64,000 bases of DNA from Streptomyces spinosus (lineage in GTDB: Bacteria; Actinomycetota; Actinomycetes; Streptomycetales; Streptomycetaceae), in NCBI RefSeq assembly GCF_020400655.1, contig NZ_JAINRC010000024.1, forward strand, positions 1-64,000, given 5' to 3'. The notes beneath the pieces are model-generated. The model saw only the letters and a program-made list of their open reading frames with translations, had not been told where the DNA came from and ran no database searches. Both the position numbers and the translations under genes were made by a program. This document shows, in pieces, positions 1 to 64,000 of this stretch (within the stretch, counting starts at the first letter, position 1; each line of letters opens with the position of its first letter).

Positions 1-813
1 GCCGACCACTACGACGCGGTCGTCGGCCTCGGCGGCGGCAAGATCATCGACTGCGCCAAGTTCGCCGCGGCGCGCGTCGGCCTGCCCCTGGTCGCCGTAC
101 CGACGAACCTCGCGCACGACGGCCTGTGCTCACCGGTCGCCACCCTCGACAACGACGCGGGCCGCGGCTCCTACGGCGTCCCCAACCCGATCGCGGCCGT
201 CATCGACCTGGACGTGATCCGTGAGGCCCCGGCCCGCTTCGTGCGCGCCGGCATCGGTGACGCCATCTCCAACATCAACGCGGTCGCGGACTGGGAGCTG
301 GCCAACCGGATCAACGGCGAGCAGATCGACGGCCTGGCCGCCGCCATGGCCCGGCAGGCCGGTGAGGCGGTGCTCCGGCACCCCGGCGGCATCGGGGACA
401 ACACGTTCCTCCAGGTGCTCGCCGAGGCGCTGGTCCTCACCGGTGTCGCCATGTCCATCTCCGGTGACTCCCGGCCCGCCTCGGGCTCCTGCCACGAGAT
501 CAACCACGCCTTCGACCTGCTCTACCCCAAGCGCGCCGCGGCCCACGGCGAGCAGTGCGGCCTCGGTGCCGCCTTCGCGATGTACCTGCGCGGCGCCCAC
601 GAGGAGTCGGCGTACATGGCCGAGGTGCTGCGCCGCCACGGGCTCCCGGTGCTGCCGGAGGAGCTCGGTTTCACGGTGGACGAGTTCGTCCGCGCGGTGG
701 AGTTCGCGCCCGAGACCCGGCCCGGCCGCTACACGATCCTCGAACACCTCCAGCTCAAGACGAACCAGATCAAGGACATCTACGCCGACTATGTCAAGGC
801 CATCGGTAGCTGA
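1..813 (+). CDS. sn-glycerol-1-phosphate dehydrogenase-like iron-containing alcohol dehydrogenase (5' truncated by window)
   Basis: The reading frame is open from the first base, so the N-terminus lies outside the window. The visible part resembles the G1PDH/AraM branch of the iron-containing alcohol dehydrogenases, which reduce dihydroxyacetone phosphate with NAD(P)H. Seen: the glycine-rich nucleotide turn (GLGGGKIID), a VPTNLAHDG segment, GIGDAISN with a likely metal Asp, and two likely metal histidines in SCHEINHAFD and AAAHGEQCG. The next gene, a CDP-alcohol phosphotransferase, overlaps by 23 bp, so the product probably feeds an activated polyol-phosphate pathway for a surface polymer. 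The actual substrate and stereochemistry cannot be read from sequence. Confident in family, not in substrate. Confidence 0.8.
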   Translation, partial: ADHYDAVVGLGGGKIIDCAKFAAARVGLPLVAVPTNLAHDGLCSPVATLDNDAGRGSYGVPNPIAAVIDLDVIREAPARFVRAGIGDAISNINAVADWELANRINGEQIDGLAAAMARQAGEAVLRHPGGIGDNTFLQVLAEALVLTGVAMSISGDSRPASGSCHEINHAFDLLYPKRAAAHGEQCGLGAAFAMYLRGAHEESAYMAEVLRRHGLPVLPEELGFTVDEFVRAVEFAPETRPGRYTILEHLQLKTNQIKDIYADYVKAIGS

Positions 814-1570
814 ACTCCGTCCGGTCGTCCACCCCGCGGGGGTGAAGGACCGGCGCAGCGGTGAGCACTGGGCGGGACGCCTCTACATGCGTGAGGTGTC
901 CCTGCGCGTCGACCGCTACCTGGTGAACACCAGGGTCACGCCCAACCAGCTCACGTACCTGATGACCGTCTGCGGTGTGCTCGCGGCCCCGGCCCTGCTG
1001 GTGCCGGGGATCGCGGGAGCCGTGCTCGGCGTGGTCGCCACCCAGCTCTACCTGCTGCTGGACTGCGTCGACGGCGAGATCGCCCGCTGGAGGAAGCAGT
1101 ACTCGCTCGGCGGGGTCTACCTCGACCGCGTCGGCGCCTACCTCACCGACGCGGCCGTCCTGGTCGGCCTCGGCCTGCGCGCCGCCGACCTGTGGGGCAC
1201 CGGCCGGATCGACTGGCTGTGGGCCTTCCTCGGCACCCTCGCCGCGCTCGGCGCCATCCTGATCAAGGCCGAGACCGACCTGGTCGGCGTGGCCCGGCAC
1301 CAGACCGGCAGGCCCCCGGTGCAGGAGGCCGCCTCGGAGCCGCGCTCCTCCGGCATGGCGCTGGCCCGCCGGGCCGCCTCGGCGCTGAAGTTCCACCGGC
1401 TGATCCTCGGCATCGAGGCGTCGCTGCTCATCGTCGTCCTCGCGATCGCCGACCAGGCCCGCGGCGACCTGTTCTTCACCCGCCTCGGTACGGCCGTCCT
1501 CGCCGGCATCGCCCTGCTCCAGACGCTGCTGCACCTGGTGTCCATCCTCGCCTCCAGCAGGCTGAAGTGA
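791..1570 (+). CDS. CDP-alcohol phosphatidyltransferase family protein
   Basis: Predicted 259-aa membrane enzyme that transfers a phospho-alcohol from a CDP-alcohol to an acceptor. ATG at 791 lies inside the end of the upstream dehydrogenase gene, implying translational coupling. The CDP-OH-P signature starts at D91: D91, D94-G95, A98-R99, G108 and D112 fit the family pattern. The position of the fourth, normally conserved Asp (116) is Ala, with an Asp four residues later at 120. Several hydrophobic segments follow. The next gene starts at 1567 (GTGA overlap). Together with the neighbouring GT2 and TagGH-like exporter this suggests assembly of a polyol-phosphate-containing glycopolymer or lipid; that role is inferred. 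Confidence 0.85.
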   Translation: MSRPSVAELRPVVHPAGVKDRRSGEHWAGRLYMREVSLRVDRYLVNTRVTPNQLTYLMTVCGVLAAPALLVPGIAGAVLGVVATQLYLLLDCVDGEIARWRKQYSLGGVYLDRVGAYLTDAAVLVGLGLRAADLWGTGRIDWLWAFLGTLAALGAILIKAETDLVGVARHQTGRPPVQEAASEPRSSGMALARRAASALKFHRLILGIEASLLIVVLAIADQARGDLFFTRLGTAVLAGIALLQTLLHLVSILASSRLK

Positions 1571-2451
1571 GCGCGCCCATGAAGGTCGGCGCCGTCATCA
1601 TCACCATGGGCAACCGGCCCGAGGAGCTGCGGGCCCTGCTGGACTCCGTCGCCAAGCAGGACGGCGACCCGGTCCAGGTGGTCGTCGTCGGCAACGGCTC
1701 ACCCGTCCCGGACGTGCCCGAGGGTGTGCGGACCGTCGAGCTGCCCGAGAACCTCGGCATCCCCGGCGGGCGCAACGTCGGCATAGAGGCCTTCGGGCCC
1801 GGCGGTCGTGATGTCGACATACTGCTCTTCCTCGACGACGACGGCCTGCTCGCCCGCCACGACACCGCCGAGCTGTGCCGCGAGGCCTTCGCGGCCGACC
1901 CGGAACTGGGCATCATCAGCTTCCGCATCGCCGACCCCGGCACCGGCGAGACCCAGCGCCGGCACGTGCCCCGGCTGCGCGCCTCCGACCCGATGCGCTC
2001 CTCCCGGGTCACCACCTTCCTCGGCGGCGCCAACGCCGTCCGCACCCGCGTCTTCGCGGAGGTCGGCGGGCTGCCGGAGGCGTTCTTCTACGCGCACGAG
2101 GAAACCGACCTGGCATGGCGGGCCCTCGACGCGGGCTGGATGATCGACTACCGGTCCGACATGGTGCTGTACCACCCCACGACCGCGCCGTCGCGGCACG
2201 CGGTCTACCACCGCATGGTCGCCCGCAACCGCGTCTGGCTCGCCCGACGCAACCTCCCGGCCCTGCTGGTCCCGGTCTACCTCGGCGTCTGGCTGCTGCT
2301 CACGCTGCTCCGCCGCCCCTCGCGGCCGGCCCTGAAGGCATGGTTCGGCGGCTTCCGGGAAGGCTGGACCACGCCCTGCGGTCCCCGCCGGCCGATGCGC
2401 TGGCGTACGGTGTGGCGACTCACCCGGCTGGGCCGTCCGCCGGTCATCTGA
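1567..2451 (+). CDS. glycosyltransferase family 2
   Basis: A 294-aa GT-A fold glycosyltransferase that would move a sugar from a nucleotide-sugar donor to the polymer or lipid made by this locus. Seen: N-terminal VGAVIITMGNRPEEL, an Asp triplet (residues 90-92, FLDDDG) in the metal/nucleotide position, the acceptor-side FLGGANAVRT, and HEETDLAWRA typical of rhamnosyl/galactosyl-type GT2 proteins. The C-terminus has a hydrophobic helix (LLVPVYLGVWLLL) and a basic tail, suggesting membrane association. GTG at 1567 overlaps the previous stop; ATG at 1579 is the alternative start. Donor and acceptor are unknown. Confidence 0.88.
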   Translation: MSAPMKVGAVIITMGNRPEELRALLDSVAKQDGDPVQVVVVGNGSPVPDVPEGVRTVELPENLGIPGGRNVGIEAFGPGGRDVDILLFLDDDGLLARHDTAELCREAFAADPELGIISFRIADPGTGETQRRHVPRLRASDPMRSSRVTTFLGGANAVRTRVFAEVGGLPEAFFYAHEETDLAWRALDAGWMIDYRSDMVLYHPTTAPSRHAVYHRMVARNRVWLARRNLPALLVPVYLGVWLLLTLLRRPSRPALKAWFGGFREGWTTPCGPRRPMRWRTVWRLTRLGRPPVI

Positions 2452-2540
2452 CAAGCTCGTCCCTGGGGGCCCGGGCGCCCGCGGACGGGCGCACGGGACG
2501 ACGAACCCGCACGCGAATCCGAAGACGAAAGTATCCACCT

Positions 2541-3470
2541 GTGAGTGAGACCACGCACGACGGCACGGTCGCCGTGACCGAGGCCGCGCCGCCCGACGAG
2601 GGGCTGACGGCGGCCCAGCTCGCCGCCAAGTACGGGCTCGCCGTGAGCGGCGCCCGGCCCTCGCTCGTGGAGTACGTCCGTCAGCTCTGGGGGCGCCGCC
2701 ACTTCATCCTCGCCTTCTCCCAGGCGAAGCTGACCGCGCAGTACAGCCAGGCCAAGCTCGGCCAGCTCTGGCAGGTGGCCACGCCGCTGCTGAACGCGGC
2801 CGTGTACTTCTTCATCTTCGGGCTGATCCTGCACGCCAGCCGCGGCATGTCCCGGGACGTGTACATCCCGTTCCTGGTCACCGGCGTGTTCGTGTTCACC
2901 TTCACGCAGAGTTCGGTGATGTCGGGCGTCCGCGCGATCTCCGGCAACCTCGGCCTGGTGCGCGCCCTGCACTTCCCGCGCGCGTCGCTGCCCGTCTCCT
3001 TCTCGCTCCAGCAGCTCCAGCAGCTGCTGTTCTCGATGATCGTGCTGTTCCTGGTGGCGATCGGCTTCGGCAGCTATCCGGACATGTCCTGGCTGCTGAT
3101 CGTGCCGGTCCTCGCCCTGCAGTTCCTCTTCAACACCGGGCTCGCCCTGATCATGGCCCGTGCGGGCGCCAAGACCCCGGACCTGGCCCAGCTCATGCCG
3201 TTCGTGATGCGGACGTGGATGTACGCCTCCGGCGTGATGTTCTCCATCCCGATCATGCTGGACGACAAGCCGCGCTGGATCGCGACGGTGCTGCAGTGGA
3301 ACCCGGCCGCCATCTACATGGACCTGATGCGCTTCGCCCTGATCGACGGCTACGGTTCCGAGAACCTGCCCGACCACGTGTGGGCGGTGGCCGGCGGCTG
3401 GGCCGTGCTCTTCGCCGTGGGCGGCTTCGTGTACTTCTGGAAGGCGGAGGAGCGGTACGGCCGTGGCTGA
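2541..3470 (+). CDS. ABC-2 type polysaccharide/polyol-phosphate export permease (TagG-like)
   Basis: A 309-aa integral membrane protein of the ABC-2 family that exports lipid-linked glycopolymers. A soluble N-terminal stretch of about 60 residues is followed by an amphipathic region (QLWGRRHFILAFSQAKLTAQ) and about six membrane helices, the usual TagG/Wzm layout. GTG at 2541 is chosen because the preceding frame is non-coding in composition. It overlaps the ATPase gene by 8 bp, so the two form a transporter. The 89-bp gap after the glycosyltransferase may carry a weak promoter but I see no clear one. Confidence 0.9.
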   Translation: MSETTHDGTVAVTEAAPPDEGLTAAQLAAKYGLAVSGARPSLVEYVRQLWGRRHFILAFSQAKLTAQYSQAKLGQLWQVATPLLNAAVYFFIFGLILHASRGMSRDVYIPFLVTGVFVFTFTQSSVMSGVRAISGNLGLVRALHFPRASLPVSFSLQQLQQLLFSMIVLFLVAIGFGSYPDMSWLLIVPVLALQFLFNTGLALIMARAGAKTPDLAQLMPFVMRTWMYASGVMFSIPIMLDDKPRWIATVLQWNPAAIYMDLMRFALIDGYGSENLPDHVWAVAGGWAVLFAVGGFVYFWKAEERYGRG

Positions 3471-4251
3471 ACAGAACACCGGGGACCGCCGTCCGACGGT
3501 CATCGCGGACGACCTGCACATCGTCTACCGGGTCAACGGCGCCAAGACCGGCAAGGGCAGCGCCACCGCGGCCCTGAGCAGGATCCTCAGGCGCCGCTCC
3601 GACGACGCGGCGCGCGGGGTGCGCAAGGTGCACGCGGTGCGCGGTGTGTCCTTCGTCGCCTACCGCGGCGAGGCCATCGGCCTGATCGGTTCCAACGGCT
3701 CCGGCAAGTCGACGCTGCTGCGGGCCATCGCCGGTCTGCTGCCCGCGGAGAAGGGCAAGGTCTACACCGACGGCCAGCCGTCCCTGCTGGGCGTGAACGC
3801 GGCCCTGATGAACGACCTCACGGGCGAGCGGAACGTCATCCTGGGCGGGCTCGCCATGGGCATGTCCCGGGAGCAGATCAAGGAGCGCTACCAGGACATC
3901 GTCGACTTCTCGGGGATCAACGAGAAGGGCGACTTCATCACCCTGCCGATGCGCACGTACTCCTCCGGCATGGCGGCGCGCCTGCGCTTCTCCATCGCCG
4001 CCGCCAAGGACCACGACGTCCTCATGATCGACGAGGCGCTGGCCACCGGCGACCGCAAGTTCCAGAAGCGCTCCGAGGAGCGCATCCGGGAACTGCGCAA
4101 GGAGGCCGGCACGGTGTTCCTGGTCAGCCACAACAACAAGTCCATCCGTGACACCTGCAACCGGGTGCTGTGGCTGGAGCGCGGTGAGCTGCGCATGGAC
4201 GGCCCGACCGAAGAGGTCCTCAAGGAGTACGAGAAGTTCACGGGCAAGTGA
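3463..4251 (+). CDS. ABC transporter ATP-binding protein (TagH-like)
   Basis: The 262-aa nucleotide-binding subunit that powers the upstream permease. Seen: Walker A GSNGSGKST at residues 76-84, the ABC signature YSSGMAARLRF, and Walker B (DVLMIDEAL) followed by the switch His in FLVSHNN. The first about 55 residues contain a basic insertion (RILRRRSDDAARGVRK), as in TagH/Wzt proteins. There is no long C-terminal carbohydrate-binding domain, so glycan recognition by Wzt-type domains is unlikely. Starts at GTG 3463, overlapping the permease stop. A strong hairpin terminator lies directly downstream. Confidence 0.92.
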   Translation: MAEQNTGDRRPTVIADDLHIVYRVNGAKTGKGSATAALSRILRRRSDDAARGVRKVHAVRGVSFVAYRGEAIGLIGSNGSGKSTLLRAIAGLLPAEKGKVYTDGQPSLLGVNAALMNDLTGERNVILGGLAMGMSREQIKERYQDIVDFSGINEKGDFITLPMRTYSSGMAARLRFSIAAAKDHDVLMIDEALATGDRKFQKRSEERIRELRKEAGTVFLVSHNNKSIRDTCNRVLWLERGELRMDGPTEEVLKEYEKFTGK

Positions 4252-4263
4252 CCCGTTTCGGCC

Positions 4264-4297
4264 AGGGCCCCGCCGGGACGCGTCCGGGCGGGGCCCT
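4264..4297 (+). terminator. Rho-independent-type hairpin terminator
   Basis: Perfect 10-bp stem: GGGCCCCGCC at 4265-4274 pairs with GGCGGGGCCC at 4287-4296, flanked by an A-T pair and with a partly paired loop. It sits 13 bp after the ABC ATPase stop codon and ends the surface-polymer transcription unit before the hopanoid operon. Confidence 0.85.
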
Positions 4298-4301
4298 TCC
4301 G

Positions 4302-4550
4302 TCTGCAAAGGAAACGTCAACTCCGTCTGCTGTTAGGAATCTTGAAGGCAATCGGTGTGTTGTTGTGATGTGCAGGACACCCTGCCGCGCCGCGCCGCGT
4401 TGTACAACGTAAGCTGTACCGGCGTCGGAAACCGGCAAGTGGGGCGATAATGCGCGCCCTCCTGCGGTGGGCACGCCTGCGCGGAGCGGGGCGGCGTGTC
4501 CGAAATAGTGTGTATCGGATCGGCAGTGTAGAACGGGAGATGTGACGGCA
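4302..4550 (+). promoter_or_regulatory. upstream region of the hopanoid operon
   Basis: About 250 bp with lower GC than its surroundings and no credible gene, between the terminator and the hopanoid genes. It contains a perfect 10-bp palindrome GTTGTACAAC (4399-4408) and a GATAAT hexamer (4446-4451) that could be a -10 element, although no good -35 stands 17 bp upstream. A purine-rich GGGAG motif near 4534 precedes the short leader ORF. The promoter of hpnC must be here; its exact position is inferred. Confidence 0.45.
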
Positions 4551-4616
4551 ATGGCTACGGAAACTCCCCTGCTCAGCGGAGCATGTGCCGTCCACGCCCC
4601 GGGCAGCGCCCGATGA
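4551..4616 (+). CDS. possible 21-aa leader peptide coupled to hpnC
   Basis: ATG at 4551 with a GGGAG ribosome-binding motif about 12 bases upstream opens a 21-codon frame (MATETPLLSGACAVHAPGSAR) whose TGA overlaps the ATG of hpnC at 4613 as ATGA. The arrangement would let terminating ribosomes reinitiate on hpnC. The peptide resembles nothing I know and has no obvious run of rare or regulatory codons. It could equally be an accident of a short frame in the 5' leader. Confidence 0.35.
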   Translation: MATETPLLSGACAVHAPGSAR

Positions 4617-5509
4617 CGGCCACCGCCGAGGCGCCCGACCTGGAACGCGCCACCCTGGACAAGGCCGCGAGCGAGAACTTCCCGGTGGCCCCCTTCTTCC
4701 TGCCCCGGGCCTGGCGCGCCGACCTCATGGCCGTCTACGGATTCGCCCGTCTGGTGGACGACATCGGCGACGGCGACCTCGCCCCCGGCGGCGCCGACGC
4801 CCGGCTGCTCGGCGTGTCGCCCGCCGAGGCCGCCGACCGCCTGGTCCTCCTCGACGCCTTCGAGGCCGACCTGCGCCGCGTCTTCGACGGCACCCCGCGC
4901 CACCCGCTGCTGCGCCGCCTGCAGCCCACGGTCCGCCGCCACGGCCTCACCCCGGAACCGTTCCTCGGGCTGATCGCCGCCAACCGCCAGGACCAGCTCG
5001 TCACCCGCTACGAGACCTACGACGACCTCCTCGCCTACTGCGAACTCTCCGCCAATCCGGTCGGCCGCCTCGTCCTCGCCGTCACCGGCACCTCCACCCC
5101 CGAGCGGATCCGGCTGTCCGACGCCATCTGCACGGCGCTCCAGATCGTCGAGCACCTCCAGGACGTCGCCGAGGACCTCGGCCGCGACCGCATCTATCTG
5201 CCCGCCGAGGACATGAAGCGTTTCCATGTCCAGGAAGCGGACCTCGCCGCGAAAATCACGGGCGCATCGGTGCGCGCCCTGGTTGCATACGAAGCACAAC
5301 GCGCCCGCGATCTGCTGAATGAAGGCGCCCCCCTGGTGGGTAGCGTCCACGGCAGGCTCAAGCTGCTGCTCGCAGGGTTCGTGGCGGGAGGAAGGGCGGC
5401 GATCAGGGCGATCGCCGCCGCCGAATACGACGTACTTCCCGGCCCGCCCCGACCCGGCAAGGTCCAGTTGCTGCGCGAGGCGGGCGTGATCCTGCGAGGA
5501 GAGGGGTGA
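4613..5509 (+). CDS. hpnC: hydroxysqualene synthase HpnC
   Basis: Second enzyme of the HpnCDE route to squalene; it converts presqualene diphosphate to hydroxysqualene. Member of the trans-isoprenyl diphosphate synthase/squalene-phytoene synthase family. Seen: first Asp-rich motif LVDDIGDGD (D49, D50, D53) and the second region VEHLQDVAEDLGRDRIYLP, with the family's ENFPVAPFFLP near the N-terminus. The ATG at 4613 gives 298 aa and follows the coupled leader; ATG at 4583 would add 10 residues without resemblance to the family. It overlaps hpnD by 4 bases (GTGA). First core gene of the hopanoid operon. Confidence 0.93.
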   Translation: MTATAEAPDLERATLDKAASENFPVAPFFLPRAWRADLMAVYGFARLVDDIGDGDLAPGGADARLLGVSPAEAADRLVLLDAFEADLRRVFDGTPRHPLLRRLQPTVRRHGLTPEPFLGLIAANRQDQLVTRYETYDDLLAYCELSANPVGRLVLAVTGTSTPERIRLSDAICTALQIVEHLQDVAEDLGRDRIYLPAEDMKRFHVQEADLAAKITGASVRALVAYEAQRARDLLNEGAPLVGSVHGRLKLLLAGFVAGGRAAIRAIAAAEYDVLPGPPRPGKVQLLREAGVILRGEG

Positions 5510-6468
5510 TCCGGACCGTGGATTCTCCGCCGCACGTGTCCGCACCGGTACTCGCCGCCTACAGCTACTGCGAGGTCGTCACCGGGCAGCAGGCCCGTAA
5601 CTTCGCCTACGGCATCCGGCTGCTGCCGACGGCCAAGCGCCGCGCCATGTCGGCGCTGTACGCGTTCTCCCGGCGCGTGGACGACATCGGCGACGGTGAG
5701 CTGGCCGGCGAGGTCAAGCTGGCGCGGCTGGAGGACACCCGGGCGCTGCTCACCCGGATCCGCGAGGGCGAGGTCGAGGAGGACGACACCGACCCGGTGG
5801 CCGTCGCCCTCAGTCACGCCGCGCGCGCCTTCCCGATCCCGCTCGGCGGCCTGGACGAGCTGATCGACGGCGTCCAGATGGACGTGCGCGGGGAGACCTA
5901 CGAGACCTGGGACGACCTCAAGGTCTACTGCCGCTGTGTCGCCGGTGCCATCGGCCGCCTCTCGCTCGGCGTGTTCGGCACCGAACAGGGCGCGCGCGGC
6001 GCCGAGCGCGCGTCCGAGTACGCCGACACGCTGGGCCTCGCCCTGCAGCTCACCAACATCCTGCGCGACGTCCGCGAGGACGCGGCCGGCGGCCGTACCT
6101 ACCTGCCCGCCGACGACCTGGCCAAGTTCGGCTGCTCGGCCGGGTTCGACGGGCCGACCCCGCCGGAGGGCTCCGACTTCGCGGGCCTCGTGCACTTCGA
6201 AGTGCGGCGCGCCCGTGCCCTGTTCGCCGAGGGCTACCGGCTGCTGCCCATGCTCGACCGCCGCAGCGGCGCGTGCGTGGCCGCGATGGCCGGCATCTAC
6301 CGCCGGCTGCTGGACCGCATCGAGCGCGACCCGGAGGCCGTCCTGCGCGGCCGGGTCTCGCTGCCCGGACACGAGAAGGCCTACGTCGCCGTGCGCGGCC
6401 TGTCCGGGCTCGACACCCGGCACGTGACCCGCCATGTCTCCCGGCGCTCCGTCCGGAGGCGCGCCTGA
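5506..6468 (+). CDS. hpnD: presqualene diphosphate synthase HpnD
   Basis: Condenses two farnesyl diphosphates to presqualene diphosphate, the first committed step to squalene. 320 aa, squalene/phytoene synthase family. Seen: YSYCEVVTGQQARNFAYGIR near the start, first Asp-rich motif RRVDDIGDGE (D59, D60, D63) and second motif LTNILRDVREDAAGGRTYLP. GTG at 5506 overlaps the hpnC stop and has a GGAGAGG ribosome-binding stretch just before it. Paralogous to HpnC, and the pair is always found together with hpnE. The following 85-aa ORF begins at the stop codon (TGATG). Confidence 0.95.
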   Translation: MIRTVDSPPHVSAPVLAAYSYCEVVTGQQARNFAYGIRLLPTAKRRAMSALYAFSRRVDDIGDGELAGEVKLARLEDTRALLTRIREGEVEEDDTDPVAVALSHAARAFPIPLGGLDELIDGVQMDVRGETYETWDDLKVYCRCVAGAIGRLSLGVFGTEQGARGAERASEYADTLGLALQLTNILRDVREDAAGGRTYLPADDLAKFGCSAGFDGPTPPEGSDFAGLVHFEVRRARALFAEGYRLLPMLDRRSGACVAAMAGIYRRLLDRIERDPEAVLRGRVSLPGHEKAYVAVRGLSGLDTRHVTRHVSRRSVRRRA

Positions 6469-6725
6469 TGCAGCGCACCGCGGCAGAGCCGGCCGAACCG
6501 GACGGCATGCGACAGGCAACCCTCCTCCTCGGCGTGGCGTCCCTGACTGCGACGGCCGGGCGTGCACCGTTCATCCATCAGGCGCGCGCCCCGAAGGGGC
6601 GCGCGGCTGTGTCCGGCATGCGGCTGCCGCCGCGTGGGCACGACCGGCCACGACGTAGCCGCAGCCGAAAGGCGGCCCTCAACGGCCCCGCCCGCGGAGC
6701 GCACGCACGGAAGGACGCACGATGA
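6468..6725 (+). CDS. small ORF between hpnD and hpnE (DUF6380-like)
   Basis: 85 codons starting with ATG 6468, which overlaps the hpnD stop (TGATG), and ending in a TGA that overlaps the hpnE ATG (ATGA). A canonical GGAGG (6455-6459) lies 8 bases before the ATG. The centre, LLLGVASLTATAGRAPF, resembles what I recall of the Streptomyces DUF6380 family; the C-terminal half is Arg/Lys-rich and low in complexity (HDRPRRSRSRKAAL). No membrane segment. Function unknown. It may be a real small protein or mainly a device that keeps ribosomes translating between hpnD and hpnE. Confidence 0.5.
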   Translation: MQRTAAEPAEPDGMRQATLLLGVASLTATAGRAPFIHQARAPKGRAAVSGMRLPPRGHDRPRRSRSRKAALNGPARGAHARKDAR

Positions 6726-8149
6726 GTGACGGCGCACCCCCCGCACCGGCGCGGCCCGGCACGTCGGGCACGGCGGGCCGCAGCGCGGTCGTGGTCGGCG
6801 GCGGCCTCGCCGGGACCACCGCGGCGCTCGCCCTCGCCGACGCGGGTGTCCGGGTCACCCTGCTCGAAGGCAGGCCCCGGCTGGGCGGCCTCGCCTTCTC
6901 CTTCCAGCGCGGCGAACTGACCGTCGACAACGGCCAGCACGTGTACCTGCGCTGCTGCACCGCCTACCGCTGGTTCCTCGAACGGATCGAGGGCGCGGCG
7001 CTGGCACCGCTGCAGGACCGTCTGGACGTGCCCGTCGTCGACGTCGCCAAGCCCGAGGGGCGGCGGCTCGGCAGGCTGCGGCGCGACCCGCTGCCCGTCC
7101 CCCTCCACCTGGGGCGCAGCCTGGCCGCCTATCCGCACCTCTCGCTCGCCGAGCGCGCGGCCGTCGGGCGTGCCGCGCTCGCGCTGAAGGGACTCGACCT
7201 CGCCGATCCGGCCCTGGACACCCAGGACTTCGGCAGCTGGCTGGCCGCGCACGGTCAGTCGGCGCGCGCCGTCGAGGCCCTGTGGGACCTGGTCGGGGTC
7301 GCCACCCTCAACGCGGTCGCGGGCGACGCCTCGCTGGGGCTCGCCGCGATGGTGTTCAAGACCGGTCTGCTCTCCGACCCGGGCGCGGCCGACATCGGCT
7401 GGGCCCACGTCCCGCTGGGCGAACTGCACGACCGGCTGGCCCGCAAGGCGCTCGACTCCGCGGGCGTGCGTACCGAGGTCCGTACACGCGTCACCTCCGT
7501 CTCCCTCAACGAGAACGGGACGTGGAGCGTTCAGGTTCCCGGCGAGAACATCGAAACCGACGCGGTCGTCCTCGCCGTACCCCAGCGCGAGGCCCACGAC
7601 CTGCTGCCGCCCGGCGCCCTCGACGCACCCGAGCGGCTGCTCGAGATCGGCACCGCGCCGATCCTCAACATCCACGTGGTGTACGACCGCGAGGTGCTCG
7701 CGCGGCCCTTCTTCGCCGCCCTCGGCACGCCCGTGCAGTGGGTGTTCGACCGGACCCACGCCTCCGGGCTGCGCACGGGACAGTACCTGGCGCTGTCCCA
7801 GTCGGCCGCGCAGGACGACATCGACACCCCGGTCGCCGGACTCCGCGAGCGCTACCTGCCCGAGCTGGAACGGCTGATCCCGGGTACGCGCGCGGCCGAG
7901 GTGCTGGACTTCTTCGTGACCCGGGAGCGCACGGCGACGTTCGCCCCCACCCCCGGCGTCGGGCGGCTGCGGCCCGGCGCCCGCACCAATGCCCCCGGCC
8001 TGTACCTGGCCGGAGCGTGGACCGCCACCGGGTGGCCCGCGACCATGGAGAGTGCGGTCCGCAGTGGAGTGAGCGCGGCCGACGCCGCGCTCGGCGCCCT
8101 GGGCCGGCCCCGCCCGCGCCACCTCTTCGCGTTCGAGGAGGCGGCCTGA
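6722..8149 (+). CDS. hpnE: hydroxysqualene dehydroxylase HpnE
   Basis: FAD-dependent oxidoreductase that reduces hydroxysqualene to squalene, completing the HpnCDE pathway. 475 aa, amine-oxidase/phytoene-desaturase fold. Seen: dinucleotide-binding VVVGGGLAGTTAAL (glycines at about 26-31), the LLEGRPRLGG segment after beta-2, and the C-terminal FAD motif GLYLAGAWTATGWPATMESAVRSG. Product identity is fixed by its place after hpnC and hpnD. The start ATG overlaps the stop of the 85-aa ORF; the stop overlaps a possible ATG of the next gene (8149). Confidence 0.94.
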   Translation: MSDGAPPAPARPGTSGTAGRSAVVVGGGLAGTTAALALADAGVRVTLLEGRPRLGGLAFSFQRGELTVDNGQHVYLRCCTAYRWFLERIEGAALAPLQDRLDVPVVDVAKPEGRRLGRLRRDPLPVPLHLGRSLAAYPHLSLAERAAVGRAALALKGLDLADPALDTQDFGSWLAAHGQSARAVEALWDLVGVATLNAVAGDASLGLAAMVFKTGLLSDPGAADIGWAHVPLGELHDRLARKALDSAGVRTEVRTRVTSVSLNENGTWSVQVPGENIETDAVVLAVPQREAHDLLPPGALDAPERLLEIGTAPILNIHVVYDREVLARPFFAALGTPVQWVFDRTHASGLRTGQYLALSQSAAQDDIDTPVAGLRERYLPELERLIPGTRAAEVLDFFVTRERTATFAPTPGVGRLRPGARTNAPGLYLAGAWTATGWPATMESAVRSGVSAADAALGALGRPRPRHLFAFEEAA

Positions 8150-8208
8150 TGTCCCGTCGGCAGGCGGCCGGCCCCCGCACCCCCGGTACCGCAACAAGAG
8201 GAGAGACT

Positions 8209-9282
8209 GTGCCCACTGTGCCCCCGGCCTCGACGCCCGCTCCACGGGCCGCGGTGGACGTCACCGCGCTGCTGGAGCGCGGCCGGACCCTGGCCACACC
8301 GGTGCTGCGCACGGCCGTCGACCGCCTGGCGCCTCCCATGGACACCGTCGCCGCCTACCACTTCGGCTGGATCGACGCAGCCGGCAACCCCGCCGACGGC
8401 GACGGCGGCAAGGCCGTCCGCCCCGCGCTCGCCGTGCTCTCCGCCGAGGTCACCGGCGCCGCACCCGAGGCGGGCGTCCCGGGCGCGGTCGCCGTCGAAC
8501 TCGTGCACAACTTCTCCCTGCTGCACGACGACCTCATGGACGGCGACGAGCAGCGCCGGCACCGGGACACCGTCTGGAAGGTGCACGGCCCCGCCCAGGC
8601 CATCCTGGTCGGCGACGCCCTGTTCGCCCTCGCGGGCGAGGTCCTGCTGGAACTCGGCACGGTCGAGGCCGGCCGCGCCGCCCGCCGGCTGACCACGGCC
8701 ACCCGCGCCCTGATCGACGGTCAGGCCCAGGACATCTCCTACGAGCACCGCGACCGGGTCAGCGTCGAGGAGTGCCTGGAGATGGAGGGCAACAAGACCG
8801 GCGCCCTGCTCGCCTGCGCCTGCTCCATCGGCGCGGTCCTCGGCGGCGCGGACGACGCCACCGCCGACGCGCTGGAACGGTACGGCTACCACCTCGGCCT
8901 CGCCTTCCAGGCCGTGGACGACCTGCTCGGCATCTGGGGCGACCCGGAGGCCACCGGCAAGCAGACCTGGAGCGACCTGCGCCAGCGCAAGAAGTCCCTG
9001 CCCGTGGTGGCCGCGCTCGCGGCCGGCGGCCCCGCCTCCGAGCAGCTCGGCGACATCCTCGCCGCCGACGCCAAGAGCAGCGACTTCGAGAACTTCTCCG
9101 AGGAGGAGTTCGCGGCCCGCGCCGCCCTCATCGAGGAGGCCGGCGGCCGCGAGTGGACGGCGGCGGAGGCACGCCGTCAGCACACCATCGCCATCGAAGC
9201 CCTCGACGCCGTCGACATGCCCGACCGGGTACGGGACTCCTTCACGGCGCTCGCGGACTTCGTCGTCGTACGGAAGAGATGA
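8209..9282 (+). CDS. polyprenyl (farnesyl/geranylgeranyl) diphosphate synthase
   Basis: Short-chain trans-prenyltransferase, 357 aa, expected to supply farnesyl diphosphate for HpnD; chain length cannot be fixed from sequence alone. Seen: GGKAVRP (K68, R71), first Asp-rich motif LLHDDLMDGD (D107, D108, D111) and second motif AVDDLLGIWGD. GTG 8209 is preferred because AAGAGGAGAG lies just upstream and the preceding triplets (ACA, AGA) are rare codons here. ATG 8149, overlapping the hpnE stop and also preceded by GAGGAGG, would add 20 residues. Position between hpnE and shc ties it to hopanoid synthesis. Confidence 0.9.
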   Translation: MPTVPPASTPAPRAAVDVTALLERGRTLATPVLRTAVDRLAPPMDTVAAYHFGWIDAAGNPADGDGGKAVRPALAVLSAEVTGAAPEAGVPGAVAVELVHNFSLLHDDLMDGDEQRRHRDTVWKVHGPAQAILVGDALFALAGEVLLELGTVEAGRAARRLTTATRALIDGQAQDISYEHRDRVSVEECLEMEGNKTGALLACACSIGAVLGGADDATADALERYGYHLGLAFQAVDDLLGIWGDPEATGKQTWSDLRQRKKSLPVVAALAAGGPASEQLGDILAADAKSSDFENFSEEEFAARAALIEEAGGREWTAAEARRQHTIAIEALDAVDMPDRVRDSFTALADFVVVRKR

Positions 9283-9311
9283 TCACCATTGGCCTGATGA
9301 GCCTCGCGTAG

Positions 9312-9355
9312 TCGCCGGCCGGTCCCTGCCCACCGCGAAGGAGACCGGCCGACGG
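9312..9355 (+). other. stem-loop between prenyltransferase gene and shc
   Basis: GGCCGGTC (9317-9324) pairs with GACCGGCC (9343-9350), with further outer pairs, in the 119-bp gap before shc. There is no T-run. It may protect or attenuate the polycistronic message at the widest gap of the core operon; effect unproven. Confidence 0.4.
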
Positions 9356-9401
9356 CGGACCCACAGCAGCACGACTCGCACGACTGCACGAAGGGGAAGC
9401 C

Positions 9402-11432
9402 ATGACAGCGACGACCGACGGAAGCACCGGGGCGACCTTGCCGTCCCGGGCTGCCGCGGCCAGCGACACCACCCTCACCACTCCCGAGGCGGCCGGGGTA
9501 CAGGAAGCCGCCGCGCGCGCCGCACGACGCGCCACCGACTTCCTGCTCTCCCGGCAGGACTCGGAGGGCTGGTGGAAGGGCGACCTGGAGACCAACGTCA
9601 CCATGGACGCCGAAGACCTGCTGCTCCGGCAGTTCCTGGGCATCCAGGACGAGGAGACCACGCGGGCCGCCGCGAAGTTCATCCGCGGCGAGCAGCGTGA
9701 GGACGGCACCTGGGCCACCTTCTACGGCGGCCCCGGCGAACTGTCCACCACCATCGAGGCGTACGTCGCCCTGCGTCTGGCCGGTGACGCGCCCGACGCC
9801 CCGCACATGGCGAAGGCGTCCGCCTGGGTCCGCGAACGCGGTGGCATCGCCGCCTCCCGCGTGTTCACCCGGATCTGGCTCGCCCTGTTCGGCTGGTGGA
9901 AGTGGGAGGACCTGCCCGAGCTGCCCCCGGAGCTGATCTGGTTCCCCACCTGGATGCCGCTCAACATCTACGACTTCGGATGCTGGGCCCGGCAGACCAT
10001 CGTCCCGCTCACCATCGTCTCGGCCAAGCGCCCGGTGCGCCCCGCGCCCTTCGCGCTGGACGAACTGCACACCGACCCGGCTCGGCCCAACCCGCCCCGC
10101 CCCCTGGCCCCGCTGGCCAGCTGGGACGGCGCCTTCCAGCGCATCGACAAGGCGCTGCACCAGTTCCGCAAGGTCGCCCCGCGCAGGCTGCGCAAGGCGG
10201 CGATGAACGCGGCGGCCCGCTGGATCATCGAGCGGCAGGAGAACGACGGCTGCTGGGGCGGCATCCAGCCCCCGGCCGTGTACTCGGTCATCGCCCTGCA
10301 CCTGCTCGGCTACGACCTCCAGCACCCCGTGATGCGTGAGGGCCTCGCCTCGCTGGACCGTTTCGCCGTCTGGCGCGAGGACGGTGCCCGCATGATCGAG
10401 GCCTGCCAGTCCCCGGTCTGGGACACCTGCCTCGCCACGATCGCCCTCGTGGACGCCGGTCTGCCCGTCGACCACCCGCAACTGGTCAAGGCGGCCGACT
10501 GGATGCTCGGTGAGGAGATCGTCCGCCCCGGCGACTGGTCCGTGAAGCGTCCCGGACTGCCGCCGGGCGGCTGGGCGTTCGAGTTCCACAACGACAACTA
10601 CCCGGACATCGACGACACCGCCGAGGTCGCCCTCGCGCTGCGCCGGGTCCGGCACCACGACCCCGAGCGCGTCGACAAGGCGATCGGGCGGGCCGTGCGC
10701 TGGAACCTCGGCATGCAGTCGAAGAACGGCGCCTGGGGCGCCTTCGACGTCGACAACACCAGCCCGTTCCCCAACCGGCTGCCGTTCTGCGACTTCGGTG
10801 AGGTCATCGACCCGCCGTCCGCGGACGTCACCGCGCACGTCGTGGAGATGCTCGCCGCCGAGGGACTCGCCCACGACCCGCGCACCCGGCGCGGCATCGA
10901 CTGGCTGCTCGCCGAACAGGAGCCCAACGGCTCGTGGTTCGGCCGCTGGGGCGTCAACTACATCTACGGCACGGGCTCGGTGGTGCCCGCGCTGACCGCG
11001 GCCGGACTGCCCGGCTCGCACCCGGCGATCCGGCGGGCCGTGGTCTGGCTGGAGAGCGTCCAGAACGACGACGGCGGCTGGGGCGAGGACCTGCGCTCCT
11101 ACAAGTACGTCAAGGAGTGGAGCGGCCGGGGCGCGTCCACCGCCTCGCAGACCGCGTGGGCGCTGATGGCGCTGCTCGCGGCGGGGGAGAAGGACTCCAA
11201 GGCGGTCGAGCGCGGCATCCAGTGGCTGGCCGAGACCCAGCGCGAGGACGGCACCTGGGACGAGCCGTACTTCACCGGCACCGGCTTCCCCTGGGACTTC
11301 TCCATCAACTACCACCTGTACCGCCAGGTGTTCCCGCTCACCGCGCTCGGCCGCTACCTGCACGGCGACCCCTTCGAGCGCAAGCTGCTCGCCAGGACCA
11401 AGGCGGCCGCGTCACGGGCGACGGGGAGCTGA
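9402..11432 (+). CDS. shc: squalene-hopene cyclase
   Basis: Cyclises squalene to hopene/hopanol in the membrane; the key enzyme of the cluster (also called hpnF). 676 aa, slightly longer than the common 630-650 because of an N-terminal extension rich in Ala/Thr. Seen: catalytic Asp motif D402-I-D404-D405 followed by TAEVALAL, repeated QW motifs (such as QREDGTW, QENDGCWGG, QNDDGGWGE) and a C-terminal FPLTALGRYL. ATG 9402 has GAAGGGGAAGCC just before it. The 119-bp gap upstream contains a stem-loop; the phosphorylase gene follows after one base. Confidence 0.97.
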   Translation: MTATTDGSTGATLPSRAAAASDTTLTTPEAAGVQEAAARAARRATDFLLSRQDSEGWWKGDLETNVTMDAEDLLLRQFLGIQDEETTRAAAKFIRGEQREDGTWATFYGGPGELSTTIEAYVALRLAGDAPDAPHMAKASAWVRERGGIAASRVFTRIWLALFGWWKWEDLPELPPELIWFPTWMPLNIYDFGCWARQTIVPLTIVSAKRPVRPAPFALDELHTDPARPNPPRPLAPLASWDGAFQRIDKALHQFRKVAPRRLRKAAMNAAARWIIERQENDGCWGGIQPPAVYSVIALHLLGYDLQHPVMREGLASLDRFAVWREDGARMIEACQSPVWDTCLATIALVDAGLPVDHPQLVKAADWMLGEEIVRPGDWSVKRPGLPPGGWAFEFHNDNYPDIDDTAEVALALRRVRHHDPERVDKAIGRAVRWNLGMQSKNGAWGAFDVDNTSPFPNRLPFCDFGEVIDPPSADVTAHVVEMLAAEGLAHDPRTRRGIDWLLAEQEPNGSWFGRWGVNYIYGTGSVVPALTAAGLPGSHPAIRRAVVWLESVQNDDGGWGEDLRSYKYVKEWSGRGASTASQTAWALMALLAAGEKDSKAVERGIQWLAETQREDGTWDEPYFTGTGFPWDFSINYHLYRQVFPLTALGRYLHGDPFERKLLARTKAAASRATGS

Positions 11433-11433
11433 C

Positions 11434-12075
11434 TTGACCGGCCAGCCCGCCCCGGCCCCGCTGCTGATCGCCTGCGCGCTCGGCATCGAGCACCTCGCCC
11501 TGCGCACCGGTGACAGCAGCGGGGCGGACGGGCCGTACACCGTCGTCCGCACGGGCATGGGCCCGAAGGCGGCGGAACGCTCCGTCGGCCGGCACCTCGC
11601 CGGCCCGGCGGCGGCCGGCACCGCCGTGCTGGCCACCGGTTTCTGTGCCGGGCTCGCGCCCGGCATGCACCCCGGCGACCTGGTCGTCGCCGAGGAGACC
11701 CGGGACGCGCGCGGGAAAGTCCCGTGCGTGGGCACCGACCTGCTGGTCAAGGAACTCGTGCGCCTGCTGCCCGGACGCACGGTCCACACCGGCCCGCTCA
11801 CCGGCTCCGACCACGTCGTACGGGGGCCCGAGCGGTACGATCTGCTGGCCACCGGCGCGATCGCGGTCGACATGGAGTCGGCGGCCACACTCCGCACGGC
11901 GGTCCGCACGGGCGAGCGCCCGGTCGCGGCCGTCCGGGTGGTCGTGGACGCCCCGGAACACGAACTCGTCCGGATCGGCACGGTGCGCGGCGGCATATCG
12001 GCCTTCCGCGTTCTTCGTTCCATCCTTCCCTCATTTTTCGAATGGCACCGTTCTTTGCTGCTCCCCCGGAGGTGA
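11434..12075 (+). CDS. hpnG: hopanoid-associated phosphorylase HpnG
   Basis: Nucleoside-phosphorylase-fold protein that removes adenine from adenosylhopane to give (phospho)ribosylhopane during side-chain assembly. 213 aa. Seen: GMGPKAAE, GFCAGLAPGMHPGDLVVAEE, and the purine-binding VDMESAA (V145-S149). The TTG start at 11434 follows the shc stop by one base and is preceded by GGGGAG. Functional partner of the radical SAM enzyme HpnH encoded next; their genes overlap or abut at 12072-12081. Assignment rests on fold motifs plus context. Confidence 0.88.
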   Translation: MTGQPAPAPLLIACALGIEHLALRTGDSSGADGPYTVVRTGMGPKAAERSVGRHLAGPAAAGTAVLATGFCAGLAPGMHPGDLVVAEETRDARGKVPCVGTDLLVKELVRLLPGRTVHTGPLTGSDHVVRGPERYDLLATGAIAVDMESAATLRTAVRTGERPVAAVRVVVDAPEHELVRIGTVRGGISAFRVLRSILPSFFEWHRSLLLPRR

Positions 12076-12080
12076 GCCAG

Positions 12081-13103
12081 ATGGCCATGCCGTTGCGCCA
12101 GTCCATCAAGGTCGCGACATACCTGGCTGAACAGAAGCTCCGCAAGCGGGACAAGTTCCCGCTCATCGTGGAGCTGGAACCGCTGTTCGCCTGCAATCTG
12201 AAGTGCGAGGGCTGCGGCAAGATCCAGCACCCGGCCGGTGTGCTCAAGCAGCGCATGCCGGTCGCCCAGGCCGTGGGCGCGGTGCTGGAGTCCGGTGCGC
12301 CGATGGTGTCCATCGCCGGTGGCGAACCGTTGATGCATCCTCAGATCGACGAGATCGTGCGGCAGTTGGTGGCGAAGCGGAAGTACGTCTTCCTGTGCAC
12401 CAACGCGATGCTGCTGCGCAAGAAGATGGACAAGTTCACGCCCTCGCCCTACTTCGCCTTCGCCGTGCACATCGACGGGCTGCGGGAGCGGCACGACGAG
12501 TCCGTCGCCAAGGAAGGCGTCTTCGACGAGGCGGTGGAGGCCATCAAGGAGGCCAAGCGGCGCGGCTTCCGGGTGACCACCAACTCCACCTTCTTCAACA
12601 CCGACACCCCGCAGACCATCATCGAGGTGCTGAACTTCCTCAACGACGACCTCAAGGTCGACGAGATGATGATCTCGCCCGCCTACGCCTACGAGAAGGC
12701 CCCCGACCAGGACCACTTCCTCGGTGTCGAGCAGACCCGCGAGCTGTTCCGGAAGGCCTTCGCGGGCGGCAACCGCAAGAAGTGGCGGCTCAACCACTCC
12801 CCGCTCTTCCTGGACTTCCTGGAGGGCAAGGTCGACTTCCCGTGCACCGCGTGGGCGATCCCCAACTACTCGCTCTTCGGCTGGCAGCGCCCCTGCTACC
12901 TGATGAGCGACGGGTACGTGCCGACGTACCGCGAACTCATCGAGAAGACCGACTGGGACAAGTACGGCCGCGGCAAGGACCCGCGCTGCGACAACTGCAT
13001 GGCGCACTGCGGCTACGAGCCGACCGCCGTCCTCGCCACCATGGGCTCGCTGAAGGAGTCCCTGCGGGCGATGCGCGAGACCGTCTCCGGGAACCGGGAG
13101 TGA
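12081..13103 (+). CDS. hpnH: adenosyl-hopene transferase HpnH (radical SAM)
   Basis: Radical SAM enzyme that adds a 5'-deoxyadenosyl group to diploptene, making adenosylhopane. 340 aa. Seen: the 4Fe-4S motif at C38, C42 and C45 (CNLKCEGC), a [14 protein letters not shown]-contact segment, and C-terminal cysteines ([13 protein letters not shown]). N-terminal [20 protein letters not shown] is characteristic of the family. ATG 12081 is 8 bases after GGAGG (12068-12072); GTG 12072, overlapping the hpnG stop, is the alternative. HpnH and HpnG together start the C35 hopanoid branch that HpnO later aminates. Confidence 0.95.
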
Positions 13104-13107
13104 GGCG

Positions 13108-14241
13108 ATGACCGCCGTTCCCTTGGGCGTTCCCGGGGTACCGGCCCGTCCGGTCGCGCCGCGACGGCAGTCGCGGCAGATCCACGTCGGGCCGGTGGCG
13201 GTCGGGGGCGGGGCCCCGGTGTCGGTGCAGTCCATGACGACGACCCGCACGTCGGACATCGGCGCCACCCTGCGGCAGATAGCGGAACTCACCGCGTCCG
13301 GGTGCCAGATCGTCCGCGTCGCCTGCCCCACGCAGGACGACGCGGACGCCCTCGCGACCATCGCCCGCAAGTCGCAGATCCCGGTGATCGCGGACATCCA
13401 CTTCCAGCCGAAGTACGTGTTCGCCGCCATCGAGGCCGGCTGTGCGGCGGTGCGCGTGAACCCCGGCAACATCAAGCAGTTCGACGACAAGGTCAAGGAG
13501 ATCGCGCGGGCCGCCAAGGACCACGGCACGCCGATCCGGATCGGTGTCAACGCCGGTTCGCTGGACCGCAGGCTGCTGCGGAAGTACGGCAGGGCGACCC
13601 CGGAGGCCCTGGTCGAGTCGGCGCTGTGGGAGGCGTCGCTCTTCGAGGAGCACGGCTTCCGCGACCTCAAGATCTCCGTCAAGCACAACGACCCGGTCGT
13701 GATGATCGAGGCGTACCGGCAGCTCGCCGAGGAGTGCGACTACCCGCTGCACCTGGGCGTCACGGAGGCCGGTCCCGCCTTCCAGGGCACGATCAAGTCG
13801 GCGGTGGCCTTCGGGGCGTTGCTCTCCCGGGGCATCGGGGACACCATCCGGGTGTCGCTGAGCGCGCCGCCCGCCGAGGAGGTCAAGGTCGGCATCCAGA
13901 TCCTTCAGGCGCTGGGGCTGCGCCAGCGGCAGCTGGAGATCGTCTCCTGTCCGTCCTGCGGCCGGGCCCAGGTGGACGTGTACAAGCTCGCCGAGGAGGT
14001 CACCGCCGGGCTGGACGGCATGGAAGTGCCGCTCAGGGTCGCGGTGATGGGGTGTGTGGTCAACGGTCCGGGCGAGGCCCGCGAGGCCGACCTCGGAGTT
14101 GCCTCGGGCAACGGAAAGGGCCAGATCTTCGTCAAGGGCGAGGTCGTCAAGACCGTCCCCGAGTCCAGGATCGTGGAGACCCTCATCGAGGAGGCCATGA
14201 AGCTCGCCGAGCGGACGAGCCCCGCAGACCGAACGAGTTGA
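13108..14241 (+). CDS. ispG: 4-hydroxy-3-methylbut-2-enyl diphosphate synthase (IspG)
   Basis: Iron-sulfur enzyme of the MEP pathway that turns MEcPP into HMBPP. 377 aa. Seen: [11 protein letters not shown] near the start, [10 protein letters not shown], and the cluster ligands C281, C284 and C316, with E323 seven residues after the last Cys as in characterised IspG. Starts 4 bp after hpnH. It is a pathway gene embedded in the hopanoid operon, probably a second copy beside a housekeeping gene elsewhere, raising isoprenoid flux when hopanoids are made. That paralogue is assumed, not visible here. Confidence 0.95.
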
Positions 14242-14272
14242 GGCAAGGCACGGACCGAGAGGGGGCCCGAGC

Positions 14273-16171
14273 GTGACGATTCTGGAGAAGATCCGGGGAC
14301 CACGCGACCTGAAGGCGCTGTCCGAGGCGGAACTCGGTGAACTGTCCGAGGAAATACGTGAGTTCCTGGTGCACGCGGTGTCGAGGACCGGTGGTCACCT
14401 CGGCCCCAACCTGGGCGTCGTGGAACTGTCCATCGCGCTCCACCGGGTCTTCGAGTCACCGGTCGACCGCATCCTGTGGGACACCGGCCACCAGAGCTAC
14501 GTGCACAAGCTCCTGACCGGTCGTCAGGACTTCTCCAAGCTGCGCGGCAAGGGCGGACTGTCCGGCTACCCCTCGCGCGAGGAGTCCGAGCACGACGTCA
14601 TCGAGAACAGCCACGCCTCCACCGCGCTCGGCTGGGCCGACGGGCTCGCCAAGGCCAACCAGGTGCTGGGGGAGAAGGGGCACGTGGTCGCGGTCATCGG
14701 CGACGGCGCGCTGACCGGCGGCATGGCCTGGGAAGCGCTCAACAACATCGCCGCGGCCAAGGACCGGCCGCTGATCATCGTCGTCAACGACAACGAGCGG
14801 TCGTACGCCCCCACCATCGGCGGCCTCGCCAACCACCTGGCCACGCTGCGCACCACCGACGGCTACGAGAAGGTCCTCGCCTGGGGCAAGGACATGCTCC
14901 AGCGCACCCCGGTCGTCGGCTCCACGCTGTACGAGTCCCTGCACGGCGCGAAGAAGGGCTTCAAGGACGCCTTCGCCCCGCAGGGCATGTTCGAGGACCT
15001 GGGCCTTAAGTACCTGGGCCCGATCGACGGCCACGACATCGGCGCCGTCGAGTCCGCGCTGCGCCGCGCGAAACGCTTCCACGGACCGGTCCTGGTCCAC
15101 TGCCTCACCGTGAAGGGCCGCGGCTACGAGCCCGCCCTCGCCCACGAGGAGGACCACTTCCACACCGTCGGCGTCATGGACCCGCTCACCTGCGCACCGC
15201 TCAACCCGGCGGGCGGCCCCTCCTGGACCTCGGTGTTCGGCGAGGAGATCGTGCGCATCGGCGAGGAGCGCGAGGACGTCGTGGCGATCACCGCGGCCAT
15301 GCTGCACCCGGTCGGCCTCGGGAAGTTCGCCGAGCGCTTCCCGGACCGGGTGTGGGACGTGGGCATCGCCGAGCAGCACGCGGCCGTCTCCGCGGCCGGC
15401 CTCGCCACCGGCGGGCTGCACCCGGTCGTCGCCGTCTACGCCACCTTCCTCAACCGGGCCTTCGACCAGCTGCTGATGGACGTCGCCCTGCACCGCTGCG
15501 GGGTCACCTTCGTCCTGGACCGGGCCGGTGTCACCGGCGTCGACGGGCCCTCCCACAACGGCATGTGGGACATGTCCGTCCTCCAGGTCGTCCCGGGACT
15601 GAGGATCGCCGCCCCGCGCGACGCCGACCAGCTGCGCGCCCAGCTGCGCGAGGCGGTCGCCGTGGACGACGCGCCCACCCTGGTCCGCTTCCCGAAGGAG
15701 TCCGTCGGCCCGTCCCTCCCGGCGCTCGACCGCGTCGGCGGCATGGACGTCCTGCACCGCGCCGAGGAGCCCGAGGTGCTGCTGGTGGCCGTCGGCGTGA
15801 TGGCCTCCGTGTGCCTCCAGGCGGCCGAGCTGCTCGAAGCCCGCGGCATCGGCTGCACGGTGGTGGACCCGCGCTGGGTCAAGCCCGTCGACCCCGCGCT
15901 GCCGCATCTCGCCGCCGGGCACCGCCTGGTGGCCGTCGTCGAGGACAACAGCCGGGCGGCGGGCGTCGGTTCGGCGGTGGCGCTGGCCCTGGGCGACGCC
16001 GACGTGGACGTGCCGGTACGGCGGTTCGGCATCCCGGAGCAGTTCCTCGCGCACGCCAAGCGCGGCGAGGTGCTGGCCGACATCGGTCTCACGCCCGTCG
16101 AGATCGCCGGGCGGATCAGCGCGAGCCTGGCCGTCAGGGACGTCGACGGCGCAGTCAAGGAGAGTGAATGA
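14273..16171 (+). CDS. dxs: 1-deoxy-D-xylulose-5-phosphate synthase
   Basis: Thiamine-diphosphate enzyme joining pyruvate and glyceraldehyde 3-phosphate, the entry and flux-controlling step of the MEP pathway. 632 aa, normal length. Seen: [21 protein letters not shown] motif [16 protein letters not shown] to VVNDNE, and the transketolase pyrimidine-domain [16 protein letters not shown] 14273 follows GAGAGGGGGCCC-type purines. The stop overlaps the ATG of the aminotransferase gene (ATGA). With ispG it makes the operon partly self-sufficient for C5 precursors. Confidence 0.96.
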
Positions 16172-17553
16172 CCACCGAGTTCGACCTCGGCGCCCTGCTC
16201 GCCGAGCGCGGAGCCGAGCGCTACGAGCTGCACGCGAAGCACCTCAATCCGCAGCTGCCGCGCATGCTGCACACCATCGGCTTCGACAAGGTCTACGAGC
16301 GTGCCGAGGGAGCGCACTTCTTCGACGCGGACGGCAACGACTACCTGGACATGCTCGCCGGGTTCGGCGTGATGGGCCTCGGCCGCCACCACCCGGTCGT
16401 CCGCAAGGCGCTGCACGACGTCCTGGACCTGGACCTCGCCGACCTCACCCGCTTCGACTGCCAGCCGCTGCCCGGCCTGCTCGCCGAACGGCTGCTGGCC
16501 CACAGCCCGCACCTGGACCGCGTGTTCTTCGGCAACAGCGGCACCGAGGCGGTCGAGACGGCCCTGAAGTTCGCCCGGTACGCCACCGGCAAGCCGCGCG
16601 TCCTCTACTGCGACCACGCCTTCCACGGCCTGACCACCGGTTCCCTCTCGGTCAACGGCGAGCGCGGCTTCCGCGACGGCTTCGCCCCGCTGCTGCCCGA
16701 CACCGCCGTACCGCTCGGCGACCTCGACGCCCTGGCGCGGGAGCTGGCGAAGGGCGACGTCGCCGCGCTGATCGTGGAGCCGATCCAGGGCAAGGGCGTC
16801 CACGAGGCGCCACCGGGCTATCTGCGGGCCGCGCAGGAGCTGCTGCACCGGCACAAGGCGCTGCTCATCGCCGACGAGGTGCAGACGGGCCTCGGCCGCA
16901 CCGGTGACTTCTACGCGTACCAGCACGAGGACGGCGTCGAGCCCGACCTGGTGTGCGTCGCCAAGGCCCTCTCCGGCGGCTACGTGCCCGTCGGCGCCAC
17001 CCTCGGCAAGGAGTGGATCTTCAAGAAGGTCTACTCGTCCATGGACCGGGTGCTGGTGCACTCGGCGAGCTTCGGCTCCAACGCCCAGGCGATGGCGTGC
17101 GGGCTCGCCGTGCTCTCGGTCATGGAGAACGAGCAGATCGTCGCCGGCGTGCGCCGGACGGGCGAGCTGCTGAAGTCCAGGCTCACCGCCCTGGTCGACA
17201 CCTACGAGCTGCTCGCCGACGTCCGGGGCCGGGGCCTGATGATCGGCATCGAGTTCGGCAAGCCGTCCTCGCTGAAGCTGCGCAGCCGCTGGGCCATGCT
17301 CCAGGCGGCCCGCAAGGGGCTGTTCGCCCAGATGGTCGTCGTACCGCTGCTGCAGAAGCACCGCATCCTCACGCAGGTCTCCGGTGACCACCTGGAGGTG
17401 ATCAAGCTCATTCCGCCGCTGGTGGTGGACGAGGCCGACGTGGAGCGGTTCGTGGACGCCTTCACCGCGGTCATGGACGACGCGCACAGCGGCGGCGGCC
17501 TGATGTGGGACTTCGGCAAGACCTTGATCAAGCAGGCGGTGGCCAACCGCTGA
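16168..17553 (+). CDS. hpnO: class III aminotransferase, aminobacteriohopanetriol-forming (HpnO-like)
   Basis: PLP-dependent aminotransferase of 461 aa of the acetylornithine/ornithine (class III) family. As last gene of the hopanoid operon it is expected to aminate the ribose-derived aldehyde of the C35 side chain to give aminobacteriohopanetriol. Seen: [46 protein letters not shown] and the PLP lysine K266 in [12 protein letters not shown] 16168 overlaps the dxs stop. Family assignment is firm; the HpnO role follows from context. Confidence 0.88.
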
Positions 17554-17588
17554 CGGTGGTGCCGGCCGGCGCGGTCGCCCTCCGCCTT

Positions 17589-17623
17589 TTGCCTGAGAGG
17601 CAAGAAAATTGCCTCTCAGGCAA
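17589..17623 (+). promoter_or_regulatory. double-dyad operator upstream of XRE-cupin regulator
   Basis: TTGCCTGAGAGGCAA (17589-17603) and its exact reverse complement TTGCCTCTCAGGCAA (17609-17623) are separated by GAAAA. Each 15-mer is itself a dyad, TTGCC-N5-GGCAA, so the site can be read either as two operator copies or as one 15-bp hairpin. It lies 20 bp before the regulator ATG, so autoregulation by that protein is the simplest reading. Confidence 0.75.
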
Positions 17624-17643
17624 GACTGGTGCTGAATGGAGGC

Positions 17644-18273
17644 ATGAACGCCTCAGACGCCGCGCCGGCGACGGGCCCGGCTCCGGAGGACGGCCTGCCC
17701 GCCGTCGCGCCGCAGCTGCGCGCCCTGCGCCGGCGGGCAGGCCTCACACTGGAGGCCGCGGCCCGCGCCGCCGGGCTCTCCGCGGCCCACCTGTCCCGGC
17801 TGGAGACCGGGCAGCGCCAGCCGTCGCTGCCGATGCTGCTCGCGCTCGCCCGTGTCTACGGTACGACGGTCTCCGAGCTCCTCGGTGAGACGGTCGCCGA
17901 CCGGGACGCGATCGTGCGGGCCGCCGACATGGAGCCGACCCGCGCGGGCGGGTGGACGTACGTCCAGGCCGGGGCCCCCGGCCGCGGCATGCAGGCCCTG
18001 CGCGTGCGGGTGCCGTACGGCTCGCAGGGCGACATCGTGCGCGTGCACCCCGGCGAGGAGTGGCTCTACGTCCTCAAGGGGCGCCTGCGTCTGCGTCTCG
18101 GCGACACCGCGCACCTGCTGGGGCCCGGTGACAGCGCGCACTTCGACTCGCTCACCCCGCACCGCCTCGCCGCCGAGGACCATGACGGCGTGGAGCTGCT
18201 GTTCGTCCACACCCTGCTGCAGAGCCCCACGGCCACACTGTGCCTGGGCCCGCTGACCGGAGAGCTGCCATGA
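17644..18273 (+). CDS. XRE-family regulator with cupin domain
   Basis: 209-aa transcription factor: residues about 22-78 form a lambda-repressor-type HTH (LRRRAGLTLEAAARAAGLSA, then LSRLETGQRQPSL), and the C-terminal half is a cupin barrel (VHPGEEWLYVLKGRLRLRLGD, LGPGDSAHFDSLTPHRLA) that would sense a small ligand. ATG 17644 is preceded directly by GGAGG-type sequence; GTG 17629 is less likely. The double-dyad site just upstream is its probable operator. It overlaps the DUF6126 gene (ATGA), so the two are one unit. The ligand is unknown. Confidence 0.88.
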   Translation: MNASDAAPATGPAPEDGLPAVAPQLRALRRRAGLTLEAAARAAGLSAAHLSRLETGQRQPSLPMLLALARVYGTTVSELLGETVADRDAIVRAADMEPTRAGGWTYVQAGAPGRGMQALRVRVPYGSQGDIVRVHPGEEWLYVLKGRLRLRLGDTAHLLGPGDSAHFDSLTPHRLAAEDHDGVELLFVHTLLQSPTATLCLGPLTGELP

Positions 18274-18392
18274 GCAACTTCGAGGAGAAGTTCCCCCGAT
18301 CCCTGTGGATCCGGCTGATCATCTACATCGCCCTCGGGCACGTGCTGGCCGCGTTCCTCTACCTGCTGTTCGCGCTGGGCGGCAAGGGGTAG
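18270..18392 (+). CDS. DUF6126-like small membrane protein
   Basis: 40-aa protein starting at ATG 18270, which overlaps the regulator stop (ATGA). A charged N-terminus (MSNFEEKFPRSLWIR) is followed by one membrane helix (LIIYIALGHVLAAFLYLLFAL) and a short GGKG tail. It resembles the DUF6126 family, which I recall as a partner of XRE-cupin regulators in Streptomyces. A role as membrane anchor or sensor for the regulator is possible but unproven. Confidence 0.75.
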   Translation: MSNFEEKFPRSLWIRLIIYIALGHVLAAFLYLLFALGGKG

Positions 18393-18422
18393 GGGCGCGA
18401 GCGGCGGGCCGGCGTCCTCCCG

Positions 18423-19220
18423 TCAGTCCAGCAGGCGGGCGCGCAGGCGCTCACGGGCGGCGGGCGTGAGCCCCAGGCCCTCGGCCAGGTAGGCGTCGAC
18501 GTCGCCCCAGGTCTCCTCGATGCTCGCGAACGCCGCCTGAAGGTACTCGGCGCGGGCGTCGAAGAGCGGGTCGAGGAGCTCCATCACCTCGGGGGTGTAG
18601 GCCGTGTGCGCGCTGCCGCTGCGCCGGACCCGGTAGCGGCGGTGCGCGGCGCCCGACTCCAGGTAGTCGGCGACGATCGCGTCCCGTTCCACCCCGAGCG
18701 CGAGGAGCGTGACCGCCACGGAGATGCCCGCGCGGTCCTTGCCGGCCGCGCAGTGCATCAGCGCGGGCACGCTGTCGTCGGCCAGCGCGTGCAGCACGCG
18801 CGCGTGCTCGGCGGTGCGCTCCGTGACGATCTTCCGGTAGGAGGCGATCATCCGGGTCGCGCCCTTGCCGTCGTCCAGGATCGCGCGCAGCTGGTCGAGA
18901 TCGCCGTCGCGGACCATCTGCCAGAACTCGGCGCCGTCCGCCGGGTCGCTCAGCGGCAGGTTCACGTTCCGCACGCCGGGCAGCTCGACGTCCGGGCCCT
19001 CCAGCCTCTGGTCGGCCGCGTTGCGGAAGTCGAAGATCGTGTGCAGGCCCAGGGAGGCGAGGAAGGCCGCGTCCTCCTGCGTCGCGTGTGCCAGGTGCCC
19101 GCTGCGGAACAGCACGCCGTACCGCACCCGCCGGCCGTCCGTGGTCGGCAGCCCGCCCACGTCACGGAAATTGCGCACTCCGGCCAGCTCCGGCTCGGTC
19201 GAAGGGACCTGCTGCGTCAC
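18423..19220 (-). CDS. tyrosine-protein phosphatase (Y_phosphatase3-type)
   Basis: 265-aa cytoplasmic phosphatase. Seen: GVRNFRDVGGLPTTDGRRVRYGVLFRS at the N-terminus, typical of this group, and the catalytic P-loop HCAAGKDRAG with C157 and R163 (CX5R). Start GTG at 19220 is chosen because a GGAGGAGC ribosome-binding site lies just upstream; a longer frame to 19403 runs through the intergenic promoter region. Divergently oriented to the alpha-galactosidase gene. Substrate unknown; bacterial homologues act on phosphotyrosine or phosphoinositides. Confidence 0.9.
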   Translation of the reverse strand: MTQQVPSTEPELAGVRNFRDVGGLPTTDGRRVRYGVLFRSGHLAHATQEDAAFLASLGLHTIFDFRNAADQRLEGPDVELPGVRNVNLPLSDPADGAEFWQMVRDGDLDQLRAILDDGKGATRMIASYRKIVTERTAEHARVLHALADDSVPALMHCAAGKDRAGISVAVTLLALGVERDAIVADYLESGAAHRRYRVRRSGSAHTAYTPEVMELLDPLFDARAEYLQAAFASIEETWGDVDAYLAEGLGLTPAARERLRARLLD

Positions 19221-19350
19221 GGGGGCTCCTCCCGGTCGGTCCCCGCCGTCGCGGCTCGTCGGCGGGCGCTCCGTCGACCATACGGCATCGATTTCCTCGG
19301 GCAATGAGTTGTCCACAGGCATTGTCAGAGGGGTCCGCGGCCCTTGATGA

Positions 19351-19379
19351 TGTTGGCACTTGAGCGGATCTGTTGGCAC
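19351..19379 (+). promoter_or_regulatory. TGTTGGCAC direct repeat before alpha-galactosidase gene
   Basis: The 9-mer TGTTGGCAC occurs at 19351-19359 and again at 19371-19379, exactly 20 bp apart, ending 13 bp before the alpha-galactosidase ATG. Two helical turns of spacing suit a dimeric regulator. No regulator gene adjoins, so the link is inferred. Confidence 0.4.
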
Positions 19380-19392
19380 CTGTGAGGTCTCG

Positions 19393-21468
19393 ATGGTGGA
19401 CATCGCCGAAAACGGTCGTACGTGGCTCCTGTCGGGCCCCAGCAGCAGCTATGCCCTGCATCTCACCGACGCGGACGAGCTGCTGCATCTGCACTGGGGG
19501 CCACGGATCGCCCTCGCCGACGCCGAGGCGCTCGCGGTGAGCCCGCTGCCCGGTTACTGGCCCTTCGAGTCCCCGCTCGACGGCCGCGAGGAGTACCCCG
19601 TCGAGGGCGGCCCCCGCTTCGTGCGCCCCGCCCTGTCCGTCCGCACGGAGGAGCGGCGCGGCACGGAGTGGCGCTTCGTGTCGTCCGGCACCACCGAGGA
19701 CGACGCACTGCTGCTGCGCTTCGACGACGACGGCGTGGCGATCACCCTGCACTACCGGATGCGCGGTGACGTCGTGGAGCGCTGGGTGACCGTCGAGAAC
19801 GGCACTCACGCGCGCGTGGAGCTGCTGCGGGCCGACGCGGCCACCTGGACCCTGCCCGACCGCGAGGGCTGGCGGCTGTCCCAGCTGCACGGCCGCTGGG
19901 CCGCTGAGTCCCGGCTCACCACCGCGCCCCTCACCTACGGTGAGAAGGTCATCGGCAGCCGCCGCGGCCACACCGGCCACCAGCACCTGCCCTGGATGGC
20001 CCTCGACACCGACGCCACCGAGGAGCGCGGCGAGGTCTACGGCTGCGCGCTCGGCTGGTCAGGTTCCTGGCGCATAGCGGTCGCCCAGCTCCCGGACGCG
20101 CGCGTGCAGATCACCGGCGGCGCCGGTTACGACGACTCGGGTCTGCTGCTCCTCGTGCCCGGGGAGTCGTACACCACCCCGGTCTTCGCGGGGCTGTGGA
20201 GCGACGGCGGCTTCGGCGGCGCGAGCCGGGCCTGGCACGCCTACCAGCGGGCGCACGTCATCCCGGACGCCGAGCAGGACCGGCCCGTGCTGTTCAACTC
20301 CTGGGAGGCCACCTTCTTCGACATCTCCGAGGAGCAGCAGCTCGCGCTCGCCCGCCGGGCCGCCGAGATCGGGATCGAGCTGTTCGTCGTCGACGACGGC
20401 TGGTTCGGCGCCCGCACCAGCGACCGCGCCGGCCTCGGCGACTGGACCCCCAACCCCGACCGCTTCCCGCACGGCCTCAAGCCGCTCGCCGACCAGGTGC
20501 ACGGGCTCGGCATGCGGTTCGGCATCTGGGTCGAGCCCGAGATGGTCAACCCGGACAGCGACCTGTACCGGGCCCACCCGGACTGGGTGCAGTACCAACC
20601 GGGACGGAAGCGGACGGAACTGCGCAACCAGCTCGTGCTCAACCTCGCGCGCGAGGACGTGCAGGAGTACCTGTGGGAGCAGTTGGACACCCTGCTGTCC
20701 AGCGCCCCCGTCGACTACGTGAAGTGGGACTTCAACCGCTGCTTCACCGATGCCGGCTGGCCCGGGGAGCCGTACCCGCAGCGCCTGTGGGTGGACCACG
20801 TCCGCGGCCTGTACGCCCTGCTGGACCGGTTGCGCGCCGCGCACCCCCAGGTCGCCTTCGAGTCCTGCTCGGGCGGCGGCGGCCGGATCGACCTCGGCGT
20901 GCTCGGCCGCACCGACCAGGTGTGGACCTCCGACAACACCGACCCGCTGGACCGGCTCGCCATCCAGCACGGCTTCACGCAGATCCACCCCGCGCGCGTG
21001 ATGGCGGCCTGGGTCACCGACAGCCCGAACACCCAGCTCAACGGACGCGCCAGCTCGCTGCGTTTCCGGTTCGTCAGTGCCATGGCGGGCGTGCTCGGGG
21101 TCGGCGGCGACCTGACGGAGTGGAGCGCGGAGGAACTGGCCGAGGCCCGGCGGTGGGTGGAGCTGTACAAGGAGATCCGCCCGGTCGTGCAGCACGGGGA
21201 GCTGTACCGGCTGCGGCCCCCCGCGGGAGGCCTGAGCGCCGTGCAGTACGTCCGCGGGGCTCAGACCGTCGTCCTGGCCTGGCTGCAGGCGCAGAGCTAC
21301 GGCGAACCGGTGCCGGCGGTGCGGCTGCGCGGGCTCGACCCGACGGCGTCGTACGAATGCCGCGAAACCGGCGAAGTGCACCGAGGTGCCGTCCTGCTGC
21401 ACCACGGACTGCGCACCGGGCTCAAGGGTGACCTGGATGCGACGGTCATCCGGCTGCGCCGCATCTGA
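19393..21468 (+). CDS. alpha-galactosidase, glycoside hydrolase family 36
   Basis: 691-aa retaining glycosidase releasing terminal alpha-galactose from oligosaccharides such as raffinose or melibiose. Seen: an N-terminal beta-sandwich, catalytic-domain entry DDGWFGART, nucleophile D446 in VKWDFNR, the SCSGGGGRIDLG loop, and the acid/base D514 in TSDNTDPLDR. No signal peptide, so the enzyme should be cytoplasmic and act on imported sugar. ATG 19393 has GAGG 5 bases upstream; a TTG at 19360 would place the repeat region in the protein. Confidence 0.93.
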   Translation: MVDIAENGRTWLLSGPSSSYALHLTDADELLHLHWGPRIALADAEALAVSPLPGYWPFESPLDGREEYPVEGGPRFVRPALSVRTEERRGTEWRFVSSGTTEDDALLLRFDDDGVAITLHYRMRGDVVERWVTVENGTHARVELLRADAATWTLPDREGWRLSQLHGRWAAESRLTTAPLTYGEKVIGSRRGHTGHQHLPWMALDTDATEERGEVYGCALGWSGSWRIAVAQLPDARVQITGGAGYDDSGLLLLVPGESYTTPVFAGLWSDGGFGGASRAWHAYQRAHVIPDAEQDRPVLFNSWEATFFDISEEQQLALARRAAEIGIELFVVDDGWFGARTSDRAGLGDWTPNPDRFPHGLKPLADQVHGLGMRFGIWVEPEMVNPDSDLYRAHPDWVQYQPGRKRTELRNQLVLNLAREDVQEYLWEQLDTLLSSAPVDYVKWDFNRCFTDAGWPGEPYPQRLWVDHVRGLYALLDRLRAAHPQVAFESCSGGGGRIDLGVLGRTDQVWTSDNTDPLDRLAIQHGFTQIHPARVMAAWVTDSPNTQLNGRASSLRFRFVSAMAGVLGVGGDLTEWSAEELAEARRWVELYKEIRPVVQHGELYRLRPPAGGLSAVQYVRGAQTVVLAWLQAQSYGEPVPAVRLRGLDPTASYECRETGEVHRGAVLLHHGLRTGLKGDLDATVIRLRRI

Positions 21469-21552
21469 CCCTTTTGGGGACATGGCGCGCGAGGAGGGTC
21501 ATATCCGCGACCGTGCGTCGTACGGCCGCTGCCGCGCGCCGGACGCCGTGCC

Positions 21553-21727
21553 CAGTACGGCCACCTCTCCCGGCTCTCCGCCCCGGCCGGGCAGACCGTG
21601 CCTGTCCGGGGCCACCGGCAACGTGACCGGCCCGCACCTGCACTTCGAGATCCGCACCACCCCGGACTACGGCTCCGGCGTCGACCCGGCCGCCTGCCCC
21701 CGCTCGCACGGCGTCCCCGTCGGCTGA
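21553..21727 (+). pseudogene. M23 (LytM-type) metallopeptidase relic, frameshifted
   Basis: From 21553 one frame reads QYGHLSRLSAPAGQTV, the usual run-up to the LytM catalytic loop. At about 21600 homology moves to another frame: LSGATGNVTGPHLHFEIRTTPDYGSGVDP, containing the zinc-binding HLHFE. The intervening residues (normally about eight, including a VGQ turn) are missing, so a small deletion plus frameshift separates the halves. No upstream domain, signal peptide or start is present. This is the end of a decayed cell-wall endopeptidase gene. Confidence 0.75.
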
Positions 21728-21833
21728 CGCCCGCCCCCCGCCACCGCCCGGCCCGCGGGCTGCCGAAGGCCGGACCCACGATCCCCGGGTCCGGCTTCGG
21801 TGTACGGTGCAGCTTCTATTCCTGGCTTTGCGA

Positions 21834-21846
21834 ACTCTTTAAGAGT
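21834..21846 (+). promoter_or_regulatory. palindrome in leader of SGNH hydrolase gene
   Basis: ACTCTTTAAGAGT is a perfect 13-bp odd dyad in an unusually AT-rich patch about 75 bp before the SGNH hydrolase start. It could be an operator; no obvious -10/-35 pair could be placed with confidence. Confidence 0.3.
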
Positions 21847-21919
21847 GGCTCATCTCACCGTTCGTCAAGTCCGGCTTACGGTCGCGTAGGTCACATCCGA
21901 AGGTGAATCATGGTCCGAC

Positions 21920-22738
21920 GTGGCAGACGATTCGAAGAATGACAGCAGATCAGTGATCGGGTCGTACGTGGCGGTGGGGGACAGCTTCACCGAGGGCGTC
22001 GGCGACCCCGGCCCCGACGGGGCGTTCGTGGGCTGGGCCGACCGGTTCGCGGTCCTCCTCGCCGACCGACGTCCCGAGGGCGACTTCCAGTACACCAACC
22101 TCGCCGTGCGCGGAAAGCTGCTGGACCAGATCGTGGCCGACCAGGTGCCGCAGGCCGTCGGCCTGGCCCCGGACCTGATCTCCTTCTGCGCGGGAGGCAA
22201 CGACATCATCCGCCCCGGCACCGACCCCGACGAGGTGGCCGAGCGCTTCGAACGCGCCCTGGCCCGACTGACGGAGGCCGCCGGCACGGTGATGGTGACG
22301 ACCGGCTTCGACACCCGTGGCGTCCCCGTCCTCAAGCACCTCCGCGGCAAGATCGCCACCTACAACGGGCACGTCCGCGCCATCGCCGACCGGTACGGAT
22401 GCCCCGTCCTCGACCTGTGGTCCCTCAAGTCCGTCCAGGACCGCAGGGCCTGGGACAGCGACCGGCTGCACCTCTCGCCCGAGGGGCACACGCGGGTGGC
22501 GCTGCGCGCGGGACAGGTCCTCGGCCTGGACGTCCCGGCCGACCCGGAGCAGCCGTGGCCGCCGCTGCCGCCCCGGGGCACGCTGGAGATCCGCCGCGAC
22601 GACGTCCAGTGGGCCCGGGAGTACCTCGTCCCCTGGATCGGCCGCCGGCTGCGCGGTGAGTCCTCGGGCGACCACGTGACCGCCAAGGGCACGCTGTCAC
22701 CGGACGCCATCAGGATGCGGATCGCCGCGGTGGCCTGA
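21920..22738 (+). CDS. SGNH/GDSL hydrolase family protein
   Basis: 272-aa esterase/lipase-type hydrolase. Seen: block I AVGDSFTEGVGDP with the nucleophile Ser, block III AGGNDI, and block V DRLHLSPEGH with the catalytic Asp and His. No signal peptide, so cytoplasmic. GTG 21920 is the furthest plausible start; GTG 21953 is an alternative. An out-of-frame ATG at 21910 with a better-spaced AAGG opens a 10-codon frame ending at 21942, which overlaps the start and might modulate initiation. Substrate unknown. Confidence 0.85.
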   Translation: MADDSKNDSRSVIGSYVAVGDSFTEGVGDPGPDGAFVGWADRFAVLLADRRPEGDFQYTNLAVRGKLLDQIVADQVPQAVGLAPDLISFCAGGNDIIRPGTDPDEVAERFERALARLTEAAGTVMVTTGFDTRGVPVLKHLRGKIATYNGHVRAIADRYGCPVLDLWSLKSVQDRRAWDSDRLHLSPEGHTRVALRAGQVLGLDVPADPEQPWPPLPPRGTLEIRRDDVQWAREYLVPWIGRRLRGESSGDHVTAKGTLSPDAIRMRIAAVA

Positions 22739-23260
22739 CCCGGCCGGCCCGCCGACGGCCCGCACCGGCACCACCGACAGCGGGCCCTCCTCGCTCCGCA
22801 GGCGTGCGCCCGCCGTCGGCCGGGCCCAGCCGGCACGCCGTCGCCGGTGATCAGGCGCCACGGGATCCGCCGTTGGGCCGCCGGGGCCGGTACGGCCCGG
22901 TCGCGGGGCCCGGCGGGCAGGCGCGGCGGCCGGACGACCGCGTCCGGCAGCGCGGACGGGACTCACCGACGGCGCAGTTCCGCAGGCCCGGGCCCGATCG
23001 GCCGGCCCCCAACCTCGATCTCGTGCCGGAACCTCGTGCCGGGCCGGCCCGGTACCCCCCCGACCGCGCACCGCCGTCGACGGCGTCCTCGTCCCGAAGG
23101 CCGGCCGGTCGCGGCCGCCGGCGCCCTCCGTCCGCGCCGGCCCGGCCCCGGGGGAACGGTGCCGCGACGGACGGATGCGCCTCGAACGTCCCGCGCCTGG
23201 TGCCGTCAGGTCCGCGGTGCGCGGTCCGGTCGCGCCCGCGGCTCCGCGGAGGTCCGCGCG
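22739..23260 (+). other. very GC-rich gene-free stretch
   Basis: About 520 bp between the SGNH hydrolase and the TetR gene. Several frames stay open on both strands only because stop codons are rare at this base composition; translations are Arg/Gly/Pro-rich with no recognisable motif and no ribosome-binding sites. Possibly the eroded remains of a gene. I see no promoter or repeat of note. Confidence 0.5.
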
Positions 23261-23881
23261 TCAGCGCCGCCTGTCGAACAACGCCTCGCGTTCCAGGCCC
23301 AGTTCGCGAGCGAGGGCGTCGTCCACCCACTCCTGCGCCCGGGACCGCGGCACCGCGCCCGGGTACGACGTGAGCTGTACCGCCAGCCCGTCCAGCAGCG
23401 CGGTCAGCCGCAGTGCCGTGCCGGCCGGGTCCGCGCACGCGAACTCACCGGCCGCCACGCCCTCGGCGATGACACCGGCGATCGCCGCCTTCCACTGCTC
23501 GTCCAGCTCCCGGGTGACCTGCCGCAGTGCGGGCTCGCGCAGGGACACCGCCCAGCCCTCGATCCACAGCCGCCAGCCCTTGGCCTGTCCGGTCGGCGCG
23601 TACCAGCGCACCGCCGACCGCAGCCGGCGCAGCGCGGTGGTCCGCCGGTCCAGCAGCCTGCGCAGGCGCGCGAGGTCGTCCTCCGCGGCGTAGGTGAACG
23701 CGGCGGCGACCAGCTTCTCCTTCGTGGAGAAGTGGTACAGCACCAGCGCGTTGCTCACCCCGAGGGCCGCGGCCACGTCGGCGATCCTGACCGCCGCCAC
23801 GCCCCGCGCCTCGATCTGCCCGATGGCTGCCCGCAGCAGCTCCTCCCGCCGCTCGGCCACGCTCAACCGCACTCTCGCCAC
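23261..23881 (-). CDS. TetR/AcrR-family regulator
   Basis: 206-aa repressor. N-terminal HTH: LLRAAIGQIEARGVAAVRIADVAAALGVSNALVLYHFSTKEKLVAAAF (about residues 14-61). The C-terminal half resembles the BetI-type ligand domain (ending RAQEWVDDALARELGL). Start is GTG at 23881. It lies downstream of and on the same strand as the Glu/Leu/Phe/Val dehydrogenase gene, 56 bp away, so it may regulate that gene or its own unit. The ligand is not evident. Confidence 0.9.
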   Translation of the reverse strand: MARVRLSVAERREELLRAAIGQIEARGVAAVRIADVAAALGVSNALVLYHFSTKEKLVAAAFTYAAEDDLARLRRLLDRRTTALRRLRSAVRWYAPTGQAKGWRLWIEGWAVSLREPALRQVTRELDEQWKAAIAGVIAEGVAAGEFACADPAGTALRLTALLDGLAVQLTSYPGAVPRSRAQEWVDDALARELGLEREALFDRRR

Positions 23882-23937
23882 GCCGTCACCCTAGTCGTTG
23901 ACCCCGGTGCCGCCGAAGCCGCAGCGCGGCAGGCCCG

Positions 23938-25128
23938 TCACCGGTACCGGCCGAACCGTTCCACGATCACCGGCAACCGGTCCGTCACCAGGGCGTGCGC
24001 GGCCACGCGCGGGGTCGTACCGTCGGCCCGCGCGCGGTCCAGCACCCGGCCGGTCAGGGCGCGCATCGAGCGCCGGACGTGGGCGAACGCCTCGTCGGCG
24101 TCGGCGCCGATGTCGCCGAACAGGGTCCACCACCACCAGGCGTTCGTCGCGGAGTTCACCACCACGTCCGGCAGCACCGTGACCCCGCGCGCGGTCAGCA
24201 GCGCCTCCGCCTCGGGCACGACGGGCATGTTGGCGGCCTCGACGATCCAACGCGCCCGGATCCGCTTCTGGTTCGCCGGGTCGACGGCGTACGACACGGC
24301 GGCCGGCACCAGCACCTCCGCCTCCGCGGACAGCCAGGCGTCGCCGGGCAGTTCACTGTCGCCGGGGCGCAGCGCGCCGCGGTCCACGGTGCCGTAGCCG
24401 TCCCGCGCCGCCAGCAGCGCCTCGACGTCGAGCCCCGCCGGGTTGGCGATGGTGCCCTTGATGTCGGCGACGGCCACGACGCTCAGGCCCGCGCGCGCGA
24501 GGAAGCGCGCGGTGGCCCCGCCCATCGTGCCGAGACCCTGCACGGCGACCCGGGTGCCCGGGTACGGCACCGCGGCCCGGTCCAGGGCCGTCAGCACCGA
24601 CTCGGCGACCCCGCAGCCGCCCACCAGCTCGTCCAGGCCGATGCCGTCCACCTCCACCGCGAAGGCGTCGGCGAGCCGCTCGCGGGCCGCGGCCTCGTCG
24701 TCCAGCAGCGGATAGACGGCCTGGATCGAGGAGACCAGGCCCGCCTCGGCCGCCGCGCGGTCCACCAGGTCCTGGGAGAGACCCAGGTCCTCGCCGGTGG
24801 TCCAGCAGCTCTCCACGTACGGCCGCACGGCGCGCAGATAGCGGACGAGGAGCCCGTACGCCTCCGGGTCCCGGGGGTCGCAGTCGATGCCGCCCTTGGC
24901 GCCGCCGAGCGGGATGTAGCGGCTCCCGGGGCTGTAGTGCAGGGCCTCCTTCATCGTCATGCCGCGGGCGAGTCCGGTCACCTCCTCCAGCGTGCAGCCG
25001 GGCCGCATCCGCAGCCCGCCGCTCGCCACGCCCCGCACCAGCCGGTCCACGACCAGGAAGCCCTGGCGGCCGGTGACGTGATCGGTCCACACGAGCGACA
25101 GCGAAGGGGCGGTGACGGGGGTGGTCAT
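23938..25128 (-). CDS. Glu/Leu/Phe/Val dehydrogenase
   Basis: 396-aa NAD(P)-dependent amino-acid dehydrogenase catalysing reversible oxidative deamination. Seen: the dimerisation-domain MTMKEALHYSPGSRYIPLGGAKGGI with the catalytic Lys, TTGEDLGLS, and the Rossmann motif VQGLGTMGGATARFLARAG. The short length and GGAKGGI pattern suit leucine/valine/phenylalanine dehydrogenases more than GdhA. ATG at 25128 is preceded by GAGGAAG. Probably co-transcribed with the TetR gene downstream. The preferred amino acid cannot be told from sequence. Confidence 0.9.
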   Translation of the reverse strand: MTTPVTAPSLSLVWTDHVTGRQGFLVVDRLVRGVASGGLRMRPGCTLEEVTGLARGMTMKEALHYSPGSRYIPLGGAKGGIDCDPRDPEAYGLLVRYLRAVRPYVESCWTTGEDLGLSQDLVDRAAAEAGLVSSIQAVYPLLDDEAAARERLADAFAVEVDGIGLDELVGGCGVAESVLTALDRAAVPYPGTRVAVQGLGTMGGATARFLARAGLSVVAVADIKGTIANPAGLDVEALLAARDGYGTVDRGALRPGDSELPGDAWLSAEAEVLVPAAVSYAVDPANQKRIRARWIVEAANMPVVPEAEALLTARGVTVLPDVVVNSATNAWWWWTLFGDIGADADEAFAHVRRSMRALTGRVLDRARADGTTPRVAAHALVTDRLPVIVERFGRYR

Positions 25129-25310
25129 GGGGCTTCCTCGGGGCGCGATGAGGTGATCACCTGAACGGCGAGTCAGTATCCGGAGCCGGTCCGGACCCTG
25201 TCAACGCGCGCAAGGGACGGGCGGCGGCGGGCGGACGCACCCCTTGCGGCGCTCGCCGGCCGCGGGGCCGACCATAATGGGGGACCTCACCCACTCCACC
25301 GGGAGGTACC

Positions 25311-26486
25311 GTGACCGGTCTGCGTTCCGCGAGCTCCGGGCTCCGCGCGCTGCGGCCCGCTGCGTTCGGAGCGGACCCGGGGGGTGAGCGCATGGCACGC
25401 ATCCGCCGCTCGCCGCATTTCGAGGGCGGCGTCTTCCAGAACCCCGGCGGCCCCGCCCGCACCCGGCCCACCGGGTCCTCGCTGGACCTCGCGAAGGTGT
25501 TCCTGGACCGGGACACCCGGCCGCTGCGCGCCCCCAAGGGCACCGTCCCGGTGCATCCCACCACCTTCGCCGACCTGGCCAAGCCGCCCGCCACCGGACT
25601 GCGGCTGACCTGGATGGGCCACTCCAGCGTGCTCGCCGAGATCGACGGTCACCGCGTCCTGTTCGATCCCGTCTGGGGCGAGCGCTGCTCCCCGTTCCCC
25701 TTCGCCGGGCCCAAGCGGCTCCATCCGGTGCCGCTGCCGCTGGCCGCGCTCGGCCCGGTCGACGTCGTCGTCATCTCGCACGACCACTACGACCACCTGG
25801 ACCTGCCCACCATCAAGGCGCTGGCCGGCACGGACACCCTGTTCGCCGTGCCGCTCGGCGTGGGCGCCCACCTCGAACACTGGGGCGTCCGCCCGGACCG
25901 GCTGCGCGAACTGGACTGGCACGAGTCCACCCGCGTCGGCGGCCTCACCCTCACCGCCACCCCGGCCCGCCACTTCTGCGGCCGTGGCCTGCGCAACACC
26001 CAGCACACCCTCTGGGCGTCCTGGGCCGTCGCCGGCGAGGAGCACCGGATCTACCACAGCGGCGACACCGGCTACTTCGACGGCTTCAAGGACATCGGTG
26101 CCGCGCACGGCCCGTTCGACGCCACGATGATCCAGATCGGCGCTTACAGCGAGTTCTGGCCCGACATCCACATGACCCCGCAGGAGGGCCTGCGCGCCCA
26201 CCTCGACCTCCAGGGCGGCGCGCCCCACGGCGTCCTGCTGCCGATCCACTGGGGCACCTTCAACCTCGCCCCGCACCCCTGGGCCGAGCCGGGGGAGTGG
26301 ACCAAGGAGGCCGCCGAGGAGGCCGGCCAGGCGGTGGCCCTGCCCCGGCCGGGCGAGCCGTTCGAGGCGGCCGGCAAGCTGCCGGCCGAGGCGTGGTGGC
26401 GGAGCGCGTCGGGGGACGTACGGCGCACCTGGCGCTCGGTCGGCGCGTTCGTCGCGGAGCCCCCCACGCGCGACGCCGGCGCCTGA
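25311..26486 (+). CDS. metallo-beta-lactamase-fold hydrolase (NAPE-PLD/UlaG-like)
   Basis: 391-aa cytoplasmic hydrolase. Seen: the metal-binding SHDHYDHLD, further ligands in ATPARHFCGRG and YHSGDTGYFDGF, and the final His in LLPIHWGTFNLA, as in the N-acyl-phosphatidylethanolamine phospholipase D-like group. The first 60 residues (NPGGPARTRPTGSSLDLAKVF) also fit this group. GTG 25311 follows GGGAGG by a few bases; CATAAT at 25273-25278 is a candidate -10 element. Physiological substrate unknown; a phosphodiesterase on lipids is one possibility. Confidence 0.88.
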   Translation: MTGLRSASSGLRALRPAAFGADPGGERMARIRRSPHFEGGVFQNPGGPARTRPTGSSLDLAKVFLDRDTRPLRAPKGTVPVHPTTFADLAKPPATGLRLTWMGHSSVLAEIDGHRVLFDPVWGERCSPFPFAGPKRLHPVPLPLAALGPVDVVVISHDHYDHLDLPTIKALAGTDTLFAVPLGVGAHLEHWGVRPDRLRELDWHESTRVGGLTLTATPARHFCGRGLRNTQHTLWASWAVAGEEHRIYHSGDTGYFDGFKDIGAAHGPFDATMIQIGAYSEFWPDIHMTPQEGLRAHLDLQGGAPHGVLLPIHWGTFNLAPHPWAEPGEWTKEAAEEAGQAVALPRPGEPFEAAGKLPAEAWWRSASGDVRRTWRSVGAFVAEPPTRDAGA

Positions 26487-27052
26487 CCGACCGGGGCGAG
26501 GGGGCGGCCCCCCCGCGCCCCGGCTCCAGCTCACCGGGCAGGTCTCGCGTGCACGGCGTGCACCGGTGTGCCGCCAGACCCCTGACCCAGGCGTGGCCAG
26601 AGCAAACACACTGAGTAATGATCGGGGTGGACTGGTCCTCGGCGGAGGGGCCCCGGAGGCCACCGCGCGGGCGGCGCCGGGAGCGAGCCCAACCAGCGCG
26701 TGCGCCGCGCGGGGGAGAGCGCGACAGGTGGGGGTGATCGGCCGACCGTTCCGTTCCCGACCGCTTGTGACCAGGCCGGATCGGTTGTGACGCGATTCCG
26801 CCCGGCATCGGGCAGTGGCCGTCGGACCTTCGTACGACGCCTCATACCAGAGCGGGACGCTGCGCGGGTGACTTTGTCAACTGCCCACCGCACATGATGC
26901 TCAGGCAACTACTGTGAGTGTCCGCCGGGCGACGCGCGGCCGGGTGCACCGGCCCCGCCGGCCGGCAGCGATGACGCATGCCCGCATCGACGCATGCCCG
27001 CACGGCGCACCGCACGAGGACACAGGCCCGACGGATCAGTACGAGGACGCAG
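26487..27052 (+). other. intergenic region upstream of the conservon
   Basis: About 570 bp without a supportable gene. It carries a direct repeat TTGTGAC (26765-26771 and 26785-26791) with a 20-bp period and a moderately AT-rich stretch around 26870-26915 that probably includes the conservon promoter. Open frames through it lack ribosome-binding sites and motifs. Confidence 0.45.
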
Positions 27053-29374
27053 ATGTCTCACCTCCGAGCACCGGCCGCCCGCGCCGATCGCCGCGAGGGC
27101 GGCCGGCACGGGCGACCGGTCGCCCGACCCGCTCCCGCACTGCCCGAGACGCACATACGGCCCCAGTTGATGCGGCTCGCCGTCCTGCCGCCCCTCGCGG
27201 TCGCGCTGAGCGCCACCGCCGCGGTGCTCTTCAGCGTCCGCTGCGCCGGCGCGCGCACCGGCCCCCTGCTGTGGGCCGTGCTCGCCGGATCGGTCACCGT
27301 CGCGGTCGCCGGCATCCTGATCGCCGCCGTGGCCGCCGACCGCGCGGCCCGCTCGGTCGCCGACCGCGTCGACGCGCTGCGCCGCACCGCCGCGCGCGGT
27401 GAGGCCGACCTGCATGCCCTGGTAGACGCGCTGCGGCAGGGCGAGACCCCGCCGCGGCACGCCCCGCGCCGCCGGCCGCCCGCCGACGCCGACGACTTCG
27501 AGCTGCTCGCCGCCGATCTGGCGCGCGCGTACGACGGCGCCGTCACCGCCGTCGTACGGGCCGCCCAGCTCTCCAGCCAGACAGGCAGCCAGCAGAAGCT
27601 GGAGGTGTTCGTCAACCTGGCGCGGCGGCTCCAGTCCCTGGTGCACCGGGAGATCTCCATCCTGGACGACCTGGAGAACGAGATCGAGGACCCCGATCTG
27701 CTCAAGGGGCTCTTCCACGTCGACCACCTGGCCACCCGCATCCGCCGGCACGCCGAGAACCTCGCCGTGCTCGGCGGCGCGGTCTCCCGGCGGCAGTGGA
27801 GCAACCCCGTCAGCATGACCGAGGTCCTCCGCTCCGCCATCGCCGAGGTCGAGCAGTACTCCCGCGTCAGGCTGGTGCCGCCCATCGACGGCGAACTGCG
27901 CGGCCACGCCGTCGCCGACGTCATCCACCTGCTCGCCGAACTCGTCGAGAACGCCACGGTGTTCTCCGCCCCGCACACCCAGGTGCTGCTCCGCGCCAAC
28001 CTCGTCACCTCCGGGCTCGCCGTGGAGGTCGAGGACCGCGGCCTGGGCATGCCCGTCGCCGAGCAGGAGCGGATGAACGCCGTGCTCGCCGACCCCGACC
28101 AGGTCAACGTCGCCAGCCTGCTGGCCGACGGCCGCATCGGGCTCTACGTCGTCTCCCAGCTCGCCCGCCGGCACAGCATCCACGTGCGGCTGCAGACCAA
28201 CATCTACGGCGGGGTGCAGGCCGTCCTCGTCGTGCCGCAGGCCCTGCTGGGCAACGCGCCGGGCGTGCCGGGCGCGGACGCCGGGACCGTCGTAGCGCAG
28301 CAGCCGCAGCAGCCGCAGCAGCCTCAGCGGTCGGGGGAGGCCGGGGCGCCCCACGGGGTTCCGGCGATGACACCCGCGCCCGCGCCAGGTGCGGGGAACG
28401 GTCCTGAAGCGGGGCGCGCCGCCCAAGGCGGGCGCGGCTCCACGCAGGGCGGCGAGGGCCGGGCCGGCGAGGCGGCCGGGGCCGGGGCCGGGACGAGCGG
28501 CGGGCAGACCGCGGCGACCGGGCGGCGCAGGCACGCCCAGCGCGGCCCGGAGCGGCGGGGAACCGACAGCGGCGGGCCCGGGCGGCACGGAAGTGCTCCG
28601 GCTCCGCTGCCCGTGCGCGGTGCCCAGGAGGCGCGGCCCACACCCGCCGAGGCCGTGCCCGGCATCAGCGCCGAGGACCGGGCGGCGGTGGAGGCGCACA
28701 CGGGCGTCCTGCCCACCCCGCGCGTCGGCCCGGTCCGCGGCACCATGGACAAGCCCCGGCTGCCCCGCCGGCGCGCCCAGGAGCACATCGTGCCCCAGCT
28801 GCGCGGCGGCCCGCTGCCCCGCCCGGAGAGCGACACCGTCGCCGGCCACGACCCCGGTCTGATGGCCGCCTTCCAGCGCGGCGTCGGACTCGCCGAGGCC
28901 CAGCAGAGCCTGGAATCGGAGCAACCGGAGCCGGGGTTCCGCGAGCCGTTGCCCGAGAGAACGGCGTACCAGAGGACGGCGTACGACACGGCGTACGGGC
29001 ACACGGGCTCGACCCACATGGACGTTGAGCACAGGACAGGCGCGCACCTTCCGGCGTCCACGCCGGTTCCGGCCGAGCCGACGCGCGAACGGCCCGAGCA
29101 CGGCGATCCGGACCACATGGGGTCGCGGCACATGGGTTCGGCCCACATGGACCCGGACCACTCAGCGGAGGGCCACGCGCGCGTGCACCACATGGGGCCG
29201 GGCCATATGGGCACCGAGCACACAGTCCAGCCCGCCACCCCCGAGCAGCTCCCCACCCCTCCGGACCCCACCCCGCAGCACGTGGCCCCCATACCCCAGG
29301 CACCCGCCCACGCGCCCACGGCCGACGGCGTCCGCGGCAGGGGCCGGACCGGCGGGAGCGCACCGGCCGGCTGA
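27053..29374 (+). CDS. cvnA: conservon sensor-kinase-like ATP-binding protein (CvnA)
   Basis: 773-aa membrane protein heading a conservon, the four-gene G-protein-like signalling unit of actinomycetes. Two N-terminal helices (LAVLPPLAVALSATAAVLF and LLWAVLAGSVTVAVAGILI) enclose a very short outer loop. A coiled linker follows, then a HATPase_c domain (N-box LAELVENATVF near residue 300, G-box VEDRGLGMP). A recognisable phosphoacceptor His box is not obvious. Beyond residue about 415 the protein is disordered, with a QQP repeat and a His/Met-rich stretch (687-722). ATG 27053 follows GAGGACGCAG; ATG 26978 is an alternative. Confidence 0.9.
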   Translation: MSHLRAPAARADRREGGRHGRPVARPAPALPETHIRPQLMRLAVLPPLAVALSATAAVLFSVRCAGARTGPLLWAVLAGSVTVAVAGILIAAVAADRAARSVADRVDALRRTAARGEADLHALVDALRQGETPPRHAPRRRPPADADDFELLAADLARAYDGAVTAVVRAAQLSSQTGSQQKLEVFVNLARRLQSLVHREISILDDLENEIEDPDLLKGLFHVDHLATRIRRHAENLAVLGGAVSRRQWSNPVSMTEVLRSAIAEVEQYSRVRLVPPIDGELRGHAVADVIHLLAELVENATVFSAPHTQVLLRANLVTSGLAVEVEDRGLGMPVAEQERMNAVLADPDQVNVASLLADGRIGLYVVSQLARRHSIHVRLQTNIYGGVQAVLVVPQALLGNAPGVPGADAGTVVAQQPQQPQQPQRSGEAGAPHGVPAMTPAPAPGAGNGPEAGRAAQGGRGSTQGGEGRAGEAAGAGAGTSGGQTAATGRRRHAQRGPERRGTDSGGPGRHGSAPAPLPVRGAQEARPTPAEAVPGISAEDRAAVEAHTGVLPTPRVGPVRGTMDKPRLPRRRAQEHIVPQLRGGPLPRPESDTVAGHDPGLMAAFQRGVGLAEAQQSLESEQPEPGFREPLPERTAYQRTAYDTAYGHTGSTHMDVEHRTGAHLPASTPVPAEPTRERPEHGDPDHMGSRHMGSAHMDPDHSAEGHARVHHMGPGHMGTEHTVQPATPEQLPTPPDPTPQHVAPIPQAPAHAPTADGVRGRGRTGGSAPAG

Positions 29375-29404
29375 CCGCCTCCGCCTGCGCACCCCCGCGT
29401 CGTA

Positions 29405-29439
29405 CCCCCGCCCCCGCCCCCACCCCCACCCCCACCCCC
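29405..29439 (+). repeat. six C5 runs in 6-bp register
   Basis: Between cvnA and cvnB, runs of exactly five C occur at 29405, 29411, 29417, 29423, 29429 and 29435, each separated by a single G or A. The bottom strand therefore reads as TGGGGG/CGGGGG units capable of forming a G-quadruplex. It ends 25 bp before the cvnB ribosome-binding site. Confidence 0.85.
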
Positions 29440-29481
29440 AGCGCTCCCGCTGGTCCTCGTACCCCAAGGAGTCGATCCACC

Positions 29482-29916
29482 ATGGCGAGCGATGCGCCGA
29501 CCGTCCACGCCTCCGACCTCGACTGGCTGCTGAGCGGCCTCGTGCAGCGCGTACCGCACACCTCCAGCGCGGTGCTCCTGTCCTGCGACGGACTGGTGAA
29601 GTCCGTGCACGGCCTGGACGCCGACAGCGCCGACCACATGGCGGCCCTGGCCTCGGGTCTGTACTCCCTGGGCCGCAGCGCGGGCGTCCGCTTCGGCGAC
29701 GGCGGGGACGTCCGCCAGGTCGTCGTCGAACTCGACGCGACCCTGCTGTTCGTCACCACCGCCGGCTCCGGCACCTGCCTCGCCGTGCTGGCGGGCCGCG
29801 AGGCCGACGCCGCGGTGCTCGGCTACGAGATGGCGATGCTGGTCAAGAGCGTCCGCCCCTACCTGGTCACCGCACCCCGGCAGCACACCGTCGAATCCAC
29901 GGCGACGAGGCCCTGA
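29482..29916 (+). CDS. cvnB: roadblock/LC7-domain protein (CvnB)
   Basis: 144-aa protein with a roadblock/LC7 fold (LDWLLSGLVQRVPHTSSAVLLSCDGL, then AALASGLYSLGRSAG), the fold of MglB-type regulators that act on small GTPases. In conservons it is thought to bind CvnD and modulate its nucleotide state. ATG 29482 is preceded by AAGGAG (about 29465-29470). cvnC starts 3 bp after its stop. Second gene of the unit. Confidence 0.93.
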   Translation: MASDAPTVHASDLDWLLSGLVQRVPHTSSAVLLSCDGLVKSVHGLDADSADHMAALASGLYSLGRSAGVRFGDGGDVRQVVVELDATLLFVTTAGSGTCLAVLAGREADAAVLGYEMAMLVKSVRPYLVTAPRQHTVESTATRP

Positions 29917-29918
29917 GC

Positions 29919-30290
29919 GTGGCCGCAGCCGGCGACGGGCCCTGGCTGGACGATGCGGCCGGACGGCTCGTGCGGCCGTTCACGGTGAGCAACGGCCGCA
30001 CCGAACCCAGCATCGCCCTCGACCTGATGTCGCAGGTGATGGCCACCGGCGTCACCCCGCTCGGCTACCTCGGCCCCGAGCACGCGCAGGCGCTCGACCT
30101 GTGCCGCGCGCCCGTCTCGGTGGCCGAGGTCGCCGCCCAGCTGAAACTGCCCGCCGTGGTCACCAAGGTGCTGCTCTCCGACCTGGTCGACTGCGGCGCG
30201 CTGACCACCAAGCCGCCCGTGTACCACCACACACCCACTGACCGGTCCCTGCTGGAGGCAGTGCTCGATGGACTACGACGACAGCTCTGA
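29919..30290 (+). CDS. cvnC: DUF742 protein (CvnC)
   Basis: 123-aa DUF742 protein; function in the conservon is not established, though a winged-helix-like fold is plausible. Seen: the typical LVRPFTVSNGRTEPSIALDLMSQV at residues about 18-40 and LDLCRAPVSVAEVAAQLKLP, which looks like a helix-turn-helix. GTG 29919 is three bases after the cvnB stop, and the gene overlaps cvnD by 23 bp, indicating tight coupling. Confidence 0.92.
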   Translation: MAAAGDGPWLDDAAGRLVRPFTVSNGRTEPSIALDLMSQVMATGVTPLGYLGPEHAQALDLCRAPVSVAEVAAQLKLPAVVTKVLLSDLVDCGALTTKPPVYHHTPTDRSLLEAVLDGLRRQL

Positions 30291-30867
30291 CCCGTTCCCG
30301 ACCGCGCTCAAGATCCTGGTGGCGGGCGGGTTCGGCGTCGGCAAGACCACCTTCGTGGGCGCGGTCAGCGAGATCGCGCCGCTCAGCACGGAGGAGCTGC
30401 TCACCACGGTCAGCGTCGGCACGGACAGTCTCGACGGCGTCGAGAACAAGATGGAGACCACGGTCGCCATGGACTTCGGCCGGATCACCCTCGATCCGCG
30501 CCATGTGCTGTACCTGTTCGGCACGCCGGGGCAGGAGCGGTTCTGGTTCATGTGGGACGAGCTGTCCGAGGGCGCGCTCGGCGCGGTGATCCTCGCCGAC
30601 ACCCGGCGCCTGCAGGACTGCTTCGCCGCCGTGGACTTCTTCGAGGAACGAGGGCTCGCCTTCATCGTCGCCCTCAACGAGTTCGACGGCTCCCACCGTT
30701 ACGACCCCGAGGAGGTGCGGGCCGCCATCGACCTGGACCCGCGCATCCCGGTGGTCCGCTGCGACGCCCGGATCTCCAGCTCCGGCGTCCAGACCCTGCT
30801 CGTCCTCGTCCGTCATCTCCTCGCCCACGCCCCGGCGACCGCGCCCAGCCACGGCGCCCACATGTGA
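30268..30867 (+). CDS. cvnD: Ras-like GTPase (CvnD)
   Basis: 199-aa cytoplasmic GTPase of the conservon. Seen: P-loop GGFGVGKTT (residues 20-28), switch II LFGTPGQERF, and a VALNEFD motif in place of the classical NKxD, with the Asn and Asp kept. The position of the catalytic residue after the G3 Gly is Gln (GQE). Acts with CvnB as GTPase/regulator pair beneath the membrane kinase CvnA. Start ATG 30268 lies within cvnC. Confidence 0.94.
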   Translation: MDYDDSSDPFPTALKILVAGGFGVGKTTFVGAVSEIAPLSTEELLTTVSVGTDSLDGVENKMETTVAMDFGRITLDPRHVLYLFGTPGQERFWFMWDELSEGALGAVILADTRRLQDCFAAVDFFEERGLAFIVALNEFDGSHRYDPEEVRAAIDLDPRIPVVRCDARISSSGVQTLLVLVRHLLAHAPATAPSHGAHM

Positions 30868-30928
30868 TCCCGCCCTACCGCCCACGGAGCCCCCATATGA
30901 GGTATGCCCACAGCGACGGAGCCCGGCC

Positions 30929-31504
30929 ATGAGCTACGAGCCGCCACGGCCGGTCCGGGGTCTGCTGCTCACCCCCGAGGACAAGGAGGCGCCCGCCCGC
31001 GTCCACCGGTTGCGCCGGCTCGGCCTGGCGGACCGGCCCGACCCCGCGCTCGACGCGTTCGCGGACCACCTCGCGCAGCTCACCGGCGCGCTCTACGCCA
31101 TGGTCAACTTCATAGCCGAGGAGCACCAGTTCTTCGCGGGCCTGAGCGCCCCGGCCACCTCCCCGGTCGTACGGGACGACGGCACCAGGGCCCGGATCGG
31201 CCGGGTCCTGCCGCGCGACCACGGTTTCTGCCCCCATGTGGTGGTCCGCCGCAAGGCACTGGTCCTGGAGGACGTCGGCGACTACCCCCGGTTCGCGTGC
31301 AACCCGGTCGTCGACGGCTACGGCATCCGCTCCTACCTCGGCGCCCCCCTCATCGACAGCTCCGGCATGGCGCTCGGCACCGTGTGCGCGGCCGACACGG
31401 CGCCCCGCGCCTGGGGCAGGCCGGGCCTGGAGACCATCAAGGCGCTCGCCGCCGAACTCGTCGTACGCCTCGAACGGAGTAGGGAGGACGGACTTCCTCT
31501 GTGA
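30929..31504 (+). CDS. GAF-domain protein linked to the conservon
   Basis: 191-aa protein consisting of one GAF domain (about residues 20-185: FADHLAQLTGALYAMVNFIAEEHQFFAGL; HGFCPHVVVRRKALVLEDV; SYLGAPLIDSSGMALGTVCAAD). GAF domains bind small ligands, haem or chromophores. No output domain is attached, so it may sense for the conservon proteins encoded 61 bp upstream on the same strand. ATG 30929 has GGAG shortly before it. The role in the pathway is inferred from position only. Confidence 0.87.
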   Translation: MSYEPPRPVRGLLLTPEDKEAPARVHRLRRLGLADRPDPALDAFADHLAQLTGALYAMVNFIAEEHQFFAGLSAPATSPVVRDDGTRARIGRVLPRDHGFCPHVVVRRKALVLEDVGDYPRFACNPVVDGYGIRSYLGAPLIDSSGMALGTVCAADTAPRAWGRPGLETIKALAAELVVRLERSREDGLPL

Positions 31505-31702
31505 CGCGGAGGACCCCCGCGCGGGGCGGCGCGACGGGCGTTTCCGGGGGGGCGTGTAGGAAAGCTGAGGCGCCGGTTAAGAAAAGCTCGATGGACCCGG
31601 GCCCGCGCGTACGGCAGATTGCAGGGTGATTCCACCCCTCTGACCCGGTGCGGCTCCTTCGGCGTGCCCGCGGGCCGGGCCTCACCCACAGGAGCCGTAG
31701 CG

Positions 31703-32731
31703 TTGAAGGCGCTGGTCAAGGAGAAGGCGGAGCCGGGACTCTGGCTGACGGACGTCCCGGAGCCCGCCATCGGCCCCGGGGACGTCCTGATCAAGGTCAT
31801 GCGGACCGGTATCTGCGGCACGGACCTGCACATCCGGTCCTGGGACGGCTGGGCCCGGCAGACGATCCGGACCCCGCTCGTGCTGGGCCACGAGTTCGTC
31901 GGGCAGGTCGTCGAGACCGGGCGGGACGTGGCCGACATCCGCATCGGCGACCGGGTCAGCGGCGAGGGCCACCTGGTGTGCGGCAAGTGCCGCAACTGCC
32001 TGGCCGGCCGCCGGCACCTGTGCCGCGCCACCGTCGGCCTCGGCGTCGGCCGCGACGGGGCGTTCGCCGAGTACGTGGCCCTGCCCGCCTCCAACGTCTG
32101 GGTGCACCGCGTCCCCGTCGACCTCGACGTCGCCGCGATCTTCGACCCGTTCGGCAACGCCGTGCACACCGCGCTCTCCTTCCCGCTGGTCGGCGAGGAC
32201 GTGCTGATCACCGGCGCGGGCCCGATCGGCCTGATGGCCGCCGCCGTGGCCCGGCACGCGGGCGCCCGCAACGTCGTCGTCACCGACGTCAGCGAGGAGC
32301 GCCTGGAGATCGCCCGCAAGATAGGGGTGAGCCTCGCCCTGAACGTCGCCGGGTCCACCATCGCCGACGGACAGCGCGAACTGGGGCTGCGCGAGGGCTT
32401 CGACATCGGCCTGGAGATGTCCGGCCGGCCCGAGGCCATGCGCGACATGATCGCGAACATGACGCACGGCGGCCGGATCGCCATGCTCGGCCTGCCCGCC
32501 GAGGAGTTCCCGGTCGACTGGGCCCGCATCGTCACCTCGATGATCACCATCAAGGGCATCTACGGCCGCGAGATGTTCGAGACCTGGTACGCGATGTCGG
32601 TGCTGCTGGAGGGCGGCCTGGACCTCGCCCCCGTGATCACCGGCCGGTACGACTACCGCGACTTCGAGGCGGCCTTCGCCGACGCCGCGAGCGGCAGGGG
32701 CGGCAAGGTCATCCTGGACTGGACCGCGTAA
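31703..32731 (+). CDS. tdh: L-threonine 3-dehydrogenase
   Basis: Zinc- and NAD-dependent oxidation of threonine to 2-amino-3-ketobutyrate, first step of threonine-to-glycine catabolism. 342 aa, the usual length, with TTG at 31703 giving the canonical [12 protein letters not shown] start; AGGAG lies about 9 bases upstream. Seen: catalytic zinc ligands C38, H63 and E64, structural zinc C93, C96, C99 and C107, and the Rossmann motif [14 protein letters not shown]. Followed 44 bp later by kbl, whose product takes the unstable intermediate. Confidence 0.95.
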
Positions 32732-32775
32732 CCCCCTTCACCCGCAAGCACCTTCAGGTATTCAGGAGCTCCCTC

Positions 32776-33969
32776 ATGTTCGACACCGTCCGCGACGACC
32801 TGCGCGCCACCCTCGACGAGATCCGCGCCGCCGGCCTGCACAAGCCCGAGCGCGTCATCGGCACCCCGCAGTCCGCGACCGTGAACGTCACCGCCGGCGG
32901 CCGCCCCGGCGAGGTCCTCAACTTCTGCGCCAACAACTACCTCGGCCTCGCCGACCACCCCGACGTGATCGCCGCCGCCCACGCCGCCCTGGACCGCTGG
33001 GGCTACGGCATGGCCTCCGTCCGCTTCATCTGCGGCACCCAGGAGGTGCACAAGGAGCTGGAGGCCCGGCTGTCGGCGTTCCTCGGCCAGGAGGACACCA
33101 TCCTGTACTCCTCCTGCTTCGACGCCAACGGCGGTGTCTTCGAGACCCTGCTCGGCGAGGAGGACGCGGTGATCTCCGACGCCCTCAACCACGCCTCCAT
33201 CATCGACGGCATCCGCCTGTCCAAGGCCCGCCGCTTCCGTTACGCCAACCGCGACCTCGCGGACCTGGAGGCCAAGCTCAAGGAGGCGTCCGACGCCCGG
33301 CGCCGCCTGATCGTCACCGACGGCGTGTTCTCCATGGACGGCTACGTCGCGCCCCTCGCGGAGATCTGCGACCTCGCCGACCGCTACGACGCGATGGTCA
33401 TGGTCGACGACTCGCACGCCGTCGGCTTCGTCGGCCCGACCGGCCGCGGCACCCCCGAGCTGCACGGCGTCATGGACCGCGTCGACATCATCACCGGCAC
33501 CCTCGGCAAGGCCCTCGGCGGGGCCTCCGGCGGTTACGTCGCCGCCCGCGCCGAGATCGTCGCCCTGCTGCGCCAGCGCTCCCGCCCCTACCTCTTCTCC
33601 AACACGCTCGCCCCGGTGATCGCCGCCGCCTCCCTGAAGGTCCTCGACCTGCTGGAGTCCGCCGACGACCTGCGCGTGCGGCTCGCCGAGAACACCGCGC
33701 TGTTCCGCCGCCGGATGACCGAGGAGGGCTTCGACATCCTCCCTGGCGACCACGCCATCGCCCCCGTCATGATCGGGGACGCGGCGAAGGCGGCCCGGAT
33801 GGCCGAACTGCTCCTGGAGCGCGGGGTCTACGTGATCGGGTTCTCCTACCCGGTCGTCCCGCAGGGACAGGCCCGCATCCGCGTCCAGCTGTCCGCCGCG
33901 CACTCCACGCAGGACGTCGACCGCGCGGTCGACGCGTTCGTCGCGGCGCGCGCCGAGCTGGCGGCCTGA
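32776..33969 (+). CDS. kbl: glycine C-acetyltransferase (2-amino-3-ketobutyrate CoA ligase)
   Basis: PLP enzyme of 397 aa cleaving 2-amino-3-ketobutyrate with CoA into glycine and acetyl-CoA. Alpha-oxoamine synthase family. Seen: [37 protein letters not shown] and the PLP lysine K245 in [16 protein letters not shown] 32776 is preceded by CAGGAG. Forms an operon with tdh. The stop codon lies in the promoter of the LysR gene that follows. Confidence 0.96.
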
Positions 33970-33993
33970 CCAGGGCGGACGCCCTGGGATAAT
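33966..33993 (+). promoter_or_regulatory. promoter of leaderless LysR gene with internal dyad
   Basis: CTGACC (33966-33971) and GATAAT (33988-33993) are separated by 16 bp. The last T is 6 bases before the ATG at 34000, so transcription should begin at or next to the start codon. CCAGGGC (33970-33976) and GCCCTGG (33981-33987) form a perfect dyad between the two elements; it may be an operator or the terminator of kbl. Confidence 0.65.
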
Positions 33994-33999
33994 GGGGGC

Positions 34000-34902
34000 A
34001 TGATCGAGGCACGGCGGCTCCACATCCTGCGTGCGGTGGCCGACCACCGCACGGTCACCGCTGCGGCCGCCGCGCTCTACCTCACCCCCTCCGCCGTCTC
34101 CCAGCAGCTGACGGCCCTGGAGCAGGAGACCGGCCACCGGCTGGTCGAGCGCGGCGCCAAGGGCGTACGGCTCACCCCGGCGGGCGAGATCCTGCTCAGC
34201 CACACCAACGCGGTCCTCGCGCAGCTGGAGCGTGCCGAGGCCGAGCTGGCCGCCTACGGCTCGGGCGAGGCGGGCACGGTCACCGTGGCGGCCTTCGCGA
34301 CCGGCATCGCCCAGGTCGTGGCCCCGGCCGTGGCCCGCCTCGCCCGGCACGCGCCCGGCATAAGGATCCGGGTGCAGGACGCGGAGGGCGACGCCAGCCT
34401 GCCCATGGTTTTGGACCGGCAGGTCGACGTCGCGGTCGCCGTCGAGTACCGGGGCGCGCCGTCCGCCGACGACCCCCGTCTGACCCACGTCCCGCTGTAC
34501 GCCGAGCCGTTCGACGCCGTCGTACCCCTCGGGCACCGTCTGGCGGACGTCCCCGAGGTGCCCCTCGCCGACCTGGCCAAGGACACGTGGATCGGGCCGT
34601 ACCCCGGCAACCCGTGCCACGACGTGGTCGTCCTCGCCTGCGAGAGCGCAGGCTTCCAGCCCCGCCTGGAGCACTCCTCCGACGACTTCCGGGCCGTCGT
34701 CGCCCTCGCCTCGGCCGACGCGGGCGTGGCCCTCGTCCCGCGCTCGGCGCTGCGCGGCATGGACCTGTCCGGCGTGGTCGTCCGCCCCGTCGACGGCGTC
34801 GCCCCGACCCGCCGGGTCTTCGCCGCCGTCCGCCGCGGCGCCGAGGGGCACCCGCTGATCCGCCCGGTGCTGGAGGCGCTGGGCGAGGCGGCGCAGGCGT
34901 GA
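34000..34902 (+). CDS. LysR-family transcriptional regulator
   Basis: 300-aa regulator. Winged HTH at residues 1-60 (RRLHILRAVADHRTVTAAAAALYLTPSAVSQQLTALEQETGHRLVERG) and a periplasmic-binding-like effector domain from about 90. Placed directly after tdh-kbl on the same strand with its own promoter; apparently translated from a leaderless message because no ribosome-binding site precedes ATG 34000. Target genes are not evident; tdh-kbl is a possibility, though LysR genes are more often divergent from their targets. Confidence 0.92.
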   Translation: MIEARRLHILRAVADHRTVTAAAAALYLTPSAVSQQLTALEQETGHRLVERGAKGVRLTPAGEILLSHTNAVLAQLERAEAELAAYGSGEAGTVTVAAFATGIAQVVAPAVARLARHAPGIRIRVQDAEGDASLPMVLDRQVDVAVAVEYRGAPSADDPRLTHVPLYAEPFDAVVPLGHRLADVPEVPLADLAKDTWIGPYPGNPCHDVVVLACESAGFQPRLEHSSDDFRAVVALASADAGVALVPRSALRGMDLSGVVVRPVDGVAPTRRVFAAVRRGAEGHPLIRPVLEALGEAAQA

Positions 34903-34930
34903 GGCTTGCGTAACAACGCCGTCTCATGTG

Positions 34931-34945
34931 CGGGATAGCGTCCCG
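34931..34945 (+). promoter_or_regulatory. dyad before second XRE-cupin gene
   Basis: CGGGA-TAGCG-TCCCG, a 5-bp perfect inverted repeat with 5-bp spacing, three bases before the ATG at 34949. The same TTGCC-N5-GGCAA geometry is seen at the other XRE-cupin gene of this window, so this may be an autoregulatory site. Confidence 0.4.
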
Positions 34946-34948
34946 GAA

Positions 34949-35515
34949 ATGAGAAACGAGGACACCGTCGATCTCCTCATCGGCGCCCGGCTCGCCGAAC
35001 TGCGCGCCCAGCACGGCTGGTCGCTCGGCGAACTGGCGGAGCGCAGCGGGGTCAGCCGGTCCACCCTGTGGCGCGCCGAACACGCGGAGACCAGCCCCAC
35101 CGCCGCCCTGCTGAACCGGCTCTGCCACGTCTACGGCCGCACCATGTCCCAACTGCTCAGCGAGGTCGAGGCGGCACCGGCGCCGCTGGTCCGGGCCGCC
35201 GAGCAGCGGGTGTGGGAGGACCGCGCCTCGGGTTTCGTCCGCAGGTCCGTGTCCCCGCCGCACACCGGACTGCGCGGGGAACTGGTCGAGGGCCGGCTCG
35301 TCCCGGGCGCGGACATCGCCTACGACCGCCCGCCCGTGCCCGGCCTGGAACAGCACCTGTGGCTGCTGGAGGGGGCGCTGGAGGTGACGGCCGGGGAGCA
35401 GGTCCACCGGCTCGGCGCGGGGGACTGCCTGCGGACGCGGGTGACCGGAGCGACCCGCTTCCGCTGCGCCGGTCCGGACGAGGCACGGTACGTGCTGGCG
35501 GTGGTGCGGCCATGA
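34949..35515 (+). CDS. XRE-family regulator with cupin domain
   Basis: 188 aa: HTH at residues about 12-65 (LRAQHGWSLGELAERSGVSRSTLWRAEHAETSPT) and a C-terminal cupin (LEQHLWLLEGALEVTAGEQVHRLGAGDCLRTRVTGATRFR). The cupin retains a shortened barrel and few histidines, so metal binding is uncertain. ATG 34949 matches the conserved start; GTG 34928 would add seven residues. The stop overlaps the GNAT gene start (ATGATG), so regulator and acetyltransferase are one operon, a common pairing in Streptomyces. Confidence 0.88.
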   Translation: MRNEDTVDLLIGARLAELRAQHGWSLGELAERSGVSRSTLWRAEHAETSPTAALLNRLCHVYGRTMSQLLSEVEAAPAPLVRAAEQRVWEDRASGFVRRSVSPPHTGLRGELVEGRLVPGADIAYDRPPVPGLEQHLWLLEGALEVTAGEQVHRLGAGDCLRTRVTGATRFRCAGPDEARYVLAVVRP

Positions 35516-36057
35516 TGCCCCGCGGGGACACGGCGACGAGGGTGGAGCGCTGGGACGGCACCCGCGTACGCGACCGCGCCGGCGACTTGGCGGCGCTGCT
35601 GACCGACACCGTGGCCTCGGGCGCCTCCGTCGGCTTCCTCGCGCCCCTCGGCCACGCGGCGGCGGTCGCCTGGTGGCGGGAGCGGGCACAGGCCGCGGCG
35701 GCGGGCCGGCTCGCCGTGTGGGCGGCCCTGGACCCCCTGGACCGGGTGACCGGCACGGTGGGCCTGGCCTGCCCCGACAAGCCGAACAGCCGGCACCGCG
35801 CCGAACTGGTCAAGCTGATGGTGCACCGCTCGGCGCGGGGCCAGGGCCTCGGCCGCCGGCTCCTCACCACGGCCGAACAGGCCGCCGCGGCCGACGGCCG
35901 CACTCTGCTCCATCTCGACACCGAGACGGGCAGCCCCGCGGAGGGCCTGTACCGCTCGGCCGGCTGGACGGAGGCCGGGACCATCCCCGACTACGCGGTG
36001 AGCCCGGCGGGCGTGTTGCGGCCGACGACCCTGTATTACAAGCGGCTCGGACGCTGA
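35512..36057 (+). CDS. GNAT-family N-acetyltransferase
   Basis: 181-aa acetyl-CoA-dependent acyltransferase. Seen: the acetyl-CoA pyrophosphate-binding motif LMVHRSARGQGLGRRLLTTAEQAA (motif A) and the beta-5/alpha-4 region LHLDTETGSPAEGLYRSAGWTEAGTIPDYA. Translationally coupled to the XRE-cupin regulator. ATG 35512 or 35515. The substrate is unknown; homologues beside such regulators are often annotated as small-molecule acetyltransferases. Confidence 0.9.
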   Translation: MMPRGDTATRVERWDGTRVRDRAGDLAALLTDTVASGASVGFLAPLGHAAAVAWWRERAQAAAAGRLAVWAALDPLDRVTGTVGLACPDKPNSRHRAELVKLMVHRSARGQGLGRRLLTTAEQAAAADGRTLLHLDTETGSPAEGLYRSAGWTEAGTIPDYAVSPAGVLRPTTLYYKRLGR

Positions 36058-36182
36058 CGGCCGGCGGAAGAACGGCCGGCAGAAGGACGGCTGGGAGGAG
36101 GGACGGTGAGTCAGGGGCGCTGGGGGAGAGGCGCTGGGAGGGGGACCGCCGGAAGGGCCGGCTGTCAGTGGCAGGAGCTACC

Positions 36183-36551
36183 GTGCGTGGCATGCCGGAT
36201 GCACACGACGTACGCCGAATCGCCCTGTCCCTGCCGGACACCACGGAGAAGACCGCCTGGAGCATGCCCACGTTCCGGGTGGCCGGGAAGATGTTCGCCA
36301 CCCTCCCCGAGGACGAGACGTCCCTCGCCGTGCGCTGCCCCAAGGAGGAACGCGACGAACTGGTCCTGGCCGAGCCGGAGAAGTTCTGGATCGCCGGTCA
36401 CGAGGCGCAGTTCGCCTGGGTGAGAGCGAGGCTCTCCGCCCTGGAGGACGAGGACGAGCTGCGGGCCATCCTGGCCGACTCCTGGCGCCAGGCCGCCCCG
36501 TCCCGGCTGCTGGACGCGCATCCGGAGCTGGGGCTCCCGGCCGGGGGCTGA
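36183..36551 (+). CDS. MmcQ/YjbR-family DNA-binding protein
   Basis: 122-aa protein of the MmcQ/YjbR (DUF419-like) superfamily: VRRIALSLPDTTEKTAWSMPTFRVAGKMFATL, LAVRCPKEERDELVLAEPEKFWIAGHEAQFAWVRARL. The fold resembles the CyaY-like double-wing; proposed DNA binding is not proven. GTG 36183 is favoured by AGGAG five bases upstream; ATG 36192 would remove three residues (MRG). The message may be monocistronic. No operon partner is clear. Confidence 0.88.
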   Translation: MRGMPDAHDVRRIALSLPDTTEKTAWSMPTFRVAGKMFATLPEDETSLAVRCPKEERDELVLAEPEKFWIAGHEAQFAWVRARLSALEDEDELRAILADSWRQAAPSRLLDAHPELGLPAGG

Positions 36552-36708
36552 AAAGCCCGGCGGGCGCCTCCCGGGAGGTGGCATGATCCCGCCTCGGCGG
36601 ACAGGCGGAGGCCGCGGCACGGACGGGAAGCGGCACGGACGCCGACGTCACGGACGCGGACACGGCACGGGCAGGGGAACGGCCGGGTCGGGGAGGGGAG
36701 CGCTCGAG

Positions 36709-38001
36709 ATGACCGGAACGGACGCGCGGCGGGACGTCGCCGGCCGGAATGTGCGCGAGGCGGCGGCCGGTGTCCCGGCGGTGTGGTCACGGGACTTCGC
36801 GCTCTTCTTCGTGGCCCGGGCCGTCGCCCGGCTCGGCGACACCATGCTGCCCGTCGCCCTCGCCGCCGGCCTGCTGGAACACGGGTACGGCGCGGGCGCG
36901 GTCGGCCTCGCCATGGCCTCCACGGCCGCCGCGTTCGCGGGACTCGTCGTCTTCGGCGGGGTCGTCGCCGACCGGTTCAGCACCCGCAGGCTGATGATCG
37001 GCGCCGACCTCGTGCGGCTCGGCACCCAGTCCGCCGCCGCGGGCCTGTTCTTCACCGGACACGTGGTGCTGTGGGAGATCTGCGCCATCGGCGTCGTCAA
37101 CGGCGTGGCCGGCGCGGTCTTCCAGCCCGGCGTGGCCAGCACCGTGCCCCGCCTCGCCACCGACATCCAGGGCGCGAACGGCGCCATCCGCATCGCCGAG
37201 TCCGCCGCCCAGCTCGCCGGCCCCGCCGTCGCCGGCGTGCTGGTGGGCCTCGCCTCGCCCGGCGGGGTCTTCGCCGCGCACGCCGCCACCTACGCGCTCA
37301 GCGCCCTGTGCCTGCTGCTGCTCCGGCTGCGCCCGCTCCCCGTCACCGCCCGCGCGGCCACCGGCTCCGCCCTGCGCGCCTTCCGCGCCGATCTCGTCGA
37401 CGGCTGGCGGGAGTTCCGCTCCCGCGCCTGGCTGTGGAGCGTGATCGCCGTCTGGTGCCTCTACATGATCGCCGTGTGGGGCCCGACCGTGCCGCTGGTG
37501 GCCACCGAGGTCGTCAGGCACCACGGCCCCGGCGCGTACGGCCTGGTCAACTCGGCCCTCGGCGCGGGCACGGTGGTCGGTGGCCTGCTCGCGCTGCGGC
37601 TGCGCCCCCGCCGCATGCTCCGCGCGGGCGCGATCTCCCTGTTCGCCTTCTTCGGCTTCCCCGCGACCGTCGGGGCGGGCCTCGGCGTACCGGCCATGGC
37701 GGCCGGGGCCGCGGTCGCCGGTGCCGGGATGTCGTTCTGGGGCGTGATGTGGGCGACCACCGTACAGACCCAGGTCCCGGCCGACGTCCTCAACCGCATC
37801 CACGCCTACGACGTGGCGGGCTCCCTCGCCATGATGCCGGTCGGCCAGGCCCTCGCGGGCCCGGCGGCCGCATCCCTCGGCGCCGGCCACGTCCTGCTGA
37901 CCGCGGCGGTGGTGAGCCTGGCGGTGGCGGCCATCCTGCTGGCCGTCCCACCGGTACGCGACCTGGCCCGGGCCGACGCGACGGCGTCCGCCGTGCCGTG
38001 A
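36709..38001 (+). CDS. MFS transporter
   Basis: 430-aa major-facilitator protein with about 12 predicted helices; the first begins at VWSRDFALFFVARAVARLGD and the A-loop is GGVVADRFSTRRLMI. Resembles the enterobactin exporter/NreB-like MFS_3 group that exports drugs, siderophores or metals. ATG 36709 has a strong GGAGGGGAG upstream. The 157 bp before it contain short CACGGACG repeats but no recognised operator. Substrate unknown. Confidence 0.9.
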   Translation: MTGTDARRDVAGRNVREAAAGVPAVWSRDFALFFVARAVARLGDTMLPVALAAGLLEHGYGAGAVGLAMASTAAAFAGLVVFGGVVADRFSTRRLMIGADLVRLGTQSAAAGLFFTGHVVLWEICAIGVVNGVAGAVFQPGVASTVPRLATDIQGANGAIRIAESAAQLAGPAVAGVLVGLASPGGVFAAHAATYALSALCLLLLRLRPLPVTARAATGSALRAFRADLVDGWREFRSRAWLWSVIAVWCLYMIAVWGPTVPLVATEVVRHHGPGAYGLVNSALGAGTVVGGLLALRLRPRRMLRAGAISLFAFFGFPATVGAGLGVPAMAAGAAVAGAGMSFWGVMWATTVQTQVPADVLNRIHAYDVAGSLAMMPVGQALAGPAAASLGAGHVLLTAAVVSLAVAAILLAVPPVRDLARADATASAVP

Positions 38002-38113
38002 GGACGTGGACCGGACGCGGCGGAGCCGGGACGAGGGGAGCCCGGGGGCTCTGTCCCCGGTGCACCGAAGTGACCTGCCGGCAGGCCCCGTGCGCGGCCC
38101 CGCGCGTCGGCGT

Positions 38114-39037
38114 TCACCCGCGTCCCGCCGTCACCCGCGCCGCGTCCAGGAAGTGCCCGATCCGTTCCCGCAGGCCCGCCCCGTCCAGCCCGTGCGCGGC
38201 CACGTGTTCCTCGATCGTGCCGTAGCGGCGCAGCTCACGGCGGGCGACGCCGAGGCCGAGCACCCGGTGCGGGACGTCGGCCAGTGCCTCGCTCACCGCG
38301 GCCGTCGACGTCCCGGCCAGGTACGGCTCGACCAGCACGACGTCCGTGCCCGCCGCCTCCGTCGCCCTGCGCAGCCCGGCCGCGTCGAACGGTCGTACCG
38401 TCGTGGCGTACAGCACGGTCACGTCCAGGCCCTCCGTCGCGGTGAGGACCGCGTCCAGCATCGGGCCCACCGCGACGACGACGCCCGAACGGCCCTCGCG
38501 GACGGTGACGAAGTGCCGGCCGTCGACGACCCGCCCCCGCTGGTTGGACTGCACCGACAGCCGCACGTAGACCCGGTCGTCGCCCGCCGCGACCGCGTGG
38601 TGCAGCAGCGTCTCGGCCTCGTCCGGGTGCCCGGGCACGTGGACCGTCCAGCCGTCGAGTGTGTCGAGGAGGGCCACGTCGCCCGGGGCCATGTGGGTGA
38701 AGCCGCCGGCCGGCCAGTCGAAGGAGGCGGCGGCACTCACCAGCACCGCGCCCGTGTTCTGGTGTCCCAGGTCCAGCTTGAGCTGCTCGAACGGCCGCTC
38801 CACGAGGAAGCTGGCGAAGGTGTGCACGATCGGCCGCAGCCCGGTGAGCGCCAGCCCCGCAGCCGCGCCGACCAGCAGCTGTTCCCGGATGCCGACGTTG
38901 ATCACCCGGTCGGGGTGCCGGCGTTCGGCCTCGCGGAACCCGTCCCGGCCGATCTCGGCCAGGACGACCGCGACCCGGGGATCCTCGTCCAGCAGCCGGG
39001 AGACGACGGGGGCGAAACGGTCACGCATGGTGTCCAT
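38114..39037 (-). CDS. transketolase C-terminal subunit
   Basis: 307-aa subunit containing the pyrimidine-binding domain (NVGIREQLLVGAAAGLALTG with the catalytic Glu; VHTFASFLVERPFEQLKLD) and the C-terminal domain (VLYATTVRPFDAAGL). Forms an active enzyme only with the N-terminal subunit encoded 21 bp upstream on the same strand. Such split transketolases occur in actinomycete sugar and secondary-metabolite pathways. ATG 39037 has GGAAAGG upstream; ATG 39028 is possible. Confidence 0.92.
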   Translation of the reverse strand: MDTMRDRFAPVVSRLLDEDPRVAVVLAEIGRDGFREAERRHPDRVINVGIREQLLVGAAAGLALTGLRPIVHTFASFLVERPFEQLKLDLGHQNTGAVLVSAAASFDWPAGGFTHMAPGDVALLDTLDGWTVHVPGHPDEAETLLHHAVAAGDDRVYVRLSVQSNQRGRVVDGRHFVTVREGRSGVVVAVGPMLDAVLTATEGLDVTVLYATTVRPFDAAGLRRATEAAGTDVVLVEPYLAGTSTAAVSEALADVPHRVLGLGVARRELRRYGTIEEHVAAHGLDGAGLRERIGHFLDAARVTAGRG

Positions 39038-39058
39038 CGAGAAGACCTTTCCGGTGGG

Positions 39059-39766
39059 TCAGACGTTCTTCGGCTCGACGCGGGCCACGACGACGTGCGG
39101 CCGGCCGGGATGCGGGGCGGTGAACGCGGCGTGCAGCGCCTCGTGGTCGCGCCCGTCGACGGTCACCGCGGACCAGCCCGCCGCCTCGAAGCGGGCGGCG
39201 ATCCCGCCGGGCAGCGCATGGCTCGCGGAGGAGTTGTCGACCACGACGGTGTGCAGCCGGTCGAGCCCGGCGGGCCCCGCGAAGGCGATCGCCTCGTGGT
39301 TGCTGCCCTCGTCCAGCTCGGCGTCCCCGATCAGCACCCAGACCGCCGGATCGGGCCGGCCCTGCGCCCGCAGACCCAGGGCGGTGCCCACGGCGATGGG
39401 CAGCCCGTGGCCGAGCGAGCCACTGCCGATCTCGGCCCCCGGCACCAGGACGCGGTCCGGGTGGTGCCCGAGCGGGGAGTCGTAGGACCCGAAGCCGGGC
39501 AGCCACTCGACGGGCACGAACCCCTTGGCCGCCAGCACGGCGTAGTACGCCATGGGCCCGTGCCCCTTGCTCAGCAGGAAGCGGTCCCGGGCCGGGTCGT
39601 CCTGCCGCTGCGGAGCGACCCGGAGCACCCGGTCGTAGAGGACCCACAGCACGTCGAGTGTGGACGTGGCGGCCGGCCCGTGCTTCTCGTCACCGGTCAT
39701 CAGCCCCATCAGCCGGGGCAGGTCGTCGTAGCCGTACGTACGGCTCTGGTCCGTTGCGGTCGTCAT
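39059..39766 (-). CDS. transketolase N-terminal subunit
   Basis: 235-aa subunit binding the diphosphate end of thiamine diphosphate: KGHGPMAYYAVLAAKG, GSLGHGLPIAVGTALGLR, and the TPP motif GDAELDEGSNHEA to VVVDNSSASH. Together with the downstream subunit it would transfer C2 units between sugar phosphates, feeding the pentose-phosphate pathway or NADPH supply. ATG at 39766 is seven bases from the -10 element, so the message is probably leaderless. The promoter carries a SoxR-type box, suggesting induction by redox-cycling compounds. Confidence 0.92.
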   Translation of the reverse strand: MTTATDQSRTYGYDDLPRLMGLMTGDEKHGPAATSTLDVLWVLYDRVLRVAPQRQDDPARDRFLLSKGHGPMAYYAVLAAKGFVPVEWLPGFGSYDSPLGHHPDRVLVPGAEIGSGSLGHGLPIAVGTALGLRAQGRPDPAVWVLIGDAELDEGSNHEAIAFAGPAGLDRLHTVVVDNSSASHALPGGIAARFEAAGWSAVTVDGRDHEALHAAFTAPHPGRPHVVVARVEPKNV

Positions 39767-39773
39767 GCCGATG

Positions 39774-39804
39774 ATCGTGCAACCTCAAGCGGACTTGAGG
39801 TCAA
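39774..39804 (-). promoter_or_regulatory. SoxR/MerR-type promoter of the split transketolase
   Basis: On the minus strand a TTGACC -35 (39799-39804) and a CACGAT -10 (39774-39779) are separated by 19 bp, the over-long spacing typical of MerR-family activation. The spacer holds the dyad ACCTCAAG-N4-CTTGAGGT (39782-39801), matching the known SoxR box core CCTCAAG-N4-CTTGAGG in the same register relative to the -35 as in E. coli soxS. The predicted transcript starts at about the ATG. Confidence 0.8.
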
Positions 39805-39891
39805 ACCGGGAAAGGGGCGCGCGACCACCGAGCCGAGTGCGGTATTGTTTCCCTGCGCGTTCGGCCGGGGAAACCCCAGGTCAAACGGCAC

Positions 39892-39965
<74 letters not shown>

Positions 39966-39982
39966 CTTGTGAGAGTCACCGG

Positions 39983-40020
39983 TGAGGGCCGGTTCCGGAA
40001 GTCTCCGGAACCGGCCCTCA
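39983..40020 (+). terminator. hairpin terminator after tRNA-Pro copy 1
   Basis: Perfect stem of 17 bp with loop AGTC: left arm 39983-39999, right arm 40004-40020 (core GGGCCGGTTCCGGA). It begins 18 bases after the tRNA. It also lies beyond the stop of the convergent lipoprotein gene and may serve both. Confidence 0.9.
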
Positions 40021-40046
40021 AACGTTCGAGCGGTTCTTCCCACCAA

Positions 40047-40781
40047 TCAGGAGGCCGCCTTGCCGCCCTTGGTGCCGTCGATCACCTGACCCGCCGGCGG
40101 GGCTGCCGCCCTGACCGGCTTCTCGTAGTCCGAGAAGACGACCGTGCCGGGATTCTCGCCGCCGGACTGCTGGAGCTTGAGAATGTACGGCTTTCCCTCC
40201 GTGGCGACGTACATGGTGATGGTTTCGCCGCCCTTCTTTTTCTTCAGGGCGATCGCCTCGTGCCCGTTGACCGTGGTGACGTCGCCCTTCGTCATTCCCT
40301 TGCGCTCGGATTTGTCGCTGTCCATGTCGGCCAGGAATCCCTGCTTGTCGCACAGTCCCGTCGTACGGGCGTCACCGGCCGGCACCTTCACCCAACGGCC
40401 GCTCAGCGCCTGGACCTCCTTCCGGCCGCCGGCGGAGCCCTTGGCGGCGCCGGCCCAGAACTCCTTGTCGCCCTTGATGTAGGTCGCCTGGCCTGCGTGG
40501 ATGACGTCGGCCGAGCCCCGCTCCATGGCCATCCGGCCCTTGCAGTTCTTCTGGGTGTCGACGTGGAAGTCGACCGTCAGGGGCTGCCCGTCCGCGGCGA
40601 CCTTGCCGGCCATGCGCAGCGAGGCGGCGTTCCTGGTGGCGGTCACCGCCTTGGCGGCCACCTGGTCCGCGCTCTGCCCCTTGAACGGCTGGTCCGACGA
40701 TGTGTCGTCCGAACACCCCGCGGCGCCCGCGGCGGCGGCCACGCAGAACACGGATACGGCTAGCGTGCGGCTCACAGACAT
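40047..40781 (-). CDS. secreted lipoprotein, LppX/LolA-like candidate
   Basis: 244 aa. Signal peptide MSVSRTLAVSVFCVAAAAG with lipobox AAGC; lipid-modified Cys is C23. The mature part (ATRNAASLRMAGKVAADGQPLTVDFHVD; YIKGDKEFWAGAAKG; GKPYILKLQQSGG) has the beta-rich pattern of the LppX/LprG/LolA-like lipoprotein group that binds lipids in a half-barrel. ATG 40781 has GAAGGG upstream; ATG 40811 would lengthen the n-region. Anchored outside the membrane. Function unproven. Confidence 0.8.
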   Translation of the reverse strand: MSVSRTLAVSVFCVAAAAGAAGCSDDTSSDQPFKGQSADQVAAKAVTATRNAASLRMAGKVAADGQPLTVDFHVDTQKNCKGRMAMERGSADVIHAGQATYIKGDKEFWAGAAKGSAGGRKEVQALSGRWVKVPAGDARTTGLCDKQGFLADMDSDKSERKGMTKGDVTTVNGHEAIALKKKKGGETITMYVATEGKPYILKLQQSGGENPGTVVFSDYEKPVRAAAPPAGQVIDGTKGGKAAS

Positions 40782-40929
40782 GCAAAACCCTTCCCGGGAA
40801 ACCTTCCGCATTTCCTGGGCGGCCGCTCATTCTGCTGGCGGCGGCCGCCGTGGAAGTCCGGTTTCCCGGGAATTGTGGAATAGTCGCTTCCTCTTTTTGC
40901 CGAGGGCCGGGGCGCCGGTGACGGGTGGG

Positions 40930-41466
40930 TCAGAAAGCCAGCCCCACATGCGCCAGGGCCTGCTTCAGCAGCACCCCGTGGCCGCCCGGCATCTCGTTCT
41001 GCACCGCCGGGGAGGCGGCCTCCTGAGGGCTGAACCAGACGAGGTCCAGCGCGTCCTGACGGGGCCGGCAGTCGCCGGTCACCGGCACGATGTAGGCCAG
41101 GGACACCGCGTGCTGGCGCGGGTCGTGGTACGGCGTGACGCCCGCCGTCGGGAAGTACTCCGCGACCGTGAACGGCTGGAGCGAGGCGGGGACGCGGGGC
41201 AGGGCGACCGGGCCGAGGTCCTTCTCCAGGTGGCGCAGCAGCGCGTCACGGACCCGCTCGTGATGCAGCACCCGGCCGGAGACCAGGGTCCGGCTGACCG
41301 TGCCGTCCGGGCCGATGCGCAACAGCAGCCCGATGCTGGTGACTTCACCACTGTCGTCCACGCGCACGGGAACGGCCTCGACGTACAGGATCGGCATCCG
41401 GGCCCTGGCCATCTCCAGCTCGTCCGTGGTCAGCCAGCCGGGCGTGGTCTCGGTCATGTCAGACAT
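40930..41466 (-). CDS. NUDIX hydrolase family protein (DUF4916-like)
   Basis: 178-aa protein related to NUDIX hydrolases: PGWLTTDELEMARARMPILYVEAVPVRVD start and PYHDPRQHAVSLAYIVPVTGD, typical of the DUF4916 group. A canonical NUDIX box (GX5EX7REUXEEXGU) is not present; the corresponding segment is SGRVLHHERVRDALLRHLEKDLG, so pyrophosphohydrolase activity is doubtful. ATG 41466 lies seven bases after the stop of the amidohydrolase, so it ends the glutamine-synthetase operon. Confidence 0.85.
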   Translation of the reverse strand: MSDMTETTPGWLTTDELEMARARMPILYVEAVPVRVDDSGEVTSIGLLLRIGPDGTVSRTLVSGRVLHHERVRDALLRHLEKDLGPVALPRVPASLQPFTVAEYFPTAGVTPYHDPRQHAVSLAYIVPVTGDCRPRQDALDLVWFSPQEAASPAVQNEMPGGHGVLLKQALAHVGLAF

Positions 41467-41473
41467 TGCTTGA

Positions 41474-42649
41474 TCATACTTTCCGGGTGGGGCGCCCGCT
41501 GGAATCGCGGGCCGGTTCGGATACGGGCGGTCCGTACAGTCGGCGGGCGTTGTCACGGCCCGTCCAGGCCGCGATCCGCAGGGCGTCGGCGAGGCTCAAC
41601 TCGTCGGCGTCGACGCGTTCTTGCAGCAGATCGGCGAGGCCCTGGCGGAAGCACAGGGCGCCCAGGTGGTGGAACTCGGCCACACCATAGGCGTCGGAGC
41701 TGTACAGCAGTTTGCGGAACGGGGTGATCTCCAGTGCCTCCTCCAGCACCGCCCGGCAGCGGGCCGGACCGGTGTAGTGCAGGGCGAGCCCCACGTCCAG
41801 GTACACCTGCTCGAACACCGCGGCCAGATAGGCGGCCTGCCGGTGGTAAGGCCAGCAGTGCAGCAGCAGCACCGGGATCGTGCCGGCGGTCCGGTGCAGC
41901 CAGTCGGTCAGCAGGGCGGGGTCGGCGCGGTGCAGCCGTACGTCCGCGTCGCCGAAGCCGGTGTGCAGTTGCAGCGGCAGCCCCAGCTCGACGGCGGTCC
42001 ACAGCAGGTGCCGGACCAGGACCGGGTCCGTGAGGCGTCCGCCCCGCGCCAGCCAGTGCCGGGCGGCCCGTGTCACCTCGGCCGCGGCCGGGCGCTCCGG
42101 GTCCAGGGCGAACCCCGTGCGGTAGGCCGCGATGGACTTCACCGCGACCACGCCCGGCCGTCGTACCGCCTCCTCGGCCGCCTGCCGGAACACGGCCGCG
42201 TACTCGCCGGCCTCCACGCCCCGGGCCGCCACCGACTCCGCGATCTGCTCCAGCCGTACGACCTCGCAGGCGGCGGCACCGGCTGCCGCCGCCAGCTCGG
42301 CGGGCGTGGTGAGGGGGTGCGGGGCGTAGCCGGTGTCCACGCAGAACACCCCGGCCCCGGCCGCCGTCAGGAAGCGGCGGTTGACCTCCCGCCAGCCGAG
42401 CCGGGCGCGCCGGGCCACGTAGTCGGCGGGCGGCGCGTGCCGGGGCAGGTCCAGCAGGGGCGCGCAGTGGCGGCGCACGGCCAGCCCGACCGGGCTGTCG
42501 AAGGGCGAGACGTCCGGCCAGGCCGCGCCCTCGGTGATCAGGGACGCGAACTCCGTGCCGCTCAGGTCGGCCGTGACCGCGCCGTGGCAGTGGTGGTCGA
42601 CGAGCGGCAGCGCGGCGAGGGCCTCGTGGACCGGTCCGGGGGCGGCCAT
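41474..42649 (-). CDS. amidohydrolase family protein (FluG N-domain-like)
   Basis: 391-aa TIM-barrel amidohydrolase. Seen: the metal-binding start LPLVDHHCHG, later barrel ligands in LLLHCWPYHRQAAYLA and the final Asp of LLYSSDAYG. The YSSDAYG and early HHCHG resemble the amidohydrolase half of fungal FluG. It is encoded two bases after a glutamine-synthetase-like gene, the order reversed relative to FluG fusions. Likely hydrolyses a gamma-glutamyl or related amide; substrate unknown. Confidence 0.88.
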   Translation of the reverse strand: MAAPGPVHEALAALPLVDHHCHGAVTADLSGTEFASLITEGAAWPDVSPFDSPVGLAVRRHCAPLLDLPRHAPPADYVARRARLGWREVNRRFLTAAGAGVFCVDTGYAPHPLTTPAELAAAAGAAACEVVRLEQIAESVAARGVEAGEYAAVFRQAAEEAVRRPGVVAVKSIAAYRTGFALDPERPAAAEVTRAARHWLARGGRLTDPVLVRHLLWTAVELGLPLQLHTGFGDADVRLHRADPALLTDWLHRTAGTIPVLLLHCWPYHRQAAYLAAVFEQVYLDVGLALHYTGPARCRAVLEEALEITPFRKLLYSSDAYGVAEFHHLGALCFRQGLADLLQERVDADELSLADALRIAAWTGRDNARRLYGPPVSEPARDSSGRPTRKV

Positions 42650-42651
42650 GG

Positions 42652-44055
42652 TCAGTACGTCCAGCGGTAGGCCGCCGCCACCTGGTCGGGGCCGAGCCCC
42701 TCGACGGCCGCCGCCTCGCCGAGCCGTACGGCGATGACCGCGTCGGCGAGGACCGGGCCCAGCGCGGCCCGCGGCACCGGGTCCGCGCGGAACTCCGCCA
42801 CCGCCTCCGGCAGCGACCGCGGCAGCCGCCGTACCCCCAGGGCCGCGGCCTCCTCGGGGCCGTGGCGGGCCGGATCGCCGGTGATCTCGTCGGGCAGGGC
42901 ACGGGCCGCCGTGACGCCGTCGAGTCCGGCGGCGATCACACAGCCGAGGGCCAGATAGGGGTTGGCGGCCAGGTCGACCGGCTTGACCTCCATGTTGGCG
43001 TCCTGGTCGTGGCGGCCCGCCGTGCCCGTGACCATCCGCAGGGCGGCCTCGCGGGTCTCGCGGCCCCAGACGGTGAAGACGCCGGCCCACTGGGACGGCT
43101 TCAGCCGCAGATAGCTGGCCGGGCTGGGGGCGGTGACCGCCGTCAGGGCCGGGAGGTGGGCGAGGACCCCGGCCGCGAAGGACTCCGCCTCGGCCGTCAT
43201 GCCGTACCGGCGGTCGCCGCCGGCGTGCAGGTTCACGCCGTCGCGCCAGCAGGACAGGTGCAGGTGGCCGCCGTTGCCGACGCCCTCGGCGGACACCGCG
43301 GGCGAGAACGACACCCGCAGGCCGTGCCGCAGGGCCACCGCCCGGATCGTCTGCCGGACCAGCACACTGAGGTCGGCCGCCGCGACCGGGTCCCGGGCAC
43401 CCACCGAGATCTCGAACTGTCCGGGCGCGTACTCGGGGTGCAGCTGGTCGACGTCCACGCCCTGCGCGGCACACGCGGCCAGCAGGTCGGCGGTGTAGTC
43501 GCTCAGCCCGACCTGCCGGATGGCGCCGTACGCCGGGCCGGAGACGGCCGGCACGAACTCCCCGGCGGGCGCCGAGTCCAGCCCGACGGACCACTCGATC
43601 TCGATCGCGGCCTTGAAGGCGAGGCCGTGCCGTTCGGCGGCCTCGGTGACGGTCCGGCGCAGGAAGGTCCTGGCGCAGCCGGGATGCCGGTCACCCTCCT
43701 GGGTGATCCGGTCCACCGGCGCCCACGCCCAGCCGGGCTGCCCGGCCAGCGCCACCAGCCGGTCCAGGTCCGGGTAGAGCCTGAGGTCGCCGTCGGGGGA
43801 GCCGAGCACGTCGGTGGTGACGATCGAGTCGTGGGCGAGGAAGGTGTCGAACACCGGGGACATGCCGACGCCCCAGGACACGGCCGCCTCCAGCCGTCCG
43901 GTGGGGATCGTCTTCACCCGGCAGACGCCCGCGGTGTCCACGTACGCCAGCACGATGCCGCGCACGCCCTGGGCGGCCAGGTCGGCGGTGAGGCCGGCCA
44001 CCCGGCGCAGGTCCCCGGGACGGCCGCCGGGCACGGGGTCGGCGAAAGTCGTCAT
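42652..44055 (-). CDS. glutamine synthetase-like (gamma-glutamyl ligase) protein
   Basis: 467-aa protein of the GS type I fold. Seen: IEIEWSVGL (metal Glu), HPEYAPGQFEIS, the ATP/ammonia-site GNGGHLHLS, and RLKPSQWAGVFTVWGRETREAALR. The usual KPYAPEAP/RP substrate loop is altered to KPSQWAG, as in GlnA4/FluG-type ligases that condense glutamate with amines (ethanolamine, polyamines) rather than ammonia. Cytoplasmic ATP-dependent ligase. First gene of a three-gene minus-strand unit with the amidohydrolase and NUDIX-like protein. The amine is not predictable. Confidence 0.87.
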   Translation of the reverse strand: MTTFADPVPGGRPGDLRRVAGLTADLAAQGVRGIVLAYVDTAGVCRVKTIPTGRLEAAVSWGVGMSPVFDTFLAHDSIVTTDVLGSPDGDLRLYPDLDRLVALAGQPGWAWAPVDRITQEGDRHPGCARTFLRRTVTEAAERHGLAFKAAIEIEWSVGLDSAPAGEFVPAVSGPAYGAIRQVGLSDYTADLLAACAAQGVDVDQLHPEYAPGQFEISVGARDPVAAADLSVLVRQTIRAVALRHGLRVSFSPAVSAEGVGNGGHLHLSCWRDGVNLHAGGDRRYGMTAEAESFAAGVLAHLPALTAVTAPSPASYLRLKPSQWAGVFTVWGRETREAALRMVTGTAGRHDQDANMEVKPVDLAANPYLALGCVIAAGLDGVTAARALPDEITGDPARHGPEEAAALGVRRLPRSLPEAVAEFRADPVPRAALGPVLADAVIAVRLGEAAAVEGLGPDQVAAAYRWTY

Positions 44056-44095
44056 GCGTCCTCCTCGGCGGGGCCCGGCCCGCGCGCGGCCGGGG

Positions 44096-44908
44096 TCAGG
44101 GTTTCACGGCCACGGCGCCGAGCTGCGGCACCGGGGCGGCGGACGCCGACTCGGCGCGCCACTGCGAGCACGGCACCAAGCCCGGCTCCACCAGGTCCAG
44201 ACCCGTCAGGAACCCGGCGATCTCGGCACGGCCGCGGGCGGTGATCGGCGGGGTGGCGTGGGCGTTCCAGAACTCCATGGCGGCCACGTTGCCCTCGCCG
44301 CCCACGTCGGGATCGTCCGTCGGATGGGTGAGTACCAGGTGGCTGCCGGCGGGCACCGCCGCCATCAGCCGGCGCACGATGTCCCGGGCCTCGCCGGTGT
44401 CCAGGACGAAGTTGAGGATGCCCAGCATCAGGATCGCCACCGGCCGGTTCAGGTCCAGGGTCTCGGCGGCCCGTCGCACGATGCCGTCCGGGTCGTGCGC
44501 GTCGGCGTCGACGTAGTCCGTGACGCCCTCCGGGGAGCTGGTGAGCAGCGAGCGGGCGTGCACGAGCACGATCGGGTCGTTGTCGACGTACACGATGCGG
44601 GACTCGGGGGCGATCCGCTGGGCTATCTCGTGCGTGTTGTCGGCCGTCGGCAGGCCGGTGCCGATGTCGAGGAACTGCCGGACGCCCCGCTCGGCGGCGA
44701 GGAAGCGCACCGCCCGCCCCAGGAACTCCCGGTCGGCGCGCGCCACCGCCCGGATCACCGGGAACATCCCGGCGATCCGCTCGCCCACCCGCTGGTCGAC
44801 CTCGTAGTGGTCCTTGCCGCCGATCCAGTAGTTCCACACCCGCGCGTTGTGCGCCACGCTGGTGTCCAGCCGTGCCGATCCGGCCCCCGGGGAGTCGACC
44901 TCGCTCAC
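44096..44908 (-). CDS. SAM-dependent methyltransferase (DUF574 family)
   Basis: 270-aa class I methyltransferase-like protein of the actinobacterial DUF574/Methyltransf_19 family. Seen: N-terminal TSVAHNARVWNYWIGGKDHYEVD, SAM-binding FLDIGTGLPTADNTHEIA and the acidic end of beta-2 VYVDNDPIV, plus a LMLGILNFVLD segment. Start GTG 44908. Many paralogues exist in Streptomyces and their substrates are unknown. Separated by 40 bp from the glutamine-synthetase-like gene downstream; may be co-transcribed. Confidence 0.93.
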   Translation of the reverse strand: MSEVDSPGAGSARLDTSVAHNARVWNYWIGGKDHYEVDQRVGERIAGMFPVIRAVARADREFLGRAVRFLAAERGVRQFLDIGTGLPTADNTHEIAQRIAPESRIVYVDNDPIVLVHARSLLTSSPEGVTDYVDADAHDPDGIVRRAAETLDLNRPVAILMLGILNFVLDTGEARDIVRRLMAAVPAGSHLVLTHPTDDPDVGGEGNVAAMEFWNAHATPPITARGRAEIAGFLTGLDLVEPGLVPCSQWRAESASAAPVPQLGAVAVKP

Positions 44909-45114
44909 CTGTCCGCCCTTCTCACGTGCGGTTCTCCGCCGTCATTGTGCCCCCAGGTGATCGTGCTGTCCCGGGAACGGGCACGGCGGGCGGTTCCGGA
45001 CACCGCACCTTCGCGGTGCGATGTGCGCGCGGGGCCCGCCCCCAGGCGGTTCCGGGGCGTCGGGGCGGATGAGGAACACTGGACCGGTATCACCGCCCCG
45101 ACCGGAAGCAGGAC

Positions 45115-45990
45115 ATGCCCGCCACGCCCACGCCCCTCCTCGACGCCTCCGACCAGCCCGCCGGACCCGCCGACATCCGTCTGATCGTCACCGACATGGA
45201 CGGCACGCTGCTGGACGACGCGAAGCGGATTCCGGATGGACTGTGGCCGATGCTCGCCGAACTGCGCCGCCGCGGGGTGCTGTTCAGCCCGGCGAGCGGA
45301 CGCCAGTACGCCACCCTCCTCAGGCAGTTCGAGGAGGTCGCCGAGGGCATGGTGTTCATCGCGGAGAACGGCACCTACGTGGTCCGCGACGGCGTGGAGC
45401 TGAGTTCCGACCCGCTGGACCGGTCCGTCGCCGCCGCGGTCGCGCGCAGGGCGCGGCGGCTGGTCGCGGACGGCGCGGACGTCGGCGCGGTCGTCTGCGG
45501 CAAGCGGGCCGCGTACGTCGAGCGGACCGACGAGGCGTTTCTGGCGGAGGTGCGCAAGTACTACGTCGAGCACCGGATCGTCGAGGACGTCACCGCCGTC
45601 GACGACGAGATGATCAAGGTCGCGCTGTTCGACTTCGGCTCCGCCGAGGACACCACCGCGCCGGCCCTCGCGGACTTCACCGCGACCCACCAGGTCGTCG
45701 TCTCCGGCGAGCACTGGGTGGACGTGATGAACCGCACCGCCGACAAGGGCACCGCCCTGCGCGGCCTCCAGCGGGCGCTCGGCATCACGCCCGCCCAGAC
45801 CATGGTGTTCGGGGACTACCTGAACGACCTGGAGATGCTCGACGCCGCCGAGTGGTCGTTCGCCATGGCGGGCGCCCACCCCGAGGTGATCCGGCGGGCC
45901 CGCCACCTGGCCCCGTCCAACAACGACGACGGGGTCCTGCGGACCGTCGCCCGGGTGCTGGACCTGCCGTACGGCGGCGTCACGGCCTGA
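45115..45990 (+). CDS. Cof-type HAD phosphatase
   Basis: 291-aa HAD-IIB hydrolase. Motif I VTDMDGTLLDD (nucleophile Asp), motif II FSPASGRQ, motif III Lys in the MNRTADKGTALRGL segment, motif IV VFGDYLNDLEML. The C2B cap lies between motifs II and III. Typically dephosphorylates sugar phosphates, PLP or FMN; the exact substrate is open. ATG 45115. Transcribed divergently from the DUF574 methyltransferase gene across a 206-bp region in which I see no clear operator. Confidence 0.93.
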   Translation: MPATPTPLLDASDQPAGPADIRLIVTDMDGTLLDDAKRIPDGLWPMLAELRRRGVLFSPASGRQYATLLRQFEEVAEGMVFIAENGTYVVRDGVELSSDPLDRSVAAAVARRARRLVADGADVGAVVCGKRAAYVERTDEAFLAEVRKYYVEHRIVEDVTAVDDEMIKVALFDFGSAEDTTAPALADFTATHQVVVSGEHWVDVMNRTADKGTALRGLQRALGITPAQTMVFGDYLNDLEMLDAAEWSFAMAGAHPEVIRRARHLAPSNNDDGVLRTVARVLDLPYGGVTA

Positions 45991-46189
45991 CCGCGACCCC
46001 GCCGCACAGGGAAACCGGCCCGTCGGGCGCCTCCTCGGGCCGAGACCCGGCCCCCGGCACGATCCCGGGCTCCGGCAGCCGCGGTCCCTCGAAGGGGGTG
46101 CCCACCTCGGCCTGTGAACGCGCCACCGGGGTCACCCCGTCGGCTGCGATGACCCGCCGGACGTTCTCCGACTCAAAGTCGGCGGTCAT
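45980..46189 (-). CDS. possible small hypothetical protein
   Basis: A 69-codon frame from ATG 46189 (MTADFESENVRRVIAADGVTPVARS...) ends overlapping the HAD phosphatase stop. Third codon positions are about 90% G/C, as in real genes here, but no ribosome-binding site precedes the ATG and the sequence is unfamiliar and Pro/Gly-rich. It could be a gene, or the remains of a longer one. The rest of the 304-bp gap up to 46294 shows nothing else. Confidence 0.3.
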   Translation of the reverse strand: MTADFESENVRRVIAADGVTPVARSQAEVGTPFEGPRLPEPGIVPGAGSRPEEAPDGPVSLCGGVAVRP

Positions 46190-46294
46190 GGTCGGGAGCA
46201 CCGGGCAGCTCCCCGGCGCCGGCACGCCGACCAAGGTGTCCACCAGGTCCTGGGCGCGTCACTCCGGGGACGCGCGGGGAGCGGTCCGACACGG

Positions 46295-46942
46295 TCAGGC
46301 GGCCCGGCGCAGACAGTCTTCGGCCACTTCCTTGTCGAGCGCCGCCCGGACCAGCGCGGCGGCCAGGACGGCCGGCTGGGTGTCCCCGGCCAGCTCGGCG
46401 AGCCTCTCCGGGTCCTCCGGCAGGCCGAGCCGTCCGGCCCCGGACAGCGCCTTGCCGTCCAGGTACGGCGCGATGTCCGGCCACACCCGCTGTGCCTCGC
46501 GCAGGAAGATGTCGGCGCCGGCCGGCCCGATGCCCGGCTCCTCCTGGAGCAGCCGCCTCAACTCGCCGGTGTCGTCGCCCGCCTCCCGGTGCAGCCGGCG
46601 CAGGTCGCCGCCCCAGCGCTCGGTCAGCAGCGCGGCGCCGTCGCCGAGCTGGGTCGCGGTGCGCTCGTCGTACCGCCGGTAGCCGGCCCGGCCGAGCGCG
46701 TCCACCCGCTGCTGCCGGCCGGCCCCGGCCATCCGGCCGGGGCTGTCCAGGTGGTCCTCGTGCAGGGCGCGGGCGGCGGCCACCGCGACGGAGGCCCGGA
46801 TCCGGGCGCTGAGCAGCAGGGACAGCACGAGCAGCCGGTACAGCGGCTGCGGGGTGTCCTTCAGGCGGATGCCCGCCTCCTCGGCGTACGTCCGCCCGTA
46901 CCCGGAGACCAGCTCGCGCACGACCCGTTCGTCCCGGTCCAT
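46295..46942 (-). CDS. HhH-GPD-type endonuclease-like protein
   Basis: 215-aa all-alpha protein related to endonuclease III: LLVLSLLLSARIRASVAVAAARAL, then the helix-hairpin-helix ELRRLLQEEPGIGPAGADIFLREAQRVWPDIAPYLD. The Asp pattern after the HhH (WPDIAPYLD) matches the GPD region, but I see neither the catalytic Lys of EndoIII (LTGVGRKTA context) nor the 4Fe-4S cysteines. Activity is therefore uncertain; it may be a glycosylase-fold DNA-binding protein. Followed closely by DUF3140 and Dps genes in a stress-related neighbourhood. Confidence 0.85.
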   Translation of the reverse strand: MDRDERVVRELVSGYGRTYAEEAGIRLKDTPQPLYRLLVLSLLLSARIRASVAVAAARALHEDHLDSPGRMAGAGRQQRVDALGRAGYRRYDERTATQLGDGAALLTERWGGDLRRLHREAGDDTGELRRLLQEEPGIGPAGADIFLREAQRVWPDIAPYLDGKALSGAGRLGLPEDPERLAELAGDTQPAVLAAALVRAALDKEVAEDCLRRAA

Positions 46943-46955
46943 GACGCGGCTCCGG

Positions 46956-47300
46956 TCAGGGCTTGAGCGGGTCGTGGCCCAGCGTCATCAGCCGGTGCCG
47001 GCGCCGGGTGTCCTCCGGCGTGCTCTCCGGCTCGGGTTCGTTCTCCGGGTCGACCAGGTCGCTGACCGTGTCGACGACCTTGTGCATGACCCGGATGTCG
47101 TCATCAGTGAGGTCGGTACGGCGCTTGCGCAGGATGGCGAGGACGTGCTGGCCGGTGGGCGTGCCCGCCTCCTCCGGCAGCGGCTCCGTCTCCTCGTCGG
47201 CGTCCCGGACCTTCAGCCAGGCCGCGAGTTCCGCCGAGGTCATGTTCACCACGCGGTGGAAGTCCTCCCACAGCGCCTCGGTCTCCAGGGCGTCCGCCAT
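46956..47300 (-). CDS. DUF3140 protein
   Basis: 114 aa. Matches the DUF3140 pattern: LWEDFHRVVNMTSAELAAWL at residues about 10-29, GQHVLAILRKRRTDLTDDDIRVMHKVVDTVSDL in the middle and the RRRHRLMTLGHDPLK end. Acidic linkers (DADEETEPLPEE). Proteins of this family are small, cytoplasmic and of unknown role, often next to stress and DNA-repair genes, as here between an HhH protein and Dps. ATG 47300. Confidence 0.92.
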   Translation of the reverse strand: MADALETEALWEDFHRVVNMTSAELAAWLKVRDADEETEPLPEEAGTPTGQHVLAILRKRRTDLTDDDIRVMHKVVDTVSDLVDPENEPEPESTPEDTRRRHRLMTLGHDPLKP

Positions 47301-47329
47301 GGTTCTGCCCCTTCCGTGCGGGAGCGGTT

Positions 47330-47824
47330 CTACTGGTCGGCGGCGTCTTCGCGCGGGTGGTTCTCGGCCTCGAACATCCAGCGCTGCTTCTCGAGGTCGG
47401 CGGTGACGGAGATCAGCAGGTCCTGGGTGACCGGGTCGGCCTTCTCGGTCGCCTCGATCCGCTCGCGCAGCCGGCCGATGGCCGCCTCCAGCGCCGACAC
47501 CATCAGCTCCACGACCTCGGTGTCGCGCACCCAGCCGTCCTTGGCACCGGGCAGTGCGAAGGTCGCGGCGATGGTCTCCGGCCGGCCGTCCGGCGACACG
47601 CCCAGCGCGGCGGCACGCTCGGCCACCGTGTCCGAGTGGCTGCGGGCCGCGGCGACCACCTCGTCCAGCTGGAGGTGGATCGACCGGAACCGCGGGCCCA
47701 CCACGTTCCAGTGCGCCTGCTTGCCGATCAGCGACAGCCCGAGCAGGTCCACCAGGGTCTCCTGCAGGGCGGTTCCGGTGACGCCGAGCGCCTCCTCGGG
47801 CAGCGTGCTCTTGACCACGGTCAT
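47330..47824 (-). CDS. dps: Dps-family ferritin-like DNA protection protein
   Basis: 164-aa Dps protein that assembles into 12-mers, oxidises and stores iron with peroxide, and shields DNA. Ferroxidase residues H38, H50 and D54 have exactly the spacing of E. coli Dps (His-12-His-4-Asp), in KQAHWNVVGPRFRSIHLQLDE. No long Lys-rich N-terminal tail is present, so DNA binding may be weak. ATG 47824 follows AGGGGAT. The C-terminal EAENHPREDAADQ is acidic and flexible. Confidence 0.93.
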   Translation of the reverse strand: MTVVKSTLPEEALGVTGTALQETLVDLLGLSLIGKQAHWNVVGPRFRSIHLQLDEVVAAARSHSDTVAERAAALGVSPDGRPETIAATFALPGAKDGWVRDTEVVELMVSALEAAIGRLRERIEATEKADPVTQDLLISVTADLEKQRWMFEAENHPREDAADQ

Positions 47825-47908
47825 GGTCCGTACATCCCCTTTCAGCGGCTGTCCACGGTCATGTCCGACAGGGCGGGTGCCCGCTGGGCGGGGGTGCAAA
47901 CCGGCAGA

Positions 47909-48718
47909 TCAGCGGGGTAGTACCCGGTCCAGGAAGGCCAGCAGCTCCGCGAAGACCTCCTCCTTGCACGTCTCGTGGAACACCTCGTGCCGCGCTCCCG
48001 GGAAGATCCGCCCGGTGTGCCGGCCGCCGCTCAGCCGCTCCACCCCGGCGCGGCTCCCGGGCAGCGGCACCAGCCGGTCGTCGTCGCCGTGCAGCCACAG
48101 CAGCGGCAGCCCGTGGACGTCACCGCTCCGGTCGACGGTGTCGAGCGTCCGGGCGAACGCCTCCAGCGTCGGCCGCTTCATGGGCCCGTGCCACACCAGC
48201 GGATCGGCCGCGTACGCGGCGCCGACGGCCGGGTCCCGGGAGAGCGCGGACGGGCTGACCGGGACGTCCGGGATCTCCTCCAGGGCCAGCAGCCGCCCCG
48301 GCAGTTCCCAGGCGCCGATCACCGGGCCGGACAGGACCAGGGCGCTCAGCTCATCGCCGTACCGCTGGGCGTAGCGGGCCGCGATCAGTCCGCCCATGGA
48401 GTGGCCCACCAGGACCAGCGGCAGGCCGGGGTGTGCGGCGCGGGCCGAGTCCGCCACCGTGTGCACGTCCGTGACCACGTCCTCGAAGTCCTCGATCAGC
48501 ACCCGCTCCCCGGCCGACCGGCCGTGGCCCGCGTGGTCCGGCGCGTACACGGCGGCGCCGTGCCCGGTGAGCCGGGCGGCGAGTTCCCCGTACCGGCCGG
48601 CGTGCTCGCCGTACCCGTGCGCCAGCAGTGCCAGGCAGCGGGGGGCCGGGTGCGGCCACTGACGTACGGCGAGGGTTCCGTGCGTGCCGTCGAGAACGTG
48701 CTCGCGGACGTGGGGCAT
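47909..48718 (-). CDS. alpha/beta hydrolase (monoacylglycerol lipase-like)
   Basis: 269-aa serine hydrolase of the Hydrolase_4 (lysophospholipase/monoglyceride lipase) family. Seen: oxyanion region LLAHGYGEHAGRY, DHAGHGRS, nucleophile elbow VGHSMGGL, acid Asp in WLHGDDDRLVP and the catalytic His in FPGARHEVFHE. No signal peptide. ATG 48718. Divergent from the thiolase gene, so it may share in lipid turnover. Confidence 0.92.
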   Translation of the reverse strand: MPHVREHVLDGTHGTLAVRQWPHPAPRCLALLAHGYGEHAGRYGELAARLTGHGAAVYAPDHAGHGRSAGERVLIEDFEDVVTDVHTVADSARAAHPGLPLVLVGHSMGGLIAARYAQRYGDELSALVLSGPVIGAWELPGRLLALEEIPDVPVSPSALSRDPAVGAAYAADPLVWHGPMKRPTLEAFARTLDTVDRSGDVHGLPLLWLHGDDDRLVPLPGSRAGVERLSGGRHTGRIFPGARHEVFHETCKEEVFAELLAFLDRVLPR

Positions 48719-48780
48719 CTCTCCTCCAGGCGGCTCCGGGACGGTCCCGGGGATCTTCCCAGTGGGGCGGTCGGCGGTCT

Positions 48781-48807
48781 ATAGTCCAAAACTAGCAGTG
48801 CTAATTA
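48781..48807 (+). promoter_or_regulatory. promoter and dyad of the thiolase operon
   Basis: TATAGT (48781-48786) is a good -10 hexamer; the -35 is weak. Eight bases further on, TAGCA-G-TGCTA (48794-48804) forms an odd dyad with two more outer matched pairs, about where transcription should start. A repressor bound there would block initiation. No TetR gene adjoins the operon. Confidence 0.55.
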
Positions 48808-48887
48808 ATGGGCTGCCGGGCGGCGGAGCAGCTGCCAGGCATGAGGTCCGTGCTGATCCACAGCGTCGTAGGTCAGGAGTCATAGCC

Positions 48888-50075
<1,188 letters not shown>

Positions 50076-50156
50076 AACGTCCGCAACGGGGGCTCCCCGC
50101 GAGGGGATCCGGTACTCCGGTACACGAGCCGCAGCAAGGAAACGGAGCAGTACTCC

Positions 50157-51668
50157 ATGGCCACCCTGTCCGTCGCCGCCATCCTCGCCGAGAACGCCCG
50201 GCGCCGCCCCGGCAAGACCGCCCTCGTCGAAGGCGATCTGCGGCTCTCCTTCGCCGACGCGTGGCAGCGCGCGCTGGCCCAGGCGGGCGCGCTGACCGGT
50301 CTCGGCGTACGGCCCGGCGACCGGGTCGCCCTCATGGCCCCCAACACCGCCGAGTTCCCGGTGGCGTACTACGCGATCGCCGCGGCGGGTGCGGTCGTCG
50401 TCCCCGTGCACCTGCTGCTCTCCGCCGGCGAGGTCGAGCACGTGCTGCGCGACAGCGGGGCGACCTTGCTGCTGGTGCACCCGGCCCAGGCGGAGACCGG
50501 CACGGCCGCGGCACGCGCCACGGGCGTCCGGGCGGTCACCCTCGGCACGGAGTTCGAGAAGCTCGCGGCCGGCGCCGAGCCCCTCGCGTCGTACGTCCCC
50601 CGGGCCGCCGACGACCCCGCGGTGATCTTCTACACCAGCGGTACGACGGGTGTGCCCAAGGGCGCCGTGCTCAGCCACTTCAACCTGGTGATGAACGCGA
50701 CCGTCAACGCCTTCGACGCCAACGACATCCGCGCCGACGACATCGCCCTCGGCGCGCTGCCGCTGTTCCACGCCTTCGGCCAGACGGTCTCGCTCAACTC
50801 CACCTGGCGGGCCGGCGCCACGCTGGTGCTGCTGCCCCGCTTCGACGCCGCCCGCGCCATCGACCTGATGGTGCGCGAGGGCGTGAACACCTTCCACGCC
50901 GTGCCGACCATGTTCGTCGCCCTGGCGGCGGCCGCCGCGGACGCGGAGCGGCTCCCGGCGCTGCGCGTGTGCGTATCCGGCGGGGCCTCGCTGCCGGTGG
51001 CCGTGCTGGAGCGGTTCGAGGCCGCGTTCGGCGCGAGGATCTACGAGGGGTACGGGCTGTCGGAGACCTCACCGACCGCCACCGTCAACCAGCCGGTGTT
51101 CGGCACGAAGGCCGGCACCATCGGCCACCCGCTGTGGGGCATCGACGTGGAGATCGCCCGCGCGGAGGTGGAGGGCCGGATCGAGCTGCTGCCGCCGGGT
51201 GAGGTGGGCGAGGTCGTCATCCGCGGCCACAACGTCTTCTCCGGCTACCTCGGCCGCCCCGAGGCCACCGCGGAGGCCCTGGTGGACGGCTGGTTCCGCA
51301 CCGGTGACCTCGGCACCAAGGACGACGAGGGCTTCCTGCGGATCGTCGACCGGAAGAAGGACGTCATCATCCGCGGCGGCTACAACGTCTACCCGCGGGA
51401 GGTCGAGGAGGTCCTGATGCGCCACCCCGAGATCGCCCAGGCCGCCGTCATCGGCCTGCCCGACGACCTGCACGGCGAGGAGGTGTGCGCCGTCGTCGTC
51501 CCCGCGCCCGGCACCGCGCCGGACGCCGCCGCGCTCACCGAGTGGTCCAAGGAGCGCCTGGGCCGGCACAAGTACCCGCGGCGGGTGGAACTCGCGGACG
51601 CGCTGCCGCTCGGGCCGAGCATGAAGGTGCTCAAGCGGGAACTGCGGGCGCGCTACACAGGCCGTTAG
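50157..51668 (+). CDS. long-chain fatty acid-CoA ligase-type acyl-CoA synthetase
   Basis: 503-aa ANL-superfamily ligase that adenylates a carboxylic acid and forms its CoA thioester. Seen: A3 loop FYTSGTTGVPKGAVLSH, A5 GYGLSETSPT, A7 GWFRTGDLGTKDDEGF, A8 hinge DRKKDVIIRGGYNVYP, and the A10 lysine in PSMKVLKRELR. ATG 50157. Next to the thiolase, hence probably activates acids for beta-oxidation. Followed by a hexamer repeat array. Confidence 0.94.
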   Translation: MATLSVAAILAENARRRPGKTALVEGDLRLSFADAWQRALAQAGALTGLGVRPGDRVALMAPNTAEFPVAYYAIAAAGAVVVPVHLLLSAGEVEHVLRDSGATLLLVHPAQAETGTAAARATGVRAVTLGTEFEKLAAGAEPLASYVPRAADDPAVIFYTSGTTGVPKGAVLSHFNLVMNATVNAFDANDIRADDIALGALPLFHAFGQTVSLNSTWRAGATLVLLPRFDAARAIDLMVREGVNTFHAVPTMFVALAAAAADAERLPALRVCVSGGASLPVAVLERFEAAFGARIYEGYGLSETSPTATVNQPVFGTKAGTIGHPLWGIDVEIARAEVEGRIELLPPGEVGEVVIRGHNVFSGYLGRPEATAEALVDGWFRTGDLGTKDDEGFLRIVDRKKDVIIRGGYNVYPREVEEVLMRHPEIAQAAVIGLPDDLHGEEVCAVVVPAPGTAPDAAALTEWSKERLGRHKYPRRVELADALPLGPSMKVLKRELRARYTGR

Positions 51669-51674
51669 CGTCTT

Positions 51675-51734
51675 TCCCGGTCCCGGTCCCGGTCCCGGTC
51701 CCGGTCGCGGTCGCGGGGGCGGGGGCGGGGGCGG
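51675..51734 (+). repeat. ten-unit hexamer array grading TCCCGG to TCGCGG to GGGCGG
   Basis: In perfect 6-bp register: TCCCGG five times (51675-51704), TCGCGG twice (51705-51716), GGGCGG three times (51717-51734). It begins 7 bp after the acyl-CoA ligase stop and ends 10 bp before the likely -35 of the TauE gene. The last part can form a G-quadruplex on the top strand. Confidence 0.9.
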
Positions 51735-51783
51735 GGACGCTCCTTACGCCCGGTGCATGCGTGCGCATAGCATCGGTCCCTCC

Positions 51784-52557
51784 ATGAACACGATGACGCT
51801 CTGGCACATATCCGGCTGGGGGTTCGCGGCGCTCGCCCTCGCGGCCCTGCTCGTCGGCTTCTCCAAGACGGCCGTCAGCGGGGCCAACACGGTCAGCCTG
51901 GCGGTCTTCGCGGCGGTCCTGCCCGCCCGCGCCTCCACCGGCGTACTGCTGCCCGTCCTGATCGCCGGCGACGTGCTCGCCGTCCTCACCTACCGGCGGC
52001 ACGCGCACTGGCCCACCCTGTGGCGGCTGTTCCCGGCCGTGGCGGCGGGCGTGGTGGCCGGCACGCTGTTCCTGGTGTGGGCCGACGACGGGATCGTACG
52101 GACCTCGATCGGCGCGATCCTGCTGCTGATGGCCGGGGTGACGCTCTGGCGCCGGCGGACGTCCGGCACCCCGGAGGACCCGGACGAGGTCGGCTCCCGG
52201 GCGGGCCGGGTCAAGGCCCGCTCGTACGGTGTGCTCGGCGGGTTCACGACGATGGTCGCCAACGCCGGGGGGCCGGTGATGTCGATGTACCTGCTGTCGG
52301 CGGGGTTCCGGAAGCTCGGGTTCCTTGGCACCTCCGCGTTCTTCTTCCTCATCGTGAACGTCTCGAAGGTGCCGTTCAGCGCGGGCCTCGGGCTGATCGA
52401 CGGCCGCTCGCTGCTCCTCGACGCCGCGCTCGTGGTGTTCGTCGTGCCGGGGGCGCTGTTCGGCAAGTGGGCTGTGAACCGCATCAACCAGCGGCTCTTC
52501 GAACAACTCGTGATCGCGGCGACGGTCGTGGGCGGCCTGCAACTGCTGCTCCGCTAG
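51784..52557 (+). CDS. TSUP/TauE-SafE family membrane transporter
   Basis: 257-aa integral membrane protein with about eight helices, of the sulfite exporter TauE/SafE family, which moves sulfite, sulfonates or organic acids. Seen: the first-repeat LLVGFSKTAVSGANTVSLAVFAAVLP and second-repeat YGVLGGFTTMVANAGGPVMSMYLL, each with the family's conserved Asn/Gly. ATG 51784 lies about 10 bases after TAGCAT (51768-51773), with TTACGC 18 bp further upstream, so the leader is very short; ATG 51757 is unlikely. The stop TAG belongs to a CTAG repeat flanking the next element. Confidence 0.9.
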   Translation: MNTMTLWHISGWGFAALALAALLVGFSKTAVSGANTVSLAVFAAVLPARASTGVLLPVLIAGDVLAVLTYRRHAHWPTLWRLFPAVAAGVVAGTLFLVWADDGIVRTSIGAILLLMAGVTLWRRRTSGTPEDPDEVGSRAGRVKARSYGVLGGFTTMVANAGGPVMSMYLLSAGFRKLGFLGTSAFFFLIVNVSKVPFSAGLGLIDGRSLLLDAALVVFVVPGALFGKWAVNRINQRLFEQLVIAATVVGGLQLLLR

Positions 52558-52620
52558 GGTCTTCCGTTTGGATCAGGCCAGACCCCGCGAGCCCGGCATG
52601 ATCCAAACGAGAGGCCCTAG
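52554..52620 (+). mobile_element. 67-bp CTAG-flanked palindromic element (MITE-like IS relic)
   Basis: CTAG at 52554-52557 and 52617-52620 bracket a 59-bp segment whose ends are inverted repeats: about 22 bp including the CTAG, with three mismatches, and the inner CGTTTGGATCA / TGATCCAAACG perfect. CTAG duplications and such ends fit IS5-type insertion, but no transposase is present. The left CTAG supplies the TAG stop of the TauE gene. It might also act as a terminator. Confidence 0.6.
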
Positions 52621-52651
52621 CCCCGGCGGCCTGCCGCCACTTCGCCGGCCG

Positions 52652-53440
52652 CTACCTTGCCGGGCGCAGCAGGGCCGGGACGTCCGCGAAGGAGTCCAGC
52701 ACATGGTCCGGGGTGCCGCTCGCGTTCTCGTGCGTCTCCGGCTGGTACTTGCCCGTCCTCACCAGCACCCCGGTCAGACCGGCCCGCTGGGCCGCCAGCA
52801 CGTCCGACTCGATGTCGTCGCCGACCATCAGCGCCCGCCCCGCGTCCACTCCCAGCCGACCGAGCGCCGCCGCGAAGAACGCCGGGGACGGCTTGCCCGT
52901 GACCTCGGCCTCCACGCGCGCCGCCCGCTCCAGCCCCGGCAGGAACGCGCCCGAGTCCAGCTGCAGCCCGGCGTCGGTGCGCCAGTACAGGTTGCGGTGC
53001 ATGGCGACCAGCCGCGCGCCCCGCTGCAACTCGCCGAACGCCCGGTTGAGCGCCGCGTAGTCGAACCCCGGCCCGGCGCCGCCGACCACGACCACGTCGG
53101 CCCCCTCTTCGACCAGCGTGACGTCGCCCAGGTCCGCGGTGACGTCCCCGCTGTTGAGCAGCAGGCACCGGGCGCCCGGATGGTGCTCGGCGAGATGGGC
53201 GGCGGTGGCGGCGGGCGCGGTCAGCACGTCCTCCGCGCCCACCTCGAAGCCGGCCTCCGACAGCGTCGCGGCGATCGACGCCCGGGTCCGGGAGGTCGTG
53301 TTCGTCACCAGCGCCACGGCGAACCCGGCCGCGCGGACGGCGTGCAGCGCCTCCACCGCACCGGGCAGCGGCTTCCAGGACACGGTGAGGACCCCGTCGA
53401 TGTCGATCAGGACGGCACGCACGGACGCCAAGGACTCCAT
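52652..53440 (-). CDS. HAD-IIA family hydrolase
   Basis: 262-aa phosphatase of the NagD/phospholysine phosphohistidine phosphatase-like group. Motif I VLIDIDGVLTVSW (nucleophile Asp), motif II VTNTTSRTR, motif III Lys in TGKPSPAFF, motif IV MVGDDIESDVLAAQ. The cap domain lies between motifs II and III. ATG at 53440 is six bases from a TACCGT -10-like hexamer, suggesting a leaderless message. Divergent from cobK across 60 bp containing a perfect dyad. Substrate unknown. Confidence 0.92.
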   Translation of the reverse strand: MESLASVRAVLIDIDGVLTVSWKPLPGAVEALHAVRAAGFAVALVTNTTSRTRASIAATLSEAGFEVGAEDVLTAPAATAAHLAEHHPGARCLLLNSGDVTADLGDVTLVEEGADVVVVGGAGPGFDYAALNRAFGELQRGARLVAMHRNLYWRTDAGLQLDSGAFLPGLERAARVEAEVTGKPSPAFFAAALGRLGVDAGRALMVGDDIESDVLAAQRAGLTGVLVRTGKYQPETHENASGTPDHVLDSFADVPALLRPAR

Positions 53441-53475
53441 GGCCCGACGGTAGCGACCCGGACGGCGCACCGGCC

Positions 53476-53491
53476 CGTACGACCTCGTACG
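53476..53491 (+). promoter_or_regulatory. 16-bp dyad between HAD hydrolase and cobK
   Basis: CGTACGA-CC-TCGTACG is a perfect palindrome with 7-bp arms in the 60-bp divergent promoter region. It overlaps the candidate -10 TACGCT (53488-53493) of cobK, whose ATG is seven bases further on. A regulator binding here could control both genes. Confidence 0.5.
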
Positions 53492-53500
53492 CTCACCCCC

Positions 53501-54247
53501 ATGCCCGCGCACGTCCTGATCCTCGGCGGCACCACCGAGGCCCGTCGCCTCGCCGCCGATCTCGCCGCCCGGCCCGGGGTGCGGGTCACCACCTCGCTCG
53601 CCGGCCGGGTCGCGCGGCCCGGGGCGCTGCCCGGCGAGGTGCGGACCGGCGGCTTCGGCGGGCCCGAGGGCCTCGCCGACTGGCTGCGCGCGCACCGGGT
53701 GGACGCCCTGGTGGACGCCACCCACCCCTTCGCCGAGTCGATCACGGACCACGCGGCCCGTGCGGCGCGGGCCACGGGCGTCCCCGCCCTCGTCCTGCGC
53801 CGCCCCGGCTGGCGGCCGGCCCCCGGCGACCGCTGGCACGACGTCCCGTCCCTGGCCGCGGCCGCCGAGGCCCTGCCGGGCCTGGGCCGCCGGGTGTTCC
53901 TCACCACCGGCCGCCTCGGCCTCGCGGCCTTCGCCCACCTGACCGGCCTGCGCTTCCTCGTCCGCTCCGTCGACCCGCCCGAGCCCCCGCTGCCCCCGGA
54001 CACCACCGTCGTCCTGGCCCGGGGCCCCTTCACGGTCACCGGGGAGACCGGGCTCCTGCGCGCCCACCGGATCGACGTCCTGGTCACCAAGGACAGCGGC
54101 GGCGAGGCGACGGCCGCGAAGCTCACGGCGGCACGCGAGCTGGGCCTGCCCGTGGTCGTCGTACGCCGCCCCGCCCTCCCGGCCGGCGTCACCGCCGTAC
54201 CGGACGTGGCGGACGTCCTGGAACGGCTGGGCTTCAGCCAGGCCTGA
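53501..54247 (+). CDS. cobK: precorrin-6A/cobalt-precorrin-6A reductase
   Basis: 248-aa NADPH-dependent reductase of corrin-ring synthesis (precorrin-6A to precorrin-6B; CbiJ in the anaerobic route). Seen: VLILGGTTEARRLAADLA, DALVDATHPFAESITDHA, and the C-terminal VTKDSGGEATAAKL, all typical. ATG 53501, apparently leaderless. The convergent cobF gene 180 bp away is also a cobalamin gene. I see no cobalamin riboswitch in front of it. Confidence 0.94.
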   Translation: MPAHVLILGGTTEARRLAADLAARPGVRVTTSLAGRVARPGALPGEVRTGGFGGPEGLADWLRAHRVDALVDATHPFAESITDHAARAARATGVPALVLRRPGWRPAPGDRWHDVPSLAAAAEALPGLGRRVFLTTGRLGLAAFAHLTGLRFLVRSVDPPEPPLPPDTTVVLARGPFTVTGETGLLRAHRIDVLVTKDSGGEATAAKLTAARELGLPVVVVRRPALPAGVTAVPDVADVLERLGFSQA

Positions 54248-54427
54248 CGACGGCGGCCCGCCGGTGTGGCACCAGGGGGGCGCGGTCCCGCGTGGTTCCC
54301 GCCGTGCCGGTTCGAGGACCGCGGACCGGCCGGCGCGGGGACGGGAGAGACCACACGCACGGCAGACCGGACCTCGGGGTACGCGGCGCGTCCACCGCTG
54401 CTCGGCCCCCGGCCGCCGCCCCGCGCG

Positions 54428-55210
54428 TCAGTCCCGTCCGTCCCGCGACGGGTGGCGGCGCAGCAGGTACGTGTCCATGATCCAGCCCTTGCGCTCCCGT
54501 GCCTCGGCCCGCAGCCGCTCGATGCGCGGGCCGGCCTCGGCGATCGGTCCGGAGACGAGGATCTCGTCGGGTGTGCCTATGTAGGCGCCCCAGTAGATGT
54601 CCATGTCCTCCTCGGCGTACCGCCGGAAGGCCTGGTGCGCGTCGAGCATCACGACCACGTCGTCGACGCCGTCCGGGAAGCCCTCCGCCAGCCGCCGCCC
54701 GGTGGTGATCTGCACCGGCCGGGCCACCCGGTTCAGTCCCGTGCGGTGCCGGGCGACCAGTGCGGAGACGCTGCTGACGCCGGGCACCACGTCGTAGGTG
54801 AACCGCACCGCGCCCCGCTCCAGCACCTCCTCCAGGATGCCGAGCGTGCTGTCGTACAGCGCGGGATCACCCCAGACCAGGAAGGCGCCCGTGCCCGACT
54901 CGTCCAGTTCCTCGGCGATCAGCCGCTCGTAGATCCCGGCGCGGGCGCTGCGCCAGTCCCCGACGGCGGGGGAGTAGGCCGGTCCGCCCGCGGCCCGGTC
55001 CCGCTCCGGATCACGGGCCTCCACCACCCGGTACGACCCCTCGGGCAGATGGGCGTCCAGCATGTCCCGGCGGAGCTGGGTGAGGTCGCTCTTCACCTCG
55101 CCCTTGTCGAGCAGGAAGAACACGTCCGTGCTCCGCAGCGCCTTGACCGCCTGGAGGGTCAGCTGGTCGGGGTCGCCCGCGCCGATACCGATGACATGAA
55201 TCTTTCGCAC
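54428..55210 (-). CDS. cobF: precorrin-6A synthase (deacetylating)
   Basis: 260-aa SAM-dependent methyltransferase of the aerobic cobalamin pathway: methylates C-1 of precorrin-5 and removes acetate. Seen: N-terminal KIHVIGIGAGDPDQLTLQAV (tetrapyrrole methylase signature), DKGEVKSDLTQLRRDML, and VWGDPALYDST. GTG 55210 gives the usual MRKIHVIG start; ATG 55228 would add six residues. Its presence means the corrin route here is the aerobic type. The 180 bp to cobK hold no further gene. Confidence 0.93.
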   Translation of the reverse strand: MRKIHVIGIGAGDPDQLTLQAVKALRSTDVFFLLDKGEVKSDLTQLRRDMLDAHLPEGSYRVVEARDPERDRAAGGPAYSPAVGDWRSARAGIYERLIAEELDESGTGAFLVWGDPALYDSTLGILEEVLERGAVRFTYDVVPGVSSVSALVARHRTGLNRVARPVQITTGRRLAEGFPDGVDDVVVMLDAHQAFRRYAEEDMDIYWGAYIGTPDEILVSGPIAEAGPRIERLRAEARERKGWIMDTYLLRRHPSRDGRD

Positions 55211-55261
55211 GCCCCGAGTCTGCCGCATGCCGCTGACCATGCGTCCACCGGCTCCGCACAG

Positions 55262-55334
55262 CCTGCGACCGACCGCCTGCGGCGATCGCCTGCGACCGAC
55301 CGCCTGCGGCGATCGCCTGCGACCGACCGCCTGC
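55262..55334 (+). repeat. 27-bp tandem repeat, 2.7 copies
   Basis: Two exact 27-bp units (55262-55288, 55289-55315; beginning CCTGCGACCGACCGCCTGC) and a 19-bp partial third copy (55316-55334), without mismatches. It lies between cobF and the DUF309 gene, outside both coding regions. Confidence 0.92.
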
Positions 55335-55363
55335 CCGCGGCTCGCGGAAGGCGGCGTCGGCGG

Positions 55364-55870
55364 TCACGGCCCCAGGCGCGGTGCCTCGGCCCTCGCGTCG
55401 ATCGGCTCCGAGCCGTCCTCGACCCGTCCCGCCAGCTCCCGCGCCCAGCGGGTGAGGCCCGGGAGGTCCAGTCCGTACGGGCGGTCCTCGCCGCGCCCGG
55501 CCGCCCACTCCTCGACCGCGCCGGCACCCCGCCGCAGCAGCCGCGCCCCGCCGACGGTGTTCCCGCGGGCCGCGTGGGTGAGGCCGACCGCCAGCTGGGC
55601 GAGACCCCGCCACAGCGCGCGCTCCTCCTCCGGGCCCGACTTCCAGGCGTCCTCGAACACCTCGTGCGCGTGGAACGGCCGCCCCGAGGCCAGCAGCGCC
55701 CGCGCCTCGGCGACCGTGTCCTGCGGCGTCCGCAGGACCCCCTCCGGCTGCCGTGGGACGCCCTCGGCGCCGTACGGCAACGGGCGCCCCAGCCCGTCCC
55801 GGGGCCGCGCGTTCCGCGCCCGCCCGGCCGTGTCCCGGTCCCTGGCATCCGATGTGCCCGCGTTCGTCAT
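55364..55870 (-). CDS. DUF309 protein
   Basis: 168 aa. Contains the DUF309 core ARALLASGRPFHAHEVFEDAWKSGPEEERALWRGLAQLAVGLTHAARGN (about residues 57-105) with its conserved His-X-Glu and Trp. The first about 45 residues are Arg/Asp-rich and variable. Small helical cytoplasmic protein of unknown function. ATG 55870 is seven bases from GACAAT (complement of 55878-55883), so it is probably leaderless. Confidence 0.92.
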   Translation of the reverse strand: MTNAGTSDARDRDTAGRARNARPRDGLGRPLPYGAEGVPRQPEGVLRTPQDTVAEARALLASGRPFHAHEVFEDAWKSGPEEERALWRGLAQLAVGLTHAARGNTVGGARLLRRGAGAVEEWAAGRGEDRPYGLDLPGLTRWARELAGRVEDGSEPIDARAEAPRLGP

Positions 55871-55974
55871 ACCGCCGATTGTCCCCCGCACCGCCAGGTC
55901 TCCTTCGGCACACCGCCGGGCGTGGGGTAAAGTGCTGTCCGCACGATCACGCGGGGCACCGCGCGTGAGTGCGA

Positions 55975-56048
<74 letters not shown>

Positions 56049-56063
56049 CGTGTGGAAGTCGGC

Positions 56064-56099
56064 CAGGGCCGGTTCCGGAGCCATCCGGAACCGGCCCTG
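56064..56099 (+). terminator. hairpin terminator after tRNA-Pro copy 2
   Basis: Perfect 16-bp stem with loop GCCA: left arm 56064-56079, right arm 56084-56099. The core GGGCCGGTTCCGGA is shared with the terminator of copy 1, only the outermost pair and the loop differing. Confidence 0.9.
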
Positions 56100-56306
56100 A
56101 CGCGTGTGCGGGGACCGGCGGCGTCGGCCCGGCCGGCCGTGCGGCGCTCGCCGCTGACTCGCCGGTCGCCGCGAGGAGCGGTTACCTGGAGCAAAGGGGT
56201 GTTCCCCCGGGTGGCACCCACCGTCCCGGAGGTGCCCGGCCCACGGCCGTGGCGGCCCGCGGGCCGCCCGGCGCCCCTCCCCTCACGGAACGTAAGGACT
56301 TCCCCC

Positions 56307-57323
56307 ATGCGCGGAGCAGTGATCCACGCCCCTGGAGACGTGCGCTTCGAAACCCTGGACGACCCGGAGATCCTGGAGCCGACGGACGCCGTCATCCGTA
56401 CGGCCGTCACCTGTGTGTGCGGCACCGACCTGTGGCCCTGGCGCGGCCTGGACGCGACCGACGAGGCGCATCCCATGGGGCACGAGTACGTCGGCTTCGT
56501 CGAGGCGGCCGGCAGCGAGGTCACCTCGGTCAAGCCCGGCCAGTTCGTCGTCGGCTCGTTCGCGACCTCGGACAACACCTGCGCCAACTGCCGCAACGGG
56601 TGGCAGTCCAACTGCGTGAACCGCGAGTTCATGACCACCTGCCAGGCGGAGTACGTGCGCATCCCCAACGCCCAGGGGACCCTGGTCGCCACCGAGGAGG
56701 TGCCGGGCGAGGAGTTCTGGCCCGGCCTGCTGGCCGTCTCCGACGTGATGGGCACCGGCTGGTACGCCGCCGAGGCCGCCGAGGTCGGGCCCGGCTCCAC
56801 GGCCGTGGTGGTCGGTGACGGGGCGGTCGGGCTGTGCGGGGTGATCGCCGCGAAGGAGATGGGCGCCGAGCGGATCATCGCCATGAGCCGTCACGAGTCG
56901 CGCCAGAAGCTGGCCCGGGAGTTCGGCGCCACCGACATCGTCACCGAGCGCGGCGAGGACGGCGTCGCCCGGATCAAGGAGATGACCGAGGGGATCGGCG
57001 TGGACTCGGTCCTGGAGTGCGTCGGCACCGGTGAGGCCATGCGGCAGGCGCTGCACTCGGCCCGGCCCGGCGGCAACGTCGGCTTCGTCGGCCTCCCGCA
57101 CGAGGTGGCGATCGACGGGGAGGAACTGTTCTTCACCCACGTCGGCCTGCGCGGTGGCCCCGCCCCCGTGCGCCGCTTCCTGCCCGATCTGATCGACCGC
57201 GTCCTGTCCGGGCGGATCGACCCCGGCAAGGTCTTCGACCTCACCCTGCCCCTGGAGCAGGTGGCGGAGGGCTACCGGGCCATGGACGAGCGCCGCGCCA
57301 TCAAGGCCCTCCTCACACCCTGA
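56307..57323 (+). CDS. zinc-dependent alcohol dehydrogenase family protein
   Basis: 338-aa MDR-superfamily oxidoreductase. Seen: catalytic zinc ligands in CVCGTDLWPWRG and MGHEYVGFVE, Rossmann motif VVGDGAVGLCGVIAAKEMGA and ECVGTGEAM. The structural zinc loop is abbreviated: TSDNTCANCRNGWQSNC retains three cysteines, so that site may be degenerate. ATG 56307 follows GGAACGTAAGGAC. Likely NAD(P)-linked, acting on an aldehyde or alcohol. The 200-bp region before it shows only GC-rich inverted repeats. Confidence 0.92.
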   Translation: MRGAVIHAPGDVRFETLDDPEILEPTDAVIRTAVTCVCGTDLWPWRGLDATDEAHPMGHEYVGFVEAAGSEVTSVKPGQFVVGSFATSDNTCANCRNGWQSNCVNREFMTTCQAEYVRIPNAQGTLVATEEVPGEEFWPGLLAVSDVMGTGWYAAEAAEVGPGSTAVVVGDGAVGLCGVIAAKEMGAERIIAMSRHESRQKLAREFGATDIVTERGEDGVARIKEMTEGIGVDSVLECVGTGEAMRQALHSARPGGNVGFVGLPHEVAIDGEELFFTHVGLRGGPAPVRRFLPDLIDRVLSGRIDPGKVFDLTLPLEQVAEGYRAMDERRAIKALLTP

Positions 57324-57392
57324 CCCACGCCGTGGACACGTCGGCAGGGGTACGCCGCCGGCCCGGCAGCGGTGCCGGGCCGGCGGACCTGT

Positions 57393-57563
57393 TCACTGCT
57401 CCTCCTCGTGCCTCGGATGCACGAGGAGGGGGGCGATCGCGGTGGGCGGGGGACCGGCGACGTCGTCGGTCTCGGGAAGGGGGAACAGGACTTCTTCGAG
57501 TGCCGGGGTGATGAAGAGGAACACGATCACCAGGACGGGCACGAGCAGGGCAATCAGGATCAC
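57393..57563 (-). CDS. small single-span membrane protein
   Basis: 56 aa. GTG 57563 is preceded by GGGAGG. The protein is a single hydrophobic helix (ILIALLVPVLVIVFLFITPAL) followed by an acidic, Pro-rich tail (LPETDDVAGPPPT, HPRHEEEQ). No family is recognised. It lies convergent to the alcohol dehydrogenase gene. Confidence 0.65.
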   Translation of the reverse strand: MILIALLVPVLVIVFLFITPALEEVLFPLPETDDVAGPPPTAIAPLLVHPRHEEEQ

Positions 57564-57783
57564 AGCACCTCCCGGAGGTCGGTCTGTGGCACCTGGTTGG
57601 GCCGCTCTCAGGATGCGCCCGAACGGCGTAACGCGCATGTTCTCCGGCCGCCGGGCCCCGACCCGCGGGTCCCGGCCGGACGCGGGGGCGGGGCCGCGGG
57701 GCCGGCCCGGCCGGCCCGCGCACAGGCGTCAGGGGCGGCTCCGATGGTGTCCGCAGCCGCCCCTCGGCCGTTCGTCCCCGGGG

Positions 57784-58467
57784 TCAGGGGGCCACGGCGC
57801 GGCCGGTCTGCGGGGAGATGCGGCCGGCGCACAGGCCCTTGCCGGCCAGCGTCTGCGCGATGCGCGGGATGGCCGCGAGGGTGTTGGCCGGCCACTCGTG
57901 CATGAGGATGATCTGGCCGTTGGTCAGCCGGGACACCGCCTGCACGATCGCGTCGGTGCTCGCGCCGTTCCAGTCCTGCGAGTCGACGTCCCAGATGATC
58001 TGCCGCAGGCCGTACTTGGCCTCCACCGCCTGCACGGTGGCGTTGGTCTCGCCGTACGGCGGGCGGAACAGCTGCGGCGTCCCGCCCCCGGCCGCGGCGA
58101 TGGCCTGCTGGGTGCGGGAGATCTCGGAGTCGATCTGCGCCTGGCTCTGCTGGGTGAGGTGGGGGTGGGTGTAGCTGTGGTTGCCGATCCACATTCCGGC
58201 GTTCGCCTCGGCCCGGACCTGGGCCGGGTAGGCGGCCGCGAACTGGCCCTCGTTGAACATCGTGGCCCGCAGGCCGTTCTGTCGCAGGGCGTTGAGCAGG
58301 GCCGGGGTGTGGTCGTTGGACGGGCCGTCGTCGAAGGTGAGCCCGACGTACCCGGAACAGGTGGCGGCGTGCGCCGGGGCCGCGTCGGTGACGGCGGTGA
58401 CCGTGCCGGCCACGGCGGTCGCCGCGAGGGCCAGTCCGGTCAGCAGGGGGCGGGGTGCGGCACGCAT
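57784..58467 (-). CDS. secreted carbohydrate esterase family 4 (acetylxylan esterase/polysaccharide deacetylase)
   Basis: 227 aa. Signal peptide (MRAAPRPLLTGLALAATAVAG ... AHA) then a NodB domain: motif 1 TFDDGPS (catalytic base Asp and metal Asp), motif 2 HSYTHPH (metal His pair), motif 3 RPPYGE, motif 4 DVDSQDWN, motif 5 ILMHEW. Closely resembles the catalytic domain of Streptomyces AxeA acetylxylan esterases but lacks a binding module. It sits 69 bp after the GH11 xylanase gene on the same strand, matching the xylanase-esterase arrangement known in Streptomyces. It should deacetylate xylan. Confidence 0.92.
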   Translation of the reverse strand: MRAAPRPLLTGLALAATAVAGTVTAVTDAAPAHAATCSGYVGLTFDDGPSNDHTPALLNALRQNGLRATMFNEGQFAAAYPAQVRAEANAGMWIGNHSYTHPHLTQQSQAQIDSEISRTQQAIAAAGGGTPQLFRPPYGETNATVQAVEAKYGLRQIIWDVDSQDWNGASTDAIVQAVSRLTNGQIILMHEWPANTLAAIPRIAQTLAGKGLCAGRISPQTGRAVAP

Positions 58468-58536
58468 GCGGGTGGGTCCTCCTCGGATGGGCGGCGTGAC
58501 CGCCGTGGGGGGTGGACGGGACGGAGGGGGAGGGGG

Positions 58537-59232
58537 TCAGCCGCTCACCGTGAGGTTGGACGAGCCGCTGCTCTGGTAACCCTCGGTGGCGAGGATCATG
58601 TAGTAGTTGAAGCTGCCCAGCGGCATGCCGTAGCGGGCCCAGGCGTCGAAGTGGTTGCCGGTGGTGATGGTGCCGCCGGTCCTCCTGGACTGCCGGACGC
58701 TCCAGTACTGGTTGAAGGTCCTGGTGCCTTCCACGGACGGAGCGTTGTACCGCGTCGTCTGGTAGACGTCGTACGTGCCGCCGTCGCTGGTGACCGTGCC
58801 CTTGTACGTCCCGGTGGGCCGGTAGTTGCCCCAGTTGTCGACGATGTAGTACTCGACGAGCGGGTTCGAGGTCCACCCGTACAGCGACAGGTAGCCGTTG
58901 CCGGAGGGGTAGAAGCTGCCCGAGTACTGCACGTTCCTGCGTCCGCCGTTGCTCCAGCCCTTGCCGGCGACGAAGTTCCCGCAGTTCGTCCACGAGGTGC
59001 TGTAGTTGCCGCCGGAGTTCAGGGTCATCGAGACCGAACCGCCGCCGTCGGTCCAGAAGGAGTAGTAGAACCCGTTGTTGGTGCCGGTCTGGTTGGTGGT
59101 GATGACCGTGGCGGCGTTGGCGGTGCCGGGCAGCAGCAGCCCGGACGCGGACGTGGCCAGCGCGAGCGCGCCGGCGCGGTTGATGAAGCCCCTCCGGCTC
59201 ATCGGGCGGGTGAGGGCGTGCTCCATGTCCAT
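58537..59232 (-). CDS. secreted endo-1,4-beta-xylanase, GH11
   Basis: 231 aa. Tat-type signal ([21 protein letters not shown] ... NAA) followed by a GH11 jelly roll: [18 protein letters not shown], nucleophile Glu in [13 protein letters not shown], thumb [20 protein letters not shown], acid/base Glu in [12 protein letters not shown]. No carbohydrate-binding module, as in XlnC-type enzymes. ATG 59232 is four bases after GGAGG. Probably an operon with the CE4 esterase. Divergent from the GH10 gene across a region rich in CGAAA half-sites. Confidence 0.95.
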
Positions 59233-59359
59233 GGTTCCTCCTGCGTGAGGTGGGTTGTCATGTTCGCGCCATACGCCATGGCCGGGCCGTCCCCAGGGGA
59301 GGGAGGGCTCGATTGCTGGAGAGTATGCGGCGGGTTCGAAAGGGCGGTCAATGCGTCTG

Positions 59360-59418
59360 TTTCCGAAACATCATCGAAACTTGACGGTGAACTACGGGAT
59401 GTATAGCCGAAAGTTTCG
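59360..59418 (+). promoter_or_regulatory. LacI-type operator cluster in the GH11/GH10 divergent region
   Basis: CGAAAGTTTCG at 59408-59418 is a perfect 11-bp dyad. Nearby are TTTCCGAAA (59360-59368) and CGAAAC at 59375, partial versions of the same motif. They lie between the divergent GH11 and GH10 genes and match the site in front of the sugar-binding protein gene. Confidence 0.75.
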
Positions 59419-59513
59419 AAATGGAGTGACGGTCGGGCCCGGAGAACTCTCCGCACGGTGGTTGACGCGGAATTGGCACCTGTTTAGCGTGACGCAACGC
59501 TCGTCAGGCAATG

Positions 59514-59524
59514 CGAAAGTTTCG
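59514..59524 (+). promoter_or_regulatory. LacI-type operator at GH10 xylanase start
   Basis: Second exact CGAAAGTTTCG, 21 bp before the GTG start of the GH10 gene and 106 bp from the first copy. This spacing would allow DNA looping by a tetrameric or paired repressor. Likely ligand-controlled by the LacI protein encoded at 60879-61901. Confidence 0.75.
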
Positions 59525-59545
59525 AACTGCCCACAGGAGTTGCCC

Positions 59546-60631
59546 GTGAACCTGTCCCGCTCCTTCGCGGCCGCCGCCTCGGCCTGCTGCCTGGCCCTGC
59601 TCCCCCTCGCCGCCGCGAGCCCCGCGAGTGCCTCCGGGGGCGCCGCGGTACCGGACCGTCCGCTGCGACAGCTCGCCGCCGACGACCACCTGCGGGTCGG
59701 CACCGCCGTCGACATGTCCGCGCTCGCCGACGACGCCGCCTACCGCCGGCTCGCGGGCTCCGAGTTCTCCACCGTCACACCGGAGAACGTGATGAAGTGG
59801 GAGGCGATCGAGCCCCGTCAGGGGGAGTACGACTACGCGGCCGCCGACCGCCTGGTCGACTTCGCGCGCGAGCACGGCCAGAAGGTGCGCGGTCATGTCC
59901 TGGTCTGGCACAACCAGTTGCCGTCCTGGCTCACCTCCGGCGACTTCGGCGCCGACTGGCTGCGCGAGATCCTGCACCGCCACATCACCGACACCGTCCG
60001 GCACTTCAGGGGCAAGGTCTGGCAGTGGGACGTGGTGAACGAGGCGTTCAACGAGGACGGCACCCTGCGTGACACCATCTGGCTGCGCGAGCTCGGTCCC
60101 GGCTACATCGCCGACGCCTTCCGCTGGGCGCACCAGGCCGACCCGCACGCCCTGCTGTTCTACAACGACTACAACACCGAGTGGACCGGCCCGAAGAGCG
60201 ACGCCGTCTACGACCTGCTCAGCCGCCTGCGCGCGGAGGGCGTTCCCGTCGACGGGGTCGGCTTCCAGGGACACCTCGGCATCCAGTACGGCCTGCCCAC
60301 CGGCGTGGCGGCCAACTTCGCCCGCTTCGACAAGCTCGGACTGGCCACCGCCGTGACCGAGGCGGACGTGCGCATGCCCCTGCCGGCGGACCCGGACAAG
60401 CTCGCCACCCAGGCCGAGGGCTACCGCCTCCTGCTCGACGCCTGCCTGCGCGCCCGCCACTGCGTCTCGTTCACCGTCTGGGGCTTCACCGACACCTACT
60501 CCTGGGTCCCCGGCACGTTCCCCGGCGAGGGCGCCGCGAACCTGTACGACGAGGAGTACCGCCCGAAGCCGGCGTACCGCGCGCTCCAGTCGCGACTGGC
60601 GGGGCGGGCGCGGGCCGGGGGTGCCGAGTAG
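59546..60631 (+). CDS. secreted endo-1,4-beta-xylanase, GH10
   Basis: 361 aa. Signal peptide NLSRSFAAAASACCLALLPLAAASPASAS, then a GH10 TIM barrel: TPENVMKWEAIEP, HVLVWHNQLPSWL, acid/base Glu in WDVVNEAFNEDG, GVGFQGHLGIQYG, nucleophile Glu in ATAVTEADVRM, and FTVWGFTDTYSWVP. It ends after the barrel without a CBM. GTG 59546 follows AGGAG by six bases. Hydrolyses xylan backbones to oligomers taken up by the transporter encoded downstream. Operators precede it and a perfect terminator follows. Confidence 0.95.
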   Translation: MNLSRSFAAAASACCLALLPLAAASPASASGGAAVPDRPLRQLAADDHLRVGTAVDMSALADDAAYRRLAGSEFSTVTPENVMKWEAIEPRQGEYDYAAADRLVDFAREHGQKVRGHVLVWHNQLPSWLTSGDFGADWLREILHRHITDTVRHFRGKVWQWDVVNEAFNEDGTLRDTIWLRELGPGYIADAFRWAHQADPHALLFYNDYNTEWTGPKSDAVYDLLSRLRAEGVPVDGVGFQGHLGIQYGLPTGVAANFARFDKLGLATAVTEADVRMPLPADPDKLATQAEGYRLLLDACLRARHCVSFTVWGFTDTYSWVPGTFPGEGAANLYDEEYRPKPAYRALQSRLAGRARAGGAE

Positions 60632-60645
60632 CGCATGCCTCCGCG

Positions 60646-60689
60646 CCGTGCGGACCGGCCGGCCCCCGACGGCCGGCCGGTCCGCACGG
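60646..60689 (+). terminator. 19-bp perfect hairpin terminator after GH10 gene
   Basis: CCGTGCGGACCGGCCGGCC (60646-60664) pairs completely with 60671-60689 around a 6-base loop. It lies 15 bp after the GH10 stop and also beyond the stop of the convergent LacI gene, so it may end both transcripts. The rest of the gap to 60878 shows no gene. Confidence 0.88.
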
Positions 60690-60878
60690 CTGCGACCCGA
60701 TACGGCGGACGATGCGCCGGTACCGGGGTGTGCCCTGCCCGCGTGCCGGGCGGCCGTGGATGCGGGCGGGACAGGCGCGCCGGAACGCCGGCGAGGCTCG
60801 CCCGGCAACCCGCCGGCCGCCGGACGGCCCTCGCGCGTACCGCGCCGGCGGAACGGGCGCCCCGCCGTGTCGGGTCCC

Positions 60879-61901
60879 TCAACTCCTCGCAGGCGGTGCC
60901 GTGCTCTGCCGTATCACCAAGTGCGTGGCCAGTTCGATGCGCAGCGCCGCCTTCCTGGTGTCCTTCGGCCGCAGCAGCATCCGGGCCGCCTCCTCGGCCA
61001 TGCGCTGGAGCGGCTGTTGGACGGTGGTCAGCGGCGGGCTCGACCAGCGGGCCGGCGGTACGTCGTCGTAGCCCACCACCGACAGGTCCCCGGGCACGCT
61101 CAGGCCGAGGACCCGGGCCGCCTCCAGGACGCCCAGCGCCTGGAGGTCGCTGCCGGCGAAGATCGCCGTGGGGCGGTCGGGCCGCCGCAGCAGGTCCATG
61201 GCGTGCTCGAAGCCGCCCTGGACGTGGAAGTCGCCGAACCGTACCAGCCCGGGGTCCGGTTCGTGGCCGGCCATCGCCATCGCCGAGCGGTATCCGTCCA
61301 GCCGGGCCAGTGAGCACATCAGGTCCTCGGGGCCGGTGATGATGGCGACGCGTCGGTGTCCCTGGTCGGTGAGATGGCGGGTGGCGGCGACTCCGCCGGC
61401 CCAGTTGGCCGAGCCCACGGACGGGACGTCGGGGTCGGGATCGCCCGCCGGGTCCACGATGACGAACGGAATGGCCCGCGAGCGCAGTTGACGCTTCACG
61501 TCCTCCGGCACCGTGGAGAAGACCAGCAGCACCCCGAGGGGCCGGCGGCGCAGCACGCCCGCGATCCACTCGGGCCCGGGAGCCTGCCGGGTCCCGCTCT
61601 CGGTGAGCGCCACGGTCGCGTCGTTCTGCTTGGCGACGTTCTCCACCCCGCGGATCAGTTCCATCGCCCAGACGCTCTCCAGCTCGTGGAAGACGATCTC
61701 GATGAGCGGGGCCTGCGGCTGTCCGGGAGTGCGCCGGCGGTAGCCGTGGGTCTCCAGCAGACGTTCGACCTTGGCGCGGGTCGCAGGCGAGACATCCGAA
61801 CGACCGTTGAGGACCTTCGAAACTGTCGGCAGCGAGACGCCGGCTTCTCGCGCCACTGCTGCCAGGGTGACTCTTCGACCGACCTGGGCTTCTTCGGGCA
61901 T
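60879..61901 (-). CDS. LacI-family repressor of xylan utilisation
   Basis: 340 aa. N-terminal HTH VTLAAVAREAGVSLPTVSKVLNGRSDVSPATRAKVERLLETHGYRRR (residues about 12-58) and a sugar-binding core (VGGAATRHLTDQGHRRVAIITGPEDL-type segments, PTAIFAGSDLQALGVLEAARVLG, VVGYDD). ATG 61901. Divergent from the sugar-binding protein gene; CCGAAACTTTCGG lies between them, and the same core recurs at the xylanase genes. By analogy with BxlR-type repressors it probably responds to xylobiose or related sugars. Confidence 0.93.
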   Translation of the reverse strand: MPEEAQVGRRVTLAAVAREAGVSLPTVSKVLNGRSDVSPATRAKVERLLETHGYRRRTPGQPQAPLIEIVFHELESVWAMELIRGVENVAKQNDATVALTESGTRQAPGPEWIAGVLRRRPLGVLLVFSTVPEDVKRQLRSRAIPFVIVDPAGDPDPDVPSVGSANWAGGVAATRHLTDQGHRRVAIITGPEDLMCSLARLDGYRSAMAMAGHEPDPGLVRFGDFHVQGGFEHAMDLLRRPDRPTAIFAGSDLQALGVLEAARVLGLSVPGDLSVVGYDDVPPARWSSPPLTTVQQPLQRMAEEAARMLLRPKDTRKAALRIELATHLVIRQSTAPPARS

Positions 61902-62014
61902 GGCCGCAGCATAGGACACTCGGCCGGATAACGGTTTGGCCGCGTAGGTGCACGACCGTTGACCATTTCTTCCCTCGACTCCTACTGTCCAGCGCATGAC
62001 TTTCGGGTCCAGAG

Positions 62015-62027
62015 CCGAAACTTTCGG
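62015..62027 (+). promoter_or_regulatory. LacI-type operator before the sugar ABC transporter
   Basis: CCGAAACTTTCGG, a perfect 13-bp dyad, 13 bp before the binding-protein ATG; an extra half-site CTTTCGG lies at 61999-62006. It shares CGAAANTTTCG with both sites near the GH10 gene. Placement in the divergent region implies control of lacI itself too. Confidence 0.8.
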
Positions 62028-62040
62028 AAGGCGGACGATC

Positions 62041-63339
62041 ATGCGTACACGGATGCCCCGGGTGCTCGCCTGCGGTGCGACTCTCGCGCTCGCGGCGAGT
62101 CTCGCCGCTTGCGGGAACGGCAGCGGCGGGGGTTCCTCGAACGACGGCAAGATCCATGTGCTGGTGTACGGGGACGCCAGCAACAAGGTCGAGAAGCAGA
62201 TCGTCGACACGTTCAACAAGACGTCGAAGGTCAAGGCCGTCCTCGACACCATCCCCGGCGCCGACTACCAGCAGAAGCTGCAGACGATCATCAACACGCC
62301 CCAGGCACCGGACGTCTTCTTCAACTGGGGCGGCGGCAGCATCCAGCCGTTCGTCAAGGCCGGACTGCTGATGCCGCTGGACGACTTCGTCAAGAAGGAC
62401 CCGAACCTCGACGACAAGTTCCTGCCCAGCGTCTACAACAGCGCGGTCGTCGACGGCAAGCCGTACGGCATCCCCATGCGCGGCACGCAGCCGGTGCTGC
62501 TGTTCAACAACAAGAACGTGCTCGACAAGGCGCACGTGAAGCAGCCCCAGACGTGGGACCAGCTGGTCGACGCCGTCAAGAAGCTCAAGTCCGCGGGCGT
62601 CACCCCCATCGCCCTCGGCGGCGGTGACCAGTGGCCCACCCTGATGTGGTTCGAGTACGTCTACGACCGCGTGGCCGGCCCGGAGCTGTTCCAGAAGGCC
62701 CTCGGCGGCGACAAGGACGCCTGGGCGAGCGCGGACAGCAAGAAGGCGCTCGGCATGCTCAAGGAACTGGTCGACACCGGCGCCTTCGGCAAGAACTACG
62801 ACTCGGTGAAGTACACCAACGGCGCCTCGCCCGCGCTGGTGGCCCAGGGCAAGGCCGGCTTCGAGCTGATGGGGTCCTGGTACTACGCGCAGCAGCAGCA
62901 GGACGCGAAGGACTTCGCCGCCAAGGGGCTCGGCTACGGCACGTTCCCGACGATCCCCGGCGGCAAGGGTGACCCGACCGACGTCGTCGGCAACACCAAC
63001 AACTTCTACTCGGTGCTGAAGAAGACCAAGCACCCCGAGGCAGTCGCCGACTTCCTGAAGCTCATGTACTCCGACGAGTTCGTCAAGGCCCAGATGGCCA
63101 TCGGCAACCTGCCCACGACCACCAACACCCAGAAGTTCCTGGACACCTCCGCCAGCCCCGAGTACTCCCGCTTCCAGTACGACCTGGTCGCCAAGGCCAA
63201 GTCCTTCCAGCTGTCCTGGGACCAGGCCTTCCCGCCGTCGGCCATGACGCCGATCCACCAGGCCGTCCAGCAGTTCTTCAACGGACAGCTCGACGCGGAC
63301 GGCTTCATCAAGGCCATGCAGGCCCTTCCGACCGAATGA
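62041..63339 (+). CDS. sugar ABC transporter substrate-binding lipoprotein
   Basis: 432 aa. Lipoprotein signal with lipobox LAAC; lipid-anchored Cys is C24. The mature protein is a family-1 extracellular solute-binding protein (FFNWGGGSIQPFVKAGLLMPLDDF; GIPMRGTQPVLLFNNKNVL; GKAGFELMGSWYYAQQQQ). ATG 62041 is preceded by GGAAGG. It should deliver xylo-oligosaccharides (perhaps xylobiose, as BxlE) to the permease encoded next; sugar identity is inferred from the shared operator and the neighbouring xylanases. Confidence 0.93.
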   Translation: MRTRMPRVLACGATLALAASLAACGNGSGGGSSNDGKIHVLVYGDASNKVEKQIVDTFNKTSKVKAVLDTIPGADYQQKLQTIINTPQAPDVFFNWGGGSIQPFVKAGLLMPLDDFVKKDPNLDDKFLPSVYNSAVVDGKPYGIPMRGTQPVLLFNNKNVLDKAHVKQPQTWDQLVDAVKKLKSAGVTPIALGGGDQWPTLMWFEYVYDRVAGPELFQKALGGDKDAWASADSKKALGMLKELVDTGAFGKNYDSVKYTNGASPALVAQGKAGFELMGSWYYAQQQQDAKDFAAKGLGYGTFPTIPGGKGDPTDVVGNTNNFYSVLKKTKHPEAVADFLKLMYSDEFVKAQMAIGNLPTTTNTQKFLDTSASPEYSRFQYDLVAKAKSFQLSWDQAFPPSAMTPIHQAVQQFFNGQLDADGFIKAMQALPTE

Positions 63340-63346
63340 ACCGCTC

Positions 63347-64000
63347 ATGACCACACAACTCACGAGCGCTCCGCCCTCCGCCGTGCCCTCCAGGAAGGCC
63401 CGGCGGCGGCCGGAGGACTCCTACTCCGCACGCGGCACGCGCCCCGGCTTCGGCTGGGCGCTGCCCGCCACCCTGTTCTTCGCCCTCTTCGCCCTCGCAC
63501 CGCTGGTCATGGTGGCGGTGCTGTCCTTCATGAGCTGGAACGGCCTGGGGTCACCGCAGTTCGTCGGCATGGACAACTGGAAGCGCATCCTCGACGACCC
63601 CGTCATGATCAAGAGCATCTGGCTGACCCTGCTGCTCACCGCCCTGGGCGTGGTCATCCAGACCCCGCTGAGCATCGTGCTCGGCGTCTGGGCCGCGGGA
63701 CACCAGCGCAACCGCGCCGTCCTCTCGGCGATCTACTTCATCCCGCTGCTGCTGTCCTCCACCGCGGTGTCGGTGCTCTGGCGGGCGCTGCTCGACCCGA
63801 ACTTCGGCATCCCCGCGCGCATGACCTGGCTGTTCGGGGACGGCAACCTGTTCGGTGAGCAGGCCTCCGCCATCGGGGTGCTGGCCTTCGTCAGCACCTG
63901 GCAGTTCACGCCGTTCCACACGCTGATCTACCAGGGCGCCGCCCGGGCGATCCCGCCGGTGCTGTACCAGGCGGCGGAGATCGACGGCGCGGGACGCTAC
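63347..64000 (+). CDS. sugar ABC transporter permease, MalF-type (3' truncated by window)
   Basis: The frame from ATG 63347 stays open to the window end (218 codons). A basic N-terminus (RKARRRPEDSYSARGTRP) precedes membrane helices (FGWALPATLFFALFALAPLVMVAVLSFMSW; SIWLTLLLTALGVVIQTPL; AIYFIPLLLSSTAVSVLW). The end is the start of the EAA cytoplasmic loop (YQAAEIDGAGRY) that contacts the ATPase. Seven bases after the binding-protein gene, hence one transport operon; the second permease presumably follows outside. An ATPase may be supplied by MsiK, as in other Streptomyces sugar systems. Confidence 0.93.
   Translation, partial: MTTQLTSAPPSAVPSRKARRRPEDSYSARGTRPGFGWALPATLFFALFALAPLVMVAVLSFMSWNGLGSPQFVGMDNWKRILDDPVMIKSIWLTLLLTALGVVIQTPLSIVLGVWAAGHQRNRAVLSAIYFIPLLLSSTAVSVLWRALLDPNFGIPARMTWLFGDGNLFGEQASAIGVLAFVSTWQFTPFHTLIYQGAARAIPPVLYQAAEIDGAGRY

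Follow-up and report, generated by a model that had tools for sequence, protein, structure and literature searches.

Does the promoter-like sequence at this locus answer to SoxR, and if so, what kind of enzyme would it switch on? The window, by which we mean the whole stretch of 64,000 nucleotides analysed here, carries on its minus strand two consecutive genes for the halves of a transketolase-like enzyme, with two hexamers and a dyad ahead of them. An initial annotation, made from the letters alone, had read this arrangement as a SoxR-type promoter with a leaderless start. In our best reading, the site would be the promoter of a two-gene operon that SoxR activates and whose message is leaderless; the operon would encode a ThDP ketol transferase using a non-standard acceptor. 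We set out below the evidence for the regulation and then that for the enzyme.

The candidate promoter and the proposed two-gene operon

Direct reading of the minus strand bore out the promoter exactly to the base: TTGACC and CACGAT are separated by a 19-base spacer with the dyad inside, and the ATG lies where it had been placed (Table 1). The split of the transketolase was likewise confirmed, as both halves were matched by family models and the domains are divided over the two consecutive genes, tktC beginning 21 bases after tktN. A consensus scan of positions 37900-39960, which is blind to promoters with a 19-bp spacer, detected no other promoter or terminator.

Table 1 Features of the candidate promoter and operon in the window.
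Feature	Position	Strand	Basis
Predicted SoxR box, perfect dyad ACCTCAAG-N4-CTTGAGGT	39782..39801	.	Direct reading; kept at orthologous loci
-35 element TTGACC, sharing bases with the box's left arm	39799..39804	-	Direct reading; TTGA in 176/176 tabulated sites
-10 element CACGAT, 19-bp spacer to the -35 element	39774..39779	-	Direct reading; tabulated sites
Start codon ATG of tktN	39764..39766	-	Seven bases after the -10 element; in-frame ATG conserved
tktN, N-terminal (ThDP diphosphate-binding) half, 235 aa	39059..39766	-	Transketolase_N, E 1.2e-26
GGAAAGG, possible ribosome-binding site of tktC	39046..39052	-	By eye
tktC, pyrimidine-binding and C-terminal half, 307 aa	38114..39037	-	Transket_pyr, E 1.9e-26; Transketolase_C, E 6.7e-07

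Within the window, the dyad was the sole match to its own pattern at up to three mismatches, while shuffles gave a mean of 0.09. The whole genome (9.17 Mb) holds CCTCAAG-N4-CTTGAGG without mismatch at this single place, so the search for further sites that the initial annotation had proposed returned no other exact one. Inexact 18-mers (up to two mismatches) occurred at 13 places against 18 for the reversed control, and they carry little meaning in this genome because they are no commoner than that control. In contrast, the TTGA-joined 23-mer, again at up to two mismatches, was found at three places against none for its reversed control. The other two places lie ahead of an ABC exporter and of a quinone-oxidoreductase-like gene, and the exporter's box leaves seven bases between -10 and ATG, as at tktN. 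SoxR targets of Streptomyces coelicolor described in PMC4146615 include both of these classes, a likeness drawn here by class.

Among the best 80 of 532 relatives, the recurrent neighbours on the other strand are a LysR-like gene (69 loci), an HTH-cupin gene (49) and a convergent MFS gene (33). On the operon's strand, an overlapping frame without Pfam match recurs in 68, and a NUDIX-like gene (31) and a glutamine-synthetase-like gene (15) lie upstream. The neighbouring genes of these 80 relatives offered no hint of a substrate. Two identical tRNA-Pro(GGG) genes were also seen on the plus strand of the window, at 39892-39966 and 55975-56049, 16 kb apart. They are alike in 75 of 75 bases and the identity ends there; they are possibly a duplicated integration site.

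Conservation of the box and distribution of SoxR

The box was found ahead of all 80 named orthologues among the best 80 of 532 relatives, with no mismatch in 5, one in 24, two in 40, three in 9 and four in 2. Streptomyces loci L171-L259 gave the same picture at up to five mismatches (89/89; 17, 30, 27 and 8 loci with zero to three mismatches, and 7 with five). Removing 22 duplicate 60-mers from a pool of 199 loci left 177 distinct sequences from upstream of Streptomyces orthologues, 176 of which have the box; the upstream DNA inspected came from 109 of the 202 enzyme-bearing genomes. By comparison, 1514 random stretches of 331 bp contained none at up to four mismatches and three at five. The -10 element has A as its second base and T as its last in every one of the 176 tabulated sites, which are distinct Streptomyces upstream sequences. 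Dyad and spacing are thus kept at the other Streptomyces orthologues, the comparison on which the initial annotation had staked its claim. Additionally, 14 of the 176 dyads show a mirrored change from C-G to T-A on both sides together, and such paired change in both arms is what recognition by a dimer would lead one to expect.

The exception among the 177 is L316, a 66% identical copy without the box in genome G315. That genome has two copies 62-66% identical to the N-half, of which L316 is the one examined; it is perhaps a paralogous line under different control. The box was absent from all seven relatives compared beyond Streptomyces, whose identity over the N-half is 49 to 63%. G588, a genome from another family of the same class, holds two copies (64 and 67% identity to the N-half), and no SoxR box was found at the copy that was read (L144).

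The position of the start codon is also conserved. In 173 of 177 loci, 14 or 15 bases separate box and ATG, and in 176 of 177 an ATG lies 12-15 bases past the box in frame with the enzyme; for this second count, L345 was added and L316, having no box, was left out. The stretch from this ATG to the EKHG motif varies from 15 to 54 residues (166 loci with the motif found). Since the ATG stays in frame despite this variable stretch, the one after the box is very likely the true start of the N-half. A canonical transcript start would then leave the N-half without a leader. The SoxR-type promoter, as first proposed, is well supported by comparison, and a leaderless start would follow from the placement of the ATG. 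Separately, the copy on pSCL4 of S. clavuligerus (L345), whose box is TTGACTTCAAGTGAACTTGAAGT, has its RefSeq N-half start 141 bases downstream of the post-box ATG (5884 and 6025); the RefSeq start is probably annotated too far in.

A SoxR is encoded in the same genome, on another contig. It scores above the curated cut-off (240.7 bits versus 116.9) and is the only protein to do so, its cluster motif is CIGCGCLSMETC, and its best solved relative is E. coli SoxR (2zhg, 1.1e-50), with an identical helix, vSALHFYESKGLI. The absence of soxR, which would have told against the initial annotation, is thereby excluded. Across the genus, soxR was detected at E 1e-40 or better in 381 of 392 genomes, the enzyme in 202 and the 23-mer in 362, and the reversed control of the 23-mer gave eight matches altogether. 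The 23-mer was missing from 8 of the 11 genomes without a soxR match versus 22 of the 381 with one (Fisher 6e-8, ignoring shared descent). Similarly, the enzyme was present in 1 of those 11 versus 201 of the 381 (p 0.005, again ignoring shared descent). Genomes with boxes and no soxR match include G079, which is 78% complete and also has the enzyme, and G277, with one forward and four reverse boxes. In seven genomes (G096, G165, G372, G150, G055, G384 and G058), a box-like site, TTGACTTCAACCTT[TG]GTTTAAGT, was observed on the strand opposite the soxR match and no more than about 50 bases away from it; soxR may regulate itself there, or the site may serve a divergent target.

Collectively, genome comparison supports SoxR control of the operon well, and we consider such control, with the start at ATG 39766, highly probable. 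In the mechanism that we propose, SoxR, a [2Fe-2S] activator, would sit on the dyad between -35 and -10, as at a MerR-type promoter. Oxidation of its cluster by a redox-cycling compound would distort the DNA so that RNA polymerase could start. Transcription would begin at or beside the ATG, giving a leaderless N-half, and the same transcript would carry the C-half. Both halves would then make up one ThDP enzyme that may move a two-carbon ketol unit to an acceptor other than the usual ones.

soxR paralogues beside the operon and the letters of the box

In ten genomes, a soxR paralogue adjoins the operon and diverges from it, with the box in the gap between them. All ten paralogues score above the SoxR cut-off and have the helix SALRYYEE.GLI and intact cluster cysteines. 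The box lies 14-15 bases from the enzyme's ATG in these ten loci, and 5-18 bases from the paralogue's first in-frame ATG in eight of them (123 and 176 in the other two). Nine of the paralogues come from loci with about 1.5 kb of upstream DNA (less in L307, near a contig end), and eight of these nine from genomes searched for having two soxR copies. The tenth, in G043, appeared first in the 300 bases of L249 and was then confirmed by coordinates. About 300 bases upstream were covered in the 60 loci L200-L259, too few to reveal a soxR lying farther away. A tblastn search over the best 80 of 532 relatives found no soxR adjoining the operon. A soxR beside the operon was likewise rejected for the present genome, whose sole SoxR above the cut-off sits on another contig.

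The helix of SoxR and the letters of the box were then compared in 60 genomes, a consecutive block of the enzyme-survey ranking that was not picked by box or soxR. All 42 genomes with only His-type SoxR (ALHFYE) carried C at the sixth position of the box. Of the 16 in which an Arg-type SoxR (ALRFYE or ALRYYE) was present, 12 had T there, 3 had C and 1 had G. The association of helix type with this position gave a Fisher value of 2e-10, which ignores shared descent. Two genomes of the block were unclear and stood outside the test: G349 and G366, whose second soxR copy is untyped and whose boxes are both C. Arg-type genomes with C boxes are G012, G214 and G043 inside the block and G111, G391 and G055 outside it. 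Other genomes outside the block comprise G351, G378, G031, G154 and G180 (Arg, T), G000, G243 and G020 (His, C), and G010, with a T box, a His-type main copy and an untyped second copy; G206 and G009 were typed His, their boxes lying outside the helix/box table.

Arg-type helices occur in at least two backgrounds, namely as the main SoxR, or as a paralogue at the operon beside a His-type main copy (G036, G048 and G337). In these three genomes, the mirrored CTTCAAG/CTTGAAG pair was found only at the enzyme's box, and the same position at 13 other listed places was C eight times, T twice and A three times. We met no report of the linked paralogues or of the helix-to-box shift in the literature searched, most subscription journals lying outside it.

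These data bear on who reads the dyad. MerR-type sites have this architecture in common, and the genome holds 13 further matches to the SoxR model (E 6e-4 or better) under the cut-off, so another MerR-family activator might act here instead of SoxR. However, the operon-linked paralogues of ten genomes are SoxR proteins by the curated cut-off, boxes are absent from most genomes without a soxR match, and the letters of the box track the SoxR helix; we regard another activator as very unlikely. Of the 71 named loci with full flanks (among the best 80 of 532 relatives), 68 have a tRNA-Pro gene no more than 2 kb upstream, which would suit conservation owed to this neighbour, or a dyad arisen by chance. 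Such an origin is barely credible given the nearly fixed distance from box to ATG, and chance is rejected by both the window shuffles and the random-stretch control. SoxR is thus the preferred reader of the box.

The enzyme and its relation to known systems

Both halves of the enzyme are present in 79 of the 80 named loci among the best 80 of 532 relatives, and in the remaining one (L079) the available sequence stops 12 bases past the N-half match. Predicted models of the two halves had mean pLDDT values of 89.3 and 90.8, and fold searches confirmed a ThDP-enzyme fold and nothing beyond it. Compared with the two full-length transketolases encoded elsewhere in the genome, the pair keeps the His residues of KHG, KGHG, HHPD and FTH, the Asp of GDA, the Asn of DN and the Glu of GIRE. 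Such residues (GDG/GDA Asp, Asn, GIRE Glu and donor-site His) serve ThDP binding and catalysis in transketolase. The pair differs in having SAAASFDWPAGGFTH where the full-length enzymes have THDSIGLGEDGPTH, and its N-half ends ahead of their ASHGS stretch. The His and Asp of THDSIGLGEDG in the full-length enzymes, which we take to be acceptor-side residues of transketolase, were absent from all 26 clade members compared, non-genus relatives included. More distant pairs have both in 12 of 18 cases and lack them in 6, so this lack is not peculiar to the clade. In E. coli transketolase, H66, H100, G114 and H473 are donor contacts (PMC7661550), and by motif they correspond to positions kept in the pair. 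Ketol chemistry is therefore likely for the pair, as the donor side is kept, and the loss of the acceptor-side residues makes a standard acceptor improbable; on balance we lean toward an acceptor that is not one of the customary sugar phosphates.

The initial annotation had gone further, proposing that carbon flow through a dedicated transketolase, and perhaps NADPH supply, is switched on under redox stress. Transketolase itself produces no NADPH. SoxR might nevertheless switch on an ordinary transketolase whose pentose phosphate pathway carbon would help NADPH supply. The family matches of both halves and the kept donor-contact His residues agree with this, as does the split enzyme of Carboxydothermus hydrogenoformans, which is active once its chains are combined (PMC7661550). 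The proposal had the family name as its one basis, and it is countered by the two full-length transketolases and by the 26 clade members without the acceptor-site pair. Moreover, all matches to NCBIfam transketolase equivalogs are far under the cut-off (best 132 bits versus 488). We therefore judge an ordinary transketolase unlikely and keep to the ketol transferase with a non-standard acceptor.

As for that acceptor, the SoxR setting prompts our guess that it is redox-active or electrophilic. A tentative and rather doubtful extension is that the SoxR-run ThDP enzyme adds a ketol unit to, or removes one from, such a compound, for instance an antibiotic resembling a quinone or a phenazine, or an aldehyde derived from such an antibiotic, and that the group with paralogues has a private redox switch. 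If so, carboligation would serve as detoxification or tailoring of redox drugs, and one Streptomyces group, with a captive soxR paralogue and with helix and box changed together, would have a privately wired switch. With this enzyme, another chemical class would enter the SoxR regulon of antibiotic producers, which is small and otherwise consists of a transporter and redox enzymes. The survey also points to species in which the fate of SoxR-sensed compounds can be studied. The operon-linked paralogues, with altered helix and altered box, offer a natural experiment on how MerR-type DNA specificity changes. The substrate and the paralogue-box pairs are the two points worth experiment.

In kind, the operon would be an ordinary further SoxR target, firmly supported as such by comparison. 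In the E. coli soxS promoter, too, the hexamers lie 19 bp apart and enclose the dyad; that promoter drives a second regulator, whereas here an enzyme operon with an apparent leaderless start follows. The recognition helix, as noted, is the same as that of E. coli SoxR (2zhg). S. coelicolor SoxR is described as answering redox-active compounds and not superoxide (PMC5288332), and its regulon, likened here by description, also has the SoxR box in target promoters (PMC4146615). In that paper (Naseer, Shapiro and Chander, 2014), a footnote to Table 4 credits SAV_1623 of S. avermitilis, a putative transketolase, with a conserved SoxR site; no S. avermitilis locus occurs among the best 80 of 532 relatives compared here. 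The link from SoxR to a transketolase is thus already in print for one species and is not new. The text on SAV_1623 in that paper gives no experiment on the gene and does not mention the split, the leaderless geometry, the genus-wide spread or the linked soxR paralogues.

The split itself also has a precedent. The C. hydrogenoformans transketolase (6yaj and 6yak; PMC7661550) divides its domains over two chains in the same way. According to PMC7661550, mesophilic bacteria seem to have full-length transketolases only. A second split transketolase-like pair in our genome (G000:C66:158311-159503) does not fit that statement; a further transketolase-like gene was seen at G000:C11:234547-235866. The C. 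hydrogenoformans chains are the best solved sequence match for both halves and the best fold match for the N-half, whereas the C-half is closest in fold to DXS enzymes, 6yaj ranking 25th. The C. hydrogenoformans enzyme keeps a THAG...GEDG stretch that our clade lacks, and its N chain has 309 residues, compared with 235 here.
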